Of a stretch of 64,000 nt of DNA, positions 1-64,000 are shown piece after piece. How positions within the stretch are numbered: the stretch's first letter is position 1; each line of letters opens with the position of its first letter. This DNA comes from a bacterium 336/3 (lineage in GTDB: Bacteria; Bacteroidota; Bacteroidia; Cytophagales; Thermonemataceae). The DNA lies in contig LJIE01000001.1 in assembly GCA_001281695.1 (NCBI GenBank), forward strand, positions 3,681,521-3,745,520, given 5' to 3'. Made by a program: the position numbers and the translations under genes. The notes under the pieces were generated by a model. The model worked only from the letters and a program-made list of their open reading frames with translations, searched no databases and was not told the DNA's origin.

Positions 1-1976
1 GCAGGTTTCAATGCTCCACTTACAGAAAGAGAAACTGATTGTTGTTTACCAATATTACCAGGTCTTGAAAAGAAAAATGCACCCTCAAACTGAATAGTTT
101 CATTAATTACATCTTTTATATAACTATATGACAATGTAGTAGTTATATTATTTTTATAGGTATGTGATAACTCAACAATATTTGAGAAAGTTGGTACTAA
201 AAATGGATTTCCTGCATAAATGGTAAATCTATCTAATGGATAACTAAAAGGGTTTAAATCCTGATAATTAGGCCTATCAATTCTTTTACCATAAGAAAGC
301 CCTATCTGATGAATTTCTAAACTATCAAGTTTGTAATTGAAGTAAACAGTAGGAAATAGATTGGTATAATTGCGAGTAAAAGTAGAATCTTGCTGTATGG
401 GATTTCCATATTGAAAGCCCTCTATATTGGTATTTTCTACCCTTAACCCTGATTGAAATGAAAATTTTCCAAACTCTTTATTAAAATTGATGTAAGCAGC
501 ATTGATATTTTCTTTATAATTAAAATAATTGGTCAGTTGATTATTTGGAATAACTGCTCCATCACTCAATCTATTAAAAAACTCAGCCGTATTATTAGCT
601 TTTACGAAGCTTGTTTTTGCACCTATTTCCAAATTACTTCCTTTTGCAAGTGGATTGGTATAGTCTATTTTGGCAGTACGAACATTGATTGTTGCAGGCA
701 AGTTACCCAATAATTCATCTTGTGATTTGAGACTGCCATCAGAAGCAAATACATCATTTCTAAGATTTTGACTAATATCTGCTCTATAATTTATATAATC
801 CAGATTAGTAGTAAGTTCTTTTCCTTTTTCATCTATTTTATAAGAATAATTTACATTGACACCCCCATTTAACCATTTAGGCTTACTCAAACTTACACCT
901 CTATTAATAGAATCTACTTGTCCACTTGCACTCAAAACAGATGCATTGTTGGTTGTTGTTACTATGTCATCGTTGATAAAACCACTTAAAACAAAACCCA
1001 AAGTTGATTTTTTGCTTGCATAATAATCCATTCCCAAGCGTAAATTTTTATTATTGATTTGAGTTTTGATAAATGAATTTTGCTTGAATTGGGCTGCTAA
1101 ACTATTGTCTGTATTCAAATAATTTCGTTCAATATCTAAATCTTGGTATTGATTATTGATATTGTAACTGGCATTGGTGAAGAAATTAAATTTATTGATT
1201 CTATAATTGAAATTGACACTATTATTTGTTCGAGCATAGAAGCCTTGTCTATAAGAGAGATTTACCCCCCCATTAAACCCTTTCTGTGTATTTTTTTTGA
1301 GTTTGATATTAATGATACCAGCATTGCCTGCAGCATCATATTTGGCTGGTGGGTTGGGCATAAGTTCTATGGTTTCAATAGCACTTGATGGCAAACCTTT
1401 CAAATAGTTGTTGAGGGCATCTGTTGTCATATAAGTAGGTTTATCATCTATAAAAACCATCACACCTGACTTACCTTTAAACCTGATATTACCATTCTCA
1501 TCTACTTGTACACCTGGGGCTTTTTCAAGTACTTCCAAAGCACTTACACCTGCATTACTGATAAGCACATCAGGATTAATGACTGTTCTATCTATTTTCT
1601 TTTCTATAAACGATTTTTGAGCTACAACAGTTACTCCAGCTATTGCTCCTTCATCTTCCAACTCCACAATGGGTATTTCTAAGGTTTGATTTACTTCTAA
1701 GGTAATTTGCCCTGTTTTATGTGGTTTATAACCAGCAAAACTTATTTTTAAATAATATGTATTAGCAAGCATATTTTCAAACTCATACAACCCTAAAGTA
1801 TCTGTTACAACAGCTTTTACAAGAGAGGAATCATTGGCTTTGTATAAAAGTATATTGGCAAAAGCTATAGGCTTTTTTTCTTTATCTTGAAGTTTGCCCC
1901 TTAAGAAGTTATTTTGAGCCATTGTAAAACCAAAGCTCAAAATAAATATGTAAGTTAAGTAAAATTTAATTTTCAT
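1..1976 (-). CDS. Outer-membrane beta-barrel (TonB-receptor-like) protein, C-terminus outside window
   Basis: The reading frame is open from an ATG at 1976 down to the window edge, so about 658 residues are visible and the end of the barrel is missing. It starts with a signal peptide (about 21 residues, ending TMAQ). A carboxypeptidase-regulatory-like beta-sandwich follows (about 22-110), then a plug-like region (about 120-215, with NPPAKYDAAG near its end), then alternating Asn/Tyr/Phe-rich beta-strands. This order is typical of the Bacteroidota outer-membrane beta-barrel family related to TonB-dependent receptors, which import a ligand or sense it at the outer membrane. The ligand cannot be read from the sequence. 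The AraC regulator just upstream on the same strand is the likely controller. Confidence 0.88.
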   Translation of the reverse strand, partial: MKIKFYLTYIFILSFGFTMAQNNFLRGKLQDKEKKPIAFANILLYKANDSSLVKAVVTDTLGLYEFENMLANTYYLKISFAGYKPHKTGQITLEVNQTLEIPIVELEDEGAIAGVTVVAQKSFIEKKIDRTVINPDVLISNAGVSALEVLEKAPGVQVDENGNIRFKGKSGVMVFIDDKPTYMTTDALNNYLKGLPSSAIETIELMPNPPAKYDAAGNAGIINIKLKKNTQKGFNGGVNLSYRQGFYARTNNSVNFNYRINKFNFFTNASYNINNQYQDLDIERNYLNTDNSLAAQFKQNSFIKTQINNKNLRLGMDYYASKKSTLGFVLSGFINDDIVTTTNNASVLSASGQVDSINRGVSLSKPKWLNGGVNVNYSYKIDEKGKELTTNLDYINYRADISQNLRNDVFASDGSLKSQDELLGNLPATINVRTAKIDYTNPLAKGSNLEIGAKTSFVKANNTAEFFNRLSDGAVIPNNQLTNYFNYKENINAAYINFNKEFGKFSFQSGLRVENTNIEGFQYGNPIQQDSTFTRNYTNLFPTVYFNYKLDSLEIHQIGLSYGKRIDRPNYQDLNPFSYPLDRFTIYAGNPFLVPTFSNIVELSHTYKNNITTTLSYSYIKDVINETIQFEGAFFFSRPGNIGKQQSVSLSVSGALKP

Positions 1977-2032
1977 AAGAAAGTGCTGATTAATGAATTG
2001 GATAGTCTATATAATAGAGGTGTACCCTATCC

Positions 2033-2053
2033 AAAAAGTTGTAACAATACTAC
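2033..2053. promoter_or_regulatory. Candidate AraC operator upstream of the receptor
   Basis: AAAAAGTTGTA (2033-2043) is followed by AATACTAC (2046-2053), about 57-77 bases upstream of the receptor start. The same two words recur, with the first one inverted, at 3029-3045 on the other side of the AraC gene. This is inferred as a shared binding site; no protein-binding evidence is visible. Confidence 0.3.
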
Positions 2054-2090
2054 GATTTCTTATGAAATTGATTTTGTCAAATCCTGCTAA

Positions 2091-2960
2091 TTATATTTTG
2101 AGGAGTGTAGAAGGAGATATTTTATATGCTTTCTTAAATGCTTTGCTAAAAGTATAGATATCTGGAAATCCAGCAATAATAGCTACATCAGACACAGAAT
2201 AATGCCCTGATTCTAAAGCTTTTTTTGCAAACAAAAGTCTTTTTTGATGAATATACTGATGTGGTGTTTGTTTATGAATAGTCTTAAACAATCTAAAAAA
2301 ATGATATTGAGATAAAGAAGCTTCTTGAGCTATCTTTTCAACAGATAAATTATCTGTGAAATGCGTGTCTATAAATTCTTTTCCTTTGGAAATACACCTA
2401 AAAAGATGCTTTTTTGTATCATGTTTAATAGTGGGTATATCTTGTAATTGTTTGTAGACAGGAATATGGTCTTGAATGATTTTTTCGCAAAGGACATAAT
2501 AAAATTCTTCTGTAAATGTAGTTCCCTCCACTACTTTATTGCCAAGCAAATTTAGCCATTGCCCCAAATAAGTATTTCTTCCATCATATTGATTTTCTAA
2601 AAATTGACTGGTTGAAAAGAATGTATCTAAGCTCAAATCTGCATACTCTGTGTCTGGTCTAAGAATACTTGCCAATGATTCTGAAAGAATAGAGTGCTTA
2701 ATATCTATACAAATTCCTTTCACAGGTTTTTTGCTATCAATCATTACTCCTCCTTCAGCATGCTGATTTGCCAATAAGTATTGTTCTGATTGCAATACAT
2801 ACTTTTTGCCATTAACGATATAAAGCTCTGTACCTTCCAGTACATATTTAATAGCAAAATTTTTGAATGGCATGCTTACTTGATATTGTGTAAGCATAGA
2901 AAACACAACCGTTCCTATATTCTTCTTTTCAAGCTTTATCAATGATTCATCCAAAAACAT
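2091..2960 (-). CDS. AraC-family transcriptional regulator
   Basis: A 289-residue protein. The C-terminal ~100 residues form the double helix-turn-helix of AraC/XylS regulators, with LSVEKIAQEASLSQYHFFRLFK as the first unit and VSDVAIIAGFPDIYTFSKAFKK as the second. The N-terminal ~180 residues look like a cupin-type sensor (short beta-strands, SEQYLLANQHAEGG) with no membrane segment. It lies directly upstream of, and in line with, the beta-barrel receptor gene, with a 114-base gap, so a role in controlling that receptor is likely. Similar sequence words on both sides of this gene suggest that it may also regulate itself and the divergent thioredoxin-like gene. The effector is unknown. Confidence 0.9.
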   Translation of the reverse strand: MFLDESLIKLEKKNIGTVVFSMLTQYQVSMPFKNFAIKYVLEGTELYIVNGKKYVLQSEQYLLANQHAEGGVMIDSKKPVKGICIDIKHSILSESLASILRPDTEYADLSLDTFFSTSQFLENQYDGRNTYLGQWLNLLGNKVVEGTTFTEEFYYVLCEKIIQDHIPVYKQLQDIPTIKHDTKKHLFRCISKGKEFIDTHFTDNLSVEKIAQEASLSQYHFFRLFKTIHKQTPHQYIHQKRLLFAKKALESGHYSVSDVAIIAGFPDIYTFSKAFKKAYKISPSTLLKI

Positions 2961-3028
2961 ATCTTTATTTTTATATGAAACGAGAAAAATAAAGAAGTAT
3001 TATCTAAATTATTTCAAAAAACATTCTG

Positions 3029-3045
3029 AATACTACAACTTTTTT
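3029..3045. promoter_or_regulatory. Candidate AraC operator between araC-like and tlpA-like genes
   Basis: AATACTAC and TACAACTTTTTT overlap here, between the divergent starts of the AraC gene (2960) and the thioredoxin-like gene (3106). Both words also occur at 2033-2053, where AAAAAGTTGTA is the reverse complement of TACAACTTTTT. Function is inferred only from position and repetition. Confidence 0.3.
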
Positions 3046-3105
3046 ATCAGCAATTTACTCTATAAACTAAGTTATTTTTTATATCAAAATCAACCTTAGT
3101 TTCTT

Positions 3106-4062
3106 ATGAAATACTTATGCTCTCTTTTAATAATTTGTTTTTATAGTCTTTCCTTTGCTCAGTCTGCTCAAGAGTCTATTAAAAATCGTATAGCTTCAAC
3201 ACTTGGAACAGATTGTATTATTAAAAATGAAAATGGTCAAACCATTAATTTTGATGAAGCTGCTGACCAAATATTACAAATTAGCATGAGTGGAAAAAGA
3301 ACACGGTTTAAGCCTATTCATGTAGTCAATGGGATTCGGAAGGAAGTTATATTGATGTCTATGGAAAAGCCTCTAAAAAATACCGATGATATTGATTTTG
3401 CTAACAAGAGCTTATTATTCAGGGACTCTATTGGCAAATCTATTACTCTGGATGTTTTTAAAAAAACTTTAGAAGAAAACCCTACATTATTAGCTTCTGC
3501 ATACAATGCTCAAAATGGTATCATTTCCGAATACCAAATTAAACCCAGCTCACAGCCCCTGAAATTAGCATTGAATGGCTCTTCAAGCAAAAATGTTCTA
3601 AGTAAACTGTCAGAGAATGATATTTTAAAGATTGACACTAATATGCCTGATTTTGAAGTAATTGATATAAAAGGCAAAAAATGGAAAATGAAGGATTTAC
3701 AAGATAAGATTGTGATATTTAATTTTTGGTTTGTAGAATGTGCCCCTTGCATACAAGAAATGCCCGAACTCAACAAATTGGTTAAAGAATATGAAAATAA
3801 CCCTCATGTAGTTTTTATTTCTTTTTCAAATAGTGATAAAGATAAAATAAAGAAATTATTGAAAAACAAAGATTTCCACTATAACCATGTATCTCAAGAG
3901 CAAGCAAAAACATTTCTAGAACAATGGAAAATACAGATTTATCCAACCAATATGATTGTAAACAAAGGTAAAGTAGCTTTTTATCTATCTGGTGGAGTAA
4001 AATCCGATAAAGAAGATACTATGTATTTGATGCTCAATAGTGAGATTAAAAAATATATATAA
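3106..4062 (+). CDS. TlpA-like secreted thioredoxin-fold protein
   Basis: A 318-residue protein with a signal peptide (MKYLCSLL...SFAQ, about 19 residues). An unrecognised region follows (about 20-175), then a thioredoxin/TlpA-type domain (about 180-318). The active-site motif is Cys-Ala-Pro-Cys at residues 212-215 in the context NFWFVECAPC, followed by the usual helix and a cis-Pro-type YPTNMIV. Such proteins reduce or rearrange disulfides in the periplasm; the substrate is unknown. The gene is divergent from the AraC regulator and shares its intergenic region. It ends just before a hairpin terminator shared with the convergent ferritin gene. Confidence 0.87.
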   Translation: MKYLCSLLIICFYSLSFAQSAQESIKNRIASTLGTDCIIKNENGQTINFDEAADQILQISMSGKRTRFKPIHVVNGIRKEVILMSMEKPLKNTDDIDFANKSLLFRDSIGKSITLDVFKKTLEENPTLLASAYNAQNGIISEYQIKPSSQPLKLALNGSSSKNVLSKLSENDILKIDTNMPDFEVIDIKGKKWKMKDLQDKIVIFNFWFVECAPCIQEMPELNKLVKEYENNPHVVFISFSNSDKDKIKKLLKNKDFHYNHVSQEQAKTFLEQWKIQIYPTNMIVNKGKVAFYLSGGVKSDKEDTMYLMLNSEIKKYI

Positions 4063-4070
4063 ACAAAAAA

Positions 4071-4092
4071 CCCCAAATTGTTTGGGGTTTTT
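4071..4092. terminator. Bidirectional terminator between tlpA-like and ferritin genes
   Basis: CCCCAAA-ttg-TTTGGGG forms a 7-bp G+C-rich stem with A's on the left and T's on the right, placed between two convergent genes. Confidence 0.85.
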
Positions 4093-4112
4093 ATTTGAAA
4101 TAGTAAAAATGA

Positions 4113-4640
4113 TTATTCAGCACTATACTTAATTTCTATAATTTGTTTGTCAATCATAAATCTACCAACACCCTCTTCACCAATTACATCAAAAAGCTCA
4201 ACAGCTCTTCTTGCAATATATTCTTCTTCAATTTGCTCTTGTAAGAACCAGTGGATGAATTTTTCTGTCATATAATCATGATGTTTGCGACATGCATCTA
4301 CAATTCTATTAATCGACTGACTTACAGATATTTCTGATTCTAGAGCTAATTCAAATACTCCTCTAAAAGAATCAAAATCATTAGATACATTGGTTACTTC
4401 TGGAGAGATAGCAGTTCCACCCATATCAGAAATGTATTTGAATATTTTGAGCATATGTTCTCTTTCTTCTTCAGATTGTTTGAAAAAGTAATCCGCACTA
4501 TTTTCATAACCATTTCTATCACACCAAGAAGCCATTGCCAAATATTTTGCTGAAGCGTGAGCTTCCATTTTTACTTGCTCATTCAAGATGCTCTCTATTT
4601 CCTCTTTTAAAGAGGTTTTCATTCTCATTAAATCTTTCAT
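4113..4640 (-). CDS. ftnA: Bacterial non-haem ferritin
   Basis: A 175-residue protein of normal ferritin length and all-helical pattern. The ferroxidase ligands sit in the usual places: Glu in the first helix (EQVKMEAHASAKYLAM), the EEEREHM motif in the second, Glu in ESEISVSQ in the third and EQIEEEY in the fourth. It should form a 24-subunit cage that oxidises Fe(II) and stores iron. Internal Met codons at residues 5 and 7 allow slightly shorter starts; MKTSLKEEIE is closest to the usual family start. It is transcribed alone. Confidence 0.93.
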   Translation of the reverse strand: MKDLMRMKTSLKEEIESILNEQVKMEAHASAKYLAMASWCDRNGYENSADYFFKQSEEEREHMLKIFKYISDMGGTAISPEVTNVSNDFDSFRGVFELALESEISVSQSINRIVDACRKHHDYMTEKFIHWFLQEQIEEEYIARRAVELFDVIGEEGVGRFMIDKQIIEIKYSAE

Positions 4641-4856
4641 ATTATTAAAAATTAAAAAGTTCTTAGGTCTTGAGTATATTACAACTTTGCATATATTTTA
4701 GTTTCAAAACAATCAAATTTAGAGTCAGTCTAAGTAAAAGCAATAAAAGTTTTAGAAAAAAAATCTCTTTTACCTAAAAAAAAGTTATCTTTACTAAATG
4801 AAATTCACTAAATAAATATATTTTTACGAAACAAGTTTTTGAAATATTTAAGTTTT

Positions 4857-5030
4857 ATGGAAACCAAAACAGTCAATAAATCTGTAAATCTGACACAAAC
4901 CACTTCAGTAGATTTCAAAGAAGTAGAAGACCTCCTGAAAGAAGGTTGGAAGGTTAAAGAAACACATTCCAATGTTGAGTTTATTGCTGAAAAACATATT
5001 TTATACATTACTTTTACATTGATAAAATAG
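4857..5030 (+). CDS. Small hypothetical protein
   Basis: A 57-residue acidic-to-neutral protein starting METKTVNKS; an upstream in-frame ATG at 4839 would add six residues. It contains VEDLLKEGWKVKETHS, a helix-turn-strand pattern seen in many small Bacteroidota proteins, and no signal peptide or membrane segment. A 12-bp perfect hairpin follows 27 bases after the stop and would end its transcript. I do not recognise a family. The overlapping opposite-strand frame looks less protein-like. Moderate confidence that it is a gene. Confidence 0.5.
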   Translation: METKTVNKSVNLTQTTSVDFKEVEDLLKEGWKVKETHSNVEFIAEKHILYITFTLIK

Positions 5031-5057
5031 CGTTTTTACTAAGATTTAATGTTTTTG

Positions 5058-5085
5058 ACGCAACAAAACGTTTGTTTTGTTGCGT
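5058..5085. terminator. Perfect 12-bp hairpin after the small ORF
   Basis: ACGCAACAAAAC-gttt-GTTTTGTTGCGT is a perfect stem with a four-base loop. It lies after the small ORF and before the permease start at 5097. There is no good T-run after it, so it could be a weak terminator or a leader structure. Its presence argues against starting the permease at 5049. Confidence 0.5.
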
Positions 5086-5096
5086 TCATAATTGTA

Positions 5097-6338
5097 ATGC
5101 ATTTTATTTCGATACCTTTGAATATTTATCATTTCATAGCTCAAAAAATTTCACAAGCTTCTAAACAGTACAGTTTTTCTTCGCTTGTAAGCAAAATAGC
5201 TGTTATTAGTGTAGCTATCACTATTTTAGTGGTTTTGCTTTCCTTTTCTGTGCTTTCAGGTTTTAAAAGTGCCATTAAAAGTAAGATATTTAGTTTCGCT
5301 GGACACATTAGAGTTGTAAAAACTAGTAATAATCAGTCTTTTGAAGAGCCTCCTGTTTCAGTAAATAACAAACTTTTTGAACAACACAAAAAAATCCCTT
5401 ATATTTCTCATTTACAATCTTATATACAAAAACCTGGGGTTGTTAAAATCAAAGACAATGTTCAAGGTGTTGTTTTAAAGGGTGTTGGTTTGGATTATCG
5501 CTTTCAAGATTTTGCAGAAAACTTGAAAGAAGGTAGATGGTTGAGTTTAAAAAAAGACCAAGAAACAAATGAAGTAGTTGTAAGTAAATTGATAGCTGAT
5601 AAGTTAAATTTAAAAATAAAAGATTCTGTTATTGTTATTTTTGTTCAAGAACCTCCCCGTTTTAGAAAGTTGGCTGTTGTGGGTATTTATGACTCAGGAG
5701 TAGGTATGTTTGATGAGAAATTTTTGATTACAGATATAAAAACACTTCAAAAGGTAAATAATTGGGGCGATTCACTTGTGAGTGGTTATGAAATATTCTT
5801 AAAAGATTTTGAAAAAATAAATGAAAACTCTAAACAGTTAGAAGAGTATTTACCTTATGATTTAAGTCAACAACCCATTACTGCCAAACATTATGATACT
5901 TTTGAATGGCTCGCTATTTTAGACAATAATGTAGTCATTATTTTGGTAGTTATTTTGGTAGTCGCAGCCTTCAATATCATCTCTGTATTGCTTATTATGC
6001 TGATGGAGAGAACTCAAATGATAGGTATGCTCAAAGCTATGGGAGCTGATAATCAACAAATTCGCAAAATTTTTATTTTTCAAGGCTTTAGAATTGTTTT
6101 GAAAGGTTTTAGTTGGGGAAATGCTCTTGCTTTTGGGGCGTACATGCTTCAATATTACACACACTTAATTCCTTTAGATGCACACAATTATTTTGTCAGT
6201 TATGTACCTGTTAGTTGGGATTGGCTTACCTTTATTTTTGCCAATTTAGGCGTTTTAATACTCATTTCTATTATTATGATTTTGCCTATTACATTTGTTG
6301 TCAGAATTCCTCCTATCAAAGCCATTCGTTTTGTTTAG
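5097..6338 (+). CDS. LolC/LolE-type ABC transporter permease (FtsX family)
   Basis: About 413 residues from the ATG at 5097. One membrane segment near the N-terminus (SLVSKIAVISVAITILVVLLS) is followed by a periplasmic MacB-like domain (about 50-260) and three C-terminal membrane segments of the FtsX domain, the last ending near RIPPIKAIRFV. This is the layout of LolC/E permeases, which with LolD release lipoproteins from the inner membrane to the LolA carrier. No ATPase gene is adjacent. An in-frame ATG at 5049 exists, but the extra residues would be encoded by a perfect hairpin, so 5097 is preferred. Confidence 0.88.
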   Translation: MHFISIPLNIYHFIAQKISQASKQYSFSSLVSKIAVISVAITILVVLLSFSVLSGFKSAIKSKIFSFAGHIRVVKTSNNQSFEEPPVSVNNKLFEQHKKIPYISHLQSYIQKPGVVKIKDNVQGVVLKGVGLDYRFQDFAENLKEGRWLSLKKDQETNEVVVSKLIADKLNLKIKDSVIVIFVQEPPRFRKLAVVGIYDSGVGMFDEKFLITDIKTLQKVNNWGDSLVSGYEIFLKDFEKINENSKQLEEYLPYDLSQQPITAKHYDTFEWLAILDNNVVIILVVILVVAAFNIISVLLIMLMERTQMIGMLKAMGADNQQIRKIFIFQGFRIVLKGFSWGNALAFGAYMLQYYTHLIPLDAHNYFVSYVPVSWDWLTFIFANLGVLILISIIMILPITFVVRIPPIKAIRFV

Positions 6339-6347
6339 CTCTTTTTA

Positions 6348-6378
6348 TTTGAAACTTCCAATTTTTAGATTTATTTTG
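6348..6378 (+). promoter_or_regulatory. Candidate sigma-A-type promoter for rbfA
   Basis: TTTG (6348-6351), a 19-base spacer and TTATTTTG (6371-6378, one mismatch to TAnnTTTG) match the Bacteroidota housekeeping promoter. It lies 26 bases upstream of the rbfA start. Confidence 0.45.
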
Positions 6379-6403
6379 TACGATTTTTGATAGTTTATTT
6401 AGC

Positions 6404-6811
6404 ATGGAAAGTAAAAGACAACAAAAGTTTGCCCGTCTTATTCAGAAAGAATTAGGTGATATATTTCAGGCAGATGTAAAAGGATTATTCAATGGAGCTT
6501 TTATTACAGTTACTACTGTGAGAGTAAGTCCTGATTTATCAATAGCTAAAGTTTATTTAAGTTTTTTGAACCAAAAAGATAGACAAGGTGTATTAGAAGA
6601 CATTGAAGATAAAAATAAAGCTATTCGTAGTGAGTTAGCCAAAAGAATTGGTAAACAAGTTCGTATTATTCCTATACTACAATTTTATTTGGATGACACA
6701 GCAGAATATGCTTCTAAGATAGAAGGATTATTTAATAATATTGATATTCCTCCTTCTGACAAAGATTATAATATTGACTATAATGTTGATGAAACAGATG
6801 ATGATGATTAG
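6404..6811 (+). CDS. rbfA: Ribosome-binding factor A
   Basis: A 135-residue protein with the RbfA single KH-like fold: the N-terminal RQQKFARLIQKELGDIFQ helix, VRVSPDLSIAKVYLSFL, and the late RIIPILQFYLDD strand. RbfA binds the 30S subunit and helps mature the 5' end of 16S rRNA, especially in the cold. The C-terminal tail is very acidic (ending VDETDDDD). The last eight bases overlap the start of the next gene. Confidence 0.93.
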   Translation: MESKRQQKFARLIQKELGDIFQADVKGLFNGAFITVTTVRVSPDLSIAKVYLSFLNQKDRQGVLEDIEDKNKAIRSELAKRIGKQVRIIPILQFYLDDTAEYASKIEGLFNNIDIPPSDKDYNIDYNVDETDDDD

Positions 6812-7397
6812 AATCTCATTTTTCTTAATTGTATATTTTTCTATATTATCTCAGACTTTCTCACAAAAATATACAGACTACAAACCCAAATATAATAGAT
6901 TTGGTAAAAGGTATCTTATAGATAAGATAGAACATACCAATACTGAAACTATATTTTATTTTAGTTATATATCTGAATATGAGCATGGTACAGTTATTTT
7001 TTTTGGAAATAAACACCCTGAAAGATGGTGTGTTCAAAACGCAGATAATCCAAAAGAAGTTTTTTATCATACTGATGTTAAAAATATTCGTAAAAACGAA
7101 AAACTTATGGTTTCTTCTCTTGGGAGTACAGATGAAGTCTCTTATGAAACTAATAAAGATAATATATTTACTTGTGAAATTCACTTTGAAAAACTGCCTG
7201 ATAGGGTAAAAAAAGCTCATATTTGGGAAGGGCTTGATATGAAAAATAGTGCTAGACATTTTCATTTTCTCAATGTAAAGCTCAAAACTTCTGATAACCC
7301 AGATTTGGGTGTTTTTAAAGATATGATTGAAAGACTCAAAAATTTTGAAGTATCTGTGATAGGAAAAGTAAAAAGTAAATGGTTGTTATCTAATTAA
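6804..7397 (+). CDS. Secreted hypothetical protein, first of a tandem pair
   Basis: About 197 residues from the ATG at 6804, which gives a clean signal peptide (IRISFFLIVYFSILSQTFSQ). In-frame ATGs at 6798 and 6801 are alternatives, and a longer frame from 6741 would lie inside rbfA. The mature part starts KYTDYKPKYN and has a beta-rich look, with HPERWC, VKNIRKN and FTCEIHFEKLP. It is closely similar over its length to the next gene, so the two are a recent duplication. It overlaps rbfA by eight bases, which suggests translational coupling. I do not recognise the family; location is probably periplasm or outer membrane. Confidence 0.75.
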   Translation: MIRISFFLIVYFSILSQTFSQKYTDYKPKYNRFGKRYLIDKIEHTNTETIFYFSYISEYEHGTVIFFGNKHPERWCVQNADNPKEVFYHTDVKNIRKNEKLMVSSLGSTDEVSYETNKDNIFTCEIHFEKLPDRVKKAHIWEGLDMKNSARHFHFLNVKLKTSDNPDLGVFKDMIERLKNFEVSVIGKVKSKWLLSN

Positions 7398-7412
7398 AAG
7401 ATTACATTATAC

Positions 7413-8153
7413 ATGAGTTTTAGATTATATATATATTATTTTATTGTTGTTTTAAGCATCATATTTTCACAAAAATCTTTTGCTCAAAAATACACAGACT
7501 ATAAACCCAAATATAACAAGTGGGCTAAAAATTATATTTTAGACAAAATTGAATATACAGATACCCGTACTATTTTTTACTTCAGATATGTATCTGAATT
7601 TGAGTATGGAACAGTAGCTTTTTTTGGTAATGGGCATCCAGAGAGGTGGTGCATAGAAAATGTCGATAATCCCGAAGAAACTTTTTACCACATTGATGTT
7701 AAAAATATTCGTAAAAATGGAAAGATGGTTCTTAATTCCTTAGCAGGGAGTCCTGAAGTTACTTATGAAACCCATGTAGGAGATATATTTACATGTGAAA
7801 TTCATTTTAGGAAGCTTCCAAATAGAATTAAAAAGGCTCATTTATTAGAAGGTAAATATCAAAAAAGTTCTCGAAGGCACTTTCATGCTCTTAATGTAAA
7901 ACTCAAAACATCTGAAGACCCTAATTTAGGCACTTTTGAGGATATGGTAACTCGAGTTCAAGAATTTGAAAGAATTAATTTAGGAACACCAAAAACAATA
8001 TTTAAAATACCTCCTAAAGAGCAAAAAATTCCTCCTCAAAACCAAAAAATTGTTGTAAACAAACCTATTATCAAACTACAAAAGCCTGTAGCTCCTCGCT
8101 TAAATCCTCCGACTACTCCAGAGTATCCGCCAGAAGCAAAGGCTAGAATGTAA
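7413..8153 (+). CDS. Secreted hypothetical protein, second of a tandem pair
   Basis: A 246-residue paralogue of the preceding gene, 15 bases downstream. It shares the post-signal start KYTDYKPKYN, the HPERWC motif, VKNIRKN, FTCEIHF and a C-terminal LNVKLKTSEDPNLG. It differs by an added ~55-residue proline- and lysine-rich tail (with repeated IPPK/IPPQ and P-x-P steps), which looks like a linker or wall-spanning extension. The signal peptide ends near SFAQ. Unknown function. A strong hairpin after the stop ends the operon that begins at rbfA. Confidence 0.8.
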   Translation: MSFRLYIYYFIVVLSIIFSQKSFAQKYTDYKPKYNKWAKNYILDKIEYTDTRTIFYFRYVSEFEYGTVAFFGNGHPERWCIENVDNPEETFYHIDVKNIRKNGKMVLNSLAGSPEVTYETHVGDIFTCEIHFRKLPNRIKKAHLLEGKYQKSSRRHFHALNVKLKTSEDPNLGTFEDMVTRVQEFERINLGTPKTIFKIPPKEQKIPPQNQKIVVNKPIIKLQKPVAPRLNPPTTPEYPPEAKARM

Positions 8154-8182
8154 AAAAGGGTTTCAGTGCTGAAACCCTTTTT
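8152..8182. terminator. Bidirectional terminator
   Basis: AAAAAGGGTTTCAG-tg-CTGAAACCCTTTTT, a perfect 14-bp stem between the convergent secreted-protein operon and the dehydrogenase gene. Confidence 0.9.
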
Positions 8183-8184
8183 CG

Positions 8185-9156
8185 TTAAACAATAATTCCT
8201 TTTTCTATACCAATCTTGATATTCTCAAGCATAGTCTTTGTCATTTTATCCAAATCATAATCAGGTTTCCAGCCCCAATCATTTTGGGCTTGGCTATCAT
8301 CAATGCTGTTAGGCCAAGAGTCTGCAATAGCTTGTCTGAAATCTATATTATAAGTAATGGTAAATTCTGGGATAGTTTTCTGGATAGATTGTGCTATTTC
8401 TTTTGGTGAAAAACTCATTCCACTCAAATTATAGGATGTTCTTACTGCAATTTTTGATGCATCAGCATGCATTAAGTCTAAAGTTGCTTTAATCGCATCA
8501 TCCATGTACATCATAGGTAAGTATGTATTTTCTGAAAGAAAACACTCATAAGTCTTAGAATACAATGCTTTATGGTAAATGTCTACTGCATAGTCAGTTG
8601 TACCTCCTCCTGGCATAGATTTATAACCTATCAATCCAGGGTAACGCAAACTACGTACATCTACTCCATAACGTTTAAAATAATAGTTACACCAACCCTC
8701 ACCTGCTTGTTTACTGATGCCATATACAGTAGTAGGTTCCATAGAACAAAATTGTGGAGTATTATCTTTAGGAGTGGTTGGTCCAAAAACAGCAATAGAA
8801 CTTGGAAAATAAATTTTATGTAGTTTCTTCTCTATGGCAATATCCAAAACATTAATAAGTCCTTGCATATTAAGCTGCCAAGCATGTTTGGGATGCTTTT
8901 CGCCTGTAGCCGAAAGCATGGCTGCAAGGTGATAGATTTGAGTAATATTATACTTTTCTACAATTTCATTGAGACGGATAGGATTTAAAACATCTAATTT
9001 CTCAAAAATACCAAGTTCTTCCTTACGAATTTTGGCAGGCTCTCGAACATCAGAAGAAACCACTTGATTTTCTCCATATACATTTTTCAGGGCAGTAACC
9101 AGTTCAACACCCAATTGACCTGCCGAGCCAATAACTAAAATAGATTCTTTTTGCAT
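8185..9156 (-). CDS. SDR-type L-threonine 3-dehydrogenase / NAD-dependent epimerase family
   Basis: A 323-residue extended short-chain dehydrogenase. The NAD-binding GSAGQLG is near residue 10 and the active-site Tyr-x-x-x-Lys is in TTVYGISKQAGE (about 145-156), with Ser in FPSSIAVFG. The substrate region (YPGLIGYKSMPGGGTTDYAV) matches what I recall of the GalE-like L-threonine 3-dehydrogenases of Cytophaga and Flavobacterium, which oxidise threonine to 2-amino-3-ketobutyrate. Other sugar epimerase activities cannot be excluded from sequence alone. Single gene, convergent with its neighbour. Confidence 0.85.
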   Translation of the reverse strand: MQKESILVIGSAGQLGVELVTALKNVYGENQVVSSDVREPAKIRKEELGIFEKLDVLNPIRLNEIVEKYNITQIYHLAAMLSATGEKHPKHAWQLNMQGLINVLDIAIEKKLHKIYFPSSIAVFGPTTPKDNTPQFCSMEPTTVYGISKQAGEGWCNYYFKRYGVDVRSLRYPGLIGYKSMPGGGTTDYAVDIYHKALYSKTYECFLSENTYLPMMYMDDAIKATLDLMHADASKIAVRTSYNLSGMSFSPKEIAQSIQKTIPEFTITYNIDFRQAIADSWPNSIDDSQAQNDWGWKPDYDLDKMTKTMLENIKIGIEKGIIV

Positions 9157-9318
9157 GCTTTGTGTTGTTTCGTAGTAAAATTAATACTTTTTCGAGAAAA
9201 AATAGAATTTTTTTAAGCATTATTCATGAATAAAAAAGTAGTAAGTTTAGATAAAGGGTTGATTTTATTTTAATAGCTTTGCCCAAAATTTATAGATTGT
9301 ATTTATCATTCATAGTTT

Positions 9319-9954
9319 ATGGAAAATGTAGCTCATAAAATAGCATCTTTATTATTAGAAATTCAGGCTGTAAAACTAAGCCCCAATGCTCCTTTTAAGT
9401 GGAGTTCTGGATGGCTCTCTCCTATTTATTGTGATAACCGTCTCACACTTTCATATCCTGAAACTCGTACTTACATTAAAAATGCTTTTGTAGATTTAAT
9501 AAAAGCTAAATTTGCTGATGTAGAAGCTATTGCAGGTGTTGCTACAGCAGGAATTCCCCAAGGGGCTTTGATTGCAGACGCAATGGGTTTGCCGTTTGTT
9601 TATGTACGCTCTGAAGCAAAAAAACATGGTATGACAAATCTAATTGAAGGCAAAGTTGAACCTAATCAGAAAATTGTAGTCATTGAAGATTTGATTTCTA
9701 CGGGTGGGAGCTCTCTGAAAGTAGTTGATGCTTTAAGAGAAGCAAATTGTGACGTTTTGGGACTTGTAGCTATCATGACTTATGGCTTTGAAGTAGCTAT
9801 ACAGGCTTTTGAAGAAAAAAATGTTCCTTTTTATACTTTATCTAATTATAATTTTGTACTTGATGAGGCTCTTAAACAAAATATAATTGATACAAATATT
9901 CAAAAATCGTTGGAAGAATGGAGAAAAGAACCCAGTAATTGGCAAGGTATTTAA
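9319..9954 (+). CDS. pyrE: Orotate phosphoribosyltransferase
   Basis: A 211-residue type I phosphoribosyltransferase. The PRPP loop is IVVIEDLISTGGSS (about 117-130). The orotate-side motifs FKWSSGWLSPIYCDNR and FVYVRSEAKKHG are intact. It makes orotidine 5'-phosphate in pyrimidine synthesis in the cytoplasm. No other pyr gene is adjacent. TAGCTTTG at 9274-9281 fits a -10-type element, but no good upstream half is visible at the right distance. Confidence 0.94.
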   Translation: MENVAHKIASLLLEIQAVKLSPNAPFKWSSGWLSPIYCDNRLTLSYPETRTYIKNAFVDLIKAKFADVEAIAGVATAGIPQGALIADAMGLPFVYVRSEAKKHGMTNLIEGKVEPNQKIVVIEDLISTGGSSLKVVDALREANCDVLGLVAIMTYGFEVAIQAFEEKNVPFYTLSNYNFVLDEALKQNIIDTNIQKSLEEWRKEPSNWQGI

Positions 9955-10123
9955 TATATAAAGTGTAAACCAAATATTTATCTACTAATTAACTTACAGT
10001 TTGGCTTTAATTTTAAATATCCAATAGAAAATTATTCATAGATATTTGTAATATAATGATATCAAACATCATTATACTAAATATCTATTCAAAAAAGATA
10101 ATCTGAAATAAAATATACAATGA

Positions 10124-11152
10124 ATGAACTATAGCAACCAAATATTATTTCTTTTAAGTGCTTTGGGTATTTTTAATAGTATTATTTTAAGCACCTTTTT
10201 TGTATTTTTCAAAAAAAACAAAGCTATTTCAGACTTTTTTTTAGGTGGCTTATTATTCGTTTTGAGTATTAGAATTGGAAAGTCCGTATTTTTTTATTTT
10301 AATACTCATTTGTCTAGAATATATTTACAAGTAGGACTATCAGCCTGTTTTTTAATAGGTCCTATGTTATATTTCTTTGTAAAATCAAAATCACAGAAAC
10401 TCAATTCTTCTTTTGCCAAATATAGTTTGGTCTTTCTTTTATTGTTTATTATTGTTTTTGGCATTCTTTTTCCATATCAAGAATACCCATCTTTGTGGGG
10501 AAATCAAGTTTATTGTATCATTAATTATCAATGGTTAATTTTTATTTTTTTATCAATCTACACAGCTAAATCTGTTTTTCAGAAATTATTTAATGCTCGT
10601 AACTTAATCACTCATAATGATATTTGGATTATGACAATTATAATAGGGGTTTCTATTATTTGGATTTCTTATTTTACGGGAAGATATACTTCTTACATTT
10701 CAGGAGCATTGACTTTTTCATTTAGTTTTTACATCTCTTTCCTTGTTATTTTTTATATCAAAAGCAAACCATCAGTTTCAAATATTACAAAAGAAAAATA
10801 CATTAATAAAATAGATGAAAAATTAGTTAAAGAAATTCAAGATAAAATAATTACACTTTTTGAAACACAAAAAATTTATACAAATCCTAATCTTACTTTA
10901 TCACTTTTGGCACAAGAGTTAAAGATACGCCCTCAGTTGCTCTCACAATTTATCAATGACAACTTGAATAAAAGTTTTGCTCAATTTATCAACGAGTATC
11001 GAGTAGATGAAGCCAAACAGCTACTAAAGAAGAATACACATTTGAAAATAGATACTGTAGGTATGGAATGTGGCTTTAATTCAAGTAGTTCCTTTTATAG
11101 TACTTTCAAAAAAATCACAGGCACAACCCCTTCAAACTACCAGAAAGCCTAA
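10124..11152 (+). CDS. Membrane-bound AraC-family transcriptional regulator
   Basis: A 342-residue protein. The first ~215 residues hold about six or seven hydrophobic segments, and the last ~110 form an AraC DNA-binding domain (LTLSLLAQELKIRPQLLSQFIN, then IDTVGMECGFNSSSSFYSTFKK). This membrane-anchored AraC type is common in Bacteroidota. The receptor gene starts 123 bases downstream on the same strand and is the probable target. A second ATG four bases upstream (10120) runs into a stop after four codons, so 10124 is the start. Confidence 0.9.
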   Translation: MNYSNQILFLLSALGIFNSIILSTFFVFFKKNKAISDFFLGGLLFVLSIRIGKSVFFYFNTHLSRIYLQVGLSACFLIGPMLYFFVKSKSQKLNSSFAKYSLVFLLLFIIVFGILFPYQEYPSLWGNQVYCIINYQWLIFIFLSIYTAKSVFQKLFNARNLITHNDIWIMTIIIGVSIIWISYFTGRYTSYISGALTFSFSFYISFLVIFYIKSKPSVSNITKEKYINKIDEKLVKEIQDKIITLFETQKIYTNPNLTLSLLAQELKIRPQLLSQFINDNLNKSFAQFINEYRVDEAKQLLKKNTHLKIDTVGMECGFNSSSSFYSTFKKITGTTPSNYQKA

Positions 11153-11222
11153 TTTTTACTCCTAAAATATACATTTGGACTTCTCGATCATAAACTTGGA
11201 GTGATTTAAAATTTCAGCAATA

Positions 11223-11230
11223 TAGTTTTG
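11223..11230 (+). promoter_or_regulatory. Possible -10 element of the receptor gene
   Basis: TAGTTTTG matches TAnnTTTG and lies 45 bases before the receptor start. The nearest TTG upstream is 24 bases away, longer than usual, so this promoter may need an activator such as the adjacent AraC protein. Confidence 0.35.
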
Positions 11231-11275
11231 CAAAGATATTTTTAGATCATTAAAATTTTATGTTTAAGGCTTCTT

Positions 11276-13663
11276 ATGAAAAACTCCATTATCAATTTTA
11301 TAGTTGCATTTTGTTTCACGGCTTTGCAAAGTTACAGCCAAACCATCAGTTCTATTTCAGGAAAAGTAATAAGTACTTCAAATGAATTAATCATAGGAAA
11401 TGTACTTGTATTGTCTGTTAAAGATTCTGTTTTTATTAAGGGAACAAGTTTTACAGACACAACCTTTATTTTAACCAATATCAATAAATCAGAAGTATTA
11501 CTCAAGTTTTCTTCTTTATCATTTCCTGATACAATTATAAGAGTTACCTATAGAGGGCTATCTGATATTGATATAGGTACAATTGTTATGAAAGTAGATG
11601 AAAATGACTTGGAGGCTATTAAAGTTGTAGGTACACTACCCCTTATAAAACACAATGCCGATGGAACAATTGAAGTGAATGTAGCCAATACTATCCTCTC
11701 TGCTAGTAGTTCTATTACTGAAATACTTTCTAAATCTCCGAATATCATAGAGAATAATGGTCAATTATCTGTCTTTGGGAAAGGCGAGGCCATGCTTTTT
11801 CTTAATGGCAAACAAATTACAAATGAACGATTATCTTCTATACCTGTTTCTCAGATATTAAAGATTGAAATTATTTCCAATCCTTCTTCGAAATACGATG
11901 CAGAAGGAAAAGCAGTCATTAATATCATTACAAAAACCATTGTTGAAGCAGGCATTATGGGAACAATCAGTCAGCAAATTACTTATTCTGATTTTGCAGG
12001 AACTAACACACAATCATTTCTGGATTTGAGTTATATGAAGGGTAAATTTTCAGTAATCGGTAATTATTCATTGCTTTTGGGTGAAAATCGAATGTTTCTG
12101 CATACCACCAGAACCAGACCCTCAGTAGAAGAATACCTCAAATCGGATTTGACAACTGATTGGAGATATAAAATGAATAATTACTCAAACTATGGTTTAG
12201 GTATGCAATACAACTTTAATAGTAAAAGCAATATTTCTATAGCATATAATGGTTATTTAGAAAACATGGGTGGGTCTACAAGAAGCCAAAACACTATTGA
12301 TACAAAAACTGATAATAGTTTTTACAGAAGCTATATTGACAAAGATGAAGAAAGAACCAATAATTCATTGACCTTAAATTATAATAAAACCCTTGATTCG
12401 CTTGGCTCTACTTTGTTTGTTGGGTCTCAGTATTCACAATTCAATTCTGATATTGATGACTTTATAACTGAGAATAAAACTGTTAATGGCGTAGATGGTA
12501 TCAGGTATTTACAAAATGATGTGAATCATAACATAACTGTTTCAAGCAGTCAGTTTGATTTTACAAAAACATTTCGTAATCATAAGAAATTAGAAATAGG
12601 AGCCAAGTTTAGTTATGTTAGTACCGAATCTGCTACAAACTTTCTTATAGCAGATAATGGCAGTGAATTCATATTAGACAATAATCTATCTAATAAATTT
12701 AGGTATGATGAAAAGATACCCGCTGCATATTTCAATTATAGTGGATCCATCAATAAAGTAAATTTTGGAATTGGCATAAGAGGCGAACTAACTGATTATA
12801 AACTTAATACAAGTATAGGAAATGGACAAATCCTCACTGATAATTATTTTAATATATTTCCTAACTTACAGATAAACACTATCATTTCCAAATCGCTTAA
12901 ATTAAGGGCTTCATATTTATCAAGAATAACAAGACCACGTTATCAAGCTCTTAACCCTTTTGTCATTTATCAAGATCCATTTACTACCATTGAAGGGAAC
13001 CCAAATCTAATACCTGAAAAAGTACATGCTTTTGAGGTAGGAGCAAATTATCAAGATTTTGATTTTCGAGTAGGATATAATTACACAATAGACCCTCTTA
13101 ACGCTGCTGCTCTAAGAGGCTTCAATCCTAATAGTTATGTTTTAAAAGCTATAAACTTAGACAAGGGTTACAGTTATTTTACATCCATTACTAAAAATAC
13201 CAATCTCAAGTGGTGGACTTCTATCAACACTGTAAATCTTAGTTACAACAACCTGATAACCAATCAATATAATTTTGTTTTTGTAAACCCTAAACCACAA
13301 TTATATCTCTATTCTAACAATACTTTCAATGTTAATAATTTATTCAAGGTACAATTGCTTGCATGGTATTTGGGTCGTAAGCAACAGGGTTTATATGATG
13401 AATACAGCAGATATTTGATAACATTGGGAGTTGAAAAAGATTTTCTGCAAAAAAAGTTAAAAATAAGATTTTTGGCTAATGATATTTTTACAAGAACCAA
13501 TGCTTCAGGGTTTTATAGTGTAGGCCAGACAAATATTATTTATAACAGAACTTTCAATAATAGTTACTTTAGATTTATTGCCACTTTTAATTTTGGGAAA
13601 CTAAAAAAATTCAATTTTAAAATTAAGTCAACTGGGCAGTCCGAGAATAATAGAGCAAACTAA
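11276..13663 (+). CDS. Outer-membrane beta-barrel (TonB-receptor-like) protein
   Basis: A 795-residue protein with a signal peptide (ending SYSQ, about 22). It has a carboxypeptidase-regulatory-like domain (about 25-105), a plug-like domain (about 110-215, ending NPSSKYDAEGKAVINI) and a long barrel rich in Asn, Tyr and Ser. In family and order it matches the partial receptor at the left edge, and both follow an AraC gene. It probably acts in outer-membrane uptake or signalling of an unknown ligand. The end (SENNRAN) lacks the usual terminal aromatic residue; FGKLKKFNFKIK about 20 residues earlier may be the last strand. Confidence 0.88.
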   Translation: MKNSIINFIVAFCFTALQSYSQTISSISGKVISTSNELIIGNVLVLSVKDSVFIKGTSFTDTTFILTNINKSEVLLKFSSLSFPDTIIRVTYRGLSDIDIGTIVMKVDENDLEAIKVVGTLPLIKHNADGTIEVNVANTILSASSSITEILSKSPNIIENNGQLSVFGKGEAMLFLNGKQITNERLSSIPVSQILKIEIISNPSSKYDAEGKAVINIITKTIVEAGIMGTISQQITYSDFAGTNTQSFLDLSYMKGKFSVIGNYSLLLGENRMFLHTTRTRPSVEEYLKSDLTTDWRYKMNNYSNYGLGMQYNFNSKSNISIAYNGYLENMGGSTRSQNTIDTKTDNSFYRSYIDKDEERTNNSLTLNYNKTLDSLGSTLFVGSQYSQFNSDIDDFITENKTVNGVDGIRYLQNDVNHNITVSSSQFDFTKTFRNHKKLEIGAKFSYVSTESATNFLIADNGSEFILDNNLSNKFRYDEKIPAAYFNYSGSINKVNFGIGIRGELTDYKLNTSIGNGQILTDNYFNIFPNLQINTIISKSLKLRASYLSRITRPRYQALNPFVIYQDPFTTIEGNPNLIPEKVHAFEVGANYQDFDFRVGYNYTIDPLNAAALRGFNPNSYVLKAINLDKGYSYFTSITKNTNLKWWTSINTVNLSYNNLITNQYNFVFVNPKPQLYLYSNNTFNVNNLFKVQLLAWYLGRKQQGLYDEYSRYLITLGVEKDFLQKKLKIRFLANDIFTRTNASGFYSVGQTNIIYNRTFNNSYFRFIATFNFGKLKKFNFKIKSTGQSENNRAN

Positions 13664-13992
13664 TTGAATCGCCATCTTAAGGAGTTATTATTCCAAACTC
13701 TAAAAAACAACATTAGAATCCTTCCATAATATTTTTAGATTTTTTATAAAATTGTAAAATGAAATGGAAGGAGAATTTTGTAGTCTAAATGTGTTTTATA
13801 GTGAAAAAAAGTACTTTTTAACAATTGTATTAAGAAGCGATTCTTTTACAAAATATCCACTCATTGCTACTTTTATAATACTCAATTATAATAGGGGTCT
13901 ATTAGAAGAATAGATTTTAAAAGCTTGAAGGTTTTTCATTTGTTTATTTGCATCTTTTTTTACAACTTGTTTCGGAAATATACTTTTGTGAT
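13664..13992. other. Intergenic region, no gene seen
   Basis: A 329-base AT-rich gap with no credible ORF or RNA gene. TACTTTTG at 13981-13988 matches the -10 consensus TAnnTTTG but sits right at the next start codon and has no upstream half, so it is not called as a promoter. Confidence 0.5.
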
Positions 13993-15861
13993 ATGGAATA
14001 CACTCAAAATCAAGAATCTCATGCTTTACGTGTGAAAGAATTAGAGACTATTATTAAAATTTGCGATGAACTCAAAAGTCTCAATAGTGATATTAATCCT
14101 TTTATTTATTTTCGTAAAGCTCAAGCCTTACTTGCCTTAGGTAAAGAGGAAGAAGGTTTGAGAGTTTTGAATATAGCTCAAGATATTTTTGAGGAAAACT
14201 ATGGTACATTAGAAGATTCTTACTCTTGGAGTAAAGAGGTAAATGAGCTATATCTCAATATTTTAATAGAACAAGCTAAAAGACAAGAAAGAAATCCAGC
14301 AAAAGCTTTGTGGCTTTATAATGAGGCTTATCAGCTTACCAAAGAACCTGAACTACGTTATGAGTTTAAGCAAATGCGTCAGACTGCCTATCAAGATTTG
14401 GTAAATAGCCCAGTAGCTCTCAAACGTTTTGCTTATATTGAAGAAGATTTACCTAATACAGAGCCTGTTTCTATTCTTCCTTTATTAAGTTCAGATACAG
14501 GAAATATCAAATTGGTTGGCAATACAAACAAGAAAGGTTCTTTTTGGATTGCACATCCTTACAAAAAACGTATTTATTACGATTTTGAGCAAGCTAATCA
14601 ATTAGCTTTCAACGATTATATAAATGAGTTTGTACAACTTGTTCAACATTTAGGAGCCAACAAAATTACTTTAGAATATATCAATGAAAGGCAAAATGAA
14701 GGCAAAAATGACCCTGCTGCCGAAAAACTCCCTGATGATGTAAGCAATCAGATTTCAAGAAAAGCTTCTTCAACGATTATCATACACGAATTTCATCCAA
14801 GACAAAGAGCTCATGTACCTACTCATCTGTCTTGGTATGCTTCTCAACAGGAGTGGCAATCTTTAGTTGCACAAAGGAGTCAGGGCTCACTAACTGAGGT
14901 AAGTATAACACTTAATTCTGCTAATATTTTACGTATTCAAGAATCTGATTTAGAGGAAGTTCAAGAGGAATTAAGAGAACTTTTAGATAATAACTACAAA
15001 TCAGGAAAATCTGAAACTACCAATGTTCGCCAAAAAAAGCGAATTCGTAAAACTGGTAAGCAAGAGCATCATGATTTCAGTCTGCAAAGAGATTGGAAAT
15101 ATATTGAATGTAATATTAAAGTAGAGTTTACACCTTTAGAGCAACTGAAAGGAGAAATTATTGCAACAGAACTTGAAATCATTTCTTTAGATTTACCTGA
15201 ACCTACTATTGAAAATAGAAAAATGGCAAGTGTGGATGTTTCTTCCATGATTCAGGAAGTAGTAGAAAAAATAAAGCCTATTGCTACACAACAGACTGAA
15301 AAACAAGAAAAAACAAAACCTATTGTTACACAGCAAAATGAAATACAAGAAGAAACAGCAACTCAGGAAATAAAAAAACAAGAGCCTGTCGTAAAGAAAA
15401 AAACACAGCAATTTTATTCCTCTGATGATGAAGAAACTGCTTATGACAAATGGAAAAAGCTGATTCAAGAAGAAAGACGCATTGCTAAGGAACTTTTAGA
15501 AGAACATGATAAGAACCCTGATGTAGAGAAAGTGTTAGATAAAATTATTACTGTTGAACCCAAACGTGAAAGAGATAATATATTAGACCCTGACATTACA
15601 GAAGAAGAAAAGAAAAAACCTGAGACAATTATTCTTGAAAAGAAAGAACCTTTAAAGGAAACTATTTCTTCTGAAGATACAAGAGATCAAGATGGGCTTA
15701 CAGCTGATGAACGTTATTATTATGAGATGTTACAACATGCTTACCAAGATGGTAATGTATCTGAAGATGTACGAAAGGTTTTAGAACGTCGCCGTCAACG
15801 TTATAAAATTTCAGAGCAAAGAGCAAAAGAAATTGAAAAGATGATGCTGGATAAAAAATAA
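13993..15861 (+). CDS. Large hypothetical protein with TPR-like N-terminus and helical C-terminal module
   Basis: About 622 residues from MEYTQNQESH; an in-frame ATG at 13948 would add 15 residues of unlikely sequence. No signal peptide or membrane segment is seen. Residues ~1-140 are helical with TPR-like pairs (FIYFRKAQALLALGKEEEGL). The middle (about 150-410) is a mixed alpha/beta region with GSFWIAHPYKKRIYYD and HEFHPRQRAHVPTH. Residues ~430-560 are Glu/Lys/Gln-rich and probably disordered. The last ~50 form a compact helical module (ADERYYYEMLQHAYQDGNVS followed by EDVRKVLERRR and ISEQRAKEIEKM). I do not recognise the whole protein. Confidence 0.7.
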   Translation: MEYTQNQESHALRVKELETIIKICDELKSLNSDINPFIYFRKAQALLALGKEEEGLRVLNIAQDIFEENYGTLEDSYSWSKEVNELYLNILIEQAKRQERNPAKALWLYNEAYQLTKEPELRYEFKQMRQTAYQDLVNSPVALKRFAYIEEDLPNTEPVSILPLLSSDTGNIKLVGNTNKKGSFWIAHPYKKRIYYDFEQANQLAFNDYINEFVQLVQHLGANKITLEYINERQNEGKNDPAAEKLPDDVSNQISRKASSTIIIHEFHPRQRAHVPTHLSWYASQQEWQSLVAQRSQGSLTEVSITLNSANILRIQESDLEEVQEELRELLDNNYKSGKSETTNVRQKKRIRKTGKQEHHDFSLQRDWKYIECNIKVEFTPLEQLKGEIIATELEIISLDLPEPTIENRKMASVDVSSMIQEVVEKIKPIATQQTEKQEKTKPIVTQQNEIQEETATQEIKKQEPVVKKKTQQFYSSDDEETAYDKWKKLIQEERRIAKELLEEHDKNPDVEKVLDKIITVEPKRERDNILDPDITEEEKKKPETIILEKKEPLKETISSEDTRDQDGLTADERYYYEMLQHAYQDGNVSEDVRKVLERRRQRYKISEQRAKEIEKMMLDKK

Positions 15862-15900
15862 CAGTTTATTAACTCATTTTTCATTAAGCAAAATTTATTT

Positions 15901-15921
15901 TCTTTTCCTTTTAGGAAAAGA
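15901..15921 (+). terminator. Possible terminator
   Basis: TCTTTTCC-tttta-GGAAAAGA forms an 8-bp stem 40 bases after the stop, followed by a T-rich stretch. Confidence 0.4.
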
Positions 15922-16011
15922 ACTTATTCTTATTTTCCTTTTTCTTTTCTCTAAAACTATCATCATCCTCTTTTTACACTAAAATTTATAACATTTACAC
16001 CCACCAAAACT

Positions 16012-17112
16012 ATGATTTGTTTTAATGTTGGTCCTTCTAAAGTCTATCCACAAATACAAGGATTTTTACAAGATGCTTATAACCAAAATATATTGAGTAT
16101 GCCTCACCGTAGCCAAGATTTTATGGATATGGTGAAAAAAACTATTTTTTTGGTAAAACAAAAACTGAATATTCCACCTCAATATACAGTGTTGTTTGCT
16201 TCTTCTGCAACAGAATGTTGGGAGATTTTGGCTCAGTCATTGGTTACAAAAAAGAGTTATCATATTACTAGCGGAGCTTTTGGCGAAAAATGGTATGATT
16301 ATACACATGCTATTCATAGAACTGTAGAAAAACATAGTTTCGAGATAAACGAAAATATGAATATCACAAAAGTACAAACGTTTTTTACATTTGCAGAACG
16401 CAGAACGGGCAAAGCTGAATTAGAAGAAAAAGCATTGATATGTTTTACACAAAATGAAACCTCCAATGGTACACAAATACCAATGAGTACTATTGAAGAA
16501 GTGCATGAAATGTTTCCTAAACAACTCATTGCTGTTGATGCCACTTCATCTATGGCAGGTGTGAATTTTTCGTGGAAAAGTGCTGATATTTGGTATGCTT
16601 CTGTACAAAAGTGTTTTGGGTTACCTGCTGGAACATCCATTATGGTACTTTCACCAAGAGCTGTGGCTCGTGCTTCGGAGATTGGAGAGAAAAAGCATTA
16701 CAATAGTTTACTAAAAATGTGTGAAAATATCGAAAAATACCAGACTACACATACCCCTAATGTTTTAGGTATTTACCTCTTAATGAGAACTTTGGACAGC
16801 ATACCTTCTATCAAAGAGACTGATGAGCTTACTAAAAAAAGAGCTAAAATTTGGTATCAATACTTCGAGAAACACCCTTTATTTAAACCTCTAATAAATT
16901 TGGAGGCTGTTCGTTCTGACACTGTTATTGCTCTAAAAACTTCTAAAGAGATTATTCCAACACTCAAAGAAAGAGCAAAAAAAGCAGGTTTTTTATTGGG
17001 AAGTGGTTATGATAGATGGAAAGAAAATACTTTTAGAATTGCCAATTTCCCTGCTATTACAGATGCAGAAATTGCTAAACTCAAAGATTTTTTACATAAA
17101 TATGAAGACTAA
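16012..17112 (+). CDS. Class V aminotransferase, phosphoserine-aminotransferase-like
   Basis: A 366-residue PLP enzyme beginning FNVGPSKVYP, the typical start of SerC/alanine-glyoxylate-type aminotransferases. The PLP lysine is in ASVQKCFGLPAG (about residue 200), preceded by VDATSSMAG with the cofactor-binding Asp. SerC converts 3-phosphohydroxypyruvate and glutamate to phosphoserine. This protein is a divergent member, so the exact substrate is uncertain. It stands between an unknown gene and DUF2461, with no serA or serB nearby. Confidence 0.8.
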   Translation: MICFNVGPSKVYPQIQGFLQDAYNQNILSMPHRSQDFMDMVKKTIFLVKQKLNIPPQYTVLFASSATECWEILAQSLVTKKSYHITSGAFGEKWYDYTHAIHRTVEKHSFEINENMNITKVQTFFTFAERRTGKAELEEKALICFTQNETSNGTQIPMSTIEEVHEMFPKQLIAVDATSSMAGVNFSWKSADIWYASVQKCFGLPAGTSIMVLSPRAVARASEIGEKKHYNSLLKMCENIEKYQTTHTPNVLGIYLLMRTLDSIPSIKETDELTKKRAKIWYQYFEKHPLFKPLINLEAVRSDTVIALKTSKEIIPTLKERAKKAGFLLGSGYDRWKENTFRIANFPAITDAEIAKLKDFLHKYED

Positions 17113-17169
17113 ACAGTTGAATACGTTAAAAAAACTAAACTATTCTTAACATATCAAACTTTTATATAA

Positions 17170-17838
17170 ATGATACATTCTACCACATTCGATTTCTTAA
17201 AAAATCTGAAAAAGAATAATAATAAAGAGTGGTTTGATAAAAATCGTGATGCTTATGAAAAAGCAAAAAAAAACTTTTTAGAGTTCACAGAAACCCTCAT
17301 TGATGGTATTTCTGAATTTGATGAAAATATTTATCATGCTCATTTAGATGCTAAAAGTTGTGTATCAAGAATAAACCGAGACATTCGTTTTTCAAAAGAT
17401 AAAACACCTTACAAGAGTAATTTTTTTGCAATCATCAATCAGGGAGGAAAAAAAAGCCCTCTTGGTGGATATTTTTTTCAGTTGGAGCCTAATGAGTCAT
17501 TTTTGGGTGGAGGTGTGTATATGTCTGAAGCTTCTATTTTACAAAAAATAAGAAAAGAAATTGATTACCATTTTGATAATTTTCAGGAGATTGTAGAATC
17601 CAAAACATTCAATAAAGCATTTAAAGATGGTATTAAATCTTCTAGTATATTGGCTCGCCCCCCAAAAGGTTATGAAGCTGATAATCCTGCTATTGAGTAT
17701 CTAAAAAGGAAAGATTTTTATACACTAAAATACCTCACTGACAAAGAATTACAAAGTGAAAAGACTATCACTTCTATTCTCGAAGGTTTTGCAACCGTAA
17801 ATCCCTTAGTGAATTTTATCAATGGAGCTTTTAAATAG
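17170..17838 (+). CDS. DUF2461 family protein
   Basis: A 222-residue cytoplasmic protein with the family landmarks: an N-terminal FLKNLKKNNNKEWFDKNRD, the central SRINRDIRFSKDKTPYKSNF, and GGYFFQLEPNESFLGGGVY. These match the DUF2461/TIGR02453 family, whose function is unknown. The stop overlaps the stop region of the convergent WD40 gene by eight bases, so both ends are tightly packed with no terminator between. Confidence 0.9.
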   Translation: MIHSTTFDFLKNLKKNNNKEWFDKNRDAYEKAKKNFLEFTETLIDGISEFDENIYHAHLDAKSCVSRINRDIRFSKDKTPYKSNFFAIINQGGKKSPLGGYFFQLEPNESFLGGGVYMSEASILQKIRKEIDYHFDNFQEIVESKTFNKAFKDGIKSSSILARPPKGYEADNPAIEYLKRKDFYTLKYLTDKELQSEKTITSILEGFATVNPLVNFINGAFK

Positions 17839-18751
17839 TTTCTTGCTTTTGAATATCCCAAATAGAAATCATTCTATCGTCACTTCCAGAAATTAGAAAA
17901 TCTTGATAAGATGTCCACAATAGTTTATTGATAGACGTTCCATGTCCTGCATAACGAGCTTTGTCTATAACTTTCAGGAGTTTAAAAGTTTGAGCATCCC
18001 AAATTTTGATAGATTTATCCATACTACAAGAAGCTAACAAATTGCCTTGGGGACTAAAAACCAGATGATTGATAGCAAAAAGATGTGCAGGAATATTATA
18101 AATATTTTTGTAATGATTTTCTACATCCCAAACCTTCAAATGGGCATCTCGCCCACCACTAATCAGATGTTTGCCATCTGGCGAATATGTAAGTGTAAAA
18201 ACAGAATTTTGATGGGCTTCGAAGTTTTGTAATGTACTCAATGTCTTTGTATCAAAAATTCGAATATAATTATCACTAAAACCTACTGCAAAAAACTCTC
18301 CTGATGGGTGTAAGGCAATACTTCGAGCTGATTTATCTGTTGTTTTTACAGTATTTCGAATGCTCCATTTATCTAAGTCTATTTGCTGAATAGAGCCATC
18401 TGCATAAGCCATTAAAATCAGGTTATCAACTATTTGAATATCAAAAATAGATGTATGAGTAGTTTTTAGGGTACGTAATTCTTTTATTTTTTCTAAATCA
18501 ATGAGATGCAATCCTTCTGTATTTTGCCCTACAAGTAACTGATTTCGTTCTTTGATGAGTTTGAGAGCATATACAGATTGTGGCACTTGAGCCACCAATT
18601 TCCCAATTTCAGGGTTTTCTAAATTCCAAACAGCCACCAATCCATCTCCACCCGAAGAAAAGAAGAGTTGATTCTCTAATCCTGATTCTAATGTATAAAT
18701 GCAATCTTTGTGTCCTGCAAGTGTATTGATTTTATTTGCTTGTAGTTTCAT
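17831..18751 (-). CDS. WD40 repeat protein
   Basis: A 306-residue protein made almost entirely of about seven WD40 blades. Clear units end in AVWNLEN, KVWDVEN, KIWDAQT and SIWDIQK, each with an upstream GH or SGS/SGG turn. No signal peptide, so it is a cytoplasmic beta-propeller, usually a protein-interaction platform. The partner is unknown. The end overlaps the DUF2461 gene by eight bases in convergent orientation. Confidence 0.9.
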   Translation of the reverse strand: MKLQANKINTLAGHKDCIYTLESGLENQLFFSSGGDGLVAVWNLENPEIGKLVAQVPQSVYALKLIKERNQLLVGQNTEGLHLIDLEKIKELRTLKTTHTSIFDIQIVDNLILMAYADGSIQQIDLDKWSIRNTVKTTDKSARSIALHPSGEFFAVGFSDNYIRIFDTKTLSTLQNFEAHQNSVFTLTYSPDGKHLISGGRDAHLKVWDVENHYKNIYNIPAHLFAINHLVFSPQGNLLASCSMDKSIKIWDAQTFKLLKVIDKARYAGHGTSINKLLWTSYQDFLISGSDDRMISIWDIQKQETI

Positions 18752-18917
18752 TTTATACTTTGAGTTTGTCTAACATTTTATTCTTAGGCAAGGCAATCAA
18801 ATACTAAAATATATTTGTCTATCTTTATTTCAAGAACTTTAAAGCAAGATGAAAATTCAAATCGAAGATTTACTGATAATTTATCTTGTCTGCTTTTTTT
18901 GCTACATTATCTCATTT

Positions 18918-19016
18918 TTAAAACTCAAACTTTAATCCTCCAGTTGGAAATATAGCTAATCCATCATAGTAAGTTTTTCCTTTTAGATAATTAAAACTCT
19001 CACTATTTGCTATTTG
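18918..19016 (-). pseudogene. Severed C-terminal tail of the adjacent receptor gene
   Basis: Directly after the TGA at 19019-19017 the same frame stays open for 32 codons and ends in TAA at 18920-18918. The encoded tail runs QIANSESFNY...GGLKFEF and ends in Phe, the usual last residue of an outer-membrane barrel. It is the natural final strand of the receptor. A single C-to-T change (CGA to TGA, Arg to stop) would explain it; a sequencing error is the alternative. Confidence 0.8.
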
Positions 19017-21326
19017 TCAATTTAGTATATTTACTACATCAAAAAAAGTTGTAAATTTTATTTTTTTTAAATGGAAGGCATAATTTATACGAATATCTAA
19101 ACTTGAAAAATAGGGCAGTCGCCCTTGATTTCTACCTAAAAGCTCCATACCATAAAGGTAATTATTTCCATTGTTTAAAATGTTAGTATATATTTGGTAA
19201 TTATCTGTTGGTCTGCCTGTTGCATATCTATATTTTCCTGATAACGACATTCTCTTATTCACTTGGTAGCTTAACATTAAGTTTATTTGATGGGGCTGAC
19301 TAAATGCAAAGTTATACTCCCCTAATCCATCCTGATCATTTCTTTTTACCTCCATGTAAGAATAACTAATTATACCATGCCAGTTTTTATTAAGCCTTTT
19401 GGTTAGGCTTACATCAATTCCTTTTCCAAAACCTTTCCCATTATTATTCCTTAAAATACTTCCATTAATAGGTGTTGTAACCATATTATTAAAACCCTTA
19501 TACCAACCCTCAATCATGATTTTAAAATCATTTGGCAAATAAGACTTGTAAGAAAATATATATTGTTCCACTCTTTCCATTTTTAAAATATTTTCTTGTG
19601 GAAGGTCGGCTATATCTGAATAAACAGGATCTTGATAGTAAATGCCTAAACCAAAGCTTAAACTATTATTATCATTTAAATAATAACTAATATTCCCCCT
19701 TGGTGCGACTACTATCTGTTTGGAAAAATTGCTATAATCTGCTCTGATACCCACATTAATGGAGAGTCTGTTGCTTAGTTCTATAAAATAACTGATAAAT
19801 GCAGAACTGTTCAAAAAATAGTCTTTAAAATTAGAATTTACAAGATTAGGAGTTATCACTTGAAAGTTTTGAGTAGAATCTAATAATTGATTTCGCCTAA
19901 ATACAAAGTTGGTATCATTGACAAGTAACTTTCTATTATTGAAAAGTTGTAAAATATCTGCTTCAATGCCAATGGTAATTCTGTCATTTTTCAATACTGA
20001 AGTTTCAAAAACAGAACGATACCCCCACTTATTTTCGTTATATTCTTGGGTCTGAATAGGATTTATAAAATTGTATGTAGTGTTTTTAAGTGTTCCTGTA
20101 GAATCTTTTTTGGGATATGCTTTACCAACATTTACGTTAGATGTATAGTTAGTGAAATAAAGGATATTTTTCCATATACCTTTTTTTTTCACTAATGTTC
20201 TCATGTTAGCTCCAATAACAATTTTATTGCGTTTGAAATTTGGAAGATAAAGTAAGTTAAGCTCTTTATCGGCATAAACATTGTCCATGTTTCTCACAAA
20301 GCTTTCAGGACAAACCATTGCAAGAATAGATAATTTGTTCTTTGAATTAATTTCTGTTGTTGTTTTTAAGATGAAATCTCCATAAGAAGGAAGCCCTAAA
20401 TTTTGTAATCCTACTAAGTTTACAAGTGGATAAAAATTTTGGTATCGACCAGAAATAAACATAGTCGTTTTTTTATTGAAATAACTAGGTCCATCATAGT
20501 TGAGAGTAATACCTAATAAATCTACTTGCCCATCTATAATGATGTTTTCTTTATTTCCTTCTTTAATACCTAATCCCAAATAAGAAGCACTTCTACGACC
20601 AAATTCTGCTCCAAATGCCCCTCCTTGAAAAACAGCATTATCAATCACTCTTGGTGCAAAAATACTGAATCTACCACCATTAGGGTCATTAAAAAAGCTA
20701 TTTCCTTCCAAATGTCCTACCTCAGTAAGAGGAATATCATCTACCATATATACATTATCTCGTACTCCCTGACCACGAACAGCAATAGCAGAGTATATTC
20801 CTCCACTGCTAGTAACACCAGGTAACATACCAATAGCTCTAAAAATGTCACCTTGTGCACCTGGATTAAGAGATATTTCATCTCTACTAAAGCTAAAAGT
20901 TGATATAGGCTTCATTTTATTATTTTCATATCGAAATGATTGTACCTGTATTTCAGGTAATATTTTATCGTCTTCAGAGAGTTCAACGGTGACAGATAAT
21001 ATTTTATCTTTTAAGACGCTTTGGTCTGGGATAATTTTAGTTAAATATCCTGCATAGCTTACTTGAAAAGTATAGTTGCCAGCAACTACATTATTGATAG
21101 AGAAATTGCCACTTGTATCTGTAATGGCTCCTTGTTTTGTTTCTATAATTTGTATATTAGCTCCTATTAAAGGCTGTTTTGTTTTTTCGTCAATTATGGA
21201 GCCTTTAATTGCCCCTTTTGTATATTGCTGAGCATTGAGCATACCACCTTCGAATGTAAGAAATGGTATAAGTATCAATTTTATTATAAATTTGATTATT
21301 TTATAGTTATTATAATCAAGTAACAT
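19017..21326 (-). CDS. TonB-dependent receptor, cut before its last strand
   Basis: A 769-residue receptor with an N-terminal hydrophobic signal region (ending LNAQ), a carboxypeptidase-regulatory domain (about 38-125) and a plug domain. The plug contains PGAQGDIFRAIGMLPGV, the RGQGVRDNVYMVDDIP motif, and GAEFGRRSASYLG. A 22-strand-type barrel follows. It stops at FFDVVNILN, where relatives continue. The same frame resumes after the TGA and ends in Phe 32 codons later, so this allele lacks the last strand and is probably unstable or inactive. The start uses ATG at 21326; a shorter start is possible at Met-29. Ligand unknown. Confidence 0.85.
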   Translation of the reverse strand: MLLDYNNYKIIKFIIKLILIPFLTFEGGMLNAQQYTKGAIKGSIIDEKTKQPLIGANIQIIETKQGAITDTSGNFSINNVVAGNYTFQVSYAGYLTKIIPDQSVLKDKILSVTVELSEDDKILPEIQVQSFRYENNKMKPISTFSFSRDEISLNPGAQGDIFRAIGMLPGVTSSGGIYSAIAVRGQGVRDNVYMVDDIPLTEVGHLEGNSFFNDPNGGRFSIFAPRVIDNAVFQGGAFGAEFGRRSASYLGLGIKEGNKENIIIDGQVDLLGITLNYDGPSYFNKKTTMFISGRYQNFYPLVNLVGLQNLGLPSYGDFILKTTTEINSKNKLSILAMVCPESFVRNMDNVYADKELNLLYLPNFKRNKIVIGANMRTLVKKKGIWKNILYFTNYTSNVNVGKAYPKKDSTGTLKNTTYNFINPIQTQEYNENKWGYRSVFETSVLKNDRITIGIEADILQLFNNRKLLVNDTNFVFRRNQLLDSTQNFQVITPNLVNSNFKDYFLNSSAFISYFIELSNRLSINVGIRADYSNFSKQIVVAPRGNISYYLNDNNSLSFGLGIYYQDPVYSDIADLPQENILKMERVEQYIFSYKSYLPNDFKIMIEGWYKGFNNMVTTPINGSILRNNNGKGFGKGIDVSLTKRLNKNWHGIISYSYMEVKRNDQDGLGEYNFAFSQPHQINLMLSYQVNKRMSLSGKYRYATGRPTDNYQIYTNILNNGNNYLYGMELLGRNQGRLPYFSSLDIRINYAFHLKKIKFTTFFDVVNILN

Positions 21327-21384
21327 ATCTTTTAGTTAGGATAAAGTATCTAAGAAACTTATAATCTAAAACATCAAATACCTT

Positions 21385-22179
21385 CTACCAATATTGTTGA
21401 ATTATTTGCTTCATTTCATTAAATACATGACCTCCTGCAAGGATTTCCTTTCCAAACACAAAATCATTATCTCCATTAAATCTGCCTACCTGTCCACCTG
21501 CTTCTTGTACCAATAGTCCACCAGCTGCTACATCCCAAGGTTTTAAATTAAACTCAAAAAAGCCTTCAAAACGTCCACATGCTGTATAAGCCAAATCTAC
21601 AGCAGCCGAACCAAGTCTTCTGAGTCCGTGAGAACTTTGCATCAGAGCATTTAAAATTTGTAAATATTCTGTATTTTTTTCAAAAAAGCGATAAGGAAAA
21701 CCTGTTGCAAGCAATGATTCAGAAAGTGTTTGAGCTTCTGAAACTTGTATTTTTACACCATTGCAAAAAGCTCCTTTTCCTTTAGTTGCGTAGAAACATT
21801 CTTTCTTATTTACCTCATACACAACTCCTAACACCACCTCATCACCATCCATTAAGGCTATACTAATAGCAAAAATGGGCAATCCATGTATAAAATTAGT
21901 TGTTCCATCCAAAGGGTCTATTACCCAATGAAACTGTTTATCGCTAATAATATGAGTCGAAGGATTTTCTTCACTAATAAAACCCGCTTCGGGCATGAGT
22001 TTTTGTAAACCATCTATAATACGTTTTTCAGCTTCTTTATCTACATATGAAACCAAATCATTGAGACCTTTATGTTCAATATGCTTTTTTTCAAAAATTT
22101 CATTTTGTTGGGCAATAAACAAACCTACTTTTCGGGAAAGGTCTGAAACATAACGACAAAGAATTTCTAATTCTGACAT
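21385..22179 (-). CDS. Inositol-monophosphatase family phosphatase
   Basis: A 264-residue Mg-dependent sugar-phosphatase fold. The metal site is intact: EEN (about 70), WVIDPLDGTTNF (about 85-96) and the C-terminal WDVAAGGLLVQEAGG. Family members (SuhB/IMPase) hydrolyse myo-inositol 1-phosphate or related phosphates. In bacteria the true substrate is often uncertain. It lies 17 bases after rsmI on the same strand and is probably co-transcribed with it. Confidence 0.9.
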   Translation of the reverse strand: MSELEILCRYVSDLSRKVGLFIAQQNEIFEKKHIEHKGLNDLVSYVDKEAEKRIIDGLQKLMPEAGFISEENPSTHIISDKQFHWVIDPLDGTTNFIHGLPIFAISIALMDGDEVVLGVVYEVNKKECFYATKGKGAFCNGVKIQVSEAQTLSESLLATGFPYRFFEKNTEYLQILNALMQSSHGLRRLGSAAVDLAYTACGRFEGFFEFNLKPWDVAAGGLLVQEAGGQVGRFNGDNDFVFGKEILAGGHVFNEMKQIIQQYW

Positions 22180-22196
22180 AGTATTTCAAGTTTTAA

Positions 22197-22904
22197 TTAT
22201 TCATCTTCAGATTCTATACTTTTTCCATCTTTTCCTTCTAAAATCAATACTATTTCGCCTTTTACACCTTTTTTGGAAAAATGTTGGAAAGCTTCTTGCA
22301 ACGTTCCATTAAAAGTTTCTTCATAGATTTTGGTAAGTTCCCTCGAAACAGAACAACGTCTATTTGCTCCACAATGTTCAATGAGTTGCTCCAAAGTTTT
22401 TAAAAGACGATAAGGCGATTCATAAAAAACAACTGTTCTATTTTCTTCTTTTAAAATTTCCAAACGAGTTTTTCGACCTTTTTTATGAGGCAAAAAGCCT
22501 TCAAATACAAATTTATCCGTAGGCAAACCCGATTTCACAAGTGCTGGCACAAAAGCTGTTGCTCCTGGTAAACATTCTATTTTTAAATTATTTTCTAAAC
22601 AAACTCTCACCAATAAAAAGCCAGGGTCGGAAATAGCAGGCGTTCCTGCATCCGAAACAAGGGCAAAAACTTCACCTTTTTGCATTCTTTTTACAAGTTT
22701 ATCTTTTATTTGATGTTCATTGAAATTATGATAACTCTCTAAAGATTTTTGAATTTGATAATGTTTGAGCAATACAGAAGCCGTTCGAGTGTCTTCAGCA
22801 AGAATACAATCTACTTCTTTTAAAATTCGTAAAGCCCTCAGGGTAATATCTTCTAAATTTCCGATGGGTGTTGGGACAAGATATAAATTGTTTTTTTCGG
22901 ACAT
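22197..22904 (-). CDS. rsmI: 16S rRNA (cytidine1402-2'-O)-methyltransferase
   Basis: About 235 residues from the ATG at 22904, giving the family start NLYLVPTPIGNLEDITLRAL. A longer frame from 22961 adds 19 residues of non-family sequence and would cover the divergent promoter. Tetrapyrrole-methylase fold with AEDTRT, LVSDAGTPAISDPG and a late VFYESPYR. RsmI uses S-adenosylmethionine to methylate the 2'-O of C1402 in the ribosomal P site. Confidence 0.92.
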   Translation of the reverse strand: MSEKNNLYLVPTPIGNLEDITLRALRILKEVDCILAEDTRTASVLLKHYQIQKSLESYHNFNEHQIKDKLVKRMQKGEVFALVSDAGTPAISDPGFLLVRVCLENNLKIECLPGATAFVPALVKSGLPTDKFVFEGFLPHKKGRKTRLEILKEENRTVVFYESPYRLLKTLEQLIEHCGANRRCSVSRELTKIYEETFNGTLQEAFQHFSKKGVKGEIVLILEGKDGKSIESEDE

Positions 22905-22918
22905 GGTTTCTACCTTTG
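22888..22918 (+). promoter_or_regulatory. Consensus promoter for the PaaE-like gene, inside the 5' end of rsmI
   Basis: TTG (22888-22890), a 20-base spacer and TACCTTTG (22911-22918) match the Bacteroidota housekeeping promoter exactly. It reads toward the reductase gene at 23015 and overlaps the first codons of the divergent rsmI. Confidence 0.6.
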
Positions 22919-23014
22919 CAAAAAATTTCTTGAAAATACAGTTTTCCCGAAATTTTGCCAAACAAAATTCAATGCAATTTGGTTTTTAATTTAATCATTA
23001 CATTTTTTGATACC

Positions 23015-24064
23015 ATGAAAAAATACCAACTCAAAGTAAAAGAGATTGTACACGAAACACCCGAAGCTATATCTATCATATTGGAGCAACCAGAAAATGA
23101 AATTATCAATTTTAAGGCTGGACAATTTCTAACTTTTAATTTTAATTTAGGAGGAGAAACCATTCGAAGAGCTTATTCACTTGCCAATTGCCCTTATACT
23201 GAAAAGGATTTAAAAGTTACTGTAAAAAAACTCAAAGACGGAAAAATATCTAATTTACTCAATAACAGCTTAAAAGAAGGCGATTATTTGGATGTAATTG
23301 AACCTATGGGACATTTTACACCTGAACTAAACTCCAAAAATGCTTTTTTCTATGTTTTATGGGCTGGAGGTAGTGGTATCACCCCTATTATGGCCATGAT
23401 AAAAGGTGTTCTGCATCAGGAGCCTAACAGTAAAATAATGCTTGTATATGCCAATAGAGATGAGTATAATATCATTTTTCAAACAGAACTTGATACTCTT
23501 CAACAAAAACATCCCCAACAATTAGAAGTTATTCATGTTTTAAGTCAACCACAAAATGGGTGGAATGGCTACAAAGGCAGACTTGACAGCACCAAAGTAT
23601 CTGAAATATTAGCTAAAATTCCACAAAACATGCCTGTCTCACAGTGGATGTGCGGACCTGAAGGTATGATGCACACAATCATAGAGACATCCGAAAAATT
23701 AGGTTTTAGTAAGCCTAAGAAAGAAAATTTTGCTGCAAGCATTGAAGAATCAGCTCAAAAGAAATTAGATGAAAATTCTAATACTTTGATAGAAAGAGAA
23801 ATTACAGTAAAATATGATGGCGAAACCTATAAATTTAAAGTTTCACCCAAAAAATCTATTTTGGATGCAGCTTTGGATCAGAACATAGACCTGCCATATT
23901 CCTGCCAAAGCGGACTTTGTACTGCTTGTATGGGCAAATGTATCTCAGGTAAAGTAATGATGACAGAAGATGATTGTCTCACAGACCAAGAGATGAGCCA
24001 AGGCATTATTCTTACTTGTGTAGCTCATCCACTCAGCGATGATGTAGTGATAGATATTGACTAG
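23015..24064 (+). CDS. PaaE/HmpX-like ferredoxin-NADP reductase with 2Fe-2S domain
   Basis: About 349 residues from MKKYQLKVKE; the longer frame from 22955 is not needed. It has an FAD domain with RRAYSLANCP (about 50-60), an NAD(P) domain with WAGGSGITPIMAM and MCGPEGMM, and a C-terminal plant-type ferredoxin domain. The ferredoxin carries Cys-x4-Cys-x2-Cys (CQSGLCTAC) and a distal Cys in ILTCVAHP. This is the architecture of PaaE and related reductases, which pass electrons from NAD(P)H to an oxygenase. No paa oxygenase gene is nearby, so the partner is unknown. Confidence 0.88.
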   Translation: MKKYQLKVKEIVHETPEAISIILEQPENEIINFKAGQFLTFNFNLGGETIRRAYSLANCPYTEKDLKVTVKKLKDGKISNLLNNSLKEGDYLDVIEPMGHFTPELNSKNAFFYVLWAGGSGITPIMAMIKGVLHQEPNSKIMLVYANRDEYNIIFQTELDTLQQKHPQQLEVIHVLSQPQNGWNGYKGRLDSTKVSEILAKIPQNMPVSQWMCGPEGMMHTIIETSEKLGFSKPKKENFAASIEESAQKKLDENSNTLIEREITVKYDGETYKFKVSPKKSILDAALDQNIDLPYSCQSGLCTACMGKCISGKVMMTEDDCLTDQEMSQGIILTCVAHPLSDDVVIDID

Positions 24065-24068
24065 AAGC

Positions 24069-24096
24069 GAAACGCCTTGAAATTTCAAGGCGTTTT
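24069..24096. terminator. Bidirectional terminator
   Basis: AACGCCTTGAAA directly followed by TTTCAAGGCGTT, a perfect palindrome between two convergent genes, with T-rich sequence after it. Confidence 0.85.
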
Positions 24097-25029
24097 CTTT
24101 ATTTCTTTAATTTCAGCTTTCAGAGCCTCTATTTCTTTGGTTAGGCTTATGAGATGTTTACTCAACTCCTGATTATTTTCTTTTAGGGAGTTTTCCATAT
24201 TTTTTAATATTTTCTTTTCTTCTAAAATATTCTCTGCATTGATTTTTTCTTGTACTTGGGATGTAAGTACTGCCACAAATACATTGAAGCTAATAATTAC
24301 AGTAAGAACTACAAAACTGATAAAATACCCTTTGATAAACCAAGAGTTTTCGTAATGGCTACTGGCTTGATACATCATATCTACCCAACCCTCCAAAGTC
24401 ATAATTTGAAAAAGTGATAAAAATGATGAACCCAAACTACTAAAATCAGCATTTTCGTACTTATGATGGCTAAACAAGTATATTCCAATAATAGAATATA
24501 TATAAATCAGAATACCTAACAATAAAGCAAACGAAAATACTGTAGGGATAATGCTTACAATTTTACGTTCTACTTCTTTAAGTTCTTGACTTACCTCTAA
24601 GAGCCTGAGAATACGCAAAACTCTGAACAAACGTCCTACAACCAAGAACTCTGGATGCTCAAATAGATGAACGATTAAGCTAAAAATACTAAATCCTGTT
24701 ATCAAGAAATCAAACCAATTCCAGAAACCTTTTTCTTCAAAATGAATAGTTGAAATTTTCCCTTTATGTTTTTCTAGATGAAATAGCTTAAAAAACTGTA
24801 ATACATTAGGCTCTGCAACGATTCTAATGATTATTTCAACAGCAAAATAAGCTGTAAAAATAGAGTCTATTACTTGAAAAACAGGCAAATGAGCAGGAAA
24901 AGATGTTTCTATACCTAAAACAATAGAACAACATATAATCATAATACTAGTAAGTCTTATAAAAAATTTGCTTTCTACAACACTTATTAATTTTTGAGAG
25001 CCCATAAGATTTTGTTTTTTAGTTTGCAA
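24085..25029 (-). CDS. Voltage-gated ion channel, bacterial sodium-channel type
   Basis: A 314-residue membrane protein with the six-segment channel plan. S4 is RLFRVLRILRLL (Arg every third residue, about 130-142). The pore helix and filter are SLFQIMTLEGWVDMM (about 205-220), and S6 runs to FNVFVAVLTSQ. The filter resembles the TLESW of NaChBac-like sodium channels, with Gly in place of Ser, and lacks the GYG of potassium channels. The C-terminal ~60 residues form a coiled coil, as in tetrameric BacNav channels. Between S2 and S3 there is an unusual His-rich insert (LEKHKGKISTIHFEEK). Confidence 0.88.
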   Translation of the reverse strand: MQTKKQNLMGSQKLISVVESKFFIRLTSIMIICCSIVLGIETSFPAHLPVFQVIDSIFTAYFAVEIIIRIVAEPNVLQFFKLFHLEKHKGKISTIHFEEKGFWNWFDFLITGFSIFSLIVHLFEHPEFLVVGRLFRVLRILRLLEVSQELKEVERKIVSIIPTVFSFALLLGILIYIYSIIGIYLFSHHKYENADFSSLGSSFLSLFQIMTLEGWVDMMYQASSHYENSWFIKGYFISFVVLTVIISFNVFVAVLTSQVQEKINAENILEEKKILKNMENSLKENNQELSKHLISLTKEIEALKAEIKEIKKTP

Positions 25030-25055
25030 TCAAATATAAAAAACGTATTACAAAA

Positions 25056-25087
25056 TTTGTTTGTTTTTTTTTGTTTTCTTAGCTTAG
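25056..25087 (+). promoter_or_regulatory. Candidate promoter for the malic enzyme gene
   Basis: TTTG (25056-25059), a 20-base spacer and TAGCTTAG (25080-25087; one mismatch to TAnnTTTG), 34 bases upstream of the start codon. Confidence 0.4.
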
Positions 25088-25121
25088 GGCTAATTGTAAC
25101 AAACTTATAAATAATAGGATT

Positions 25122-27386
25122 ATGTCCATAAAAGTTCGCAAAGAAGATGCCTTGCATTATCATGCCAAAGGCAAACCGGGCAAAATAGAAGTAGTGCCTA
25201 CTAAATCTCTTATTTCTCAGATAGATTTGGCTCTTGCATACTCACCGGGCGTAGCAGAACCCTGCAAAGAAATTGCAGAAAATGTAGAGAATGTTTACAA
25301 ATATACAGCCAAAGGAAACTTAGTGGCTGTTATTTCTAATGGTACAGCCGTACTTGGATTAGGCGATATTGGAGCTGAAGCTTCTAAACCTGTAATGGAA
25401 GGGAAAGGTGTATTATTTAAAAAATTTGCTGGAATAGATGTTTTTGATATAGAAATCAATGAAAAAGATCCTAAAAAACTCATTGAAATTGTTAAATCTT
25501 TAGAACCCACTTTTGGAGGCATCAATTTGGAGGATATTAAAGCTCCTGAATGTTTTGAGATTGAACAAACGCTTAGAGAAGAAATGAACATTCCTATCAT
25601 GCATGATGATCAGCATGGTACTGCTATTGTCACCTCTGCTGCATTGTTAGGAGCGTTGGAACTTGTTAATAAGAAAATTGAAGAAGTAAAAGTAGTTGTA
25701 AATGGAGCGGGTGCATCAGCTATTTCGTGTACAAGTTTATATGTGGCTTTGGGTGTAAAGAAAGAAAATATTGTGATGCTTGATAGCAAAGGTGTTATCC
25801 ATAAAAAAAGAGAAGGTTTGGATGCTACAAAACAAGCTTTTGCAACAGAAAGAACAGACATTGAAACTTTAGCAGAAGCTCTCAAAGGAGCCGATATGTT
25901 TTTAGGTCTTTCCAAAGGAAATGTTGTAACTCCTGAAATGCTTCTTTCAATGGCTGAAAATCCAATTGTATTTGCTTGTGCCAATCCCGACCCCGAAATT
26001 GCCTATGAGATAGCTATCCAAACACGCCCAGACGTAATTATGGCAACTGGTCGTTCTGACCATCCTAATCAAGTAAACAACGTCTTAGGATTTCCTTATA
26101 TTTTTAGGGGTGCATTAGATGTAAGAGCAACCAAAATCAATGAAGCCATGAAATTGGCTGCTGTTCATGCCATTGCAAATTTAGCCAAACAAGTTGTTCC
26201 TGAAACTGTAAAAAGAACTTATGGTAAAAAAGACATGAAGTTTGGTAGAGAATATATTTTACCTAAGCCAACAGATCCACGCCTCATTACAACTATTGCC
26301 CCAGCTGTAGCCAAAGCAGCTATAGAATCTGGTATTGCCAAACACCCTATTACTGACTGGGATGAATACAATGATTTCTTGAAAGAGAAGTTAGGTATTG
26401 ACCAAAAACTGATGAGTGGCATTATTCAAAAAGCTAAAAACAATCCCAAAAGAGTTGTTTTTGCAGAGGGAAACCATCATAAAGTACTCAAAGCAGCTCA
26501 AACTGTAAGAGATGAGGGCATTGCAATTCCTATTTTATTAGGAAATAGACAAGAGATAGAAAACCTTATTAAAGAACATTCCTTAGACTTATTGGACTGC
26601 ATCATCGTTGACCCTCTGACAGAAGATGAGAAAGTACAACAATATGCCCAAAGAATGTATGAAGAACGCCAACGTAAAGGTATGACGCTTTATGAAGCTC
26701 AAAAACGTATGCGTGAAAGACATTATTTTGGCTCTATGATGGTTGAAATGGGTGAAGCTGATGCCTTTATCTCAGGTTTGAATAGGGACTTTGTAAAGTC
26801 TGTTCGACCTGCTTTACAAGTAATTGGAGGAAAAGCCAACGAATTGGTTGCAGGAATGGGTATTGTAATTAGTCAGGGCAAAACTTTGTTTTTTGCAGAT
26901 GTAGCTGTAAATGAACAACCAACAGTAGATGAACTTGTTGAAATTGTGGGTCTTGTGAAAAAGGGCGTTGAATTCTTTGGTTTTGAGCCTCATATAGCTT
27001 TAGGAGCTTATTCCAGCTTTGGAGCTTCTAAAGGTAATATTCCTAGCAAAATGCAAGAAGTCTTAGCTATTTGTAAAGAAAAGTATCCTGATTTAATCAT
27101 TGATGGGGAAATTCAGCCTCATATAGCTTTGGATCACGATTTGCTCAAAGATGTTTACCCTTTTAGCTCACTTGCCGAAAATGAATGTAATACCATAATT
27201 TTCCCAGGTATTTCTTCTGGAAACATTGCTTTCAATTTGGTTCAACAAGTTGGTAAATGTGATACCATTGGACCTATCTTATTAGGAATGAATAAACCCG
27301 TTCATATTCTTCAACTAGGTTGTTCAGTAAGTGAAATTGTGAATGTAGTATCCATTGCTGTTGTGGATGCCCAAAGCTCTGAATAA
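25122..27386 (+). CDS. maeB: NADP-dependent malic enzyme with phosphotransacetylase-like domain
   Basis: A 754-residue MaeB-type protein. The malic-enzyme part (about 1-425) has [36 protein letters not shown] and NGAGASAIS for NADP. The second part (about 430-754) is related to phosphate acetyltransferase ([28 protein letters not shown]). In known relatives this part regulates the enzyme, for example by acetyl-CoA, rather than catalysing. The enzyme makes pyruvate, CO2 and NADPH from malate in the cytoplasm. It is a single-gene unit with its own promoter and terminator. Confidence 0.94.
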
Positions 27387-27406
27387 TTTTAATTCATGAC
27401 AGATTA

Positions 27407-27449
27407 ATCATTACAGAGGTTCAAATAACACTTCTGTAATGATTTTTTT
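27407..27449 (+). terminator. Terminator after maeB
   Basis: ATCATTACAG and CTGTAATGAT form a 10-bp stem with a 17-base loop, followed by a run of T. Confidence 0.8.
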
Positions 27450-27534
27450 TATAATATTTTTTGCATATTTGTACCTTATCAATGAATATTTTAGTATTAG
27501 CTTATAGCTTAAAACTCATAAATAATAACTTATA

Positions 27535-29559
27535 ATGCTTGCATCTCTCAAAATACGTAAAAGTCCACTATTACTTGCCAATATATTTTCATGGGTGTTT
27601 CTCATTACCATCAATACTTCTTTTTATTTAGTTTTAAGTTTGAAAAATAAAACATGGCTTTTAGATTTTGATGGATACCTCAAAGGCGTTTTAATTAATA
27701 TTTTTTTACTATTTGTATTCTTTTATCATAAATATCAATTAGATCGTTTCAAAGAAAAAGATTCTTCAGAACTTCTCAATAAAATCTTTTATACCAGTTT
27801 CTTTAGTGGTGCCATCTCATTGATGTTTTTTTTATTATTTTTTTTCACAAACAATAGCTTTTTTGAAGAAAACTTAAATAAACTTAATTGGTTTTACCTC
27901 ATTAGTATTCTTTTAATGTGTAATTTTCTTACTTATACATTTTTTTCTTTTAGAATACTTATTTTCAGACAAGCTCCTAAATATGTCATTTTTGCATGGA
28001 ATGCATTTATTTATATATTTTTTGCAAGTTTGATATTCAATTTTTTTGATTTTCCGTTTTTTAGTTTGCCCTATATTTCTATTCTAAGTGTTCTTGTACT
28101 TATTTCTTTAGTGTTTTGTGCTAATATGCATTGGGTTGCCTATCTTGATACATCTGCTAAACTCCGTAACATAGGAACTCTCTTTCTTATTTTATGTATT
28201 ACTTCATATTTCGCTTACATTCTTTTCTATTATTATAATAGGGAGGTTGTAAGAGCTGATTTTGGTTATTCACTTTATATTGTTGGTTTATTGAGTTTTG
28301 TAATTATCTATACTTCTATGGCTATATTAGTTTTAATATTCAATATTCCAACTACAGCCGTTTATAAGAAGAAAATTGATGAGATTTTAGCCTTTCAACA
28401 ACTCACTCAGTCATTACAAGTTGGTGATTCTGAAGAAAGTATTTATGAAGCATTTTTAGAGAATGCCGTTAATGTTACTAACTCTGATGCAGGTTATATA
28501 GAAGTTTTAAGAAAAAATTCTATGCATCATTTAGTTTTAAAGAATTTAGATCATCAAAGAACAACTGCCATTAGACTGGTTTTATTAGAAAAACAAATTA
28601 AACATTTAGAAGAAGATACTAATATTGATGGTTTTCAGTCTTTAATGGTTCAATCATTATATGATAAGAAACATCAAAAAATGGGAGAACTTGTTCTTCT
28701 TAAATTTCAAGAAGAAGGTTTTAATCATGAACAAGAAGATTTACTGAATACATTTGCCAAACAAGTAAGTATGAGTATTGAAAATTATAGGCTTTTAGGG
28801 CAGGTAATTGAAAAAGAAAAACTACAACAAGAACTTGACATTGCAGAAAAGGTACAAAAAAGTTTACTTCCTACTAATTTAAAATTTAATGAACAAATAG
28901 ATATTTACGCATTTTCGGAGTCTGCCAAGTCTGTAGGTGGCGATTATTATGATATTTTCAAGGTAACTCCCACACGAACATACATCGTGATTGGAGATGT
29001 TTCAGGTAAAGGGACAAGTGCTGCTTTCAATATGGCTCAAATGAAAGGTATCTTTCAAAGTTTAGCACAATTGGATATGCCTCCAGAATACTTTTTATTA
29101 TACGCTAATCAGGCTGTTTCACAATGTTTTGAAAAAGCTTCTTTTATTACAATTACTTTACTTCTTATTGATACTCAAAAGCAAGCTATAACAATGGCAA
29201 GAGCAGGACATTGTCCAACTCTTTATTACAATGCTCAAACCCAAGTAGCAGATTATATTCAAGATAAAGGTTTAGGTTTAGGCATCATGAGAAACAAAGC
29301 CTATACCAAGTTCATTGCAACTACACAAATTAAATATGCTGCTGGTGATATTCTATTTTTATATACCGATGGAATCAGTGAAGCGAAAAATACAAAAGAT
29401 GATGAATATGGATATGATTTATTAAAATCTACTTTTGCTAAGAATATACACTTACCCATCGAAACTATACAAACCCATATTATAGCAGATGTACATCTTT
29501 TTTGCGAAGGCTTACCTCCTCAAGACGATTATACATCACTGATTATCAGATTTTTATAA
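27535..29559 (+). CDS. Membrane-anchored SpoIIE-type PP2C phosphatase with GAF domain
   Basis: A 674-residue protein. About eight hydrophobic segments fill the first ~280 residues, followed by a GAF-like domain (about 290-420) and a short coiled coil (KLQQELDIAEKVQKSLLP). The PP2C/SpoIIE phosphatase domain is about 450-674. The metal-binding aspartates are present in GGDYYDIF, IGDVSGKGTSAA, YTDGISEAKN and QDDYTSLII. This class dephosphorylates anti-sigma-factor antagonists in partner-switching pathways. No such partner gene is adjacent. The membrane part and the GAF domain are the likely signal inputs. Confidence 0.9.
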   Translation: MLASLKIRKSPLLLANIFSWVFLITINTSFYLVLSLKNKTWLLDFDGYLKGVLINIFLLFVFFYHKYQLDRFKEKDSSELLNKIFYTSFFSGAISLMFFLLFFFTNNSFFEENLNKLNWFYLISILLMCNFLTYTFFSFRILIFRQAPKYVIFAWNAFIYIFFASLIFNFFDFPFFSLPYISILSVLVLISLVFCANMHWVAYLDTSAKLRNIGTLFLILCITSYFAYILFYYYNREVVRADFGYSLYIVGLLSFVIIYTSMAILVLIFNIPTTAVYKKKIDEILAFQQLTQSLQVGDSEESIYEAFLENAVNVTNSDAGYIEVLRKNSMHHLVLKNLDHQRTTAIRLVLLEKQIKHLEEDTNIDGFQSLMVQSLYDKKHQKMGELVLLKFQEEGFNHEQEDLLNTFAKQVSMSIENYRLLGQVIEKEKLQQELDIAEKVQKSLLPTNLKFNEQIDIYAFSESAKSVGGDYYDIFKVTPTRTYIVIGDVSGKGTSAAFNMAQMKGIFQSLAQLDMPPEYFLLYANQAVSQCFEKASFITITLLLIDTQKQAITMARAGHCPTLYYNAQTQVADYIQDKGLGLGIMRNKAYTKFIATTQIKYAAGDILFLYTDGISEAKNTKDDEYGYDLLKSTFAKNIHLPIETIQTHIIADVHLFCEGLPPQDDYTSLIIRFL

Positions 29560-29603
29560 AATACTAAAATTTTATCATTTTTTATAACGAATCTTACATC
29601 TAT

Positions 29604-29635
29604 AAAAGGGATATTTTACATAAAATATCCCTTTT
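29604..29635 (+). terminator. Terminator after the SpoIIE-type gene
   Basis: AAAAGGGATATTTTA-ca-TAAAATATCCCTTTT, a perfect 15-bp stem ending in T's. Confidence 0.88.
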
Positions 29636-29775
29636 TATTTTGTATATACACTTTTTTATATTTTTTTATTTGGCAAAATATTACTTTTGCAGTTACTTTT
29701 TATTTATTTAAAAGCATATATGTTTATATTTGCAAAACATATACTTAATAAAAGATACATAATCTAGTAAAATCC

Positions 29776-32700
29776 ATGAAGAGATATTATTACTTTCTTA
29801 CCATACTCTTGCTCAGCAGTCCATTATGGTTAAAAGCACAAGTGCCATTAAAAAGCTATAATCAAGATTTTTTAAGAGACCATGGACATATCCGTTGCTA
29901 CTCTATGGAGTACGATGATATCATCCAAAATAAAAAGAAGCATAAAGTTGGCTCTGAAGAGAGGGAGAGGCAAATTCGTCAATGGGTAGAAAAATACAAA
30001 AGAGAGCAAGCCAGTAATACAGAAAGACGCTCCAGTATTTTTTACATTCCTGTAGTTGTTCATGTTGTACACAATGGAGAGGCTATTGGAACAGGTAGAA
30101 ATATTCGTGCTGCACAAATACGTTCCCAAATAGACGTTTTGAATGAGGATTTTAGAAAACTTACTGGTTCAAGAGGATTTAATACAAATCCTGTAGGAGC
30201 AGATACAGAAATTGAATTTGTATTGGCTAAACGTAGAAATGATGGAACTGCCTTTGCTGTAGGAGAAGAAGGTATTAACAGAGTAAATGGTAATGCTTTA
30301 GGTTGGCCTGCTACTCCTGTTACCTATGATGCATTTGGTAATCCAAATACAAACTTTGTAAACAATACCATCAAACCAGCAACTATCTGGACACCAACAG
30401 AATACATGAATATTTGGACTGTCGATATGAGTGGAGGAGGATTACTTGGATATGCTCAATTCCCTGAAGATTCTGGTTTAGAGTTAGGTGTAGGTGGTGG
30501 TGATTGTGCTTCAACTGCAAACACAGATGGTTTTGTTGTTCGTTATGATGCTTTTGGTTCAAGAGATAAAGAAGCTACTTATGGAACAACTTTTACATTA
30601 TGGACGGGTGTTGCAGAATATGGAAGAACTTCTACACACGAAATAGGACACTTCTTGGGTTTACGTCATATTTGGGGAGATGCGACATGTGGAAATGATT
30701 ATTGTGATGATACTCCCACACATCAAGCACCCAATGGTGGTTGTCCCACTCACCCCAAAAGCAATACTTGTGGAACGGCAGATGAAATGTTTGAGAACTA
30801 CATGGACTATAGCTCTGATTTTTGCATGAATATTTTTACACAAGACCAAAAAATCAGAATGAGAGCTGTTTTAGAAAACTCAACTAGAAGAAGAGAATGG
30901 ACTAATTCACCTGCTCTTATTCCTCCTTCTACAAATTTTGGCTCTCTTATCAATATTATTTCTCCAACGGCTGATATCTGCTCTGCAACTCCTACTCCTG
31001 TAGTTACTGTTAGAAACATGGGTAGTAATACTCTGACAAGTATGGTCATTAGTTATCAAGTAGATGGTGGTGCCGTACAAACTTTTAATTGGACGGGAAC
31101 TATTGCTGCTGCTGGTACATCAAATATTAATATGCCTGCTATTACTGTTACAGCTGGCGACCATACATATAGAGCATTTGTAAGTAGCTCTAATGGGGCT
31201 GCCAATACAGCAACACCTGGGCAAAATGATTTAACATTTTCTTTTACTTATACTGTAAATGGAGTGGCGTTACCTTTTGTCGAAAATTTTGATGGAAATA
31301 TATTTCCTCCTAAAAACTGGCAACTCAGTCAAGTAGGTGGTGTAGATTGTGCAACATGGACACAAAGAACTGATGTTACAGGTTCTACAGGGACTCTTAC
31401 TTCTGCTGCATTCATGAATCATTTTATCTATGATCCTGCTGGTAATCAGGAAGATGAATTGATTACACCTGTTTTAGATTTAACTACAGCGACAGCATCT
31501 GCTCAATTGGCATTTGATGTAGCTTACCGAAGATATGATAATACAACCAATGAGCGTTTAAGAGTATTTATCTCTACTGACTGTGGAGCTACTTGGGTAG
31601 CCACTCCTATTTTTGATAAAGCTGGTACTACATTGGCTACCCTTGGAAATTCAACAACAACTTTCAGACCTACTGCTTCTGGGAATTGGAGAAATGAAAT
31701 AGTTTCTTTAAGTGGTTATACAGGTCAAAGAATTCGTTTAAAATTTGTAAGTTCTAATCAGTTTGGTAATAATATGTATGTGGATAATGTACGTGTAACA
31801 GATAGACCTCTGGTATCATTTGTTTCTGCAACCACAGCTAATACAGAAAATAGTGGTACGGGCACTACAGATTGTAGAGGTTATCAGGATATTAACATTG
31901 CATTGGCTATTTCTGCTGCACCCACTGCCAATGCTGTTGTGAACTTTACACTATCTGGTACAGCCAATAATGGAGCAGACTATATTTTAAATGCTTCTAC
32001 TGTTACATTCCCCGCAGGTAGTACAGCTAATCAAAACCTGAGCGTAAGAATTTATAATGACCAAGCTATAGAATCTTTGGAAACTGCGATTATTACTATC
32101 AATACAGTTACAAATGCTGCTGCAGATCCCACTAGAAATGTAAATACAATTAGTATAACAGATAATGATGCTGGTCCTGTGGCTGCTAATGCTGGTGGTA
32201 CACTATTGTCTGAAAATTTTGAAGGCACTGTAACAGGTTGGACTTTATACACTACGACTGGAGCTGTGAATGTTTGGCGTATAGGTACACAAAGAGTGTT
32301 AAATGGAACGAATAGTGCCTATATTTCACAAAGTGCTGCCAGTGGAAACTACAACAATACAACAGGTGCTGCTTTATTACAAACACCTGTTATTAATGCA
32401 ACAGCATACCCTACAAATAATTTACAAGTTGCATTTAATTTTCAGTGTAATGGCGAGCGAGTTGGTGCAACTGATTATGACTACGGCTCTTTATATTATG
32501 CTTTAGCTGCCTCACCTACTACTTGGGTACTTATTGAAGGTGCTAATCCTTCACCTTATAGAGGTGTAACTACCACCACAGCTCGTACTGTGAGTTTACC
32601 TGCAGTTCTACAAGGACAGCAGTTTCATTTGGCTTGGCGTTGGGATAATGATAATTCTACACAAAATCAGCCTGCTTTTGTGATTGATAATATCGTTGTA

Positions 32701-33768
32701 TCTGCTTTAGCAGTAACAGGAACACCTATTCAAACTGCTACTTATACTGCACCTGCTACTGCACAGCAAGTATATTTAGGTCCTAACTCAACTGTTTTTG
32801 CATATAACCCAGCCAATGGAAATTTGATTGCAAGAATAGAAAATACTTCCTCACACGATTATGGCTGTACACAAATCTATGTGGATAGAGCAGGTACAGG
32901 AGCTTCACAATTTACAACAACTGCTACATCTGAGTATTTGGCAAGTAAAACGATTCGTGTAATTCCATCAAATAATAACCCTACAGGGTCTTATAATATC
33001 AGAATTTACTATACCAATGCAGAAGTAACAGGTTGGGAAGCTGCTACAAGCCAAGTGAGAACAAGTGCTGTTATCAACAAAACATCTGGAGCAATTAGTG
33101 CTTCTACTCTTGGAGGTGCATCCACAACAGGTTCACCAACAACTCAAGGTACTTATGGTACAGATTTCTGGATAGAAAGTGGTTTTAGCAATGGTTTTTC
33201 TGGTTTGGGTATGGGTTTGCCTCCAAATCCACTACCTGTGAAGCTCATTAGTTTGCAAGCTATTTCAGAAACAAATCGTGTACGTATAACTTGGAAAACA
33301 GCTTCGGAAATTAATATTGATAATTTTGTTGTAGAAAAAAGTTTAGATGGCAAAGAGTTTTTTGCAATTGGAGATGCAGATGCAACAAACAATGGTTCAT
33401 ACATTTTGTATGATAATCAGCCTAAAATGGGTGAAAATTATTATCGTTTACGTATTATTGAAAATGATAATAAATCATATTATAGCAATATAATTTCTGC
33501 TAATTGGGGTGTAGGAACAACTATCAATGCTTATCCAAATCCTACTTCTGATAAATTAAATATTGAAATTACAAGTTTTGAAGATACTCAAGTACAATAT
33601 CGATTAATCAGTTCGTTAGGACAGGAAATATTACAAGGCTCTCAAGAGTTTTCTAATAGAAGAACAAAAACTCAAGAATTGGATGTAAAAGGATTGGCAA
33701 AAGGTGTGTATATTTTAGAAATAAACAATGGAAAAACCCGCCAACAAATCAAAATCGTAATTCAATAA
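29776..33768 (+). CDS. Secreted M43-family metalloprotease with type IX secretion tail
   Basis: A 1330-residue protein with a signal peptide (about 22 residues, ending LKAQ). A pappalysin/ulilysin-type zinc protease domain (about 55-375) has the motif HEIGHFLGLRH at 288-298 and a Met-turn ENYMDY. A CARDB-like region follows (about 390-490), then two jelly-roll-like segments (about 490-670 and 800-970) with a Calx-beta domain between them (about 678-795). The C-terminal ~75 residues are a type IX secretion sorting domain (AYPNPTSDKLNIEI ... GVYILEINNGK). It should be exported through the outer membrane, cleave proteins outside the cell and be anchored or released there. Confidence 0.92.
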   Translation: MKRYYYFLTILLLSSPLWLKAQVPLKSYNQDFLRDHGHIRCYSMEYDDIIQNKKKHKVGSEERERQIRQWVEKYKREQASNTERRSSIFYIPVVVHVVHNGEAIGTGRNIRAAQIRSQIDVLNEDFRKLTGSRGFNTNPVGADTEIEFVLAKRRNDGTAFAVGEEGINRVNGNALGWPATPVTYDAFGNPNTNFVNNTIKPATIWTPTEYMNIWTVDMSGGGLLGYAQFPEDSGLELGVGGGDCASTANTDGFVVRYDAFGSRDKEATYGTTFTLWTGVAEYGRTSTHEIGHFLGLRHIWGDATCGNDYCDDTPTHQAPNGGCPTHPKSNTCGTADEMFENYMDYSSDFCMNIFTQDQKIRMRAVLENSTRRREWTNSPALIPPSTNFGSLINIISPTADICSATPTPVVTVRNMGSNTLTSMVISYQVDGGAVQTFNWTGTIAAAGTSNINMPAITVTAGDHTYRAFVSSSNGAANTATPGQNDLTFSFTYTVNGVALPFVENFDGNIFPPKNWQLSQVGGVDCATWTQRTDVTGSTGTLTSAAFMNHFIYDPAGNQEDELITPVLDLTTATASAQLAFDVAYRRYDNTTNERLRVFISTDCGATWVATPIFDKAGTTLATLGNSTTTFRPTASGNWRNEIVSLSGYTGQRIRLKFVSSNQFGNNMYVDNVRVTDRPLVSFVSATTANTENSGTGTTDCRGYQDINIALAISAAPTANAVVNFTLSGTANNGADYILNASTVTFPAGSTANQNLSVRIYNDQAIESLETAIITINTVTNAAADPTRNVNTISITDNDAGPVAANAGGTLLSENFEGTVTGWTLYTTTGAVNVWRIGTQRVLNGTNSAYISQSAASGNYNNTTGAALLQTPVINATAYPTNNLQVAFNFQCNGERVGATDYDYGSLYYALAASPTTWVLIEGANPSPYRGVTTTTARTVSLPAVLQGQQFHLAWRWDNDNSTQNQPAFVIDNIVVSALAVTGTPIQTATYTAPATAQQVYLGPNSTVFAYNPANGNLIARIENTSSHDYGCTQIYVDRAGTGASQFTTTATSEYLASKTIRVIPSNNNPTGSYNIRIYYTNAEVTGWEAATSQVRTSAVINKTSGAISASTLGGASTTGSPTTQGTYGTDFWIESGFSNGFSGLGMGLPPNPLPVKLISLQAISETNRVRITWKTASEINIDNFVVEKSLDGKEFFAIGDADATNNGSYILYDNQPKMGENYYRLRIIENDNKSYYSNIISANWGVGTTINAYPNPTSDKLNIEITSFEDTQVQYRLISSLGQEILQGSQEFSNRRTKTQELDVKGLAKGVYILEINNGKTRQQIKIVIQ

Positions 33769-33780
33769 AAATATATAACA

Positions 33781-33814
33781 AAAAAAGCCTCTAAGAATTC
33801 TTAGAGGCTTTTTT
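33781..33814. terminator. Bidirectional terminator between protease and trpE
   Basis: A perfect 17-bp inverted repeat (AAAAAAGCCTCTAAGAA and its complement) with no spacer, between convergent genes. Confidence 0.9.
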
Positions 33815-35217
33815 TATACTTTCTCTGCCCATTGGATTGCTTTTCTTAAAGCTCCCAATTTATTATTTACCTCTTGCAATTCGCTTTGTGTATCCGATTT
33901 GGCTACTACACCTGCCCCAGCCTGAAAGTAAAGTGTATTATTTTTACTTAAAAATGAGCGTATCATGATGGCTTGGTTAAAATCACCATTAAAACCCAAG
34001 AAACCTATACACCCACCATAATATCCTCTATTTCCATGTTCGTACTCATTGATGAGTTGCATAGCTTTGTGTTTGGGAGCTCCTGAAAGTGTACCAGCAG
34101 GAAAAGTATCTGCTACTAATTGCAGGGTGATAGTATTTTGGTGTGTTTCAGCTGAAACTTTAGAAACCAAATGAATTACATGTGAATAGTATTGTATTTC
34201 TTTGAAAGTTTCAACGTTTACGTGGTTTCCATTTCTGCTCAAATCGTTACGAGCCAAATCAACAAGCATCACATGTTCAGCATTTTCTTTGGGGTCATCA
34301 AAAAGTTTTTGAGCCAAAACCAAATCGGCTTGATCATCACCTGTACGTTTAAAAGTACCTGCAATAGGAAATATACTTGCTTTATTTCCTTTCACAACTA
34401 TTTGAGCTTCAGGTGAAGAGCCAAATATTTTAAAACTTCCATAATCAAAATAAAAAAGATATGGAGATGGATTAACTGAACGCAAAGCTCTATAGACATT
34501 GAACTCATCACCTTGAAAACTCTGTTCAAATCTTCTTGAAAGCACCATCTGAAAAACATCTCCCAACCTGCAGTGTTCTTTGGCTTTTTCTATCACTTCT
34601 AAAAATTCGGAATCTGTAAAATTAGATGACTCGTCATTGGTAAGTTTAAAATGATACTGAGGGATATTTCTGTTAAAAATAAGATTCTCGATTTCTTGCA
34701 GATGACTCTTTTCATCTTCTAAAAGATGTTCAAAAATATACAATTCGTTATTAAAATGGTTGATGGCAATCACGTATTGATAAACCTGATAGATAATGGT
34801 TGGTATTTTTCTGCTGTCGCTTTCAAAATCTTTGATTTCGACATCTTCAAAGTATTTGACAGCATCATAAGCCATGTAACCAAATAATCCGTTATTGATA
34901 AAATTGAAAGGGTTCTTTTCTACTTCAAAACTCTTAGCAAATATATCAAGAGCATTTACTACTTGTTTGGGAGTTGTAATAGGCTCTGCTTCTGCTTTTA
35001 CCTTAGGGTATTGTGTAAGAATAGTATTGTTTTTTACCTCAAAACGAGCTATTGGGTGAAAACATATATATGAAAAACTATTTTCATTGCCATGGTAATC
35101 AGAACTTTCTAGCAAAATAGAGTTTGCAAATTTATCTCTCAGTTTCAGATAAATACTTACAGGTGTTACTGTATCTGCTAGTAATTGTTTGTAGTTGGTT
35201 TTCAGTTTTAATTTCAT
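33814..35217 (-). CDS. trpE: Anthranilate synthase component I
   Basis: About 467 residues from MKLKLKTNYK; an ATG at 35226 would add three. The N-terminal LLESSDYHG resembles the tryptophan-feedback site of TrpE. The chorismate-binding domain is intact: FGSSPEAQIVVKG, PIAGTFKRTGDDQAD and FPAGTLSGAPKHKAMQLI. It makes anthranilate from chorismate with a glutamine amidotransferase subunit that is not encoded here. No trp gene follows; a terminator comes directly after the stop. Two tRNA-Trp genes and an apparent tryptophan attenuator lie immediately upstream on the same strand. A PabB-like role is less likely given the leader. Confidence 0.92.
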   Translation of the reverse strand: MKLKLKTNYKQLLADTVTPVSIYLKLRDKFANSILLESSDYHGNENSFSYICFHPIARFEVKNNTILTQYPKVKAEAEPITTPKQVVNALDIFAKSFEVEKNPFNFINNGLFGYMAYDAVKYFEDVEIKDFESDSRKIPTIIYQVYQYVIAINHFNNELYIFEHLLEDEKSHLQEIENLIFNRNIPQYHFKLTNDESSNFTDSEFLEVIEKAKEHCRLGDVFQMVLSRRFEQSFQGDEFNVYRALRSVNPSPYLFYFDYGSFKIFGSSPEAQIVVKGNKASIFPIAGTFKRTGDDQADLVLAQKLFDDPKENAEHVMLVDLARNDLSRNGNHVNVETFKEIQYYSHVIHLVSKVSAETHQNTITLQLVADTFPAGTLSGAPKHKAMQLINEYEHGNRGYYGGCIGFLGFNGDFNQAIMIRSFLSKNNTLYFQAGAGVVAKSDTQSELQEVNNKLGALRKAIQWAEKV

Positions 35218-35243
35218 AAAGCTCATTTTTTATGTGAATCTTG

Positions 35244-35314
35244 CACAGAGTGAGGGATTCGAACCCCCATAATTTATTTTGGAGACAAACGTCTTACCTT
35301 TAGACCAACTCTGT
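35244..35314 (-). tRNA. tRNA-Trp (CCA), second of tandem pair, next to trpE
   Basis: A 71-base cloverleaf. The acceptor stem ACAGAGT/ACTCTGT is perfect, with discriminator G. The D-arm is GTCT/AGAC with GG in the loop, and the anticodon stem TTTGT/ATAAA holds loop CTCCAAA, giving anticodon CCA. The T-arm loop is TTCGAAT. A1-U72 and G73 fit tryptophanyl-tRNA identity. CCA is not encoded. It differs from the upstream copy at about eight positions, several of them creating G-U pairs. Its 3' end is only about 17-26 bases from the trpE start. Confidence 0.9.
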
Positions 35315-35343
35315 AAAAAGGTTTTAGTTTAAGTATTTATTAG

Positions 35344-35414
35344 CACAGAGTGAAGGAATCGAACCTCCGTGATTTGTTTTGGAGACAAACGTCTTGCCAT
35401 TAGACCAACTCTGT
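35344..35414 (-). tRNA. tRNA-Trp (CCA), first of tandem pair
   Basis: A 71-base cloverleaf with the same acceptor stem and D-arm as the second copy, exactly 100 bases upstream of it. The anticodon stem TTTGT/ACAAA is fully paired around CTCCAAA (anticodon CCA), and the T-loop is TTCGATT. Its first base directly follows the U-tract of the attenuator terminator, so no separate promoter fits between them. Confidence 0.92.
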
Positions 35415-35452
35415 AAAATAAAAGAGGCTTTCTGCAAACAGAAAGCCTCTTT
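35413..35452 (-). terminator. Attenuator terminator upstream of tRNA-Trp genes
   Basis: On the minus strand AAAGAGGCTTTCTG and CAGAAAGCCTCTTT form a perfect 14-bp stem with loop TTTG, followed by TATTTT. It lies between the leader ORF and the first tRNA. Its left arm and loop contain CTGTTTGCA, complementary to TGCAAACAG in the leader ORF (35490-35498), which gives an alternative antiterminator pairing. Confidence 0.88.
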
Positions 35453-35477
35453 CAAAAGAATATTGTTAAGTTAAATA

Positions 35478-35552
35478 TTACATAGCAGCCTGTTTGCAAT
35501 CGGTTGGATTGCCTTGCCAAGTAGCTACAAAATATTTTTGAATAGTATTCAT
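35478..35552 (-). CDS. Putative trp leader peptide (24 codons)
   Basis: ATG at 35552 to TAA at 35480-35478 encodes 24 residues, starting MNTIQKYFVATWQG and ending TDCKQAAM, with Trp at codon 12. A ribosome stalled at that Trp codon would leave codons 19-21 (TGCAAACAG) free to pair with the terminator arm. A ribosome reaching the stop would cover them. An earlier hairpin, GCAATC (35507-35512) with GATTGC (35496-35501), competes for the same bases. Position, length and pairing fit a classical attenuation leader. Only one Trp codon is present, fewer than in the enterobacterial case. Confidence 0.72.
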   Translation of the reverse strand: MNTIQKYFVATWQGNPTDCKQAAM

Positions 35553-35584
35553 CAAATATGTTATGTTGTTTAGTTATTATGTTG

Positions 35585-35616
35585 CAATGATAGATTTTAT
35601 TTTTTAATCCTCCAAA
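35585..35616 (-). promoter_or_regulatory. Candidate promoter of the trp leader
   Basis: On the minus strand TTTG (35616-35613), a 20-base spacer and TATCATTG (35592-35585; one mismatch to TAnnTTTG). Transcription would start about 25 bases upstream of the leader ATG. Confidence 0.5.
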
Positions 35617-35631
35617 TTTTTTGAAAGAATC

Positions 35632-38046
35632 TTAATACAAACTTGGGAATTGTGTTGGATTCGTTTCACTCATCATAGCGTAAATTTTATCAAAAATTTC
35701 TTCGGCATTGGGTTTAGAAAAATAATCTCCATCCGAAGCATATGCTGCCCTATGGTCTTGAGCATGGATTGTAATAGGTTTAGAATCAAGGTATTGATAA
35801 GCTCCTTCTTTGTCTAAAACCTGTTGCATCATAAATGCTGAAGCTCCACCCTCAACGTCTTCATCAGCAAATACAACTCGGTTAGTTTTCTTCACTGATT
35901 CTAATATATGGTTATCCACATCAAAAGGAAGAAGTGTTTGTACATCTATGACTTCTGCACTAATTCCCACCTCAGCAAGTTGCTCTGCTGCATCCATCAC
36001 AACTCTACACATAGAACCATACGTAACAATGGTTACATCTGTTCCTTCTCGTAAAGTTTCTGGCACACCCAAAGGAATAGTAAATTCACCTAAATTATCA
36101 GGCATTTTTTCTTTGAGACGATAGCCATTTAAACATTCTATAATTAATGCAGGTTCATCAGATTGTAACATGGTATTATAAAAACCTGCTGCAATGGTCA
36201 TGTTACGAGGTACAAGTACTCTAATACCACGAATAGAGTGTAGTATCATGCCTATTGGAGAACCTGAATGCCAAATACCTTCCAATCTATGCCCACGAGT
36301 ACGAATAATCACAGGAGATTTTTGTCCTCCTTTTGTTCTGTATTGCAAACAAGCCAAATCATCAGACATTATTTGAATTGCATACAACAAATAATCAAGA
36401 TATTGTATTTCGGCAATGGGGCGTAATCCACGTAAAGCAGCACCTATTCCTTGTCCTAAAATTGTACATTCTCTGATACTTGTATCTGTGATACGAATTT
36501 CTCCGAATTTCTCTTGTAAACCTGCAAAACCCTGATTTACATCTCCTATTTTACCAACATCTTCGCCAAAAGCTACTACCAAAGGATTATTTGAGAAAAT
36601 TGCATCAAAGTTTGCCTGCAAAACCTCTCTTCCATCTACCATTTTAGAATCTTCTGAATAATGAGGTTTTACCTCATCAACAAACATAGCATTTTTTTCT
36701 GATTGGCTGTATAAGAATGAGTTATATTCATCTTTAGCCAATTCTAATTTTTCTTCTAAAACATTCAAAAGCACATTTTTCTTGCTTTGATTCTCAAAAC
36801 GTAGTACTCTTAATGCTTTTTTGATGGCAACTATCGAATCTTTTTTGATGGGATTGATCGTTGTTTCTAACTCTTTTCTGATTTGCTCTAAAACAGCCTG
36901 ATGAGTTGGGTTCTGTTCAATCGCTTTTGTAAGAGCATTGTTTGTATCTATTTGGTAGTATTTTACAGATTGTAAAAAGTTATTCCAAGCTGTTGTTTTT
37001 GCTTGGCGTACTTTTTCTTTTGCATTGTTTTCTATTTCTGAAAGTTCTACTATGGTTGCTACACCATGTTCGAGTATCCACTCACGGAATTTTTTATTAC
37101 AGTCAAAGTTTGCTTCCCAATCCAAACGCTCTTTCGATTTGTAGCGTTCATGTGAACCTGAGGTGGAGTGTCCTTGTTGTTGAGTTACTTCCACTATGTG
37201 CATCAACACTGGAGTATGCGTTTCACGGCAGGTTTTAGCAGCTTTTTGATAACCATCTATGAGTTTTAGATAATCCCAAGCCTTGATTTTCATAATTTCA
37301 AAGCCTTTTCCATCTGCATTTTCTTGGAAACCAGCCAGAGCTTTAGAAATATCTTGTTTGGTAGTATGATACTCTTTTGATACAGAAATTCCGTATTCAT
37401 CATCCCAAACTGACATTAGCATTGGTACTTGCAATACGCCTGCTGCATTAATTGTTTCAAAAAACATTCCTTCAGAAGAAGAAGCATTTCCGATTGTTCC
37501 GAAAGCTATTTCGTTTCCATTATTAGAAAACTGCGAAAATCCTCTGAGTTCTGGATTATTTCTGTATAATTTTGAAGCCCAAGCCAATCCAAGTAATCGA
37601 GGCATTTGTCCTGCTGTTGGAGAAATATCAGCAGACGAAATTTTTAATTCTGTTAAATTTTTCCAAGAACCATCTTCATTTAAAATTCGAGAAGCAAAAT
37701 GCCCGTTCATACATCTGCCTCCTGTAGCTGGTTCATTATCTATCTGTGTATCAGCATATAATTGAGCAAAAAATGCTTCTAAAGTAAGTTCACCAATAGC
37801 AAACATAAAAGTTTGATCTCTGTAATATCCCGAACGCCAATCACCAGCCTGAAATGCCTTAGCCATTGCTATTTGTGCCAACTCTTTTCCATCTCCAAAA
37901 ATTCCAAACTTCGCTTTACCCATAAAAACCTCTTTACGCCCCATCAAACTTGCTTCCCTACTTTCGCATACTAATTGATAGTCCTTAAGGATGTCTTCTT
38001 TGGTAAGGCTAATGCCTGTCGCTGTATTCTGAATGTAAATACTCAT
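35632..38046 (-). CDS. 2-oxoacid dehydrogenase E1, fused alpha and beta subunits
   Basis: An 804-residue TPP-dependent E1. The N-terminal half is the alpha part (TPP region FGTIGNASSSEGMFFETINAAG, and the SGSHERYKSKERLDWE phosphorylation-loop region). The C-terminal ~330 residues are the beta part (VVAFGEDVGKIGDVNQGF, IIRTRGHRLEGIWHSGSP, VVFADEDVEGGASAFM). The fusion is typical of Bacteroidota and probably serves the branched-chain 2-oxoacid or pyruvate dehydrogenase complex. E2 and E3 genes are not in the window. Substrate is uncertain from sequence alone. Confidence 0.9.
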   Translation of the reverse strand: MSIYIQNTATGISLTKEDILKDYQLVCESREASLMGRKEVFMGKAKFGIFGDGKELAQIAMAKAFQAGDWRSGYYRDQTFMFAIGELTLEAFFAQLYADTQIDNEPATGGRCMNGHFASRILNEDGSWKNLTELKISSADISPTAGQMPRLLGLAWASKLYRNNPELRGFSQFSNNGNEIAFGTIGNASSSEGMFFETINAAGVLQVPMLMSVWDDEYGISVSKEYHTTKQDISKALAGFQENADGKGFEIMKIKAWDYLKLIDGYQKAAKTCRETHTPVLMHIVEVTQQQGHSTSGSHERYKSKERLDWEANFDCNKKFREWILEHGVATIVELSEIENNAKEKVRQAKTTAWNNFLQSVKYYQIDTNNALTKAIEQNPTHQAVLEQIRKELETTINPIKKDSIVAIKKALRVLRFENQSKKNVLLNVLEEKLELAKDEYNSFLYSQSEKNAMFVDEVKPHYSEDSKMVDGREVLQANFDAIFSNNPLVVAFGEDVGKIGDVNQGFAGLQEKFGEIRITDTSIRECTILGQGIGAALRGLRPIAEIQYLDYLLYAIQIMSDDLACLQYRTKGGQKSPVIIRTRGHRLEGIWHSGSPIGMILHSIRGIRVLVPRNMTIAAGFYNTMLQSDEPALIIECLNGYRLKEKMPDNLGEFTIPLGVPETLREGTDVTIVTYGSMCRVVMDAAEQLAEVGISAEVIDVQTLLPFDVDNHILESVKKTNRVVFADEDVEGGASAFMMQQVLDKEGAYQYLDSKPITIHAQDHRAAYASDGDYFSKPNAEEIFDKIYAMMSETNPTQFPSLY

Positions 38047-38142
38047 AATAACTATTTTGCGTTTGGTTATACAATTTGCTTTTTATTTGGTCTTTTATGA
38101 ATGAGATGGCAATTTACCAAAAAATATTTGGTCTGCCAAAAT

Positions 38143-39330
38143 TTAAACTTCTCTTTCACATGCTTCTAAAATTAGCTCACAAGCCTTCTCAATTTCGGCC
38201 TCTGTAATGGTAAGAGGCGGAGCAATACGCATGGAATTATCACAAAATAAAAACCAGTCTGTAATGACTCCAAGTTCTATGGCTTTATCAATAATGGGCT
38301 TTAACACTTCAAAACTTTCAAACTCGGCTGCCATCATCAGTCCTTTATTTCTGATGTTTAAGATTTTAGGATGTTTGAGTAATTTTTTAAACAAATCAGC
38401 TTTTTTCTCAACTGTTTCAAGTAGCTTTTCTTCTAAAATAATTTCTAATGTTGCCTGCGAAGCCACACAACTCACTGGATGCCCTCCAAACGTAGTAATA
38501 TGTCCTAAAATAGGATTCTCAGAAAGTACATGCATAATATTTTTAGAAGCGATAAATGCTCCTATGGGCATCCCTCCCCCCATTCCTTTGGCAAGCACCA
38601 GAATATCAGGCTCTATACCAAAATGCTCAAAAGCCCAAAGTTTGCCTGTCCGCCCAAAACCTGCTTGTATTTCGTCTAATATCAGTAATGTTCCTGTTTC
38701 TGTACATTTTTTTCGAAGAGCCTGAAAGTACTCTGTACTTGCTACCCGAACGCCTGCTTCGCCTTGTACGGTTTCAATAATTACACAAGCTGTTTTTTCA
38801 GATATTTTTTCAATTTCTGCTATTTCTCCATAACAAATATGCTTTATTGCTGGAAGTAATGGTCGATAAGCTTGTTTGAACTTTTCACTCCCTCCTACTG
38901 ATAATGCTCCATGTGAAGATCCATGATAAGCATTGTAACAACTGATTATTTCTTGTCTGCCTGTAAAACGTTTGGCAAGCTTCAAAGCACCCTCAACAGC
39001 CTCACTACCAGAGTTCACAAAATAAACATTATCAAGATTTTGTGGAAGATTTTCAGTAAGTTTTTTGGCTAATAAATTTTGAGGACTTTGTACATATTCA
39101 CCATACACCATGAGGTGTAAATATTTATCTAATTGTGCTTTGATTGCCTCTAAAACTTTGGGATGACGATGTCCCACATTACTTACTCCAATGCCTGAAA
39201 TTAAATCTATATAAGGTTTCCCTTCTGGAGAATATAAATAAATACCCTCTGCTTTTTCGATTTCCAAAAGCAAAGGGCTTGATGAGGTTTGTGCTAAATG
39301 CGATAAAAATAATTGACGTTGAGAAAGCAT
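38143..39330 (-). CDS. Class III aminotransferase (acetylornithine/ornithine-type)
   Basis: A 395-residue PLP enzyme of the ArgD/RocD fold. The motifs are NSGSEAVEGALKLAKRFTGR, CYNAYHGSSHGALS, LILDEIQAGFGRTGKLWA and the PLP lysine in LAKGMGGGMPIGAF. Enzymes of this class transfer the terminal amino group of ornithine, acetylornithine, 4-aminobutyrate or related amines to 2-oxoglutarate. Substrate cannot be set here. It lies six bases after metF on the same strand, so the two are probably co-transcribed, although the pathways are not obviously linked. Confidence 0.87.
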   Translation of the reverse strand: MLSQRQLFLSHLAQTSSSPLLLEIEKAEGIYLYSPEGKPYIDLISGIGVSNVGHRHPKVLEAIKAQLDKYLHLMVYGEYVQSPQNLLAKKLTENLPQNLDNVYFVNSGSEAVEGALKLAKRFTGRQEIISCYNAYHGSSHGALSVGGSEKFKQAYRPLLPAIKHICYGEIAEIEKISEKTACVIIETVQGEAGVRVASTEYFQALRKKCTETGTLLILDEIQAGFGRTGKLWAFEHFGIEPDILVLAKGMGGGMPIGAFIASKNIMHVLSENPILGHITTFGGHPVSCVASQATLEIILEEKLLETVEKKADLFKKLLKHPKILNIRNKGLMMAAEFESFEVLKPIIDKAIELGVITDWFLFCDNSMRIAPPLTITEAEIEKACELILEACEREV

Positions 39331-39336
39331 GTTTCT

Positions 39337-40290
39337 TTAAAATAAAGCTTCAGCAATTTGTTTTACAGCATCCGATTTACTCATAGAGTAATAATGTAGT
39401 ACGGGTACTCCCGCAAACATCAATTCTTTGGATTGCTGGATTCCCCACTCTATACCTACTTGTTTTACTTCGTCATTGGTTTTGCATTTTTCAACAGCTT
39501 TTACAAGTGTATCAGGCATATCAATATGGAAAATGCTTGGAAGTACGGTAAGTTGTTTTTTGGTAGTGATGGGTTTAAGCCCTGGGATAATTGGAATCGT
39601 AATTCCTATTTCTCTACATTTTGCCACAAAATCAAAGTATTTTTGATTATCAAAAAACATTTGTGTAACAATATAGTCTGCTCCTAAATCTTGTTTGAGT
39701 TTCAAATATTTTAAATCTGTATTGAGATTGGGTGCTTCAAAATGCTTTTCAGGGTAACCCGCTACACCAATACAAAAATTGGTAGCAGAAGCTTGCAAAC
39801 CTTCTTCTAGGTATTTACCTTTATTCATTTTTACCACTTGCTCCAACAGTTCACTTGCATAGGCGTGTCCATTGGGTTCTGAAAAAAATGCTCCTTCACT
39901 CTTAATGGCATCTCCTCTGAGAACCAATACATTATCTATTCCTAAAAACTGTAAATCTATCAATGCATTTTCTGTTTCTTCTTTTGAGAAACCACCACAA
40001 ATAATATGAGGTACAGCATCTATCTTAAAATAGTTCATGATGGCTGCACAAATACCCACTGTACCAGGTCTTTTCTTAATTCTTTGACGTTCTAATAAAC
40101 CATTTTCACGTTTTTTATAAACATACTCCTCTCTATGATAAGTTACATCTATAAATTTGGGTTTTATGTCCATCAAAGGCTCAATTGCCTTGAATAATTG
40201 TTGAATACTTTCACCTTTAAGAGGGGGTAAAATCTCGAAAGAGAAAAGCGTTTTATCGCTATTTTTAATGTATTCGGTAATTTTTGTCAT
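39337..40290 (-). CDS. metF: Methylenetetrahydrofolate reductase
   Basis: About 317 residues from MTKITEYIKN; the longer frame from 40323 adds 11 unlikely residues. TIM-barrel flavoprotein with FSFEILPPLKGE near the N-terminus, DVTYHREEYV, NVLVLRGD and QMFFDNQKYFDF. It reduces 5,10-methylene-THF to 5-methyl-THF for methionine synthesis. No metH or metE is nearby. It appears to head a two-gene unit with the aminotransferase. Confidence 0.93.
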   Translation of the reverse strand: MTKITEYIKNSDKTLFSFEILPPLKGESIQQLFKAIEPLMDIKPKFIDVTYHREEYVYKKRENGLLERQRIKKRPGTVGICAAIMNYFKIDAVPHIICGGFSKEETENALIDLQFLGIDNVLVLRGDAIKSEGAFFSEPNGHAYASELLEQVVKMNKGKYLEEGLQASATNFCIGVAGYPEKHFEAPNLNTDLKYLKLKQDLGADYIVTQMFFDNQKYFDFVAKCREIGITIPIIPGLKPITTKKQLTVLPSIFHIDMPDTLVKAVEKCKTNDEVKQVGIEWGIQQSKELMFAGVPVLHYYSMSKSDAVKQIAEALF

Positions 40291-40381
40291 AAAGCTTAGG
40301 CTGAATTTTACACAAAAGTACACAATAGTCTTGAAAATTTGACGTATTTTAGAGCTAAAAATTTATAGATTCTTCTGGCTC

Positions 40382-41977
40382 GTGAAAAAATACTTTATAT
40401 TATTAGTTTTAATCGTTTTAGCAAGCATTTCATTATCAGCAGGCTTTTTTAGTGGTTATGGAGTTATTTTTAATTTTATAGGTTTTGCTTTTATTTGGCA
40501 AGGCGAAAAATTCATCAGGGAAAACTTTCAAAAGTATACAAAGGTTTTATATTTATTCTTATTCCTTACACTTTTCGGTTGGAATGCAATAGCTACATGG
40601 TGGGTACATCTTACAAGTGCTTTATGGGTAATTTCTGTTTCCAATACACTTGTCATGCTTATTCCTTTTCGAATTTGGTTTTGGGTCAAAAAACAACTCC
40701 ACGAACGCTGGCACACACCTCTTTTTGCAGTTATCTGGATTGCATTTGAGTTTTTTCACCACAATTGGCAACTCACATGGATTTGGCTTACACTTGGCAA
40801 TGCCTTTTTATATCAGAATACTTGGGTACAATGGTACGAATTTACAGGAGTGTTAGGTGGCTCATTATGGATTTTAGGAGGAAATATTTTTGTCTTTAAA
40901 CTCTATAACAAACAACTTAATATCAATTATATAACAAGTTTCCTAATTATTTTCTATTTTGTAGTTCCCATTATTTTCTCTTTGTATTTATACCAAAAAC
41001 CACTACCCAAAGCTCAAAACGAAATAGAAGTGCTTGTGGTACAACCAAACATAGACCCTTTTACAGAAAAATTTTCTTCTGGTTCTCAGTATATTTCACT
41101 CGAAAAACAAACAAAAATTTTGTTAGATCTTAGTGAAAGGAATCTATCCCGAAAAACAGACTTAATTGTGTTCCCTGAGACTGCTATTGATGAAAGTTTT
41201 ACAGAAAGCCTGATTACCAAATTTCCCAATTTTCAAAGAGTGGATACTTTTGTGAAAAAACACCAGAAAGACCTTCTTTTTGGTATCAGTACGAGAGCAT
41301 ATTACAAAACACAACAAAGCCCAACAAGTGTTTACGAAAAATCCGTACATGCTTTTTATGAAGATTTTAATGTGGCCGTTTTGATGCAAAAAGATAAAGA
41401 CACTTTTGAGGTTTACAAAAAAATGGTTTTAGTCCCTGGTGTAGAGACTATTCCATTTCCAGAATATACTTTTTTTCTGAAAGACTTCATCAGTGGTGTT
41501 GGGGCTCAGTTTTTTCTGCTGGGAACAGGCAAAGAACAGAGAGTTTTTGAAACACAAAAAGCAAAAATAGCTCCTGTTATTTGCTACGAGTCTATGTATG
41601 GGGAGTTTACAGCAGGTTTTGTAAAAAGAGGTGCTAATATATTGTGTACCATCACCAACGATGGTTGGCTCGGTGATACCCCTTGGCAAGAACACCACTT
41701 GTATCTGGGAGCTTTACGTAGCATCGAAACCCGAAAAAGCATGATACATTGCTCCAATATGGGCGTTTCGGGTTTTATAAACCCCAAAGGAGAAATAGGA
41801 AAAACTATTCCTTACAACCGACGAACTACTCTTTTGGGCAACACCCAAACCTACGAAGGCACAACGTTTTATGTCCTTTATGGCGATTATTTAGGCAGAC
41901 TAGCTTGTCTGATGGTTATAGGGCTTGCAATTTATGCTTTAGGAAAGAAAATTATTTTGAAAAATAAAAAAACATAA
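40382..41977 (+). CDS. lnt: Apolipoprotein N-acyltransferase
   Basis: A 531-residue inner-membrane enzyme. About six hydrophobic segments fill the first ~210 residues and one lies at the C-terminus. The nitrilase-fold domain between them has the catalytic triad: Glu in VFPETAID (about 265), Lys in YKKMVLVPGVE (about 345) and Cys in APVICYESMYGEF (about 400). Lnt adds the third acyl chain to lipoproteins at the periplasmic face. The next gene starts four bases after its stop. Confidence 0.93.
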   Translation: MKKYFILLVLIVLASISLSAGFFSGYGVIFNFIGFAFIWQGEKFIRENFQKYTKVLYLFLFLTLFGWNAIATWWVHLTSALWVISVSNTLVMLIPFRIWFWVKKQLHERWHTPLFAVIWIAFEFFHHNWQLTWIWLTLGNAFLYQNTWVQWYEFTGVLGGSLWILGGNIFVFKLYNKQLNINYITSFLIIFYFVVPIIFSLYLYQKPLPKAQNEIEVLVVQPNIDPFTEKFSSGSQYISLEKQTKILLDLSERNLSRKTDLIVFPETAIDESFTESLITKFPNFQRVDTFVKKHQKDLLFGISTRAYYKTQQSPTSVYEKSVHAFYEDFNVAVLMQKDKDTFEVYKKMVLVPGVETIPFPEYTFFLKDFISGVGAQFFLLGTGKEQRVFETQKAKIAPVICYESMYGEFTAGFVKRGANILCTITNDGWLGDTPWQEHHLYLGALRSIETRKSMIHCSNMGVSGFINPKGEIGKTIPYNRRTTLLGNTQTYEGTTFYVLYGDYLGRLACLMVIGLAIYALGKKIILKNKKT

Positions 41978-41981
41978 GATT

Positions 41982-42623
41982 ATGGAAAATTTCAAAGAAG
42001 CTTTTTTACAAAAAATTCAGTTAGAAATAGACAGTCCTTCTATTAAGATACTTCATTTTAAAATGAATGAACCTGTTTCAGAAGAGATTATAAAAAAAGT
42101 CGAAAATAAGTTTGGATTTGAACTTGATTCCTCAATTAAGTCTTTTTATAGACAATGTAATGGGATTTCTTATCGAGCATATCAAGTCAATTTGGAAACT
42201 GAAAAAAGTGGTATAGAGAAAGGGAAAGTTTGGAGTAATGAGTTTATTGAATGGGGCAGTTTTTGTGATGACAATAAAACTGATTGGATACTAAATGATG
42301 CTATCAAAAGAAATGATTCTATCAGACATCTCTACATTCGTCCTTTAGATGATGTATTGTTAGGAACACAATATCTTATTGATGAAGATAGTGAAGAAGA
42401 AGAAAATTTATATTTATTAGATGCTTGGAGATATTATTATCCTATCATGCTTTCAGTAAATAAAGATGAGGAATCATTTGAAGTTATTATTGGAGATGAT
42501 TATGGTGCAGATTATACTAGTTATAAACCTATTTCTTTTCAAGAATACTTGGAAAGTTTAATAAAAAATCCTCTTTCATTACGCTTTTTTGATAAAAGAA
42601 AATTTACATCATTTTCATTTTAA
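41982..42623 (+). CDS. SMI1/KNR4-like protein
   Basis: A 213-residue acidic cytoplasmic protein. The segment VENKFGFELDSSIKSFYRQCNG (about 35-56) is the typical start of the SMI1/KNR4 (SUKH) fold, followed by WGSFCDDN and a late FEVIIGDDYGADYTS. Members often serve as immunity proteins to secreted nuclease or deaminase toxins, but no toxin gene is present beside it. It starts four bases after lnt, which may simply be where an accessory patch begins. A terminator follows. Confidence 0.75.
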   Translation: MENFKEAFLQKIQLEIDSPSIKILHFKMNEPVSEEIIKKVENKFGFELDSSIKSFYRQCNGISYRAYQVNLETEKSGIEKGKVWSNEFIEWGSFCDDNKTDWILNDAIKRNDSIRHLYIRPLDDVLLGTQYLIDEDSEEEENLYLLDAWRYYYPIMLSVNKDEESFEVIIGDDYGADYTSYKPISFQEYLESLIKNPLSLRFFDKRKFTSFSF

Positions 42624-42649
42624 TTCTTAAAAATCAAGTAGATATTTTA

Positions 42650-42681
42650 TCTTTGGGTTGGTTTAATATCAACCCAAAGAT
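42650..42681 (+). terminator. Terminator after the SMI1/KNR4-like gene
   Basis: ATCTTTGGGTTG and CAACCCAAAGAT form a 12-bp stem with an 8-base loop, followed by AGTTATTTTG. Confidence 0.8.
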
Positions 42682-42694
42682 AGTTATTTTGTAG

Positions 42695-42769
42695 GACAAA
42701 AATGGCTATGTTTGTCAATGGACTACTGATACTAGTACAGATACTCAGGATTATAAATTAGCTAAATAA
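42695..42769 (+). pseudogene. Possible 3' remnant of a lost gene
   Basis: Between a stop (TAG) and TAA there are 24 open codons reading DKNGYVCQWTTDTSTDTQ then DYKLAK, with no start codon and a protein-like composition. It sits between the terminator and the next small ORF in the accessory patch. This may be the tail of a deleted gene, or chance. Confidence 0.25.
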
Positions 42770-42788
42770 TATATCTTTTGGAAAGCTT

Positions 42789-43073
42789 ATGGGAATCTTT
42801 GGAGATACAATAAACTTTGATGAGAGTTTCAATAAAGAAACTATTATAGATTTACTCAAAAAGCATTTTGAGAAAGAATTGATTATAGAAAAAGAATCTG
42901 ATACTTTTTTTAAACTAAAAATTCTAAATTATAAAGGTAAAGGCAATGGATACATTGAACTATTTTTTTCAGAGGATAATGATTATACTTTGGAAGTAGA
43001 GACTTCTCTTGATAAAATGAGTATGTCTTTAGGTGTAAAAATTATAGATTTTCTTAAAAAAAATATTGTATGA
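42789..43073 (+). CDS. Small hypothetical protein in accessory patch
   Basis: A 94-residue protein starting MGIFGDTINF, with an alternating hydrophobic pattern (IELFFSEDNDYTLEVETS) that suggests a small alpha/beta fold. There is no signal peptide. I do not recognise a family. Its setting between an SMI1/KNR4-like gene and two unknown single-gene units fits a small immunity or accessory protein, but this is context only. It ends in TGA, showing that TGA serves as a stop in this genome. Confidence 0.6.
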   Translation: MGIFGDTINFDESFNKETIIDLLKKHFEKELIIEKESDTFFKLKILNYKGKGNGYIELFFSEDNDYTLEVETSLDKMSMSLGVKIIDFLKKNIV

Positions 43074-43145
43074 TAAACTTTTTTAAGTTATTTATAACTC
43101 CTATGGCGTGTAAAGTTCTAGATTCACCCTTTTAACAATCTCCTA

Positions 43146-43180
43146 GCAAAGCACAAATAATACTTTTTTACGATTTAGGT
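43146..43180 (-). repeat. Copy A of the HD-gene 3'-end repeat
   Basis: On the minus strand 32 of 35 bases match the true 3' end of the HD-hydrolase gene (44404-44438). In the same frame it would read IVKKYYLCFARRLLKG. It starts just after the stop of the lipoprotein gene. About 14 further bases on the left resemble the flank of copy B. Confidence 0.8.
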
Positions 43181-43186
43181 TAGGAT

Positions 43187-43624
43187 TTAAGGTAGTATAT
43201 CAAATTCTGCTAGATTTTTTATTACACCACTATCATTATCACATCCCGATTTATAGATTAATTTGTATATAATTGTTCCTTTAGAATAAATCTCCGCTCC
43301 ATTCTCATCTTTATTCTTGATATCAACAGAACTATAAACTGTATGCTTTTTATTAGTGGGATCAAACTCTACTGTGGGTACACTAAACAAAAATACAAAA
43401 CTTCCATCAGGTTTATAAGCAACTAAATCTATATCAACAGCTTCCAATTGACATTGGGTATCAGGTTCTATTACGATATGAAAGTTTATTCTTTCTCCTA
43501 CTTTATAAGAATTATTGAATGTGATACTAGGAGTGATTTTAGCATTGAGATATATCTTATTCTCCTCTTTTTTACAGCCAACAAGTATGGCAATGATTAA
43601 TAAAAGTGTTATAGCTTTTTTCAT
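43187..43624 (-). CDS. Hypothetical lipoprotein
   Basis: About 145 residues from MKKAITLLLI; an upstream ATG at 43645 would spoil the signal peptide. The lipobox is AILVGC with Cys at about 17, followed by KKEE, so a lipid-anchored envelope protein. The mature part has an immunoglobulin-like beta pattern (KVGERINFHIVIEP, VFLFSVPTVEFDP, GTIIYKLIYKSGCD). No family recognised. It is a single gene followed directly by repeat copy A and preceded by repeat copy B. Confidence 0.75.
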   Translation of the reverse strand: MKKAITLLLIIAILVGCKKEENKIYLNAKITPSITFNNSYKVGERINFHIVIEPDTQCQLEAVDIDLVAYKPDGSFVFLFSVPTVEFDPTNKKHTVYSSVDIKNKDENGAEIYSKGTIIYKLIYKSGCDNDSGVIKNLAEFDILP

Positions 43625-43733
43625 AATTTGAAATATTTTATTCATGCTAAGTAACGAAATATACCAAAAAATTGTTTTAAGATTGAACTAGGATATTTAA
43701 TATGTTTATAAAATAATTTTTCACAATCTTTGA

Positions 43734-43758
43734 GCAAAGCATAAATCATACTTTTTCA
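43734..43758 (-). repeat. Copy B of the HD-gene 3'-end repeat
   Basis: 24 of 25 bases match the HD-gene 3' end. In frame on the minus strand it reads LKKYDLCFAQRL and then a stop. It begins a few bases after the stop of the 206-residue unknown gene. Confidence 0.8.
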
Positions 43759-43763
43759 AGGTA

Positions 43764-44384
43764 TTATAAATCCCCATCCATCACCAAACAAATACTTTTA
43801 TTTTTCTCGTTTGCCTCCAAAAACCAATCTAAAACTTGTAAAATATCATTAGGTTCATCATCAAAATCGAAAGTCCATTTTGCTTCATTTTCAAAGTCTT
43901 CTTTCATTTTCTTAGCTTCATAAGCTGTTTTTTCATTAATCTGTTCTATAAATGTTATTGTTGGGAGTATTGCCCATTCTTTTACAGAAATTGGTAACTC
44001 AAAATCTGTATTTTTACCATTGATAGCTTCAAAAATTTTGATTAGGTTAGGGTATTTCTTTTTTTTCTTCTTTTTAAGAACGTCTATAAAATCGTATAAA
44101 TCTATAAAAGGGTAAGGAATCAGGGGCAATTTAGGTCTTGAAATTGCCAAAGTATCAATCAATAACCAAATAGCAAAGGTAGTTCCTTGAGGCGATTTTT
44201 CATATTTTTCACCATCAATGAGCTTATTTGTGATTTTCAAAACTTTTTTTTTCTTCTTTTCAAAAAAATCTAATAAAAGATTCGACTTTATAATTCTTTC
44301 TTTCAATTTTTCATCTTTTGAGCCTATCATCTTCTTTAGATTTTTCTTATTCAAGAAGTATGCGTCTAATCTGTATTCACTCAT
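43764..44384 (-). CDS. Hypothetical protein between repeats B and C
   Basis: A 206-residue Lys/Glu-rich, mostly helical cytoplasmic protein starting MSEYRLDAYFLNKKNLKK. Poly-lysine runs (FEKKKKKVLK, VLKKKKKKKYP) and the C-terminal SICLVMDGDL are notable. I do not recognise the family with confidence. The gene starts ten bases after the HD-hydrolase stop and ends a few bases before repeat copy B, so it forms a compact gene-plus-repeat unit. Its role may be accessory, such as immunity to a toxin, but nothing in the sequence proves this. Confidence 0.7.
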   Translation of the reverse strand: MSEYRLDAYFLNKKNLKKMIGSKDEKLKERIIKSNLLLDFFEKKKKKVLKITNKLIDGEKYEKSPQGTTFAIWLLIDTLAISRPKLPLIPYPFIDLYDFIDVLKKKKKKKYPNLIKIFEAINGKNTDFELPISVKEWAILPTITFIEQINEKTAYEAKKMKEDFENEAKWTFDFDDEPNDILQVLDWFLEANEKNKSICLVMDGDL

Positions 44385-44393
44385 AAATGTATT

Positions 44394-45692
44394 TTAGACT
44401 TTTGCAAAGCATAAATAATACTTTTTCACGATTTTGGTGAGGGCTTTGATATTGGGCAGGTCAGAGGCTTTCGATATATCCAAAATACCTCTTTTCTTGG
44501 TCAATATTAAAATTGGGTTGGAGTTTTCCTGATATGCCATATTTTTGGTAGTACCACTGATTACAAAACAACCAACATCTTTTTTAGGAATGTGGTAATT
44601 TTCAACAATTTGTGTTTTCTTCTCCTCAATAAGTTCAGGGCTAATAGTTTCAGAAGAGAGAATAATTTTAAAGAGTTTTCTGTCTAAAATCATTTTACAG
44701 ATATTCGAAAGAATAATATCTTTGTTGTGTTGCCAGATTTTCATAGCTCCCCAAATATCGTAGTCATCGAGTTGGGCAAAAGCCTCCAAATATTCTTTAT
44801 TTTCTTTAAAATCTTCCAGTTTTACTTCTTGGTTCATAAACAAACTCAAACTTGGGCTTGCAAATATATTTTCGCCATGTTGAGCCAGATATTTTGCCCT
44901 CAAAATCGCCTGTACAATCATTTGTTCTGTACTGATGGTGGTTTTATGCAGATACACCTGCCAATACATAAGTCTACGAGCAGTCAAGAAATTTTCAATA
45001 CTATAAATACCTTTTTCTTCAATTACCAAGTTATTTTCATAAACATCCAACATTTTCAGAATTCTATCGCCTCCAATAGCCCCTTCCGAAACGCCTGTAA
45101 AAAAACAATCTCGTTGCAGATAATCGAGTCTATCCACATCCAACTGACTGCTCACAAGCTGAAACAGGAATTTTTTAGGATACTGATTTGTGAATATCTG
45201 AATGGCAACACTTAAAGCTCCTTGAAACTGTTCATTGAGTTTTTCCATAATCAGAAGCGAGAGCTTCTCATGATGAACACCTTGCAAAATCGTAGATTCT
45301 AAAGCATGTGAAAGAGGACTGTGTCCAATGTCGTGTAAAAGGGCTGCTATTTGGGCTGCTTCTCGTTCTTCGTCTGTAATATTATGCCCTTTGGCTTGTA
45401 AGGTATCTAAGGCTACGCCCATCAGGTGCATTACCCCCAAAGCATGATGAAAACGGGTATGCAAAGCCCCAGGGTACACAAAATCCGTCAGTCCCAGTTG
45501 TCTGATACGGCGTAAACGTTGGAAATATGGATGTTCAATCAGCTCGAATATTAAGCCTTGTGGTATTTTGATAAACCCATGAACAGGGTCATTGAGAATT
45601 TTTCCTTGTTTGGAACTCAAAGCTATAAGTAGTTGATGGATGATGAACAAATATAGCTTAATTTTGCCTAAAATGCAAAATAGTCGTAGCAA
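44394..45692 (-). CDS. HD-domain phosphohydrolase (dGTPase/YwfO-like)
   Basis: Up to 432 residues. The family part starts near KQGKILNDPVHGFI, so a TTG start at 45620 is a realistic alternative to the ATG at 45692. HD motifs: HTRFHHALGVMHL and ALLHDIGHSPLSHALE, with a later QLDVDRLDYLQRD. This matches HD phosphohydrolases related to dNTP triphosphohydrolases; the substrate is not known. The final 12 codons (IVKKYYLCFAKV) are repeated twice downstream, each time at the end of another gene. Confidence 0.87.
   Translation of the reverse strand: MLRLFCILGKIKLYLFIIHQLLIALSSKQGKILNDPVHGFIKIPQGLIFELIEHPYFQRLRRIRQLGLTDFVYPGALHTRFHHALGVMHLMGVALDTLQAKGHNITDEEREAAQIAALLHDIGHSPLSHALESTILQGVHHEKLSLLIMEKLNEQFQGALSVAIQIFTNQYPKKFLFQLVSSQLDVDRLDYLQRDCFFTGVSEGAIGGDRILKMLDVYENNLVIEEKGIYSIENFLTARRLMYWQVYLHKTTISTEQMIVQAILRAKYLAQHGENIFASPSLSLFMNQEVKLEDFKENKEYLEAFAQLDDYDIWGAMKIWQHNKDIILSNICKMILDRKLFKIILSSETISPELIEEKKTQIVENYHIPKKDVGCFVISGTTKNMAYQENSNPILILTKKRGILDISKASDLPNIKALTKIVKKYYLCFAKV
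44404..44438 (-). repeat. Copy C of the repeat: native 3' end of the HD gene
   Basis: The coding end of the HD-hydrolase gene and the reference for copies A (3 mismatches in 35) and B (1 in 25). All three contain a weak hairpin, AAAGTAT and ATGCTTT with a five-base loop. Confidence 0.8.
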
Positions 45693-45734
45693 AGCCCACG
45701 ACTATTTAATCGAATCATTCAGCTATTTTGATGT

Positions 45735-46535
45735 TTATTTTTTAGGACTAACATTGGTATTTTTATCATCAGTTTGAAGTAAATAGGGTGTTTTGCCATC
45801 TGTAATGATGACTTTAGAATTGGGCGAATTGGCAAGTTCTTTCCATGCCTGAATGTACTGATATTGCAAAATAAACGGATTAAGTCCTTCTGATAGTATT
45901 TTCTGAGCATCTCGGATACCTCCTGCTTCTATTTTACGGCGTTCAGCTTCAAGGCGTTCTCTGTCCAATACAAATTGCATTCTTTGGGCTTCTTGTTCAG
46001 CTTGCAATTTGGCTTCAATAGCATTGACCAAACTTGTGGGTAGTTGGATATTTTTAAGTAACACAGCTTCAATTATAAAACCTTTACCTTCTAAAAATTT
46101 AGATAAATCTTCGGCTATGGTACGCTCAATAGTAGCTCTTTCTGCTGTGTGTAAATCTTTTGCTACAAAACGAGAACTTACATCACGAATAACGGAACGA
46201 AATGTGGGGGCAATGACTGTATTTTCGTAGTTTTCACCTATTTCTTTAAGTATAGAAGGTATTTTTTCTCTTTGAACATGGTATAATAAAGAAACTTCAG
46301 TTTTTACAGTTAAACCTTCTTTGGTGGGTAAATCGGCTGTTACGGTCAGATTCATAGTTCTGACAGGTACACGAATCAGAACAGTTGTAAAAGGATTTAC
46401 ACCATGCAAACCACTGGTAAGCATTCTATCAGAAAGCCTCCCAAACCTGCGTTTAAACCCTACTTCATCTTGTTTGATAGCCACACAAGACGATAACAAA
46501 CTTATCACAAGTAAAAAAAACAGATACTTTTTCAT
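45735..46535 (-). CDS. SPFH/prohibitin-family lipoprotein
   Basis: A 266-residue protein. Signal peptide with lipobox ISLLSSC (Cys at about 17), then a Band 7 domain (about 22-190) with RFGRLSDRMLTSGLHGVNPF and the Ala/Glu/Arg-rich helix LEAKLQAEQEAQRMQFVLDRERLEAERRKI typical of prohibitins. Such proteins form large membrane-bound rings or scaffolds. A lipoprotein anchor in place of a membrane helix is seen in other Bacteroidota. Single gene with a divergent neighbour. Confidence 0.88.
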   Translation of the reverse strand: MKKYLFFLLVISLLSSCVAIKQDEVGFKRRFGRLSDRMLTSGLHGVNPFTTVLIRVPVRTMNLTVTADLPTKEGLTVKTEVSLLYHVQREKIPSILKEIGENYENTVIAPTFRSVIRDVSSRFVAKDLHTAERATIERTIAEDLSKFLEGKGFIIEAVLLKNIQLPTSLVNAIEAKLQAEQEAQRMQFVLDRERLEAERRKIEAGGIRDAQKILSEGLNPFILQYQYIQAWKELANSPNSKVIITDGKTPYLLQTDDKNTNVSPKK

Positions 46536-46626
46536 AGGAATATAGATTTAGAATGAAAGTTTTATGCAATAGTATAACTATTTTATTTAATAGTTGTTTT
46601 ATCTAAAATGAAAAAAATAAAAATGC

Positions 46627-46657
46627 TTGTAATAAATAGTACTTTTTTGTATTTTTG
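46627..46657 (+). promoter_or_regulatory. Consensus promoter for the DUF3127 gene
   Basis: TTG (46627-46629), a 20-base spacer and TATTTTTG (46650-46657) match the Bacteroidota housekeeping consensus exactly, 23 bases before the start codon. Confidence 0.6.
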
Positions 46658-46679
46658 ACTAACTAAAATATGATATATT

Positions 46680-47060
46680 ATGAGCTTTGAGACTAAAGGA
46701 AAAATTGTAAAAATCTTAGAAACCCAAACAGGGTCAAGTAAAAATGGAGAATGGAAAAAGCAAGATTTTGTAGTAGAAACTGCAGAAGCCTATCCCAAAA
46801 AAATATGTTTTAGCATTTGGAATGATAAACTCAGCCAATTGGATGGTGTGGAAGTGGGTGATGAGGTGAGAATTATGTTTAGTGTTGCTTCAAGAGAATA
46901 TAATAACAAATGGTATTCTGATATTACAGCTTATCAAATAGACAATAATTCTAAAAAAGACTATGAAACCAGCAAATCGGAAAGTGTAAATTTCCAAGAA
47001 GAGAAATTAAACTTGGATATTCTTGCGTCTTCTAACGATTCAGACGACCTCCCTTTCTAA
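46680..47060 (+). CDS. DUF3127 protein with SSB-like C-terminal tip
   Basis: A 126-residue protein. The first ~95 residues match DUF3127 (FETKGKIVKILETQTG, KKQDFVVETAEAYPKKICF) and look like an OB fold. A disordered, Ser/Glu/Asn-rich linker follows, and the chain ends in SDDLPF. That ending closely resembles the acidic DDDIPF tip of single-stranded-DNA-binding proteins, which recruits repair and replication proteins. A DNA-related role is an inference from the fold and tip. It has its own strong promoter. Confidence 0.87.
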   Translation: MSFETKGKIVKILETQTGSSKNGEWKKQDFVVETAEAYPKKICFSIWNDKLSQLDGVEVGDEVRIMFSVASREYNNKWYSDITAYQIDNNSKKDYETSKSESVNFQEEKLNLDILASSNDSDDLPF

Positions 47061-47143
47061 AATGTTAGTTTTTTTGCAAAAAAGACAAAAAAAATTCTTT
47101 TCTTTGCAAGAATACCTTTATACAATCAAAATTATTTAAAGAT

Positions 47144-49258
47144 ATGCAAAATTTCGTTCGTTTGAGTCTCATCTTAAGCCTTGCTTTGCTGACAGCTTGT
47201 GGAGGATTTAAGAAAGGCTATCAAAAATACGACCAAGGAGAGTATAATGATGCAATTAATATTCTCAAAAAGGCTCATCAATCTAAACCTGACGACCCTC
47301 TTGTCAATTTCTATTTAGCTCAAGCTTATCGTAAATCAAACCGTTTGCGTGAAGCTGAAGAGTATTATGCAAAAGTTTATAATAAAAAAATACCTAAAAC
47401 ACATCACGAGGATCACGCAGATGATGCTAAGTTTTATTATGCAGTAGTTTTAGAAGAAAATGGGAAGTATGAAGAAGCCAAGAAACAATACGAAAACTAT
47501 GTAAAAAAAGGTAAAAACAGAAATTATGTTGCTAGAGCAAAACGTGAAATACAAAATATTACAAAACGTGATGAAATAGCTAAAATTACTACTTTTTATG
47601 AAGTAAAACCTGTTGAAAATCTCAATACTACTTTTGCTGAATTTGCTCCTGTTATTTATCAAGATAAATTATTGGTAAGTGCTTCACGTGATAAATCTGC
47701 TGAATCAGATATTAATGGACAAAAAAACTTAGGTATTTACTCTATTCCTCTTCAAAATTTACAATCTGGAGATGGCAAAGTAGCTTTATTTGACCCAAAT
47801 ATCCATAAAGAAGGTGTAAATGAAGGAACACCTACATTTAGTAGAGATGGTAAAACCATGATTTTCTCTAGAGGTGCTTCTCAAAATCGTAAGAAAGGAC
47901 CTAAAAATATGAAATTGTATATTTCTGAATTGGGGACTGATGGCAACTGGTCTGAACCTCGTTTACTCGAAGGTGTGAGTAGTGGTGATAATGAAGCTTT
48001 TTATGGCAAACCTAATTCTAAATCTACTCCTAAAGCTTATGCTTGGGATTCTCAGCCATTCCTTTCTGTTGATGGGCAAACTTTATATTTTGTTTCAGAT
48101 AGAGAATTTGATGATAAAGGTACAAGAACTTATGGAAGACATGATTTATTCAGTGCTAAAAAGAAAAAAGATGGTACTTGGGGCGAAGTTCGTAATTTAG
48201 GAAGTACTATCAATACTGAAGCTGATGAGTATTTTCCCTATGTAGCTGCTGATGGTAGAATGTATTTCTCTTCTGATGGACATGCTGGTTTAGGTGGTTT
48301 GGATATTTTTATTGCGGAACGTAAAGATGGTAAAATTACAATAGAGAATTTAGGCTCTCCTATCAACTCTGCATTTGACGATTTTAGCATTCTATTCACT
48401 TCTGATACAGAAGGTTACTTCTCTTCTAACAGAGCAGAAGGCAAAGGTGATGACGATATTTTCGCTTTTGTTGATAAGAGACCTAAAGAACGTGTTGTAA
48501 ACTACTCTGTACGTTTCAAGACGATTGGTGTGAAATTAGACCAAACAGAAATTATATTGCCTAAAGCAAGAGTAAAACTTTTGGATGATAACAACAACGT
48601 AATTCAAGAGTTTTATACTGATGATGAGGCTCTTACTGAAAAAATTGCAGTAAAAGATGGTAAATTGGCTTTCACAGCAACAGGTGATGTTATTGAGCAA
48701 AAGAAAAGCTATCTGACTGCTCGTAATAATTTTGCAGTAGTAAAAATCCCTGAAAAATACTTGCCTGCTCGCCCTGTAATAGATACTACATTTGTCTATG
48801 AATTGAAACTTCAAGAATTTGATGATAAAACCAAATTTGAGATTAGTGTACAATACGATTTCAATAAATGGGATATTCGTCCTGATGCTGCTAAAGTGTT
48901 AGATGAGTTCTTAATATTTATCAAAGATAACCCGAATGTAAAACTTGAGTTGGGTTCACATACAGATGATGTTGGTACAGAATCTGATAATGATGCTCTT
49001 TCACAAAGAAGGTCTCAATCAGCAGTAGATTATTTGATTACCAAAGGAGGTATTGATAAGAGTAGAATCATTCCTCAAGGTTATGGCGAGATTGTTCCTA
49101 AAAAAGTAACCAAAGAACTTGCAGAGCAATACGATTTCTTGAAAGAAGGAGATGAATTAACTCCTGTTTATATCAGTAAATTTAAAGATAAGAAAACAAG
49201 AGATATACTTCATCAAATCAATCGTCGTACAGAAATTAAAATCTTAGATAAGAAATAA
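47144..49258 (+). CDS. OmpA-family lipoprotein with TPR and beta-propeller, PorE-like
   Basis: A 704-residue lipoprotein: lipobox ALLTAC with Cys at about 19. Two or three TPR units (about 22-140, YDQGEYNDAINILKKA) precede a WD40/PD40-type propeller (about 160-450) with repeated PTFSRDGKTMIFS-like blades. A small beta domain follows (about 455-560), then a C-terminal OmpA peptidoglycan-binding domain (about 570-704, with HTDDVGTESDNDALSQRRSQ). This is the domain order of PorE, a type IX secretion component that anchors the machine to peptidoglycan. Other OmpA proteins share it, so PorE is a probable rather than certain name. The M43 protease in this window needs such a system. Confidence 0.87.
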   Translation: MQNFVRLSLILSLALLTACGGFKKGYQKYDQGEYNDAINILKKAHQSKPDDPLVNFYLAQAYRKSNRLREAEEYYAKVYNKKIPKTHHEDHADDAKFYYAVVLEENGKYEEAKKQYENYVKKGKNRNYVARAKREIQNITKRDEIAKITTFYEVKPVENLNTTFAEFAPVIYQDKLLVSASRDKSAESDINGQKNLGIYSIPLQNLQSGDGKVALFDPNIHKEGVNEGTPTFSRDGKTMIFSRGASQNRKKGPKNMKLYISELGTDGNWSEPRLLEGVSSGDNEAFYGKPNSKSTPKAYAWDSQPFLSVDGQTLYFVSDREFDDKGTRTYGRHDLFSAKKKKDGTWGEVRNLGSTINTEADEYFPYVAADGRMYFSSDGHAGLGGLDIFIAERKDGKITIENLGSPINSAFDDFSILFTSDTEGYFSSNRAEGKGDDDIFAFVDKRPKERVVNYSVRFKTIGVKLDQTEIILPKARVKLLDDNNNVIQEFYTDDEALTEKIAVKDGKLAFTATGDVIEQKKSYLTARNNFAVVKIPEKYLPARPVIDTTFVYELKLQEFDDKTKFEISVQYDFNKWDIRPDAAKVLDEFLIFIKDNPNVKLELGSHTDDVGTESDNDALSQRRSQSAVDYLITKGGIDKSRIIPQGYGEIVPKKVTKELAEQYDFLKEGDELTPVYISKFKDKKTRDILHQINRRTEIKILDKK

Positions 49259-49260
49259 AA

Positions 49261-49292
49261 CAAAAAGCCTCTCATATCAGAGAGGCTTTTTG
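49261..49292. terminator. Bidirectional terminator
   Basis: CAAAAAGCCTCTC-atatca-GAGAGGCTTTTTG, a perfect 13-bp stem between convergent genes. Confidence 0.9.
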
Positions 49293-49297
49293 TTTTA

Positions 49298-49828
49298 TTA
49301 AGCAATTTTCTTAAACCCTGCTATTTTGGCTACAAGCTTAGAAGGCATTTTTGATACAAAACTATTATAGTATTTTAAGTTATAAGCATATTTTTTATAG
49401 GCTACCAAATATTTTTTTTCTTGCTCTTGAAGTTGCTTTATAAGTTCCTGAATTTGAGAATTTTGCTGCAAATGAGGTGTATTTACTATAATAGCTTGCA
49501 ATAAATCTATCTCTTTTTGAACTGCTATGTTTGCTCTCACATTGTCTTCTATTCCTACTTGAGTACTCATCAGAGTACTACCCAAACTCAACATTTTGTC
49601 ATAGCTAAACAAATCATCTCCTTTTTCTCTTAAAATATTTACTATCAAGTTTGCTATTTCATATTTGGTCTTACCCATTTCTATATAGCTACTTCTATTA
49701 TTATCTACTTCTCTAAAAGACTTTTGTAGTGTATGATAACTCAAAAGATATATTAAAAATAAAAAGCTTCCCATAGCCAAAGCCACAGGAAGTATACCGA
49801 TAGATTTTATTACTAACAAATAGAACAT
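49298..49828 (-). CDS. LemA-like membrane protein
   Basis: A 176-residue protein with one N-terminal membrane segment (about 8-30) and a long helical bundle. It ends YAYNLKYYNSFVSKMPSKLVAKIAGFKKIA, which matches the closing YNxxVxxFPxxxxAxxxGF pattern of LemA proteins. It is somewhat shorter and more diverged than typical LemA. Function of the family is unclear. It lies five bases after the aldo-keto reductase stop on the same strand. Confidence 0.7.
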   Translation of the reverse strand: MFYLLVIKSIGILPVALAMGSFLFLIYLLSYHTLQKSFREVDNNRSSYIEMGKTKYEIANLIVNILREKGDDLFSYDKMLSLGSTLMSTQVGIEDNVRANIAVQKEIDLLQAIIVNTPHLQQNSQIQELIKQLQEQEKKYLVAYKKYAYNLKYYNSFVSKMPSKLVAKIAGFKKIA

Positions 49829-49833
49829 AAATT

Positions 49834-50868
49834 TTATGGATGTATTTTGTGGTTAATAATTTTCTTAACATTGTCTCCAAATATCACTTCTTGAACAGTA
49901 GGTACACTGTAAAAATCGTGAGGAAAGCCCAATTCTATTTCGCTGATAGCATCGAGTTCCCGCATCATTTCATTGGGAAGCTCAAAACGTAAACAACCCA
50001 AGCAATCTTCTATTTGGCTTACTTTACGAGAACCCACAATAGGCATAATTTGTTCATCTTTTTGACGTAGCCAGTTCAAGGCTACTTGAGCAGAACTATA
50101 GCCTAATTTTTGAGCAAATTCACTTACCTTTTTAGCAATTTGCCTATTTTTATCGTTGATTTTACGGCTACTTTCAGTCAGTCTGCCTTCTTTATCAATA
50201 CCATCATTGTATTTTCCTGTCAGCATTCCTGCTCCCAATGGCGACCAAGGTGTAATAGCCATTCCAAAATCTTTTGCCATAGGCAACAAATCTCTTTCAG
50301 GTGTACGCTGAATTAGGCTATATTCTATTTGTAAACCCACAAAAGCCTCCCAACCTCTAAGTTCAGCAAGTGTATTAGCTTTGGCTACAATCCAAGCTGG
50401 CGTATCGGAAATGCCTATATAATTTACTTTTCCAGAACGTATCAAATCCTCCAAGCTTCGCATTACTTCATCTACACCTGTCGTAAAATCCCACATGTGT
50501 AGCCAAAGCAAATCAATGTACTCAGTTTTCATTCTTTTCAGGCTTTCTTCAACAGAACGGCGAAGATTCTTTCTGTGGTTGCCCGAAGCATTAGGGTCTT
50601 TACGGTCATCATAAAGTGTATATTTGGTTGCTACCACAAAATAATCTCTTTGTGAAGCTATAAATTCTCCTACCCACTTTTCGCTTGTACCTTCAGTATA
50701 TCGGTTGGCTGTATCTAAAAAATTACCTCCTTGATTGGCAAAAGCATCAAATATTTTTTTACTCTCATCTTTATCCGCACCAGTCCCCCACTCTGTTCCG
50801 AATGTCATGGTACCCAGACATATTTCGGATACACGCAAGCCACTTTTTCCAAATAATTTATACAACAT
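49834..50868 (-). CDS. Aldo-keto reductase
   Basis: About 344 residues from MLYKLFGKSGLRVSEICLG; the frame from 50970 adds 34 non-family residues. TIM-barrel oxidoreductase with the catalytic Asp-Tyr-Lys-His set: FLDTANRYTEG, VVATKYTL and LLWLHMWD. NADP-binding C-terminus IMPIVGSRKVSQIEDCLG. These enzymes reduce aldehydes and ketones with NADPH; the substrate is unknown. Probably co-transcribed with the LemA-like gene. Confidence 0.92.
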   Translation of the reverse strand: MLYKLFGKSGLRVSEICLGTMTFGTEWGTGADKDESKKIFDAFANQGGNFLDTANRYTEGTSEKWVGEFIASQRDYFVVATKYTLYDDRKDPNASGNHRKNLRRSVEESLKRMKTEYIDLLWLHMWDFTTGVDEVMRSLEDLIRSGKVNYIGISDTPAWIVAKANTLAELRGWEAFVGLQIEYSLIQRTPERDLLPMAKDFGMAITPWSPLGAGMLTGKYNDGIDKEGRLTESSRKINDKNRQIAKKVSEFAQKLGYSSAQVALNWLRQKDEQIMPIVGSRKVSQIEDCLGCLRFELPNEMMRELDAISEIELGFPHDFYSVPTVQEVIFGDNVKKIINHKIHP

Positions 50869-50976
50869 AATCTGATTGTTTAATTGCCTCGATTTGCCTT
50901 TTACCTTGTAAAAATAATATTTTATTCTGACCTTTGGCAAAGGTTTTGTATAATTTTCGGGAAATCTCAATAAACT

Positions 50977-51717
50977 ATGAAGTTACGAGCTGAAAATCTG
51001 ATTAAGCGTTATGGCAAACGCTATGTAGTAAATAATGTATCTGTGCAAGTAGAGCAAGGGCAAATTGTAGGGCTTTTGGGACACAATGGAGCAGGAAAAA
51101 CAACTACTTTCTACATGACTGTGGGCTTGGTAAAACCTGATGAAGGACGCATCTTTTTAGAAGACCAAGAAATTACAGCCTTACCTATGTTCAAAAGAGC
51201 AAGACTGGGACTTGGATATTTGGCTCAGGAGGCTTCTGTTTTTAGAAATTTGAGTGTTGAAGACAACATCAAGGCTGTACTTGAAATGATGAATATTCCC
51301 AAAAAGGAGCAAAAAGAACGAACAGAAGAACTTTTGGAAGAGTTTAGTCTTACACATGTACGCAAAAATATGGGAAAAGTACTTTCTGGAGGTGAACGCA
51401 GACGTACCGAAATTGCAAGAGCCTTAGCTACCAGACCTAAATTTATTCTATTGGATGAGCCTTTCGCTGGCGTTGACCCTCTTGCCGTAGAGGAAATTCA
51501 AAAAATTGTCTATAAACTTAAATTCAAGAATTTAGGCGTTCTCATTACCGACCACAACGCAGACGAAACGCTTTCTATTACAGACTGGGTGTATGTAATG
51601 AGTGAAGGAAAAGTGTTTAAAGAAGGCATCCCCGAAAATCTCGCTCAAGATGAAGAAGTACGTAAAAAATACTTAGGCGAATTGTACGAGTTTAAGAAAA
51701 AGGTATTTCAGGTTTAG
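50977..51717 (+). CDS. lptB: LPS export ABC transporter ATP-binding protein
   Basis: A 246-residue ATPase with Walker [10 protein letters not shown] (about 35-43), Q-loop YLAQEASVF, signature [15 protein letters not shown] and Walker [13 protein letters not shown]. The [12 protein letters not shown] region and the C-terminal [13 protein letters not shown] are typical of LptB, the ATPase of the LptB2FG exporter that drives lipopolysaccharide to the outer membrane. The other lpt genes are elsewhere. Confidence 0.92.
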
Positions 51718-51723
51718 GGTTTT

Positions 51724-51846
51724 ATGCAACTTTGGCATTGGGTTTTTGGATTCTCTGTTATTGTTTTATATGGATTAATGCCCATAGGGCATTTGGGTGC
51801 ATTTTTTGAAAGTTCTGAAAATAGTCTTTTGGTATTGTTTTTTTAA
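51724..51846 (+). CDS. Possible 40-residue membrane peptide
   Basis: An ORF starting MQLWHWVFGFSVIVLYGLM six bases after lptB, with one clear hydrophobic segment and the ending SLLVLFF. Spacing suggests it could be translated with lptB. Its small size means it may be chance; no family recognised. Confidence 0.3.
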   Translation: MQLWHWVFGFSVIVLYGLMPIGHLGAFFESSENSLLVLFF

Positions 51847-51853
51847 GTTTTCA

Positions 51854-52363
51854 TTAAAGATTGGTGCTTTTTTCTTTATTTTTTTTCGGTTTCATTATTT
51901 TTCTTAATATTCTAACCCAGAAATTCCATTCACTATTTTTTTTGTCTTCTGAAAAATGATTTTCAACTTTGTCAAATGCATCTTCAATGTAGGCATCGTG
52001 TAACCACCGAATTGCTAATGCCCACTTCAATGAAGCTAAACCCGAAGTCGTCATATCAATAATATGAGAAAGTTCTGTCCTATTTACTTCTAATTCTCGG
52101 ATTTCAAACTTGTGAAAACCATTAAAACCAGTCAAGTCAAATTGAAATGTAATTGAGCTATTTGGCTGGTATTCTGTTACAAAATATTTTATTGGTCCAT
52201 GTCCGCCTTTTGAGCCAACCTGTAATCCATTGTCCAACTTCATAGGTGACCATTTATCCGTTGCTAACATCATATCATTGTTTGTTGCCAAAGTATTAAA
52301 TAACTTGGCAATTTCAGTCTTTGGTTGCTGAATTTCTCTTTTATGGATATTTATGACTTTCAT
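51854..52363 (-). CDS. SRPBCC-fold protein
   Basis: A 169-residue cytoplasmic protein with the strand-helix pattern of the START/polyketide-cyclase superfamily: ATDKWSPMKLDNGLQVGSKG, YFVTEYQPNSSITFQFDL, and a long C-terminal helix with ALAIRWLHDAYIEDAFDKV. Such proteins bind small hydrophobic ligands. No catalytic role can be read. It begins a small cluster of stress-type or accessory genes on this strand. Confidence 0.7.
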   Translation of the reverse strand: MKVINIHKREIQQPKTEIAKLFNTLATNNDMMLATDKWSPMKLDNGLQVGSKGGHGPIKYFVTEYQPNSSITFQFDLTGFNGFHKFEIRELEVNRTELSHIIDMTTSGLASLKWALAIRWLHDAYIEDAFDKVENHFSEDKKNSEWNFWVRILRKIMKPKKNKEKSTNL

Positions 52364-52429
52364 TTTCTCTGGGCTATAATCATTTTTGATAGTTTTTTCA
52401 CAGTTTGATGTTGTGCTACATACTATAAA

Positions 52430-52720
52430 TTAGTGGTTCGTTGTTTTCAATCTATACTTCTCAGGCTTATTTTTTGTTCTTTCTACTAATTCTCGTGCTT
52501 CCAAGTCAAGTTTTACTGTTTCGCCATACCACTGCACACCACCCTCAAAAGTATCTTTAACTCTTATATATAATTCTTCCATTAATTCTGTATGAGTGTA
52601 TTCACCTTCTGTTAAAATTGTCAATAAATTCTCTTTAATAAAATTGTATTTTACTAACGATATTTTTTTATTTGTTTTGCCAACTTGGGGATGTAATGTT
52701 TGAATAAGTTCATCTTTCAT
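52430..52720 (-). CDS. Small conserved protein, DUF6958-like
   Basis: A 96-residue protein with a winged-helix-like pattern (VKYNFIKENLLTILTEGEYT, then VQWYGETVKLDLEARELVER). From memory it resembles the DUF6958 family of small proteins of unknown function. It lies between the SRPBCC and cupin genes on the same strand, with gaps of about 66 and 80 bases. Confidence 0.65.
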   Translation of the reverse strand: MKDELIQTLHPQVGKTNKKISLVKYNFIKENLLTILTEGEYTHTELMEELYIRVKDTFEGGVQWYGETVKLDLEARELVERTKNKPEKYRLKTTNH

Positions 52721-52800
52721 TGAAGTAAAATTAATGTTATTTTAGTTTAATAAACGATTGTGTTTTTTATACTATAAAGTTATTAAATGATTGTTCCAAG

Positions 52801-53190
52801 CTAAACCTTAAAGTCAAGCAGTTTTACGTGAATAGCCCTAAGTGGAACTTCACTTATTACTTCAGCCATGTGACCATGTACTGCTGGGTCAAATTGAATC
52901 TCTATCGGAAGGTTGTCTGCTGCTATAAACATGTCTCCAGCACAAAAATCCATATATTGATTATTCTGCAAAGTAATTCTTAGGATTCCTTGCAGTACAA
53001 TGATAAGGGTTGGATCACCAGCTAAATGCCAAAAAGATTTATAGTATGCATCACTTTCTCTTATCCTAAAATTTTTAGAACCTATTTGCTCAGACAAGTA
53101 CATTCCACTTCTTTCAGATTTTGGATAAGTCTTTTGGATGAAAACAGAATTGCCATTTTCATCACAGATAATACAAGTAATAGAATACAT
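52801..53190 (-). CDS. Cupin-fold protein
   Basis: A 129-residue protein made of short beta-strands. TLIIVLQGILRITLQNNQYM then FCAGDMFIAAD is the usual cupin turn (GxLxxxL ... GD). The metal-binding histidines of cupin motif 1 are not clearly present. A small-molecule binding or enzyme role is possible, but the substrate is unknown. It is divergent from the carboxymuconolactone-decarboxylase-like gene. Confidence 0.65.
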   Translation of the reverse strand: MYSITCIICDENGNSVFIQKTYPKSERSGMYLSEQIGSKNFRIRESDAYYKSFWHLAGDPTLIIVLQGILRITLQNNQYMDFCAGDMFIAADNLPIEIQFDPAVHGHMAEVISEVPLRAIHVKLLDFKV

Positions 53191-53323
53191 CTAGTTTTTA
53201 ATTTTCTATTACAAATATGGGTATTATTTTGAACTATGTTTTTTAAATATTGGATAACTTTTTTAGAGAAATCTATAAGTTGTGTAAGCTTATTTTCGGA
53301 ATAAGGCAGGATTTCAAAGAAAA

Positions 53324-53360
53324 GTTGAACTACTTCAACTAAATTTCCTAAACTACTTCA
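53324..53360. promoter_or_regulatory. Candidate operator upstream of the AhpD-like gene
   Basis: GTTGAA-ctac-TTCAAC (53324-53339) is a 6-bp inverted repeat. Part of it, AACTACTTCA, recurs 23 bases further on (53351-53360). A -10-like CACCTTTG follows at 53384-53391. The layout suggests a regulator site just upstream of a promoter. Confidence 0.35.
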
Positions 53361-53432
53361 TTTTTAATCGTTGTAACTCCTTGCACCTTTGTATTGTCAA
53401 TAATGACATAAAACATTTCAATACAAGGTAAA

Positions 53433-53981
53433 ATGAAAACAACAGAAACAAGAACTTTTACAGTTCCAACAAGAGCAGATATTTCTGCCAACAATCAAGG
53501 TATTTTTGATAACCTTCAAAAAGGTCTGGGCTTCGTTCCCAATTTGTATGCTTACTTCGCTAAAAATGAAACAGCATTAGCAGACTATATCACTTTGCAA
53601 AATCGCAAAAGTACATTAAAAGCAAAAGAAAGAGAAGCCATTAACTTAGTAACCAGCCAAATGAATGGTTGTCGTTATTGTCAATCAGCACACACAATAT
53701 TAGGTAGAATGAATGGTTTTACAGATGAGCAAATCATTGAATTAAGAAAAGGAAGTGCAAGCTTTGATAACAAACTTGATGCCTTAGTAAAATTTACTGC
53801 ATCAACAGTTGAAAATCGTGGTAAGGCGACTGAAGAGAGCAAAGAAGCATTTTTTGCAGTTGGATATACTGAAGCTAATATGATAGATGTAGTTATTGTA
53901 GTGGGTGACAAAATTATCAGTAATTACTTACATAATTTAACTGGTTTCGAAATTGATTTCCCATTAGCAGAACAAATTTAA
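53433..53981 (+). CDS. Carboxymuconolactone decarboxylase / AhpD-like protein
   Basis: A 182-residue helical protein with the redox motif Cys-x2-Cys-x3-His in NGCRYCQSAHTILGR (about 73-80). It belongs to the AhpD/CMD superfamily, whose members act as alkylhydroperoxidases or thiol relays. It starts with PTRADISANNQGIFDNLQK, usual for this branch. A possible operator lies upstream. The next gene, a small membrane protein, starts five bases downstream and is probably co-transcribed. Confidence 0.88.
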   Translation: MKTTETRTFTVPTRADISANNQGIFDNLQKGLGFVPNLYAYFAKNETALADYITLQNRKSTLKAKEREAINLVTSQMNGCRYCQSAHTILGRMNGFTDEQIIELRKGSASFDNKLDALVKFTASTVENRGKATEESKEAFFAVGYTEANMIDVVIVVGDKIISNYLHNLTGFEIDFPLAEQI

Positions 53982-53986
53982 AAATC

Positions 53987-54235
53987 ATGGAACAATTTTT
54001 AAAATATTACACACTCGACTGGCTGGCAATGATATTAAGCCTTTTAGCTGTTTATCTTTTGGGTAATAAAAACAAATATGGCTTTATTAGTTTTTCTTTA
54101 GCAAATGTCACTTGGATATTTCTTGGCTTGGCTTTAATGAACAGTTTAGGAATAGGAATAGGAAATATTGTTTTTTTAATCATGAACATTCGTGGGTTTA
54201 TTTCTTGGAACAAAAACAATCAAAAAAATGGATAA
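53987..54235 (+). CDS. Small membrane protein, PnuC-like
   Basis: An 82-residue protein with three hydrophobic segments (about 10-25, 32-50, 55-72) and the ending MNIRGFISWNKN. The last part resembles the NxRxxxxW end of nicotinamide-riboside transporter-like (PnuC-related) fragments, but it is far shorter than PnuC. Function unknown. Co-transcribed with the AhpD-like gene. Confidence 0.65.
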   Translation: MEQFLKYYTLDWLAMILSLLAVYLLGNKNKYGFISFSLANVTWIFLGLALMNSLGIGIGNIVFLIMNIRGFISWNKNNQKNG

Positions 54236-54419
54236 TTTATTTACACCTCTAAAAAACAGAATTGTAATGTCAGCAATATAGTTTTCAACAATTACAAATA
54301 AAATCACTTGGCAGCACAAAAGAACATACTCATGTCAATAAAAAAAATCAAATCATTTAGCATATATTGCATGCAATATAAAATACTAATAAACAATATT
54401 TTATATCAACAATATATTT

Positions 54420-55685
54420 ATGAGAACGACCCTCCGAATATTAAAAATATTCTTTTTACTCACTTGGGTTTTACCATCTTTTGGACAAACCAATTTGTTA
54501 TTACCAGGGAAAGGTATTGAGGGTATTTCAGTTGTTTTGGACTCTTCAAATATCTCAGATGTAATTAAACAATTCGGTGACGATTATTTGATATCTACAA
54601 CAACATTGGTTACCTATTATCAATACAACAAAAAAGGATTAACCTTTCAGATTAACCCGTATGATAAAAATCAAATCGTTCGTTCAATTTCTGTAGAATC
54701 TCCTTTTCAAGCTAAAGTGCATAATGGAATTGTATTGAATGAAAGTACAATGAATGAAGTGTGGAAGTTGTATAATGAAAATGGCTGCTTTACTTCTAGA
54801 GATTACGCATGGCGACCTCAAAAAGGTATTTCCTTTTACATTAAAAGAGACCCAAGCAAAAAAGGATTTAATCCCAAAGAGAAAATATCTAAAATTGAAA
54901 TCCACAATGACGGAGAATTTGGCACATCATCAAGAGTAAATTTTGAATTTAATAATGAACCTGTAGAAAGGAAGCTTCAAGAATTAATTTCAATACTAAA
55001 AGCAGACATTATTGATTTCAAAAGACTAGATTCTTTTTGGCAAAATCAGAAAAAAACAGAAAAAGAGCCCTATGGTCTAGAGAAAAAGACAAATTTTGAA
55101 AGAAAAATTGAATATGACCTATCTCAAGAATATGTAGAAATAAGAATAGCTCGCAACTCATATAATCTTAATATAATCAAATCACATGACAACCTAATTT
55201 ATTTGAGGCTTTCAAATCAAGTTGGAAATCAAATTATTCTTGAAAGAAACGAAATAGCTAAAATCAGTAATCTTTTAACTAAAAGCGAAAGAAAGCTAGA
55301 TACATCAATTATATTGAATTATCCTTTTATAGTGTACACATATGGGACATTGTGCGGAATTGGAGGAACACCACCTGAAAAATGTCAAATGATGCTGACC
55401 CTTGTAGAAGAAAATAAATATAATGAGCTGGCAACTTGGTTACACTCAATAAATCCTGAAATTGCTACTTACGGGTATATTGGACTTGATTTTTTAAAAC
55501 GTAAGGGGAAAGAGATCTCACTTCCTGAACTAAAAAGAATGACTGAACTAAGTAAATCGCAAATTCAACTTAATACTTGTCAAGGTTGTTATTTTGGCGT
55601 GACAGAAAAAATAAGTGATATATTAAAGGAAAAGAATTTAAATACTATTTATAAATCGTTTCTACAAGCTGATTGGATAAAATAA
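54420..55685 (+). CDS. Secreted hypothetical protein
   Basis: A 421-residue protein with a signal peptide (RILKIFFLLTWVLPSFGQ). The first half has two repeated-looking beta units: GKGIEGISVVLDSSNISDV, then IVLNESTMNEVWKLYNENG. The second half contains CGIGGTPPEKC and, near the end, NTCQGCYFG, four cysteines that could form disulfides. I recognise no family. It stands alone between gaps of about 180 and 350 bases. Confidence 0.7.
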   Translation: MRTTLRILKIFFLLTWVLPSFGQTNLLLPGKGIEGISVVLDSSNISDVIKQFGDDYLISTTTLVTYYQYNKKGLTFQINPYDKNQIVRSISVESPFQAKVHNGIVLNESTMNEVWKLYNENGCFTSRDYAWRPQKGISFYIKRDPSKKGFNPKEKISKIEIHNDGEFGTSSRVNFEFNNEPVERKLQELISILKADIIDFKRLDSFWQNQKKTEKEPYGLEKKTNFERKIEYDLSQEYVEIRIARNSYNLNIIKSHDNLIYLRLSNQVGNQIILERNEIAKISNLLTKSERKLDTSIILNYPFIVYTYGTLCGIGGTPPEKCQMMLTLVEENKYNELATWLHSINPEIATYGYIGLDFLKRKGKEISLPELKRMTELSKSQIQLNTCQGCYFGVTEKISDILKEKNLNTIYKSFLQADWIK

Positions 55686-56035
55686 CTACAACTACACACA
55701 TCAAAAGTATTTGCAAAATAGGCTGTGAAAAAACTCTTTTTTCTTATAAAATCATCCTCATTTTTTACAAATAAACCCCTCAAGGCAATTCTAATTTTAT
55801 GTAACTAATTTATATGAATGAAGTAGATTGTCTTAAAGTCAGTCGTTTTTTGTTCGATTTTGCTAATCTTGTATACTTTGGCTTCCAAGGTATACAGAAA
55901 TAAATCCTGTATTGAGGATGGAAAAATGGGTACCTTTATTATATATTCCCATTTTTATAAATTTTAATATATTTGGGTTTATAGTATATTTTTTAATTAT
56001 ATTTATTTGGTTTTGTTTGATAGTTAAGTTAGTTT
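55686..56035. other. Intergenic region with two hairpins
   Basis: A 350-base gap with no credible ORF. It holds an 11-bp stem (55871-55895, GTATACTTTGG-ctt-CCAAGGTATAC) and a terminator-like AAAAATGGG/CCCATTTTT pair (55922-55956). These may mark a small RNA or leftover terminators; neither can be assigned. Confidence 0.45.
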
Positions 56036-56605
56036 ATGTCGTACACGTCAGAAAAAAACTTTAATAAAATAGATTTTACAGAAACATCGCTTCCCAAAGG
56101 CGAGTATGAAGCTTGTAGTTTTATAAATTGTGATTTTTCGGGTGTAGATTTGTCTCATATCACTTTTTCGGAATGTGAATTTGAGAACTGTAATGTAAGT
56201 ATGGCAAAAATCTATAAATCAACAAGTTTCAAAACAGTACACTTTAAAAATTGTAAACTTTTAGGCTTGCATTTTCAGAATGCAAATGAGTTTTTAATTG
56301 CTTTTAAATTTGAGAATTGCCAACTCAAACTGGCTTCTTTTTATAAATTAAAACTAAAGAGTACCACATTCAAAAACTGCGATTTGGAGGAAGCAGACTT
56401 CACAGAAACAGACTTAACTCAAGCCGTTTTTGATGCCTGTAACCTTTCTAAAGCTATTTTTGAGAATACCAATTTAGAAAAAACAGATTTCAGAACTGCT
56501 TACAATTACACCATAGATTTAGAAAACAACAAATCCAAGAAAACTAAGTTTTCAACATCAGGCTTGCTGGGTTTATTGAGTAAATATGATATTATTGTGG
56601 AGTAA
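56036..56605 (+). CDS. Pentapeptide-repeat protein, Qnr/MfpA-like
   Basis: A 189-residue right-handed beta-helix made of A(D/N)LxF-type pentapeptides (CSFINCDFSGVDLSHITFSE, CDLEEADFTETDLTQAVFD). The last ~30 residues form a helical cap ending GLLSKYDIIVE. Length, central break (about 75-90) and C-terminal cap resemble Qnr-like proteins, which mimic DNA and protect gyrase. Whether this one does is unknown. The Crp-like regulator starts two bases after its stop, so the two are co-transcribed. Confidence 0.85.
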   Translation: MSYTSEKNFNKIDFTETSLPKGEYEACSFINCDFSGVDLSHITFSECEFENCNVSMAKIYKSTSFKTVHFKNCKLLGLHFQNANEFLIAFKFENCQLKLASFYKLKLKSTTFKNCDLEEADFTETDLTQAVFDACNLSKAIFENTNLEKTDFRTAYNYTIDLENNKSKKTKFSTSGLLGLLSKYDIIVE

Positions 56606-56607
56606 CT

Positions 56608-57174
56608 ATGCACTCATATCTCCAAAGAATCAGAGATTTTATTAAAAACTTGGATGTGGATTCTTCCAAAGCATTTCATGATATGAGCCACATTCAGCAT
56701 TTTACCAAAGGTGATTTTTTGCTGAAAGAAGATGATGTTTGTCGAAAAAGTTATTGGGTAATCAGAGGGATAGCTCGTAAATATTATTTGCATGATGGAA
56801 AGGACATCACAACCGAATTATATTTTGAAGATGATTTGGCTATCTCTTTTGAAAGCTACACCCTCCAAAAGCCAAGTAAAGAGTATATTCAAGCCCTTAC
56901 AGATATTTCGGTAGCTGTTACAGATTACACCTTATTTCAAAAAATGAAGCAACAATTTCCAAAATTGACCGAATTAGATTTGATGCTTACAGAATATTAT
57001 GCTATTTGGCTCGAAGAACGTTTATTTGAATTTCATACATTGAGTGCTTCTGAGCGTTATCTGAATCTTTTTGAAAAACAGCCCAAAATCGTACAATTTG
57101 TACCTCTTACCTATATTGCTTCTTATTTGGGTATTTCATTGGAAACTTTGAGCCGTATCAGAGCTAAAATCTGA
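56608..57174 (+). CDS. Crp/Fnr-family transcriptional regulator
   Basis: A 188-residue regulator: cyclic-nucleotide-binding-like beta-roll (about 20-115, FTKGDFLLKEDDVCRKSYWV), connecting helix, and short C-terminal helix-turn-helix (YIASYLGISLETLSRIRAKI). It ends at the recognition helix, as is usual in Bacteroidota members. The cAMP-contacting Arg/Glu set is not obvious, so the ligand is unknown. Translationally linked to the pentapeptide gene. Confidence 0.88.
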   Translation: MHSYLQRIRDFIKNLDVDSSKAFHDMSHIQHFTKGDFLLKEDDVCRKSYWVIRGIARKYYLHDGKDITTELYFEDDLAISFESYTLQKPSKEYIQALTDISVAVTDYTLFQKMKQQFPKLTELDLMLTEYYAIWLEERLFEFHTLSASERYLNLFEKQPKIVQFVPLTYIASYLGISLETLSRIRAKI

Positions 57175-57242
57175 TATTTTATTTGACCTAAGTCAAATTT
57201 TATACAAAGTCTTTCTTCTTGTTTTGTAGAAATAAAAATTTT

Positions 57243-58322
57243 ATGAAAGACAGAATTATAGGATTTGATTTGGCAAGAGCTTATGCCATTTTTGGTATGT
57301 TTATCGTAAATTTTAATACAGTTTTTGGCTCTCATCAAGATACCAGTGTTTTAGGCTCATTTCTAACTTTATTCAATGGAAATTCAAGCTCTATCTTTGT
57401 TATGCTTGCAGGTATGGGAATTGCCCTGATGTCTAATCAAAGCCATTACACCTCAGAGGAGAAGAAAGAAATAAAAAATATTATTAGTAAACGTTCTTGG
57501 TTTTTATTTGTGGTTGGGCTATTGCTTTATACTTGGTGGCCTGCTGATATTTTACATTTTTATGCAGGATATATGCACTTGGCTATCATTTTTCTATTTG
57601 TAGATAGAAAGTATTATGGATGGATTATTTTTGGGGCAATCCTGATATTTCATATTTTGTTACTGATTATTCCTTACGAAAAAGGCTGGAATTTTGATAC
57701 CTTGAGTTATACAGATTTCTGGACGTTGGAAGGCTTTCTAAGAAACACCTTTTATAATGGCTGGAATCCCATTTTTCCTTGGGTAGCTTATTTTTTCTTG
57801 GGTATGTGGCTTGGCAGACTCGATTGGCAAAAAACTGAAATTTTGAAAAAACTTTTTTGGATTAGTCTAAGCCTTTATGGAAGTGTTTTTATCTTACAAA
57901 CTTTCACTAAAAAGTTAAATGCTCATAAAGATTTATTATTTTATCTTGAAGCAGATTATATTCCTCCTTTTTTGCCATTTATGTTGGGAACAGCCTCTTT
58001 TGGTGTAATGGTCATTGTTTTTTTCATGTATTTGGGGAGAATATTAAAAAAAGACTCATGGATAGTTCAGTCATTGGTTTCTACAGGCAAAATGACGCTT
58101 ACACATTACATCTCTCATTTGACGCTGGGTATTATCCTTTTTGCCATTATTACGGAACATCCTTATGAAAGTACTATCAATACGCATAAAGCCATTGCAC
58201 CTATCCAGATTCTTTTATTTGGTACTCTGTATTTCATTTTGAGTGTTGTATGGAGCTATTTTTGGCTCAAAAAGTATAAAAATGGTATTTTAGAAAGTAT
58301 TATGCGAAAATTCTCAGGTTAA
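57243..58322 (+). CDS. DUF418-family membrane protein
   Basis: About 359 residues from MKDRIIGFDLARAYAIFGM, the family start; a frame from 57219 adds eight residues. About nine hydrophobic segments. The late TGKMTLTHYISHLTLG is the DUF418 (YeiB-like) hallmark. Such proteins resemble membrane acyltransferases, but their substrate is unknown. It follows the Crp-like gene by 68 bases on the same strand and overlaps the next, convergent gene by four bases at the stop codons. Confidence 0.87.
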   Translation: MKDRIIGFDLARAYAIFGMFIVNFNTVFGSHQDTSVLGSFLTLFNGNSSSIFVMLAGMGIALMSNQSHYTSEEKKEIKNIISKRSWFLFVVGLLLYTWWPADILHFYAGYMHLAIIFLFVDRKYYGWIIFGAILIFHILLLIIPYEKGWNFDTLSYTDFWTLEGFLRNTFYNGWNPIFPWVAYFFLGMWLGRLDWQKTEILKKLFWISLSLYGSVFILQTFTKKLNAHKDLLFYLEADYIPPFLPFMLGTASFGVMVIVFFMYLGRILKKDSWIVQSLVSTGKMTLTHYISHLTLGIILFAIITEHPYESTINTHKAIAPIQILLFGTLYFILSVVWSYFWLKKYKNGILESIMRKFSG

Positions 58323-60043
58323 TTGTTCTGATAAACTCTCAAAAAACTAATATCTCTAAAATTTTTATAGCATATTGGTGGAGGGTATTGAACATCTTGT
58401 ATAATTATCTCAGCACTACAAGGATTTTCTTTTAATAAGTTTTCAGCATTATGGTATTTCAGCCAAAAACGAACATAAAAAGCTTCTTCTGATGAATGTA
58501 TAGTCTTTTTTGATTCGATACACTCTCTTATTTCCTTTTCTATTTTTTTATGATGTATATAAGATTGTGGTTCATAGAAATCTTCAATTTCTCTGTGAAA
58601 TTGAGTAAAAGAGAATATAAATATTAAAACTAAAAAAAGAATTAAACGAATATTAACAAAAGTTTGCATCCATTGGCTCAGTACAATACCAAGCATAAAA
58701 GATAGAAAAACAGCATAATATGTCCATACTCTATAAAAAGGAAATGCCCGCATTATACATATTACAATACCCGCTGTAAACAAAGATACTGCAATAAAAG
58801 ACCAAAATTTTTCATAAAATAGTGGAAGGTGTAACTTTTTTCGATTTTTAAATAAATAAAAACCTGCTATTGTAACAAACAAAGCCCCTGTAAATGCCAC
58901 ATATTTAGGAATACTGAACACATAAATAATAGACTCCCTAAAAGCAATGGGCAAAATGTAAGTAAAAAATTTATGGCTATCGTAGCTTGTTGGGCTTACA
59001 TTTTCATTGCCAAACAAAGCATTTTTTCCGCTATACACCAAAATAGGCAGATAAAGCAAAAATACACAAGCCATAACTATTAAACCTACAACAAAAAACG
59101 TTTGGAATGTATCTTGATGTCTTTTTTGGAAAAATTGCCACAGCAAATATCCATAAAAAGCTATCATAGCAAATAGAAATACAGGTATAGTAAAAAAACC
59201 TAAAATACAGGCTATTGTAAAAATAAAAAGATAAAATGAAGTTCTTTTTTCAAGGTATTCGAGCAAACAAAAGAAAGCTAATACAATCAAGAATGTACAC
59301 AACATATATCCTCTTGCTTGCACAGAAAATACAGATTGGCTAAAACCCAAGCCTAAAATAATACTACTAACATAAGCTGTTGAAAAATTAAATTTTCGGT
59401 ATAAATACACATAACACATACTCCACAATGCCCAAAAAGAGAGCAGAGCCGTTATACGTATAGCCAAAATATCATCAATAATTAATAGATTCCAAAAACT
59501 ACTACACAAATTATAAAAAACATGATTATTGGGAACAGGATAGTGTGTAATGGTTACACTTACTCCTTGCGAAGCAAAATATAACCACGAAAACGACTCA
59601 TCCATAGCCACAAAAATCGTATTGTACATATAAATTTGATGAATCAGTACACAACCTACAAGACCTATAAACATTTTCTTTTGTGTGGAAGTATGTGCCA
59701 AGAAAATATTCATAAAAGTTTTTTTGATAGACTTAAAATCTTCTGATAGTTTTTGAATATGAGATATGATGGGTGTTTGATAATGCCACCAAAAAGCTTT
59801 CAGCAAATAGGTAACGTTAAAACCCACAAGCAACCACACAAGAGCCTGCTGATATGTTTTTGGAGTAAACAATTGTTTTCCAAATAAATGATGTCTATAA
59901 ATATCAGGATGATTTACTAAATAAGTTTTTAATATTGTTTGATAAGAATTTACATAAAAACAATGCCATTGATATCCTACACATACCAACAAAATCAATA
60001 ATACAAATGCTATCAGATAAAATACAGTTTTTGAGAGTTGCAT
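58319..60043 (-). CDS. Multi-pass membrane glycosyltransferase-like protein
   Basis: A 574-residue protein with about eleven hydrophobic segments. After two N-terminal segments it has the PMT/ArnT-like pattern: an early acidic loop (VAMDESFSWLYFASQ), YPVPNNHVFYNL and a long run of membrane helices, then a soluble C-terminal ~90 residues. The Asp-Glu after the first core helix is the usual catalytic site in GT-C enzymes. It may transfer a sugar from a lipid carrier in the envelope. Acceptor unknown. Single gene. Confidence 0.75.
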   Translation of the reverse strand: MQLSKTVFYLIAFVLLILLVCVGYQWHCFYVNSYQTILKTYLVNHPDIYRHHLFGKQLFTPKTYQQALVWLLVGFNVTYLLKAFWWHYQTPIISHIQKLSEDFKSIKKTFMNIFLAHTSTQKKMFIGLVGCVLIHQIYMYNTIFVAMDESFSWLYFASQGVSVTITHYPVPNNHVFYNLCSSFWNLLIIDDILAIRITALLSFWALWSMCYVYLYRKFNFSTAYVSSIILGLGFSQSVFSVQARGYMLCTFLIVLAFFCLLEYLEKRTSFYLFIFTIACILGFFTIPVFLFAMIAFYGYLLWQFFQKRHQDTFQTFFVVGLIVMACVFLLYLPILVYSGKNALFGNENVSPTSYDSHKFFTYILPIAFRESIIYVFSIPKYVAFTGALFVTIAGFYLFKNRKKLHLPLFYEKFWSFIAVSLFTAGIVICIMRAFPFYRVWTYYAVFLSFMLGIVLSQWMQTFVNIRLILFLVLIFIFSFTQFHREIEDFYEPQSYIHHKKIEKEIRECIESKKTIHSSEEAFYVRFWLKYHNAENLLKENPCSAEIIIQDVQYPPPICYKNFRDISFLRVYQNN

Positions 60044-60076
60044 CGTTTCAAGTATTTTGTAAAATTTACCTTTTTC

Positions 60077-60107
60077 TTGGAAAAAGGTACAAATTTATAT
60101 ACATTCG
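60077..60107 (+). promoter_or_regulatory. Candidate promoter for hutG-like gene
   Basis: TTG (60077-60079), a 20-base spacer and TACATTCG (60100-60107; one mismatch to TAnnTTTG), 36 bases before the start codon. Confidence 0.45.
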
Positions 60108-60142
60108 TTGTCAGTAAATATTCTAATTTTTTTCAATAGCTT

Positions 60143-61132
60143 ATGTATCGTAAACCTGATAAGAAAAATTGGCGAGGCAGAGAAGATTTAATAGATGGAA
60201 AAGATGGGCTGCGTTGGCATCAAAAAATACAAATTACAAGCATCAATGACTCTACCATATTTCCTGCTATTACAGAAAATCAGAAAGGTTTTGCATTATT
60301 GGGTTTTTGTTCTGATGAAGGTGTAAGAAGAAATCAGGGGCGATTAGGTGCTGCTGAAGGTGCTACTGTTCTTAGAAGTCATCTCTCCAATCTGCCTTGG
60401 CATTTTGAAGAAAGAGTTTCTTTATTGGATACTGGTGATATATTTTGCTTGGGAGAGTTTTTAGAAGATGCCCAAGAAGATTTAGGCGAAATCATAGAAA
60501 AAGTATTAGAAAATAATTATAAAACTATTTTGCTGGGAGGTGGACACGAAATAGCTTATGGGCATTATTTAGGTATCAAAAAATTTATTGAAAAGAAAAA
60601 TGCTCGTTTAGGTATTATCAATTTTGATGCTCATTTTGATATGAGAGAAACCGTTGATAATAAACCATCTTCAGGAACACCCTTTTTGCAAATAGCCAAA
60701 GACCTACAAAAAAATGGTCAGTCTTTCAATTACTTTGTATTGGGTATTCAAAGAGTAAGCAACACTCCAAAATTATTTAAAACAGCAGAACATTGGGGTG
60801 TACGCCATATACTTTCCGAAAGGCTTGATTTTATGTTTATAGAGCATATTCATAAACAATTAGCCGATTTCATAGCAGAGGTAGATTATGTCTATATGAC
60901 AGTTTGCTTAGACGTTTTTTCGGCTGCTTATGCCCCAGGTGTAAGTGCTCTCAATGGTTTAGGGATTTACCCGACTATTGTAGCCGATTTAATCAAATTT
61001 ATTAGTCAAACAGGTAAAGTTTTAGCCTTCGATGTAGCTGAACTTAATCCAAAATATGATTTGGATGGAAGAACAGCTCGTTTGGCTTCCAATTTGGTGT
61101 TTAGTTATGTGGACTCTTGCTCTACAGCTTAA
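60143..61132 (+). CDS. hutG: Formimidoylglutamase (arginase family)
   Basis: A 329-residue binuclear-Mn hydrolase. Metal ligands: His in GGGHEIAYGH (about 135), IINFDAHFDMRE (Asp-x-His-x-Asp, about 160) and VCLDVFSAAYAPGVSA (Asp-x-x-x... region, about 255). The GVRRNQGRLGAAEGATVLR start and the AYAPGVS motif are those of HutG, the last step of histidine breakdown to glutamate and formamide. Other ureohydrolases are less likely. No other hut gene is in the window. It overlaps the convergent SDR gene by 11 bases. Confidence 0.9.
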   Translation: MYRKPDKKNWRGREDLIDGKDGLRWHQKIQITSINDSTIFPAITENQKGFALLGFCSDEGVRRNQGRLGAAEGATVLRSHLSNLPWHFEERVSLLDTGDIFCLGEFLEDAQEDLGEIIEKVLENNYKTILLGGGHEIAYGHYLGIKKFIEKKNARLGIINFDAHFDMRETVDNKPSSGTPFLQIAKDLQKNGQSFNYFVLGIQRVSNTPKLFKTAEHWGVRHILSERLDFMFIEHIHKQLADFIAEVDYVYMTVCLDVFSAAYAPGVSALNGLGIYPTIVADLIKFISQTGKVLAFDVAELNPKYDLDGRTARLASNLVFSYVDSCSTA

Positions 61133-61832
61133 GAGTCCCCATTCCACCATCTACACCTATTATTTGTCCTGTTATCCAGCTTGTTTTTTCAGAAAGCAAG
61201 AAGTTTGCCATTTCAGCAATATCTTGTGCTGTTCCTACTCTGCCTAAAGGATGACGTTTGCCTGCTGCTTCTTTTTTTTCTTCTCCAGCCAATAGTTTGC
61301 TTGCTAGTGGTGTATCTGTTAAGGATGGAGCAATTACATTCACTCTAATAAAACTGTTAGCCCATTCAGCAGCCAAAGACTTTGCTAAACCTTCTATGGC
61401 ACTTTTGGCTGTTGCAATAGAAGAATGAAAGTTCATCCCTAAGGTAGAAGCTACAGTACTAAATAAGACTACACTTGCTCCTTTTGCATTTTTAAGATGT
61501 TTAAATGTGTTTTGGAGCGTATCTATTGCACCCAACAAATTAACATTTAAGTCTTGCTGAAACTCTTCTCTTGTAAGTCTATGAAAAGGTTTGAGATTAA
61601 TAGTTCCTGGACAATATACCACTCCATGTAGTATTTCGGGGAGGGTATCGAATTGTCCTGAAAGTGGCATCTGAACATCCCAAACAATATGATGAATACC
61701 ACTAATTTGTGCCAATTCTGATTTGTATTCTCTGGAGGCTACCCAAACCTGATGCCCTTCAGAATTCAGCATTTGAGCAAGTGCCAAACCTATTCCAGAG
61801 CTACCACCCACTATCAAATAATTTTTTGTCAT
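61122..61832 (-). CDS. Short-chain dehydrogenase/reductase lacking the catalytic Tyr
   Basis: About 236 residues from MTKNYLIVGGSSGIG; the frame from 61877 adds 15 unlikely residues. Rossmann fold with GGSSGIGLALA, an NxxG-like turn (VNLLGAIDTL) and C-terminal VDGGMG. The usual Tyr-x-x-x-Lys is replaced by Ile-Ala-Thr-Ala-Lys in HSSIATAKSAIEGLAK, so the standard proton donor is missing. Relatives with this change form a separate Bacteroidota/proteobacterial group, from memory. Substrate unknown. Confidence 0.87.
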   Translation of the reverse strand: MTKNYLIVGGSSGIGLALAQMLNSEGHQVWVASREYKSELAQISGIHHIVWDVQMPLSGQFDTLPEILHGVVYCPGTINLKPFHRLTREEFQQDLNVNLLGAIDTLQNTFKHLKNAKGASVVLFSTVASTLGMNFHSSIATAKSAIEGLAKSLAAEWANSFIRVNVIAPSLTDTPLASKLLAGEEKKEAAGKRHPLGRVGTAQDIAEMANFLLSEKTSWITGQIIGVDGGMGTLKL

Positions 61833-61904
61833 AAAACACAAGTAAAATAGTTGTAAGAGTTTTTTGTTGTTATGCAAACTTGCGTTTTAATGAAAAGGTT
61901 TAAA

Positions 61905-62606
61905 CTATTTAATAACTTGTAAAATACCCAAAACAGCAGAAAGTATTATAAGCCAATGAATTACAATGTTAATAGTTAAGTTTTTACGCCATAAAAACAA
62001 CATTCCTAAAATAATTCCCCATACCATAAACCATGCAAATTGGTTAATAGATTTTAATCCATGCTGAAATATAAATGGGATAGTTGCTATGATTACTGCA
62101 ATCCACTTACTAATTTTATAACTTTCTAATACCTTGATAGCAAACCCTCTATAAACTATTTCTTCCGTTATTCCTGCAATCAATCCCATACAAACAAATA
62201 TAATTCTTGATGTAGTTGTTTTAGGAATTAAAGAAGATAACTTGGATAATTTTTCTTTGTCAATTATAGCATTTGATAAAATATATTCTATTCCTCCAAT
62301 CAATATCCCTGTTAGTATAAAATAGCCTAAAAGGAAATACATAATTTGTTTTTGAGACCATAAGAAACCTATATCCTGCAATTTCCAGCCTTTTTGATTG
62401 ATAATCTGATAAACAATCATGATTTGTATTAAATACCAAATCGTTATGGCTATCCAAAAGGTATTGAAAAAATCTAAACCTAAATCTGTAAAAACAGTAC
62501 GATCTAAAAGTAATAAGGAAATAAATGTTGATACAATAGGGAATCCTATTAATACTAGAAGTGTTTTTTGAACAGGAATTTTAGGGAGATTAGAAACGTC
62601 TTGCAT
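61905..62606 (-). CDS. CPBP-family intramembrane metalloprotease
   Basis: A 233-residue membrane protein with about six hydrophobic segments. The CPBP/Abi motifs are present: EEIVYRGF (about 150-157), IPFIFQHG (the His of the second motif) and a late INIVIHWLIIL. In other bacteria this family includes CAAX-type proteases and bacteriocin self-immunity proteins. The role here is unknown. It lies downstream of a Crp-like regulator gene on the same strand, with a gap of about 70 bases. Confidence 0.87.
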   Translation of the reverse strand: MQDVSNLPKIPVQKTLLVLIGFPIVSTFISLLLLDRTVFTDLGLDFFNTFWIAITIWYLIQIMIVYQIINQKGWKLQDIGFLWSQKQIMYFLLGYFILTGILIGGIEYILSNAIIDKEKLSKLSSLIPKTTTSRIIFVCMGLIAGITEEIVYRGFAIKVLESYKISKWIAVIIATIPFIFQHGLKSINQFAWFMVWGIILGMLFLWRKNLTINIVIHWLIILSAVLGILQVIK

Positions 62607-62677
62607 AAATCAAAATATTAGGTTGATATACAAAACTACAAGCACTTTTTTACTTAAAAGTTATCATTTGGTAATTT

Positions 62678-63247
62678 TCAGATTTTTTGAGCTCTTATTC
62701 TACTCAAACTTTGTGGTGTAATACCCAAGTAAGATGCTAAATACTTCAATGGGATTCGCATGGCATCTTTATTTAAAGAAAGTAAATCTAAATATCTTTC
62801 TTTTGCTGTTTTTGTTAGTAAATCTATCTGTTGTTGTTGCTTCTGAAAATATGAATATTCGGTAGTAAGTCTTGTTATTTTTTCACCAAAATTACCTTCT
62901 AAGAAAGTCTTTTGAAAATTATTGTACGAAATTCGAAATATTTCAGAATCTTCAAACAAGCGAACTTCTATAGGTGTGGGTTTTTGTGTAGAAAAAGACA
63001 TATAATCCATTAGAGAATCTTTTTCAAACGAAATATCTATACAAATAAAATTATTTTTATTCCATATCAAATTACCTCCACACCCTTTTAAGAGTATATT
63101 TAGAAATTTTTCCGTTGTATAGGCTTGTTTAATTACAGACTCTTTTGGATATTTTTGAACTTCTCCCAATTCAGAAAAATTTTGCCATACTTGCAAATCA
63201 AGTTCTATAAAAGAATCAAATATTTCTTTTAATGTTTTAGCAAGCAT
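62678..63247 (-). CDS. Crp/Fnr-family transcriptional regulator
   Basis: A 189-residue regulator with a diverged cyclic-nucleotide-binding fold (about 20-115, YPKESVIKQAYTTEKFLNIL) and a C-terminal helix-turn-helix ending YLASYLGITPQSLSRIRAQKI. It is a clear paralogue of the regulator at 56.6 kb, especially over the last 30 residues. Its first base is the last base of the small lipoprotein-like gene upstream, so the two overlap and are likely coupled. The CPBP protease gene downstream may be a target. Confidence 0.88.
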   Translation of the reverse strand: MLAKTLKEIFDSFIELDLQVWQNFSELGEVQKYPKESVIKQAYTTEKFLNILLKGCGGNLIWNKNNFICIDISFEKDSLMDYMSFSTQKPTPIEVRLFEDSEIFRISYNNFQKTFLEGNFGEKITRLTTEYSYFQKQQQQIDLLTKTAKERYLDLLSLNKDAMRIPLKYLASYLGITPQSLSRIRAQKI

Positions 63248-63450
63248 TACCCTTTCACTTTATCTACACGAGTAGATTTCTTTTTGATATGTCCGTTTTT
63301 ATCTCTTCGATTGGTTCTACCTTTGGCATCACGTTGGGCTTCATAGGCAGCAAACTCTTTGGGTGTCATATAGGTAGGACATTGAGGCTTTTTGCAAGAA
63401 TCTAAGTGTAATAAAGTAATTATACTCAGTCCATAAACAAATTTTTTCAT
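63247..63450 (-). CDS. Small lipoprotein-like protein
   Basis: A 67-residue protein with a short signal and lipobox-like LLHLDSC (Cys at about 19). The mature part is polar and Lys/Arg-rich (DAKGRTNRRDKNGHIKKKST), with PTYMTPKEFAAYEAQ near its start. Probably a small envelope lipoprotein. No family recognised. It overlaps the Crp-like gene by one base. Confidence 0.6.
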   Translation of the reverse strand: MKKFVYGLSIITLLHLDSCKKPQCPTYMTPKEFAAYEAQRDAKGRTNRRDKNGHIKKKSTRVDKVKG

Positions 63451-63529
63451 AGTATTGAGATTTTAATATAATAACAAATCTCTTGTTTTATTCTCAAAAT
63501 AACAATCTTTTTGCAATTTACTTGAAACA

Positions 63530-63571
63530 AAATTTGGTAGAAGTCTTTATATTGCGACTTCTACCAAATTT
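63530..63571 (-). terminator. Terminator after the arsM-like gene
   Basis: AAATTTGGTAGAAGTC and GACTTCTACCAAATTT form a perfect 16-bp stem with a 10-base loop, with T-rich sequence on both sides. Confidence 0.88.
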
Positions 63572-63583
63572 TTATACTTTATT

Positions 63584-64000
63584 CTAGTTACAACAAAAGT
63601 TTGTTTGTTTTGAGCTTTTTTGACAACAAGAAGTTGTCGTTCCTTCTTTATTTTCTACACCACAACAAATATCATCAGAAGAGTCGCAACATGTACCTTG
63701 TTCTAATTTGTCAGCATAAATAGTGATGCTATAAATACCTGAGCTACTTGCCTTGAATAATTCTAATTCTTCTTGAGATAAATATACCAACAATAGTTCA
63801 TCTGGTAGCGTAATCAATCTTTCTTTTTTGATTTGGATATTTTTAAAGCCTGCTGACTTAATAATTCCCAAATATGCCGATTTTTCACTAGCCCCTGATA
63901 CACATCCAGCATACATTTCTGCTACTTCCAAAATATTTTCAGGTAATTGACCCACATAGACTATATCTGAAATACTAAAATGTCCACCTTCTTTCAAAAC
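63584..64000 (-). CDS. arsM: Arsenite methyltransferase, C-terminal part
   Basis: About 139 residues are visible and the frame stays open to the window edge (codons for VLKEGGHF run into it), so the N-terminal SAM-binding part is outside. The region ISDIVYVG, AGCVSGASEKSAYLGIIKSAGF matches the C-terminal half of ArsM, including the conserved Cys in GCVSGA. The tail has four Cys-Cys pairs (CCDSSDD, ICCG, SCCQ, FCCN), usual in ArsM proteins that bind As(III). It methylates arsenite to volatile or less toxic forms. Confidence 0.85.
   Translation of the reverse strand, partial: VLKEGGHFSISDIVYVGQLPENILEVAEMYAGCVSGASEKSAYLGIIKSAGFKNIQIKKERLITLPDELLLVYLSQEELELFKASSSGIYSITIYADKLEQGTCCDSSDDICCGVENKEGTTTSCCQKSSKQTNFCCN

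Follow-up and report, generated by a model that had tools for sequence, protein, structure and literature searches.

Two tRNA-Trp genes and trpE are very probably controlled as one transcript by a ribosome-mediated attenuator in this genome, and the locus would be a member of a wider class of tRNA operons with cognate leader peptides. This reading is drawn from the sequence, namely from the anatomy of the locus, its alternative pairings, the recurrence of the same arrangement, the match between leader codons and tRNAs, and covariation in one homologous pair of leaders. The case described in the initial annotation looks like one instance of a larger class. The wider class is apparently undescribed; literature searches found no leader-peptide attenuation of tRNA operons and, as the initial annotation had supposed, no system with tRNA-Trp genes inside an attenuated transcript.

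Leader, terminator and gene order at the trpE locus

The window, which is the whole stretch of DNA analysed (64,000 nucleotides), carries the following features of the locus.

35585..35616, minus strand: candidate Bacteroidota-type promoter, TTTG (35616-35613), N20, TATCATTG (35592-35585)
35478..35552, minus strand: leader ORF MNTIQKYFVATWQGNPTDCKQAAM, 24 codons, lone TGG as codon 12 (35519-35517), read from the sequence
35496..35512, minus strand: 1:2 hairpin, GCAATC (35512-35507) with GATTGC (35501-35496), 6 bp, read from the sequence
35489..35499, minus strand: segment 2, 5' strand of the antiterminator, TTGCAAACAGG, 11-bp complement to segment 3
35432..35442, minus strand: segment 3, TCTGTTTGCAG; 2:3 helix of 11 bp, codon-shuffle p 0.023
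35415..35452, minus strand: intrinsic terminator (segments 3 and 4), hairpin 35452-35421 plus U-tract
35343..35414, minus strand: tRNA-Trp(CCA) gene 1 (ARAGORN; Rfam RF00005, 64.0 bits)
35243..35314, minus strand: tRNA-Trp(CCA) gene 2 (ARAGORN; Rfam RF00005, 64.2 bits)
33814..35226, minus strand: trpE, anthranilate synthase component I, 470 aa (NCBIfam TIGR00564)
33778..33817, minus strand: terminator 3' of trpE (generic terminator scan; hairpin listed on both strands)

Most of the anatomy claimed initially was recovered. Re-reading of the sequence gave the same minus-strand leader of 24 codons with Trp at codon 12 and the 14-bp terminator whose U-tract touches the first tRNA (35452-35415), ARAGORN and Rfam gave the two tRNA-Trp(CCA) genes with their 100-nt period, and the gap between the second tRNA and trpE, put initially at about 17-26 bases, measures 16 nt. 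The mutually exclusive 1:2, 2:3 and 3:4 pairings comprise 6, 11 and 14 bp, respectively. The terminator hairpin has a 14-bp stem, a 4-nt loop and a dG of -20.6 kcal/mol, with its U-tract TTTTATTTT (35423-35415) flush against the first tRNA-Trp gene, and it was listed by two dedicated hairpin scans and not by the generic terminator scan. The 1:2 hairpin is present in the MFE fold of the leader, and segment 2 starts 17 nt past the Trp codon, a position at which a ribosome stalled at Trp would free segment 2 and a ribosome at the stop of the leader would cover it. The locus therefore has the parts of a trp attenuator, with a Trp-codon leader ORF, exclusive 2:3 and 3:4 pairings with a 1:2 alternative, and a tryptophan gene, trpE, which follows the tRNAs on their strand and is predicted to be under the same control. 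It also has the order of leader ORF, terminator and tRNA that is shared with the arrays described below.

At gathering score, Rfam matched the two tRNAs alone in the window, with no match to a Trp leader or T-box model. The first tRNA-Trp gene has A1-U72 and G73 with no encoded CCA end, and it is 89% identical to the second. The best NCBIfam match of trpE is TIGR00564 (E 7e-125, 417.6 bits, which does not reach the model cut-off of 517.7), and the protein has 59-68% identity to 80 collected loci. Among the 39 tRNA operons of the genome, some of which were read with <200 nt of upstream sequence, the trpE locus is the sole operon with a terminator <=60 nt upstream, and two others have a hairpin at a greater distance; reads further upstream with longer loops allowed recovered two more arrays of this genome.

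A genome-wide search for tRNA-Trp, as the initial annotation had proposed, found a third gene at G000:C1:3041092-3041162, ahead of genes named from their sequences as secE, nusG and rplK. Between them, the loci read account for every one of the 64 positions that match RF00005 in the genome, including one locus (L144) with two such matches and no ARAGORN call. Since a housekeeping tRNA-Trp lies before secE, the trpE-linked genes are extra copies, and the possibility that they are the sole tRNA-Trp genes is ruled out.

Candidate promoter of the leader

The promoter of the leader is likely of the Bacteroidota type, TTG-N20-TATCATTG, as judged from its motif. The -7 consensus of such promoters is TAnnTTTG, to which TATCATTG has one mismatch, with a TTG at a spacing of 20 and the ATG of the leader 32 nt downstream. 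In the scanned stretch, AAAATTTG at 35620 is the one other single-mismatch site with a spaced TTG, and it likewise lies upstream of the leader. The near-consensus promoter claimed initially ahead of the leader did not hold as a sigma-70 promoter, of which the promoter scan gave none there. The companion claim, that the tRNAs have no separate promoter, agrees with the lack of any Bacteroidota-type site with TTG at 17-23 nt between the leader and trpE. An exact TAnnTTTG lies <=45 nt from the ATG in 10/17 leaders compared with 3.7% of random positions; a one-mismatch site within the same distance is found at 40% of random positions, and the trpE locus has one mismatch, though with a spaced TTG.

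Leaders and tRNA-Trp genes at trpE in related genomes

A WW or WWW leader with a terminator is present at 92 of the 109 trpE loci collected from Bacteroidota, and a single-Trp leader with a terminator at three further loci of the same set. In 78 of the 90 distinct trpE leaders, the distance from the first two Trp codons to the start of segment 2 is 15-24 nt, and the 2:3 helix reaches p<=0.05, by an ungapped score, in just 43 of the 90. The leader of the trpE locus has one Trp codon compared with two or three in most relatives. Its order and spacing match those of the 90 distinct WW leaders before trpE, and the linkage of tRNA-Trp to trpE recurs elsewhere, which supports the initial reading of an attenuator. 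The order leader, terminator, tRNA-Trp, trpE is also found in Xanthocytophaga and relatives, at Xanthocytophaga flavus L025 as well as in G031, G046 and G111, and in G018, from another family, a WWW leader and terminator precede trpE, tRNA-Trp and then a TrpG-like ORF. The survey of this adjacency in the order is based on 41 genomes with >=2 pattern matches and is therefore a lower bound, as it would miss genomes whose single tRNA-Trp sits at trpE; it took one place each from 22 of the 41 genomes (G052 with three tandem copies), of which 4/22 had no tRNA by ARAGORN, and left out the second matches of the remaining 19 genomes, nine of them in family f19.

Conservation in close relatives, named initially as a check, is partial. 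In the three congeners (G001-G003), trpE directly follows another gene, with neither a trp leader-terminator nor a tRNA, so that the arrangement is not conserved inside the genus. Within the family, G004, G006 and G007 (G005 was left out) have WWW leaders before trpE, without the tRNA.

Accessory tRNA arrays behind cognate leaders

When extra tRNA-Trp genes were traced, accessory tRNA arrays with codon-matched leaders came to light in five families of the order; this genome has two such arrays. The first of these two has a Leu-rich leader, a terminator and six tRNA-Leu genes, and the second has a leader rich in D, K, S, Y, R, Q, F and M followed by those eight tRNAs. Similarly, a Cys-Cys-Trp (CCW) leader stands ahead of tRNA-Trp and tRNA-Cys in G301, and K/N/W-rich leaders precede tRNA-Lys/Trp/Asn in G052 and tRNA-Lys/Trp in G103, with no trpE nearby in any of the three. 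The G103 and G052 arrays have several leaders each, including a Ser/Tyr/Phe/Gln (SYFQ) leader ahead of tRNAs for those amino acids, and G140 has tandem leaders. The pattern AGCC..GGCTTTTT..tRNA occurs in 63/390 genomes of the order, and a leader scan of 30 loci from the listed GGCTTTTT-pattern places added G073, with the leader LHRPQQPRR before Pro-Gln-His-Arg-Arg-Leu tRNAs, and G153, with two leaders that contain several Gln, His and Pro codons; tRNA-Pro alone is visible in G153 before the contig end, and the match of its leaders to this one tRNA is poor (0.09).

In the SYFQ unit, the change from G103 to G052 replaces A with G in segment 2 (a synonymous CCA to CCG), T with C in segment 3 and A with G in segment 4, and both the 2:3 and 3:4 pairings are preserved in this one homologous pair. 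The 2:3 helix has p above 0.05 in several array leaders (Leu 0.07, CL 0.073, K/W 0.08-0.24, the second of G140 0.13, G301 0.07), and those of G073 and G018 are no better than shuffles (0.71 and 0.69).

The arrangement is not general among tRNA operons. Most of 150 scanned tRNA operons, a scan that skipped operons with <150 nt upstream, have no such leader, and a matching leader is absent from the other terminators before tRNAs among the 30 loci. No leader was found ahead of the array in the other g25 arrays read, G028 and G057, and no cognate leader with a terminator in the four g25 arrays or in G350, G306, G127, G233, G197, G171, G203 and G286. The leader of G083 is at odds with its tRNAs, and an Ile-Thr leader is at odds with its own segment. 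In the family of G103, 6/15 genomes matched, and the leader scan showed the G103, G052 and G140 arrays alone. A two-tRNA pattern matched 0/395 genomes of the class, which says little because the same pattern recovered just 1/7 known array loci on self-test. A scan of viral_contigs for the end of the SYFQ leader gave none.

Leader control codons match the downstream tRNAs of the arrays beyond chance in permutation tests, which exclude the trpE-linked leaders (the trpE locus among them) and G153, whose tRNA set is incomplete. The true leader-array pairing was reached by 0/2,000,000 permutations with 11 leaders and by 59/2,000,000 with one leader per array. With segment sets, 20/362,880 reached it, and with downstream-inclusive sets 1/362,880, which is the true pairing itself; the inclusive sets and the control regions were fixed after inspection, and the segment-set test preceded them. 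A single leader was entered from the two of G140, from each G103/G052 homologue pair and from the identical leaders of G083 and G145. The misfit G083 was retained in every test, and the loci are a non-random set picked for an extra tRNA-Trp or a terminator-pattern match. In the background-ORF test, the SYFQ, MPHRI, KWN and G140 leaders were equalled by themselves alone; the CL and WC matches are weak singly, being reached by 19/477 and 42/760 background ORFs.

RNA-repair genes and origin of the arrays

Downstream of one array of this genome lie genes that encode an R2K ATP-grasp protein, an AlkB-like oxygenase, a Ro60 protein and an RNA ligase. PcfJ-like and PNK3P-like genes lie beyond a 606-nt gap and for that reason were not counted in this proposed RNA-repair unit. 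A recent phage or plasmid origin was also considered and rejected, as the searches gave little or no match. The leader with the tRNA-Trp pair has no match in phages. The Leu array has none in plasmids and hits 24 phage records, the best 8 of which cover 8-31% of the query and either match at tRNA-Leu genes or belong to records that carry no annotation; the eight-tRNA array hits 35 phage records, and the best 8 cover 2-3%.

Proposed mechanism and alternative explanations

Transcription would begin ahead of the leader. With ample charged tRNA-Trp, the ribosome at the leader stop would mask segment 2, and the 3:4 terminator would halt RNA polymerase short of the tRNAs. If charged tRNA-Trp is scarce, through little tryptophan or little intact tRNA-Trp, the ribosome would stall at the Trp codon and segment 2 would pair with segment 3, so that the two tRNAs and trpE would be transcribed together; processing by RNase P and RNase Z would then release the tRNAs, and the remaining trpE mRNA would have a short 5' end. 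As tRNA-Trp and TrpE would come from one circuit, both substrates of TrpRS would be resupplied.

A different explanation is that the attenuator serves trpE alone and the tRNAs are passengers that were inserted between the terminator and trpE, forming a tRNA-shaped 5' untranslated region that acts as a processing site or as a decoy for TrpRS or uncharged-tRNA sensing. The divergence of the trpE-linked copies, with 69-74% identity to a housekeeping tRNA-Trp that is itself identical to that of G002 and G004, would fit such a role, as would the existence of the housekeeping copy, since the linked copies then need not be essential. It is nevertheless unlikely, because both copies retain the anticodon CCA, A1-U72, G73 and 64 bits as tRNAs, the tRNA-Trp of G018 sits 3' of trpE and thus outside its 5' region, and tRNAs are the first genes past the leader in G301 and the arrays. 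Less likely still is a promoter of the tRNA pair's own within the leader-terminator region, with the terminator as a mere insulator from upstream transcription. Genes for tRNAs commonly carry their own promoters, and one-mismatch TAnnTTTG-like sites occur at 35460 and 35442, but both lack a TTG at 17-23 nt spacing, an insulator needs neither a cognate leader nor a segment 2 at the attenuator position, and the same order recurs in unrelated arrays.

The least probable of the alternatives, and a very improbable one, concerns the arrays, whose leader-tRNA matches might reflect chance or composition after the inspection of many ORFs. The choice of loci, the inclusive rule set after the data, the misfit of G083 and the singly weak CL and WC matches all leave room for it; against it, the composition-preserving permutation with one leader per array seldom reaches the true pairing, the sets that predate the inclusive rule give a similarly rare result, four leaders are reached by no background ORF but themselves, and the segments covary in one pair.

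The attenuator reading probably extends to the wider class in this order. In this class, the leaders carry as control codons the ones that the operon's own tRNAs decode, and a shortage of any listed tRNA would turn on its own operon. There is a slight preference for regarding the leader as a list of the operon's tRNAs, in which shortage of any listed charged tRNA would release replacement tRNAs, and in which units are nested, with the first leader also listing the tRNAs of later units. Since one array stands before RNA-repair genes, the circuit there would act as a translation-coupled sensor that detects tRNA depletion (e.g., by anticodon nucleases) and provides both new supply and repair of tRNAs, and the trpE case would couple the same sensor to tryptophan synthesis. 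If so, tRNA genes as a regulated output with matched leader codons would give direct feedback on tRNA supply, which bears on how bacteria sense the loss of particular tRNAs and why accessory arrays persist; the array joined to RNA-repair genes suggests a role in defence or repair. Leaders would also predict the tRNA content of arrays, for example from the Gln, His and Pro codons of G153.

Comparison with known systems

Control of amino-acid genes by attenuation is textbook knowledge. In trpL-type attenuators of E. coli and relatives, a leader peptide with Trp codons, 1:2, 2:3 and 3:4 alternatives and an intrinsic terminator precede trpE, and the present locus shares the leader, the alternative pairings, the terminator and trpE; it differs in its single Trp codon and in the two tRNA-Trp genes between the terminator and trpE. 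T-box riboswitches act through a leader RNA that binds tRNA directly, without a leader peptide. The predicted antitermination of Trp-related genes in answer to tRNA-Trp charging is common to both, whereas a leader peptide is present here and no T-box was found in the window at gathering score. Phages and bacteria also carry arrays of accessory tRNA genes; unlike these known arrays, those described here have leader-terminator units with cognate codons ahead of them or between their parts, and no paper in the literature collection searched mentions both a tRNA array and a leader peptide.

In Flavobacterium psychrophilum, of the same phylum, transcriptome clues point to leader-peptide attenuation before amino-acid biosynthesis operons, and tRNA genes are not described as targets in the parts of that report consulted (PMC9723704). 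Similarly, a possible attenuation upstream of a Bacillus subtilis tRNA operon, with a structural-entropy hit ~2000 nt upstream that is considered a putative riboswitch, has in common with the present case the position before a tRNA operon, and a codon-matched leader peptide is not described in the available portion of that source (PMC4448311). The RNA repair operon rsr-yrlBA-rtcBA is RtcR-regulated, contains a Ro60 homologue and responds to damaged tRNAs, and the text seen of its description does not mention attenuation, a leader peptide or tRNA genes (PMC7790460). It resembles the RNA-repair genes with a Ro60 protein behind one array of this genome, and differs in that its activator is RtcR, whereas a leader peptide is the candidate sensor in the present array, where the tRNA genes come first.

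Anatomy of the probable trpE-linked attenuator

The order reported in the initial annotation, in which a leader ORF is followed by a 14-bp terminator touching the first of two tRNA-Trp(CCA) genes and then by trpE, was confirmed on re-reading the minus strand:

35552-35478, minus strand: leader ORF, product MNTIQKYFVATWQGNPTDCKQAAM
35452-35421, minus strand: hairpin of the 14-bp terminator, with its U-tract at 35423-35415 adjoining the first tRNA gene
35414-35343, minus strand: tRNA-Trp(CCA) gene 1
35314-35243, minus strand: tRNA-Trp(CCA) gene 2
35226-33814, minus strand: trpE, with a second terminator on its 3' side

The identification of trpE comes from a TIGR00564 match (E 7e-125) scoring under the model's own cut-off. 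The mutual exclusivity claimed for the leader pairings (1:2 hairpin, 2:3 antiterminator, 3:4 terminator) was borne out by folding, as the leader MFE fold contains both the 1:2 hairpin and the terminator, the 2:3 pairing forms once segment 4 is deleted in silico, and masking the leader to its end, in imitation of a ribosome at the stop codon, lets the terminator fold at -23.7 kcal/mol. Also on the minus strand, an 804-aa ORF at 35632-38046 matches both E1 alpha and E1 beta pyruvate dehydrogenase-type models and is apparently an E1 alpha/E1 beta fusion.

Leaders and terminators upstream of trpE were surveyed in 109 loci, comprising the best 80 of 584 with record titles and 29 from relatives (L146-L174). 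A leader with consecutive Trp codons (WW or WWW) and a terminator was present in 92 loci and a single-Trp leader with a terminator in three; among the remaining 14, which include three congeners and some loci with short upstream sequence, two have a WW/WWW ORF with no terminator detected and 12 have neither. After the removal of near-duplicates, the best segment 2 begins 15-24 nt past the first two Trp codons in 78 of the 90 distinct WW leader-terminator pairs, and the corresponding distance from the Trp codon of the window leader is 17 nt; the 2:3 helix reaches p<=0.05 in only 43 of the 90 (ungapped test). Two Larkinella loci (L031, L034) carry a tRNA-Pro(CGG) gene just 5' of the trp leader and not within the attenuated stretch.

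tRNA-Trp genes and their linkage to trpE

The possibility that the window pair are the only tRNA-Trp genes of this genome was overturned: ARAGORN, applied to loci covering its 64 RF00005 matches, found three, namely the pair and a copy directly before secE-nusG-rplK. The secE-linked gene is identical to the copy in two relatives, and the trpE-linked copies share 69-74% identity with it and 89% with each other. Both retain the anticodon CCA, A1-U72, and G73, the latter two being identity elements. Another gene of this genome (L145, G000:C4:25700-26100) resembles a tRNA, scores low, and has the anticodon CTA; ARAGORN labels it tRNA-Pyl, and it is possibly an amber-reading tRNA.

Among the best 80 of 584 trpE loci, a tRNA-Trp gene between leader and trpE was found once, in Xanthocytophaga flavus (L025). 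Genomes G031 and G046 have the same leader/tRNA-Trp/trpE order with WWW leaders, and in G111, a member of the same genus, tRNA-Trp and trpE follow a WW leader and a terminator. In G018, from another family, a MNKNILHNNWWWTTQSLDRIGN leader and terminator precede trpE, tRNA-Trp, and then a TrpG-like ORF, MKILVIDNFDSFVYNI, presumptively named from its N-terminus. Conservation in relatives held in part: WWW leaders, without tRNA, occur in three members of the window's family (G004, G006, G007), and the congeners G001-G003 have neither trp leader nor tRNA at trpE. Because the placements occur both before and after trpE, the sequences suggest that these linkages arose independently.

Extra tRNA-Trp genes also stand behind cognate leaders elsewhere. 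In G301, leader MKNQMAYNTNCCWYGQSPHQAR and a terminator precede tRNA-Trp and tRNA-Cys, with trpE absent from the 13 kb read. Similarly, leaders MSKNKVKHNKWWKYCLE (G052) and MIDENKVKYNKWWKYHLD (G103) precede tRNA-Lys and tRNA-Trp, to which G052 adds tRNA-Asn, and in G140 (L275) tandem leader-terminator units MKSNQNTYKNFNDSSFSWTPQPRAICIDI and MKTMKQHNHNYSFSDWGFFWSDVPTKGDGIYT precede Lys, Asn, Trp, Asp, Phe, Tyr, and Ser tRNAs. Tandem leader-terminator pairs before a single tRNA array occur in both L275 and L298 (G153), as if two attenuators were placed in series; the G153 pair precedes tRNA-Pro at a contig end.

Cognate-leader tRNA arrays

Clusters and many single genes were read among the tRNAs listed for G103 and for G140. 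One G103 array carries leader MKQHSYISFYQSSQQFSYYSFSSNDPGGVCTY before Ser-Tyr-Ser-Gln-Phe-Ser-Tyr-Ser-Phe-Gln-Phe-Ser-Tyr-Ser tRNAs and leader MKTMTTTYCQLSLLQSLSYFFLGNSRGFLWE before Cys and five Leu tRNAs. That array is headed by a leader beginning MLLQNKHITPKTINPWNRKHIIKRWR before Ile-Thr tRNAs, and MMPIRHISNTPKHRRNPIWIKPPKAARLLL stands before Met-Pro-Pro-His-Arg-Arg-Arg-Ile tRNAs. Earlier G103 leaders also name amino acids of later units, and the control residues correspond to tRNAs downstream in the array at 22 of 25 positions in the Ile-Thr leader and 21 of 23 in the Met-Pro leader. In the window's own genome, a Leu-rich leader, MKKNYTHIALLSLLGLLLSSSGGYLYA, and a terminator precede six tRNA-Leu genes (L267 710-1540; L320 G000:C2:101000-120000), and MLLLHTYRSQIINSKPFGLMSQDDFGKERKSSGICVSSNKLRKYS and a terminator precede Asp-Lys-Ser-Tyr-Arg-Gln-Phe-Met tRNAs; in G073, MKNMFLHRPQQPRRTAR precedes Pro-Gln-His-Arg-Arg-Leu tRNAs. 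A different G103 locus (L231, G103:C27:18000-20300) has eight tRNA-Lys copies, of which seven repeat every 126 nt; a hairpin resembling a terminator was found before three of them.

A scan of 150 tRNA operons in the loci collected gave 51 terminator-before-tRNA events and 30 candidate ORFs, the unmatched ones being six ends of a long ORF before tRNA-Trp (presumably EF-Tu), ORFs overlapping a better one, and those of L034, L208, and L236. When nine leaders were compared with their own-segment tRNA sets, two misfit units included, the observed score was reached in 20 of 362,880 permutations; when the sets took in all downstream tRNAs and the leader residues were those preceding segment 2, the true assignment was the only one of the 362,880 to reach it. 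For eleven leaders the score was reached in 0 of 2,000,000 permutations, and with one leader per array in 59 of 2,000,000. The loci are a non-random sample, and therefore no frequency of the class can be derived from them.

Segment 2 falls between nt 50 and 91 of the leaders. Where its pairing with the terminator was computed, the helix spans 6-11 nt, and several of these pairings are no better than shuffles. Between G103 and G052, segments 2, 3, and 4 of the Ser/Tyr/Phe/Gln-rich unit change together with both pairings kept and a synonymous codon change. Of 17 leaders, 10 have the exact promoter motif TAnnTTTG no more than 45 nt from the ATG, compared with 3.7% for random positions; the motif is present in 9 of the 12 leaders that stand first in their unit and in 1 of the 5 internal leaders.

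RNA-repair neighbours

Downstream of the Asp-to-Met array of the window's genome (L319, G000:C1:3337000-3355000, reverse-complement 7414-14813), same-strand genes continue as far as an RNA ligase, no gap between array and ligase exceeding 144 nt. They encode, in order, an R2K ATP-grasp protein, an AlkB-like 2OG-Fe(II) oxygenase, tRNA-His, a Ro60/TROVE protein, a weakly RimK-like protein, an ORF without a Pfam match, and the ligase; PcfJ-like and PNK3P/HAD ORFs lie beyond the ligase, past a 606-nt gap. The array and its downstream genes appear to form an RNA-repair operon. An added tRNA can remedy a tRNA shortage and cannot remedy an amino-acid shortage, and because RNA-repair genes follow the array, tRNA damage is suggested as a trigger. 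This purpose is put forward as a proposal, since no RNA-repair family was recognized among the small number of neighbours inspected at the arrays of G103, G073, G140, and G301 and at the Leu array. The six-tRNA-Leu array has two co-directional ORFs without Pfam matches downstream and a GmrSD-like restriction gene upstream.

Comparison with known systems

Among the matches listed from the open-access PMC literature (titles and abstract beginnings, with most subscription journals outside its scope), no paper on leader-peptide attenuation of tRNA genes was found. A 2010 comparative study on attenuation of aminoacyl-tRNA biosynthesis operons is cited as reference 7 in PMC4833913, and the literature considered also includes PMC7790460, PMC9723704, and PMC3848588. 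An attenuation mechanism upstream of a Bacillus subtilis tRNA operon is raised as a possibility in PMC4448311; unlike the arrays presented here, that case is set out, in the part of the paper describing it, without matched leader codons.
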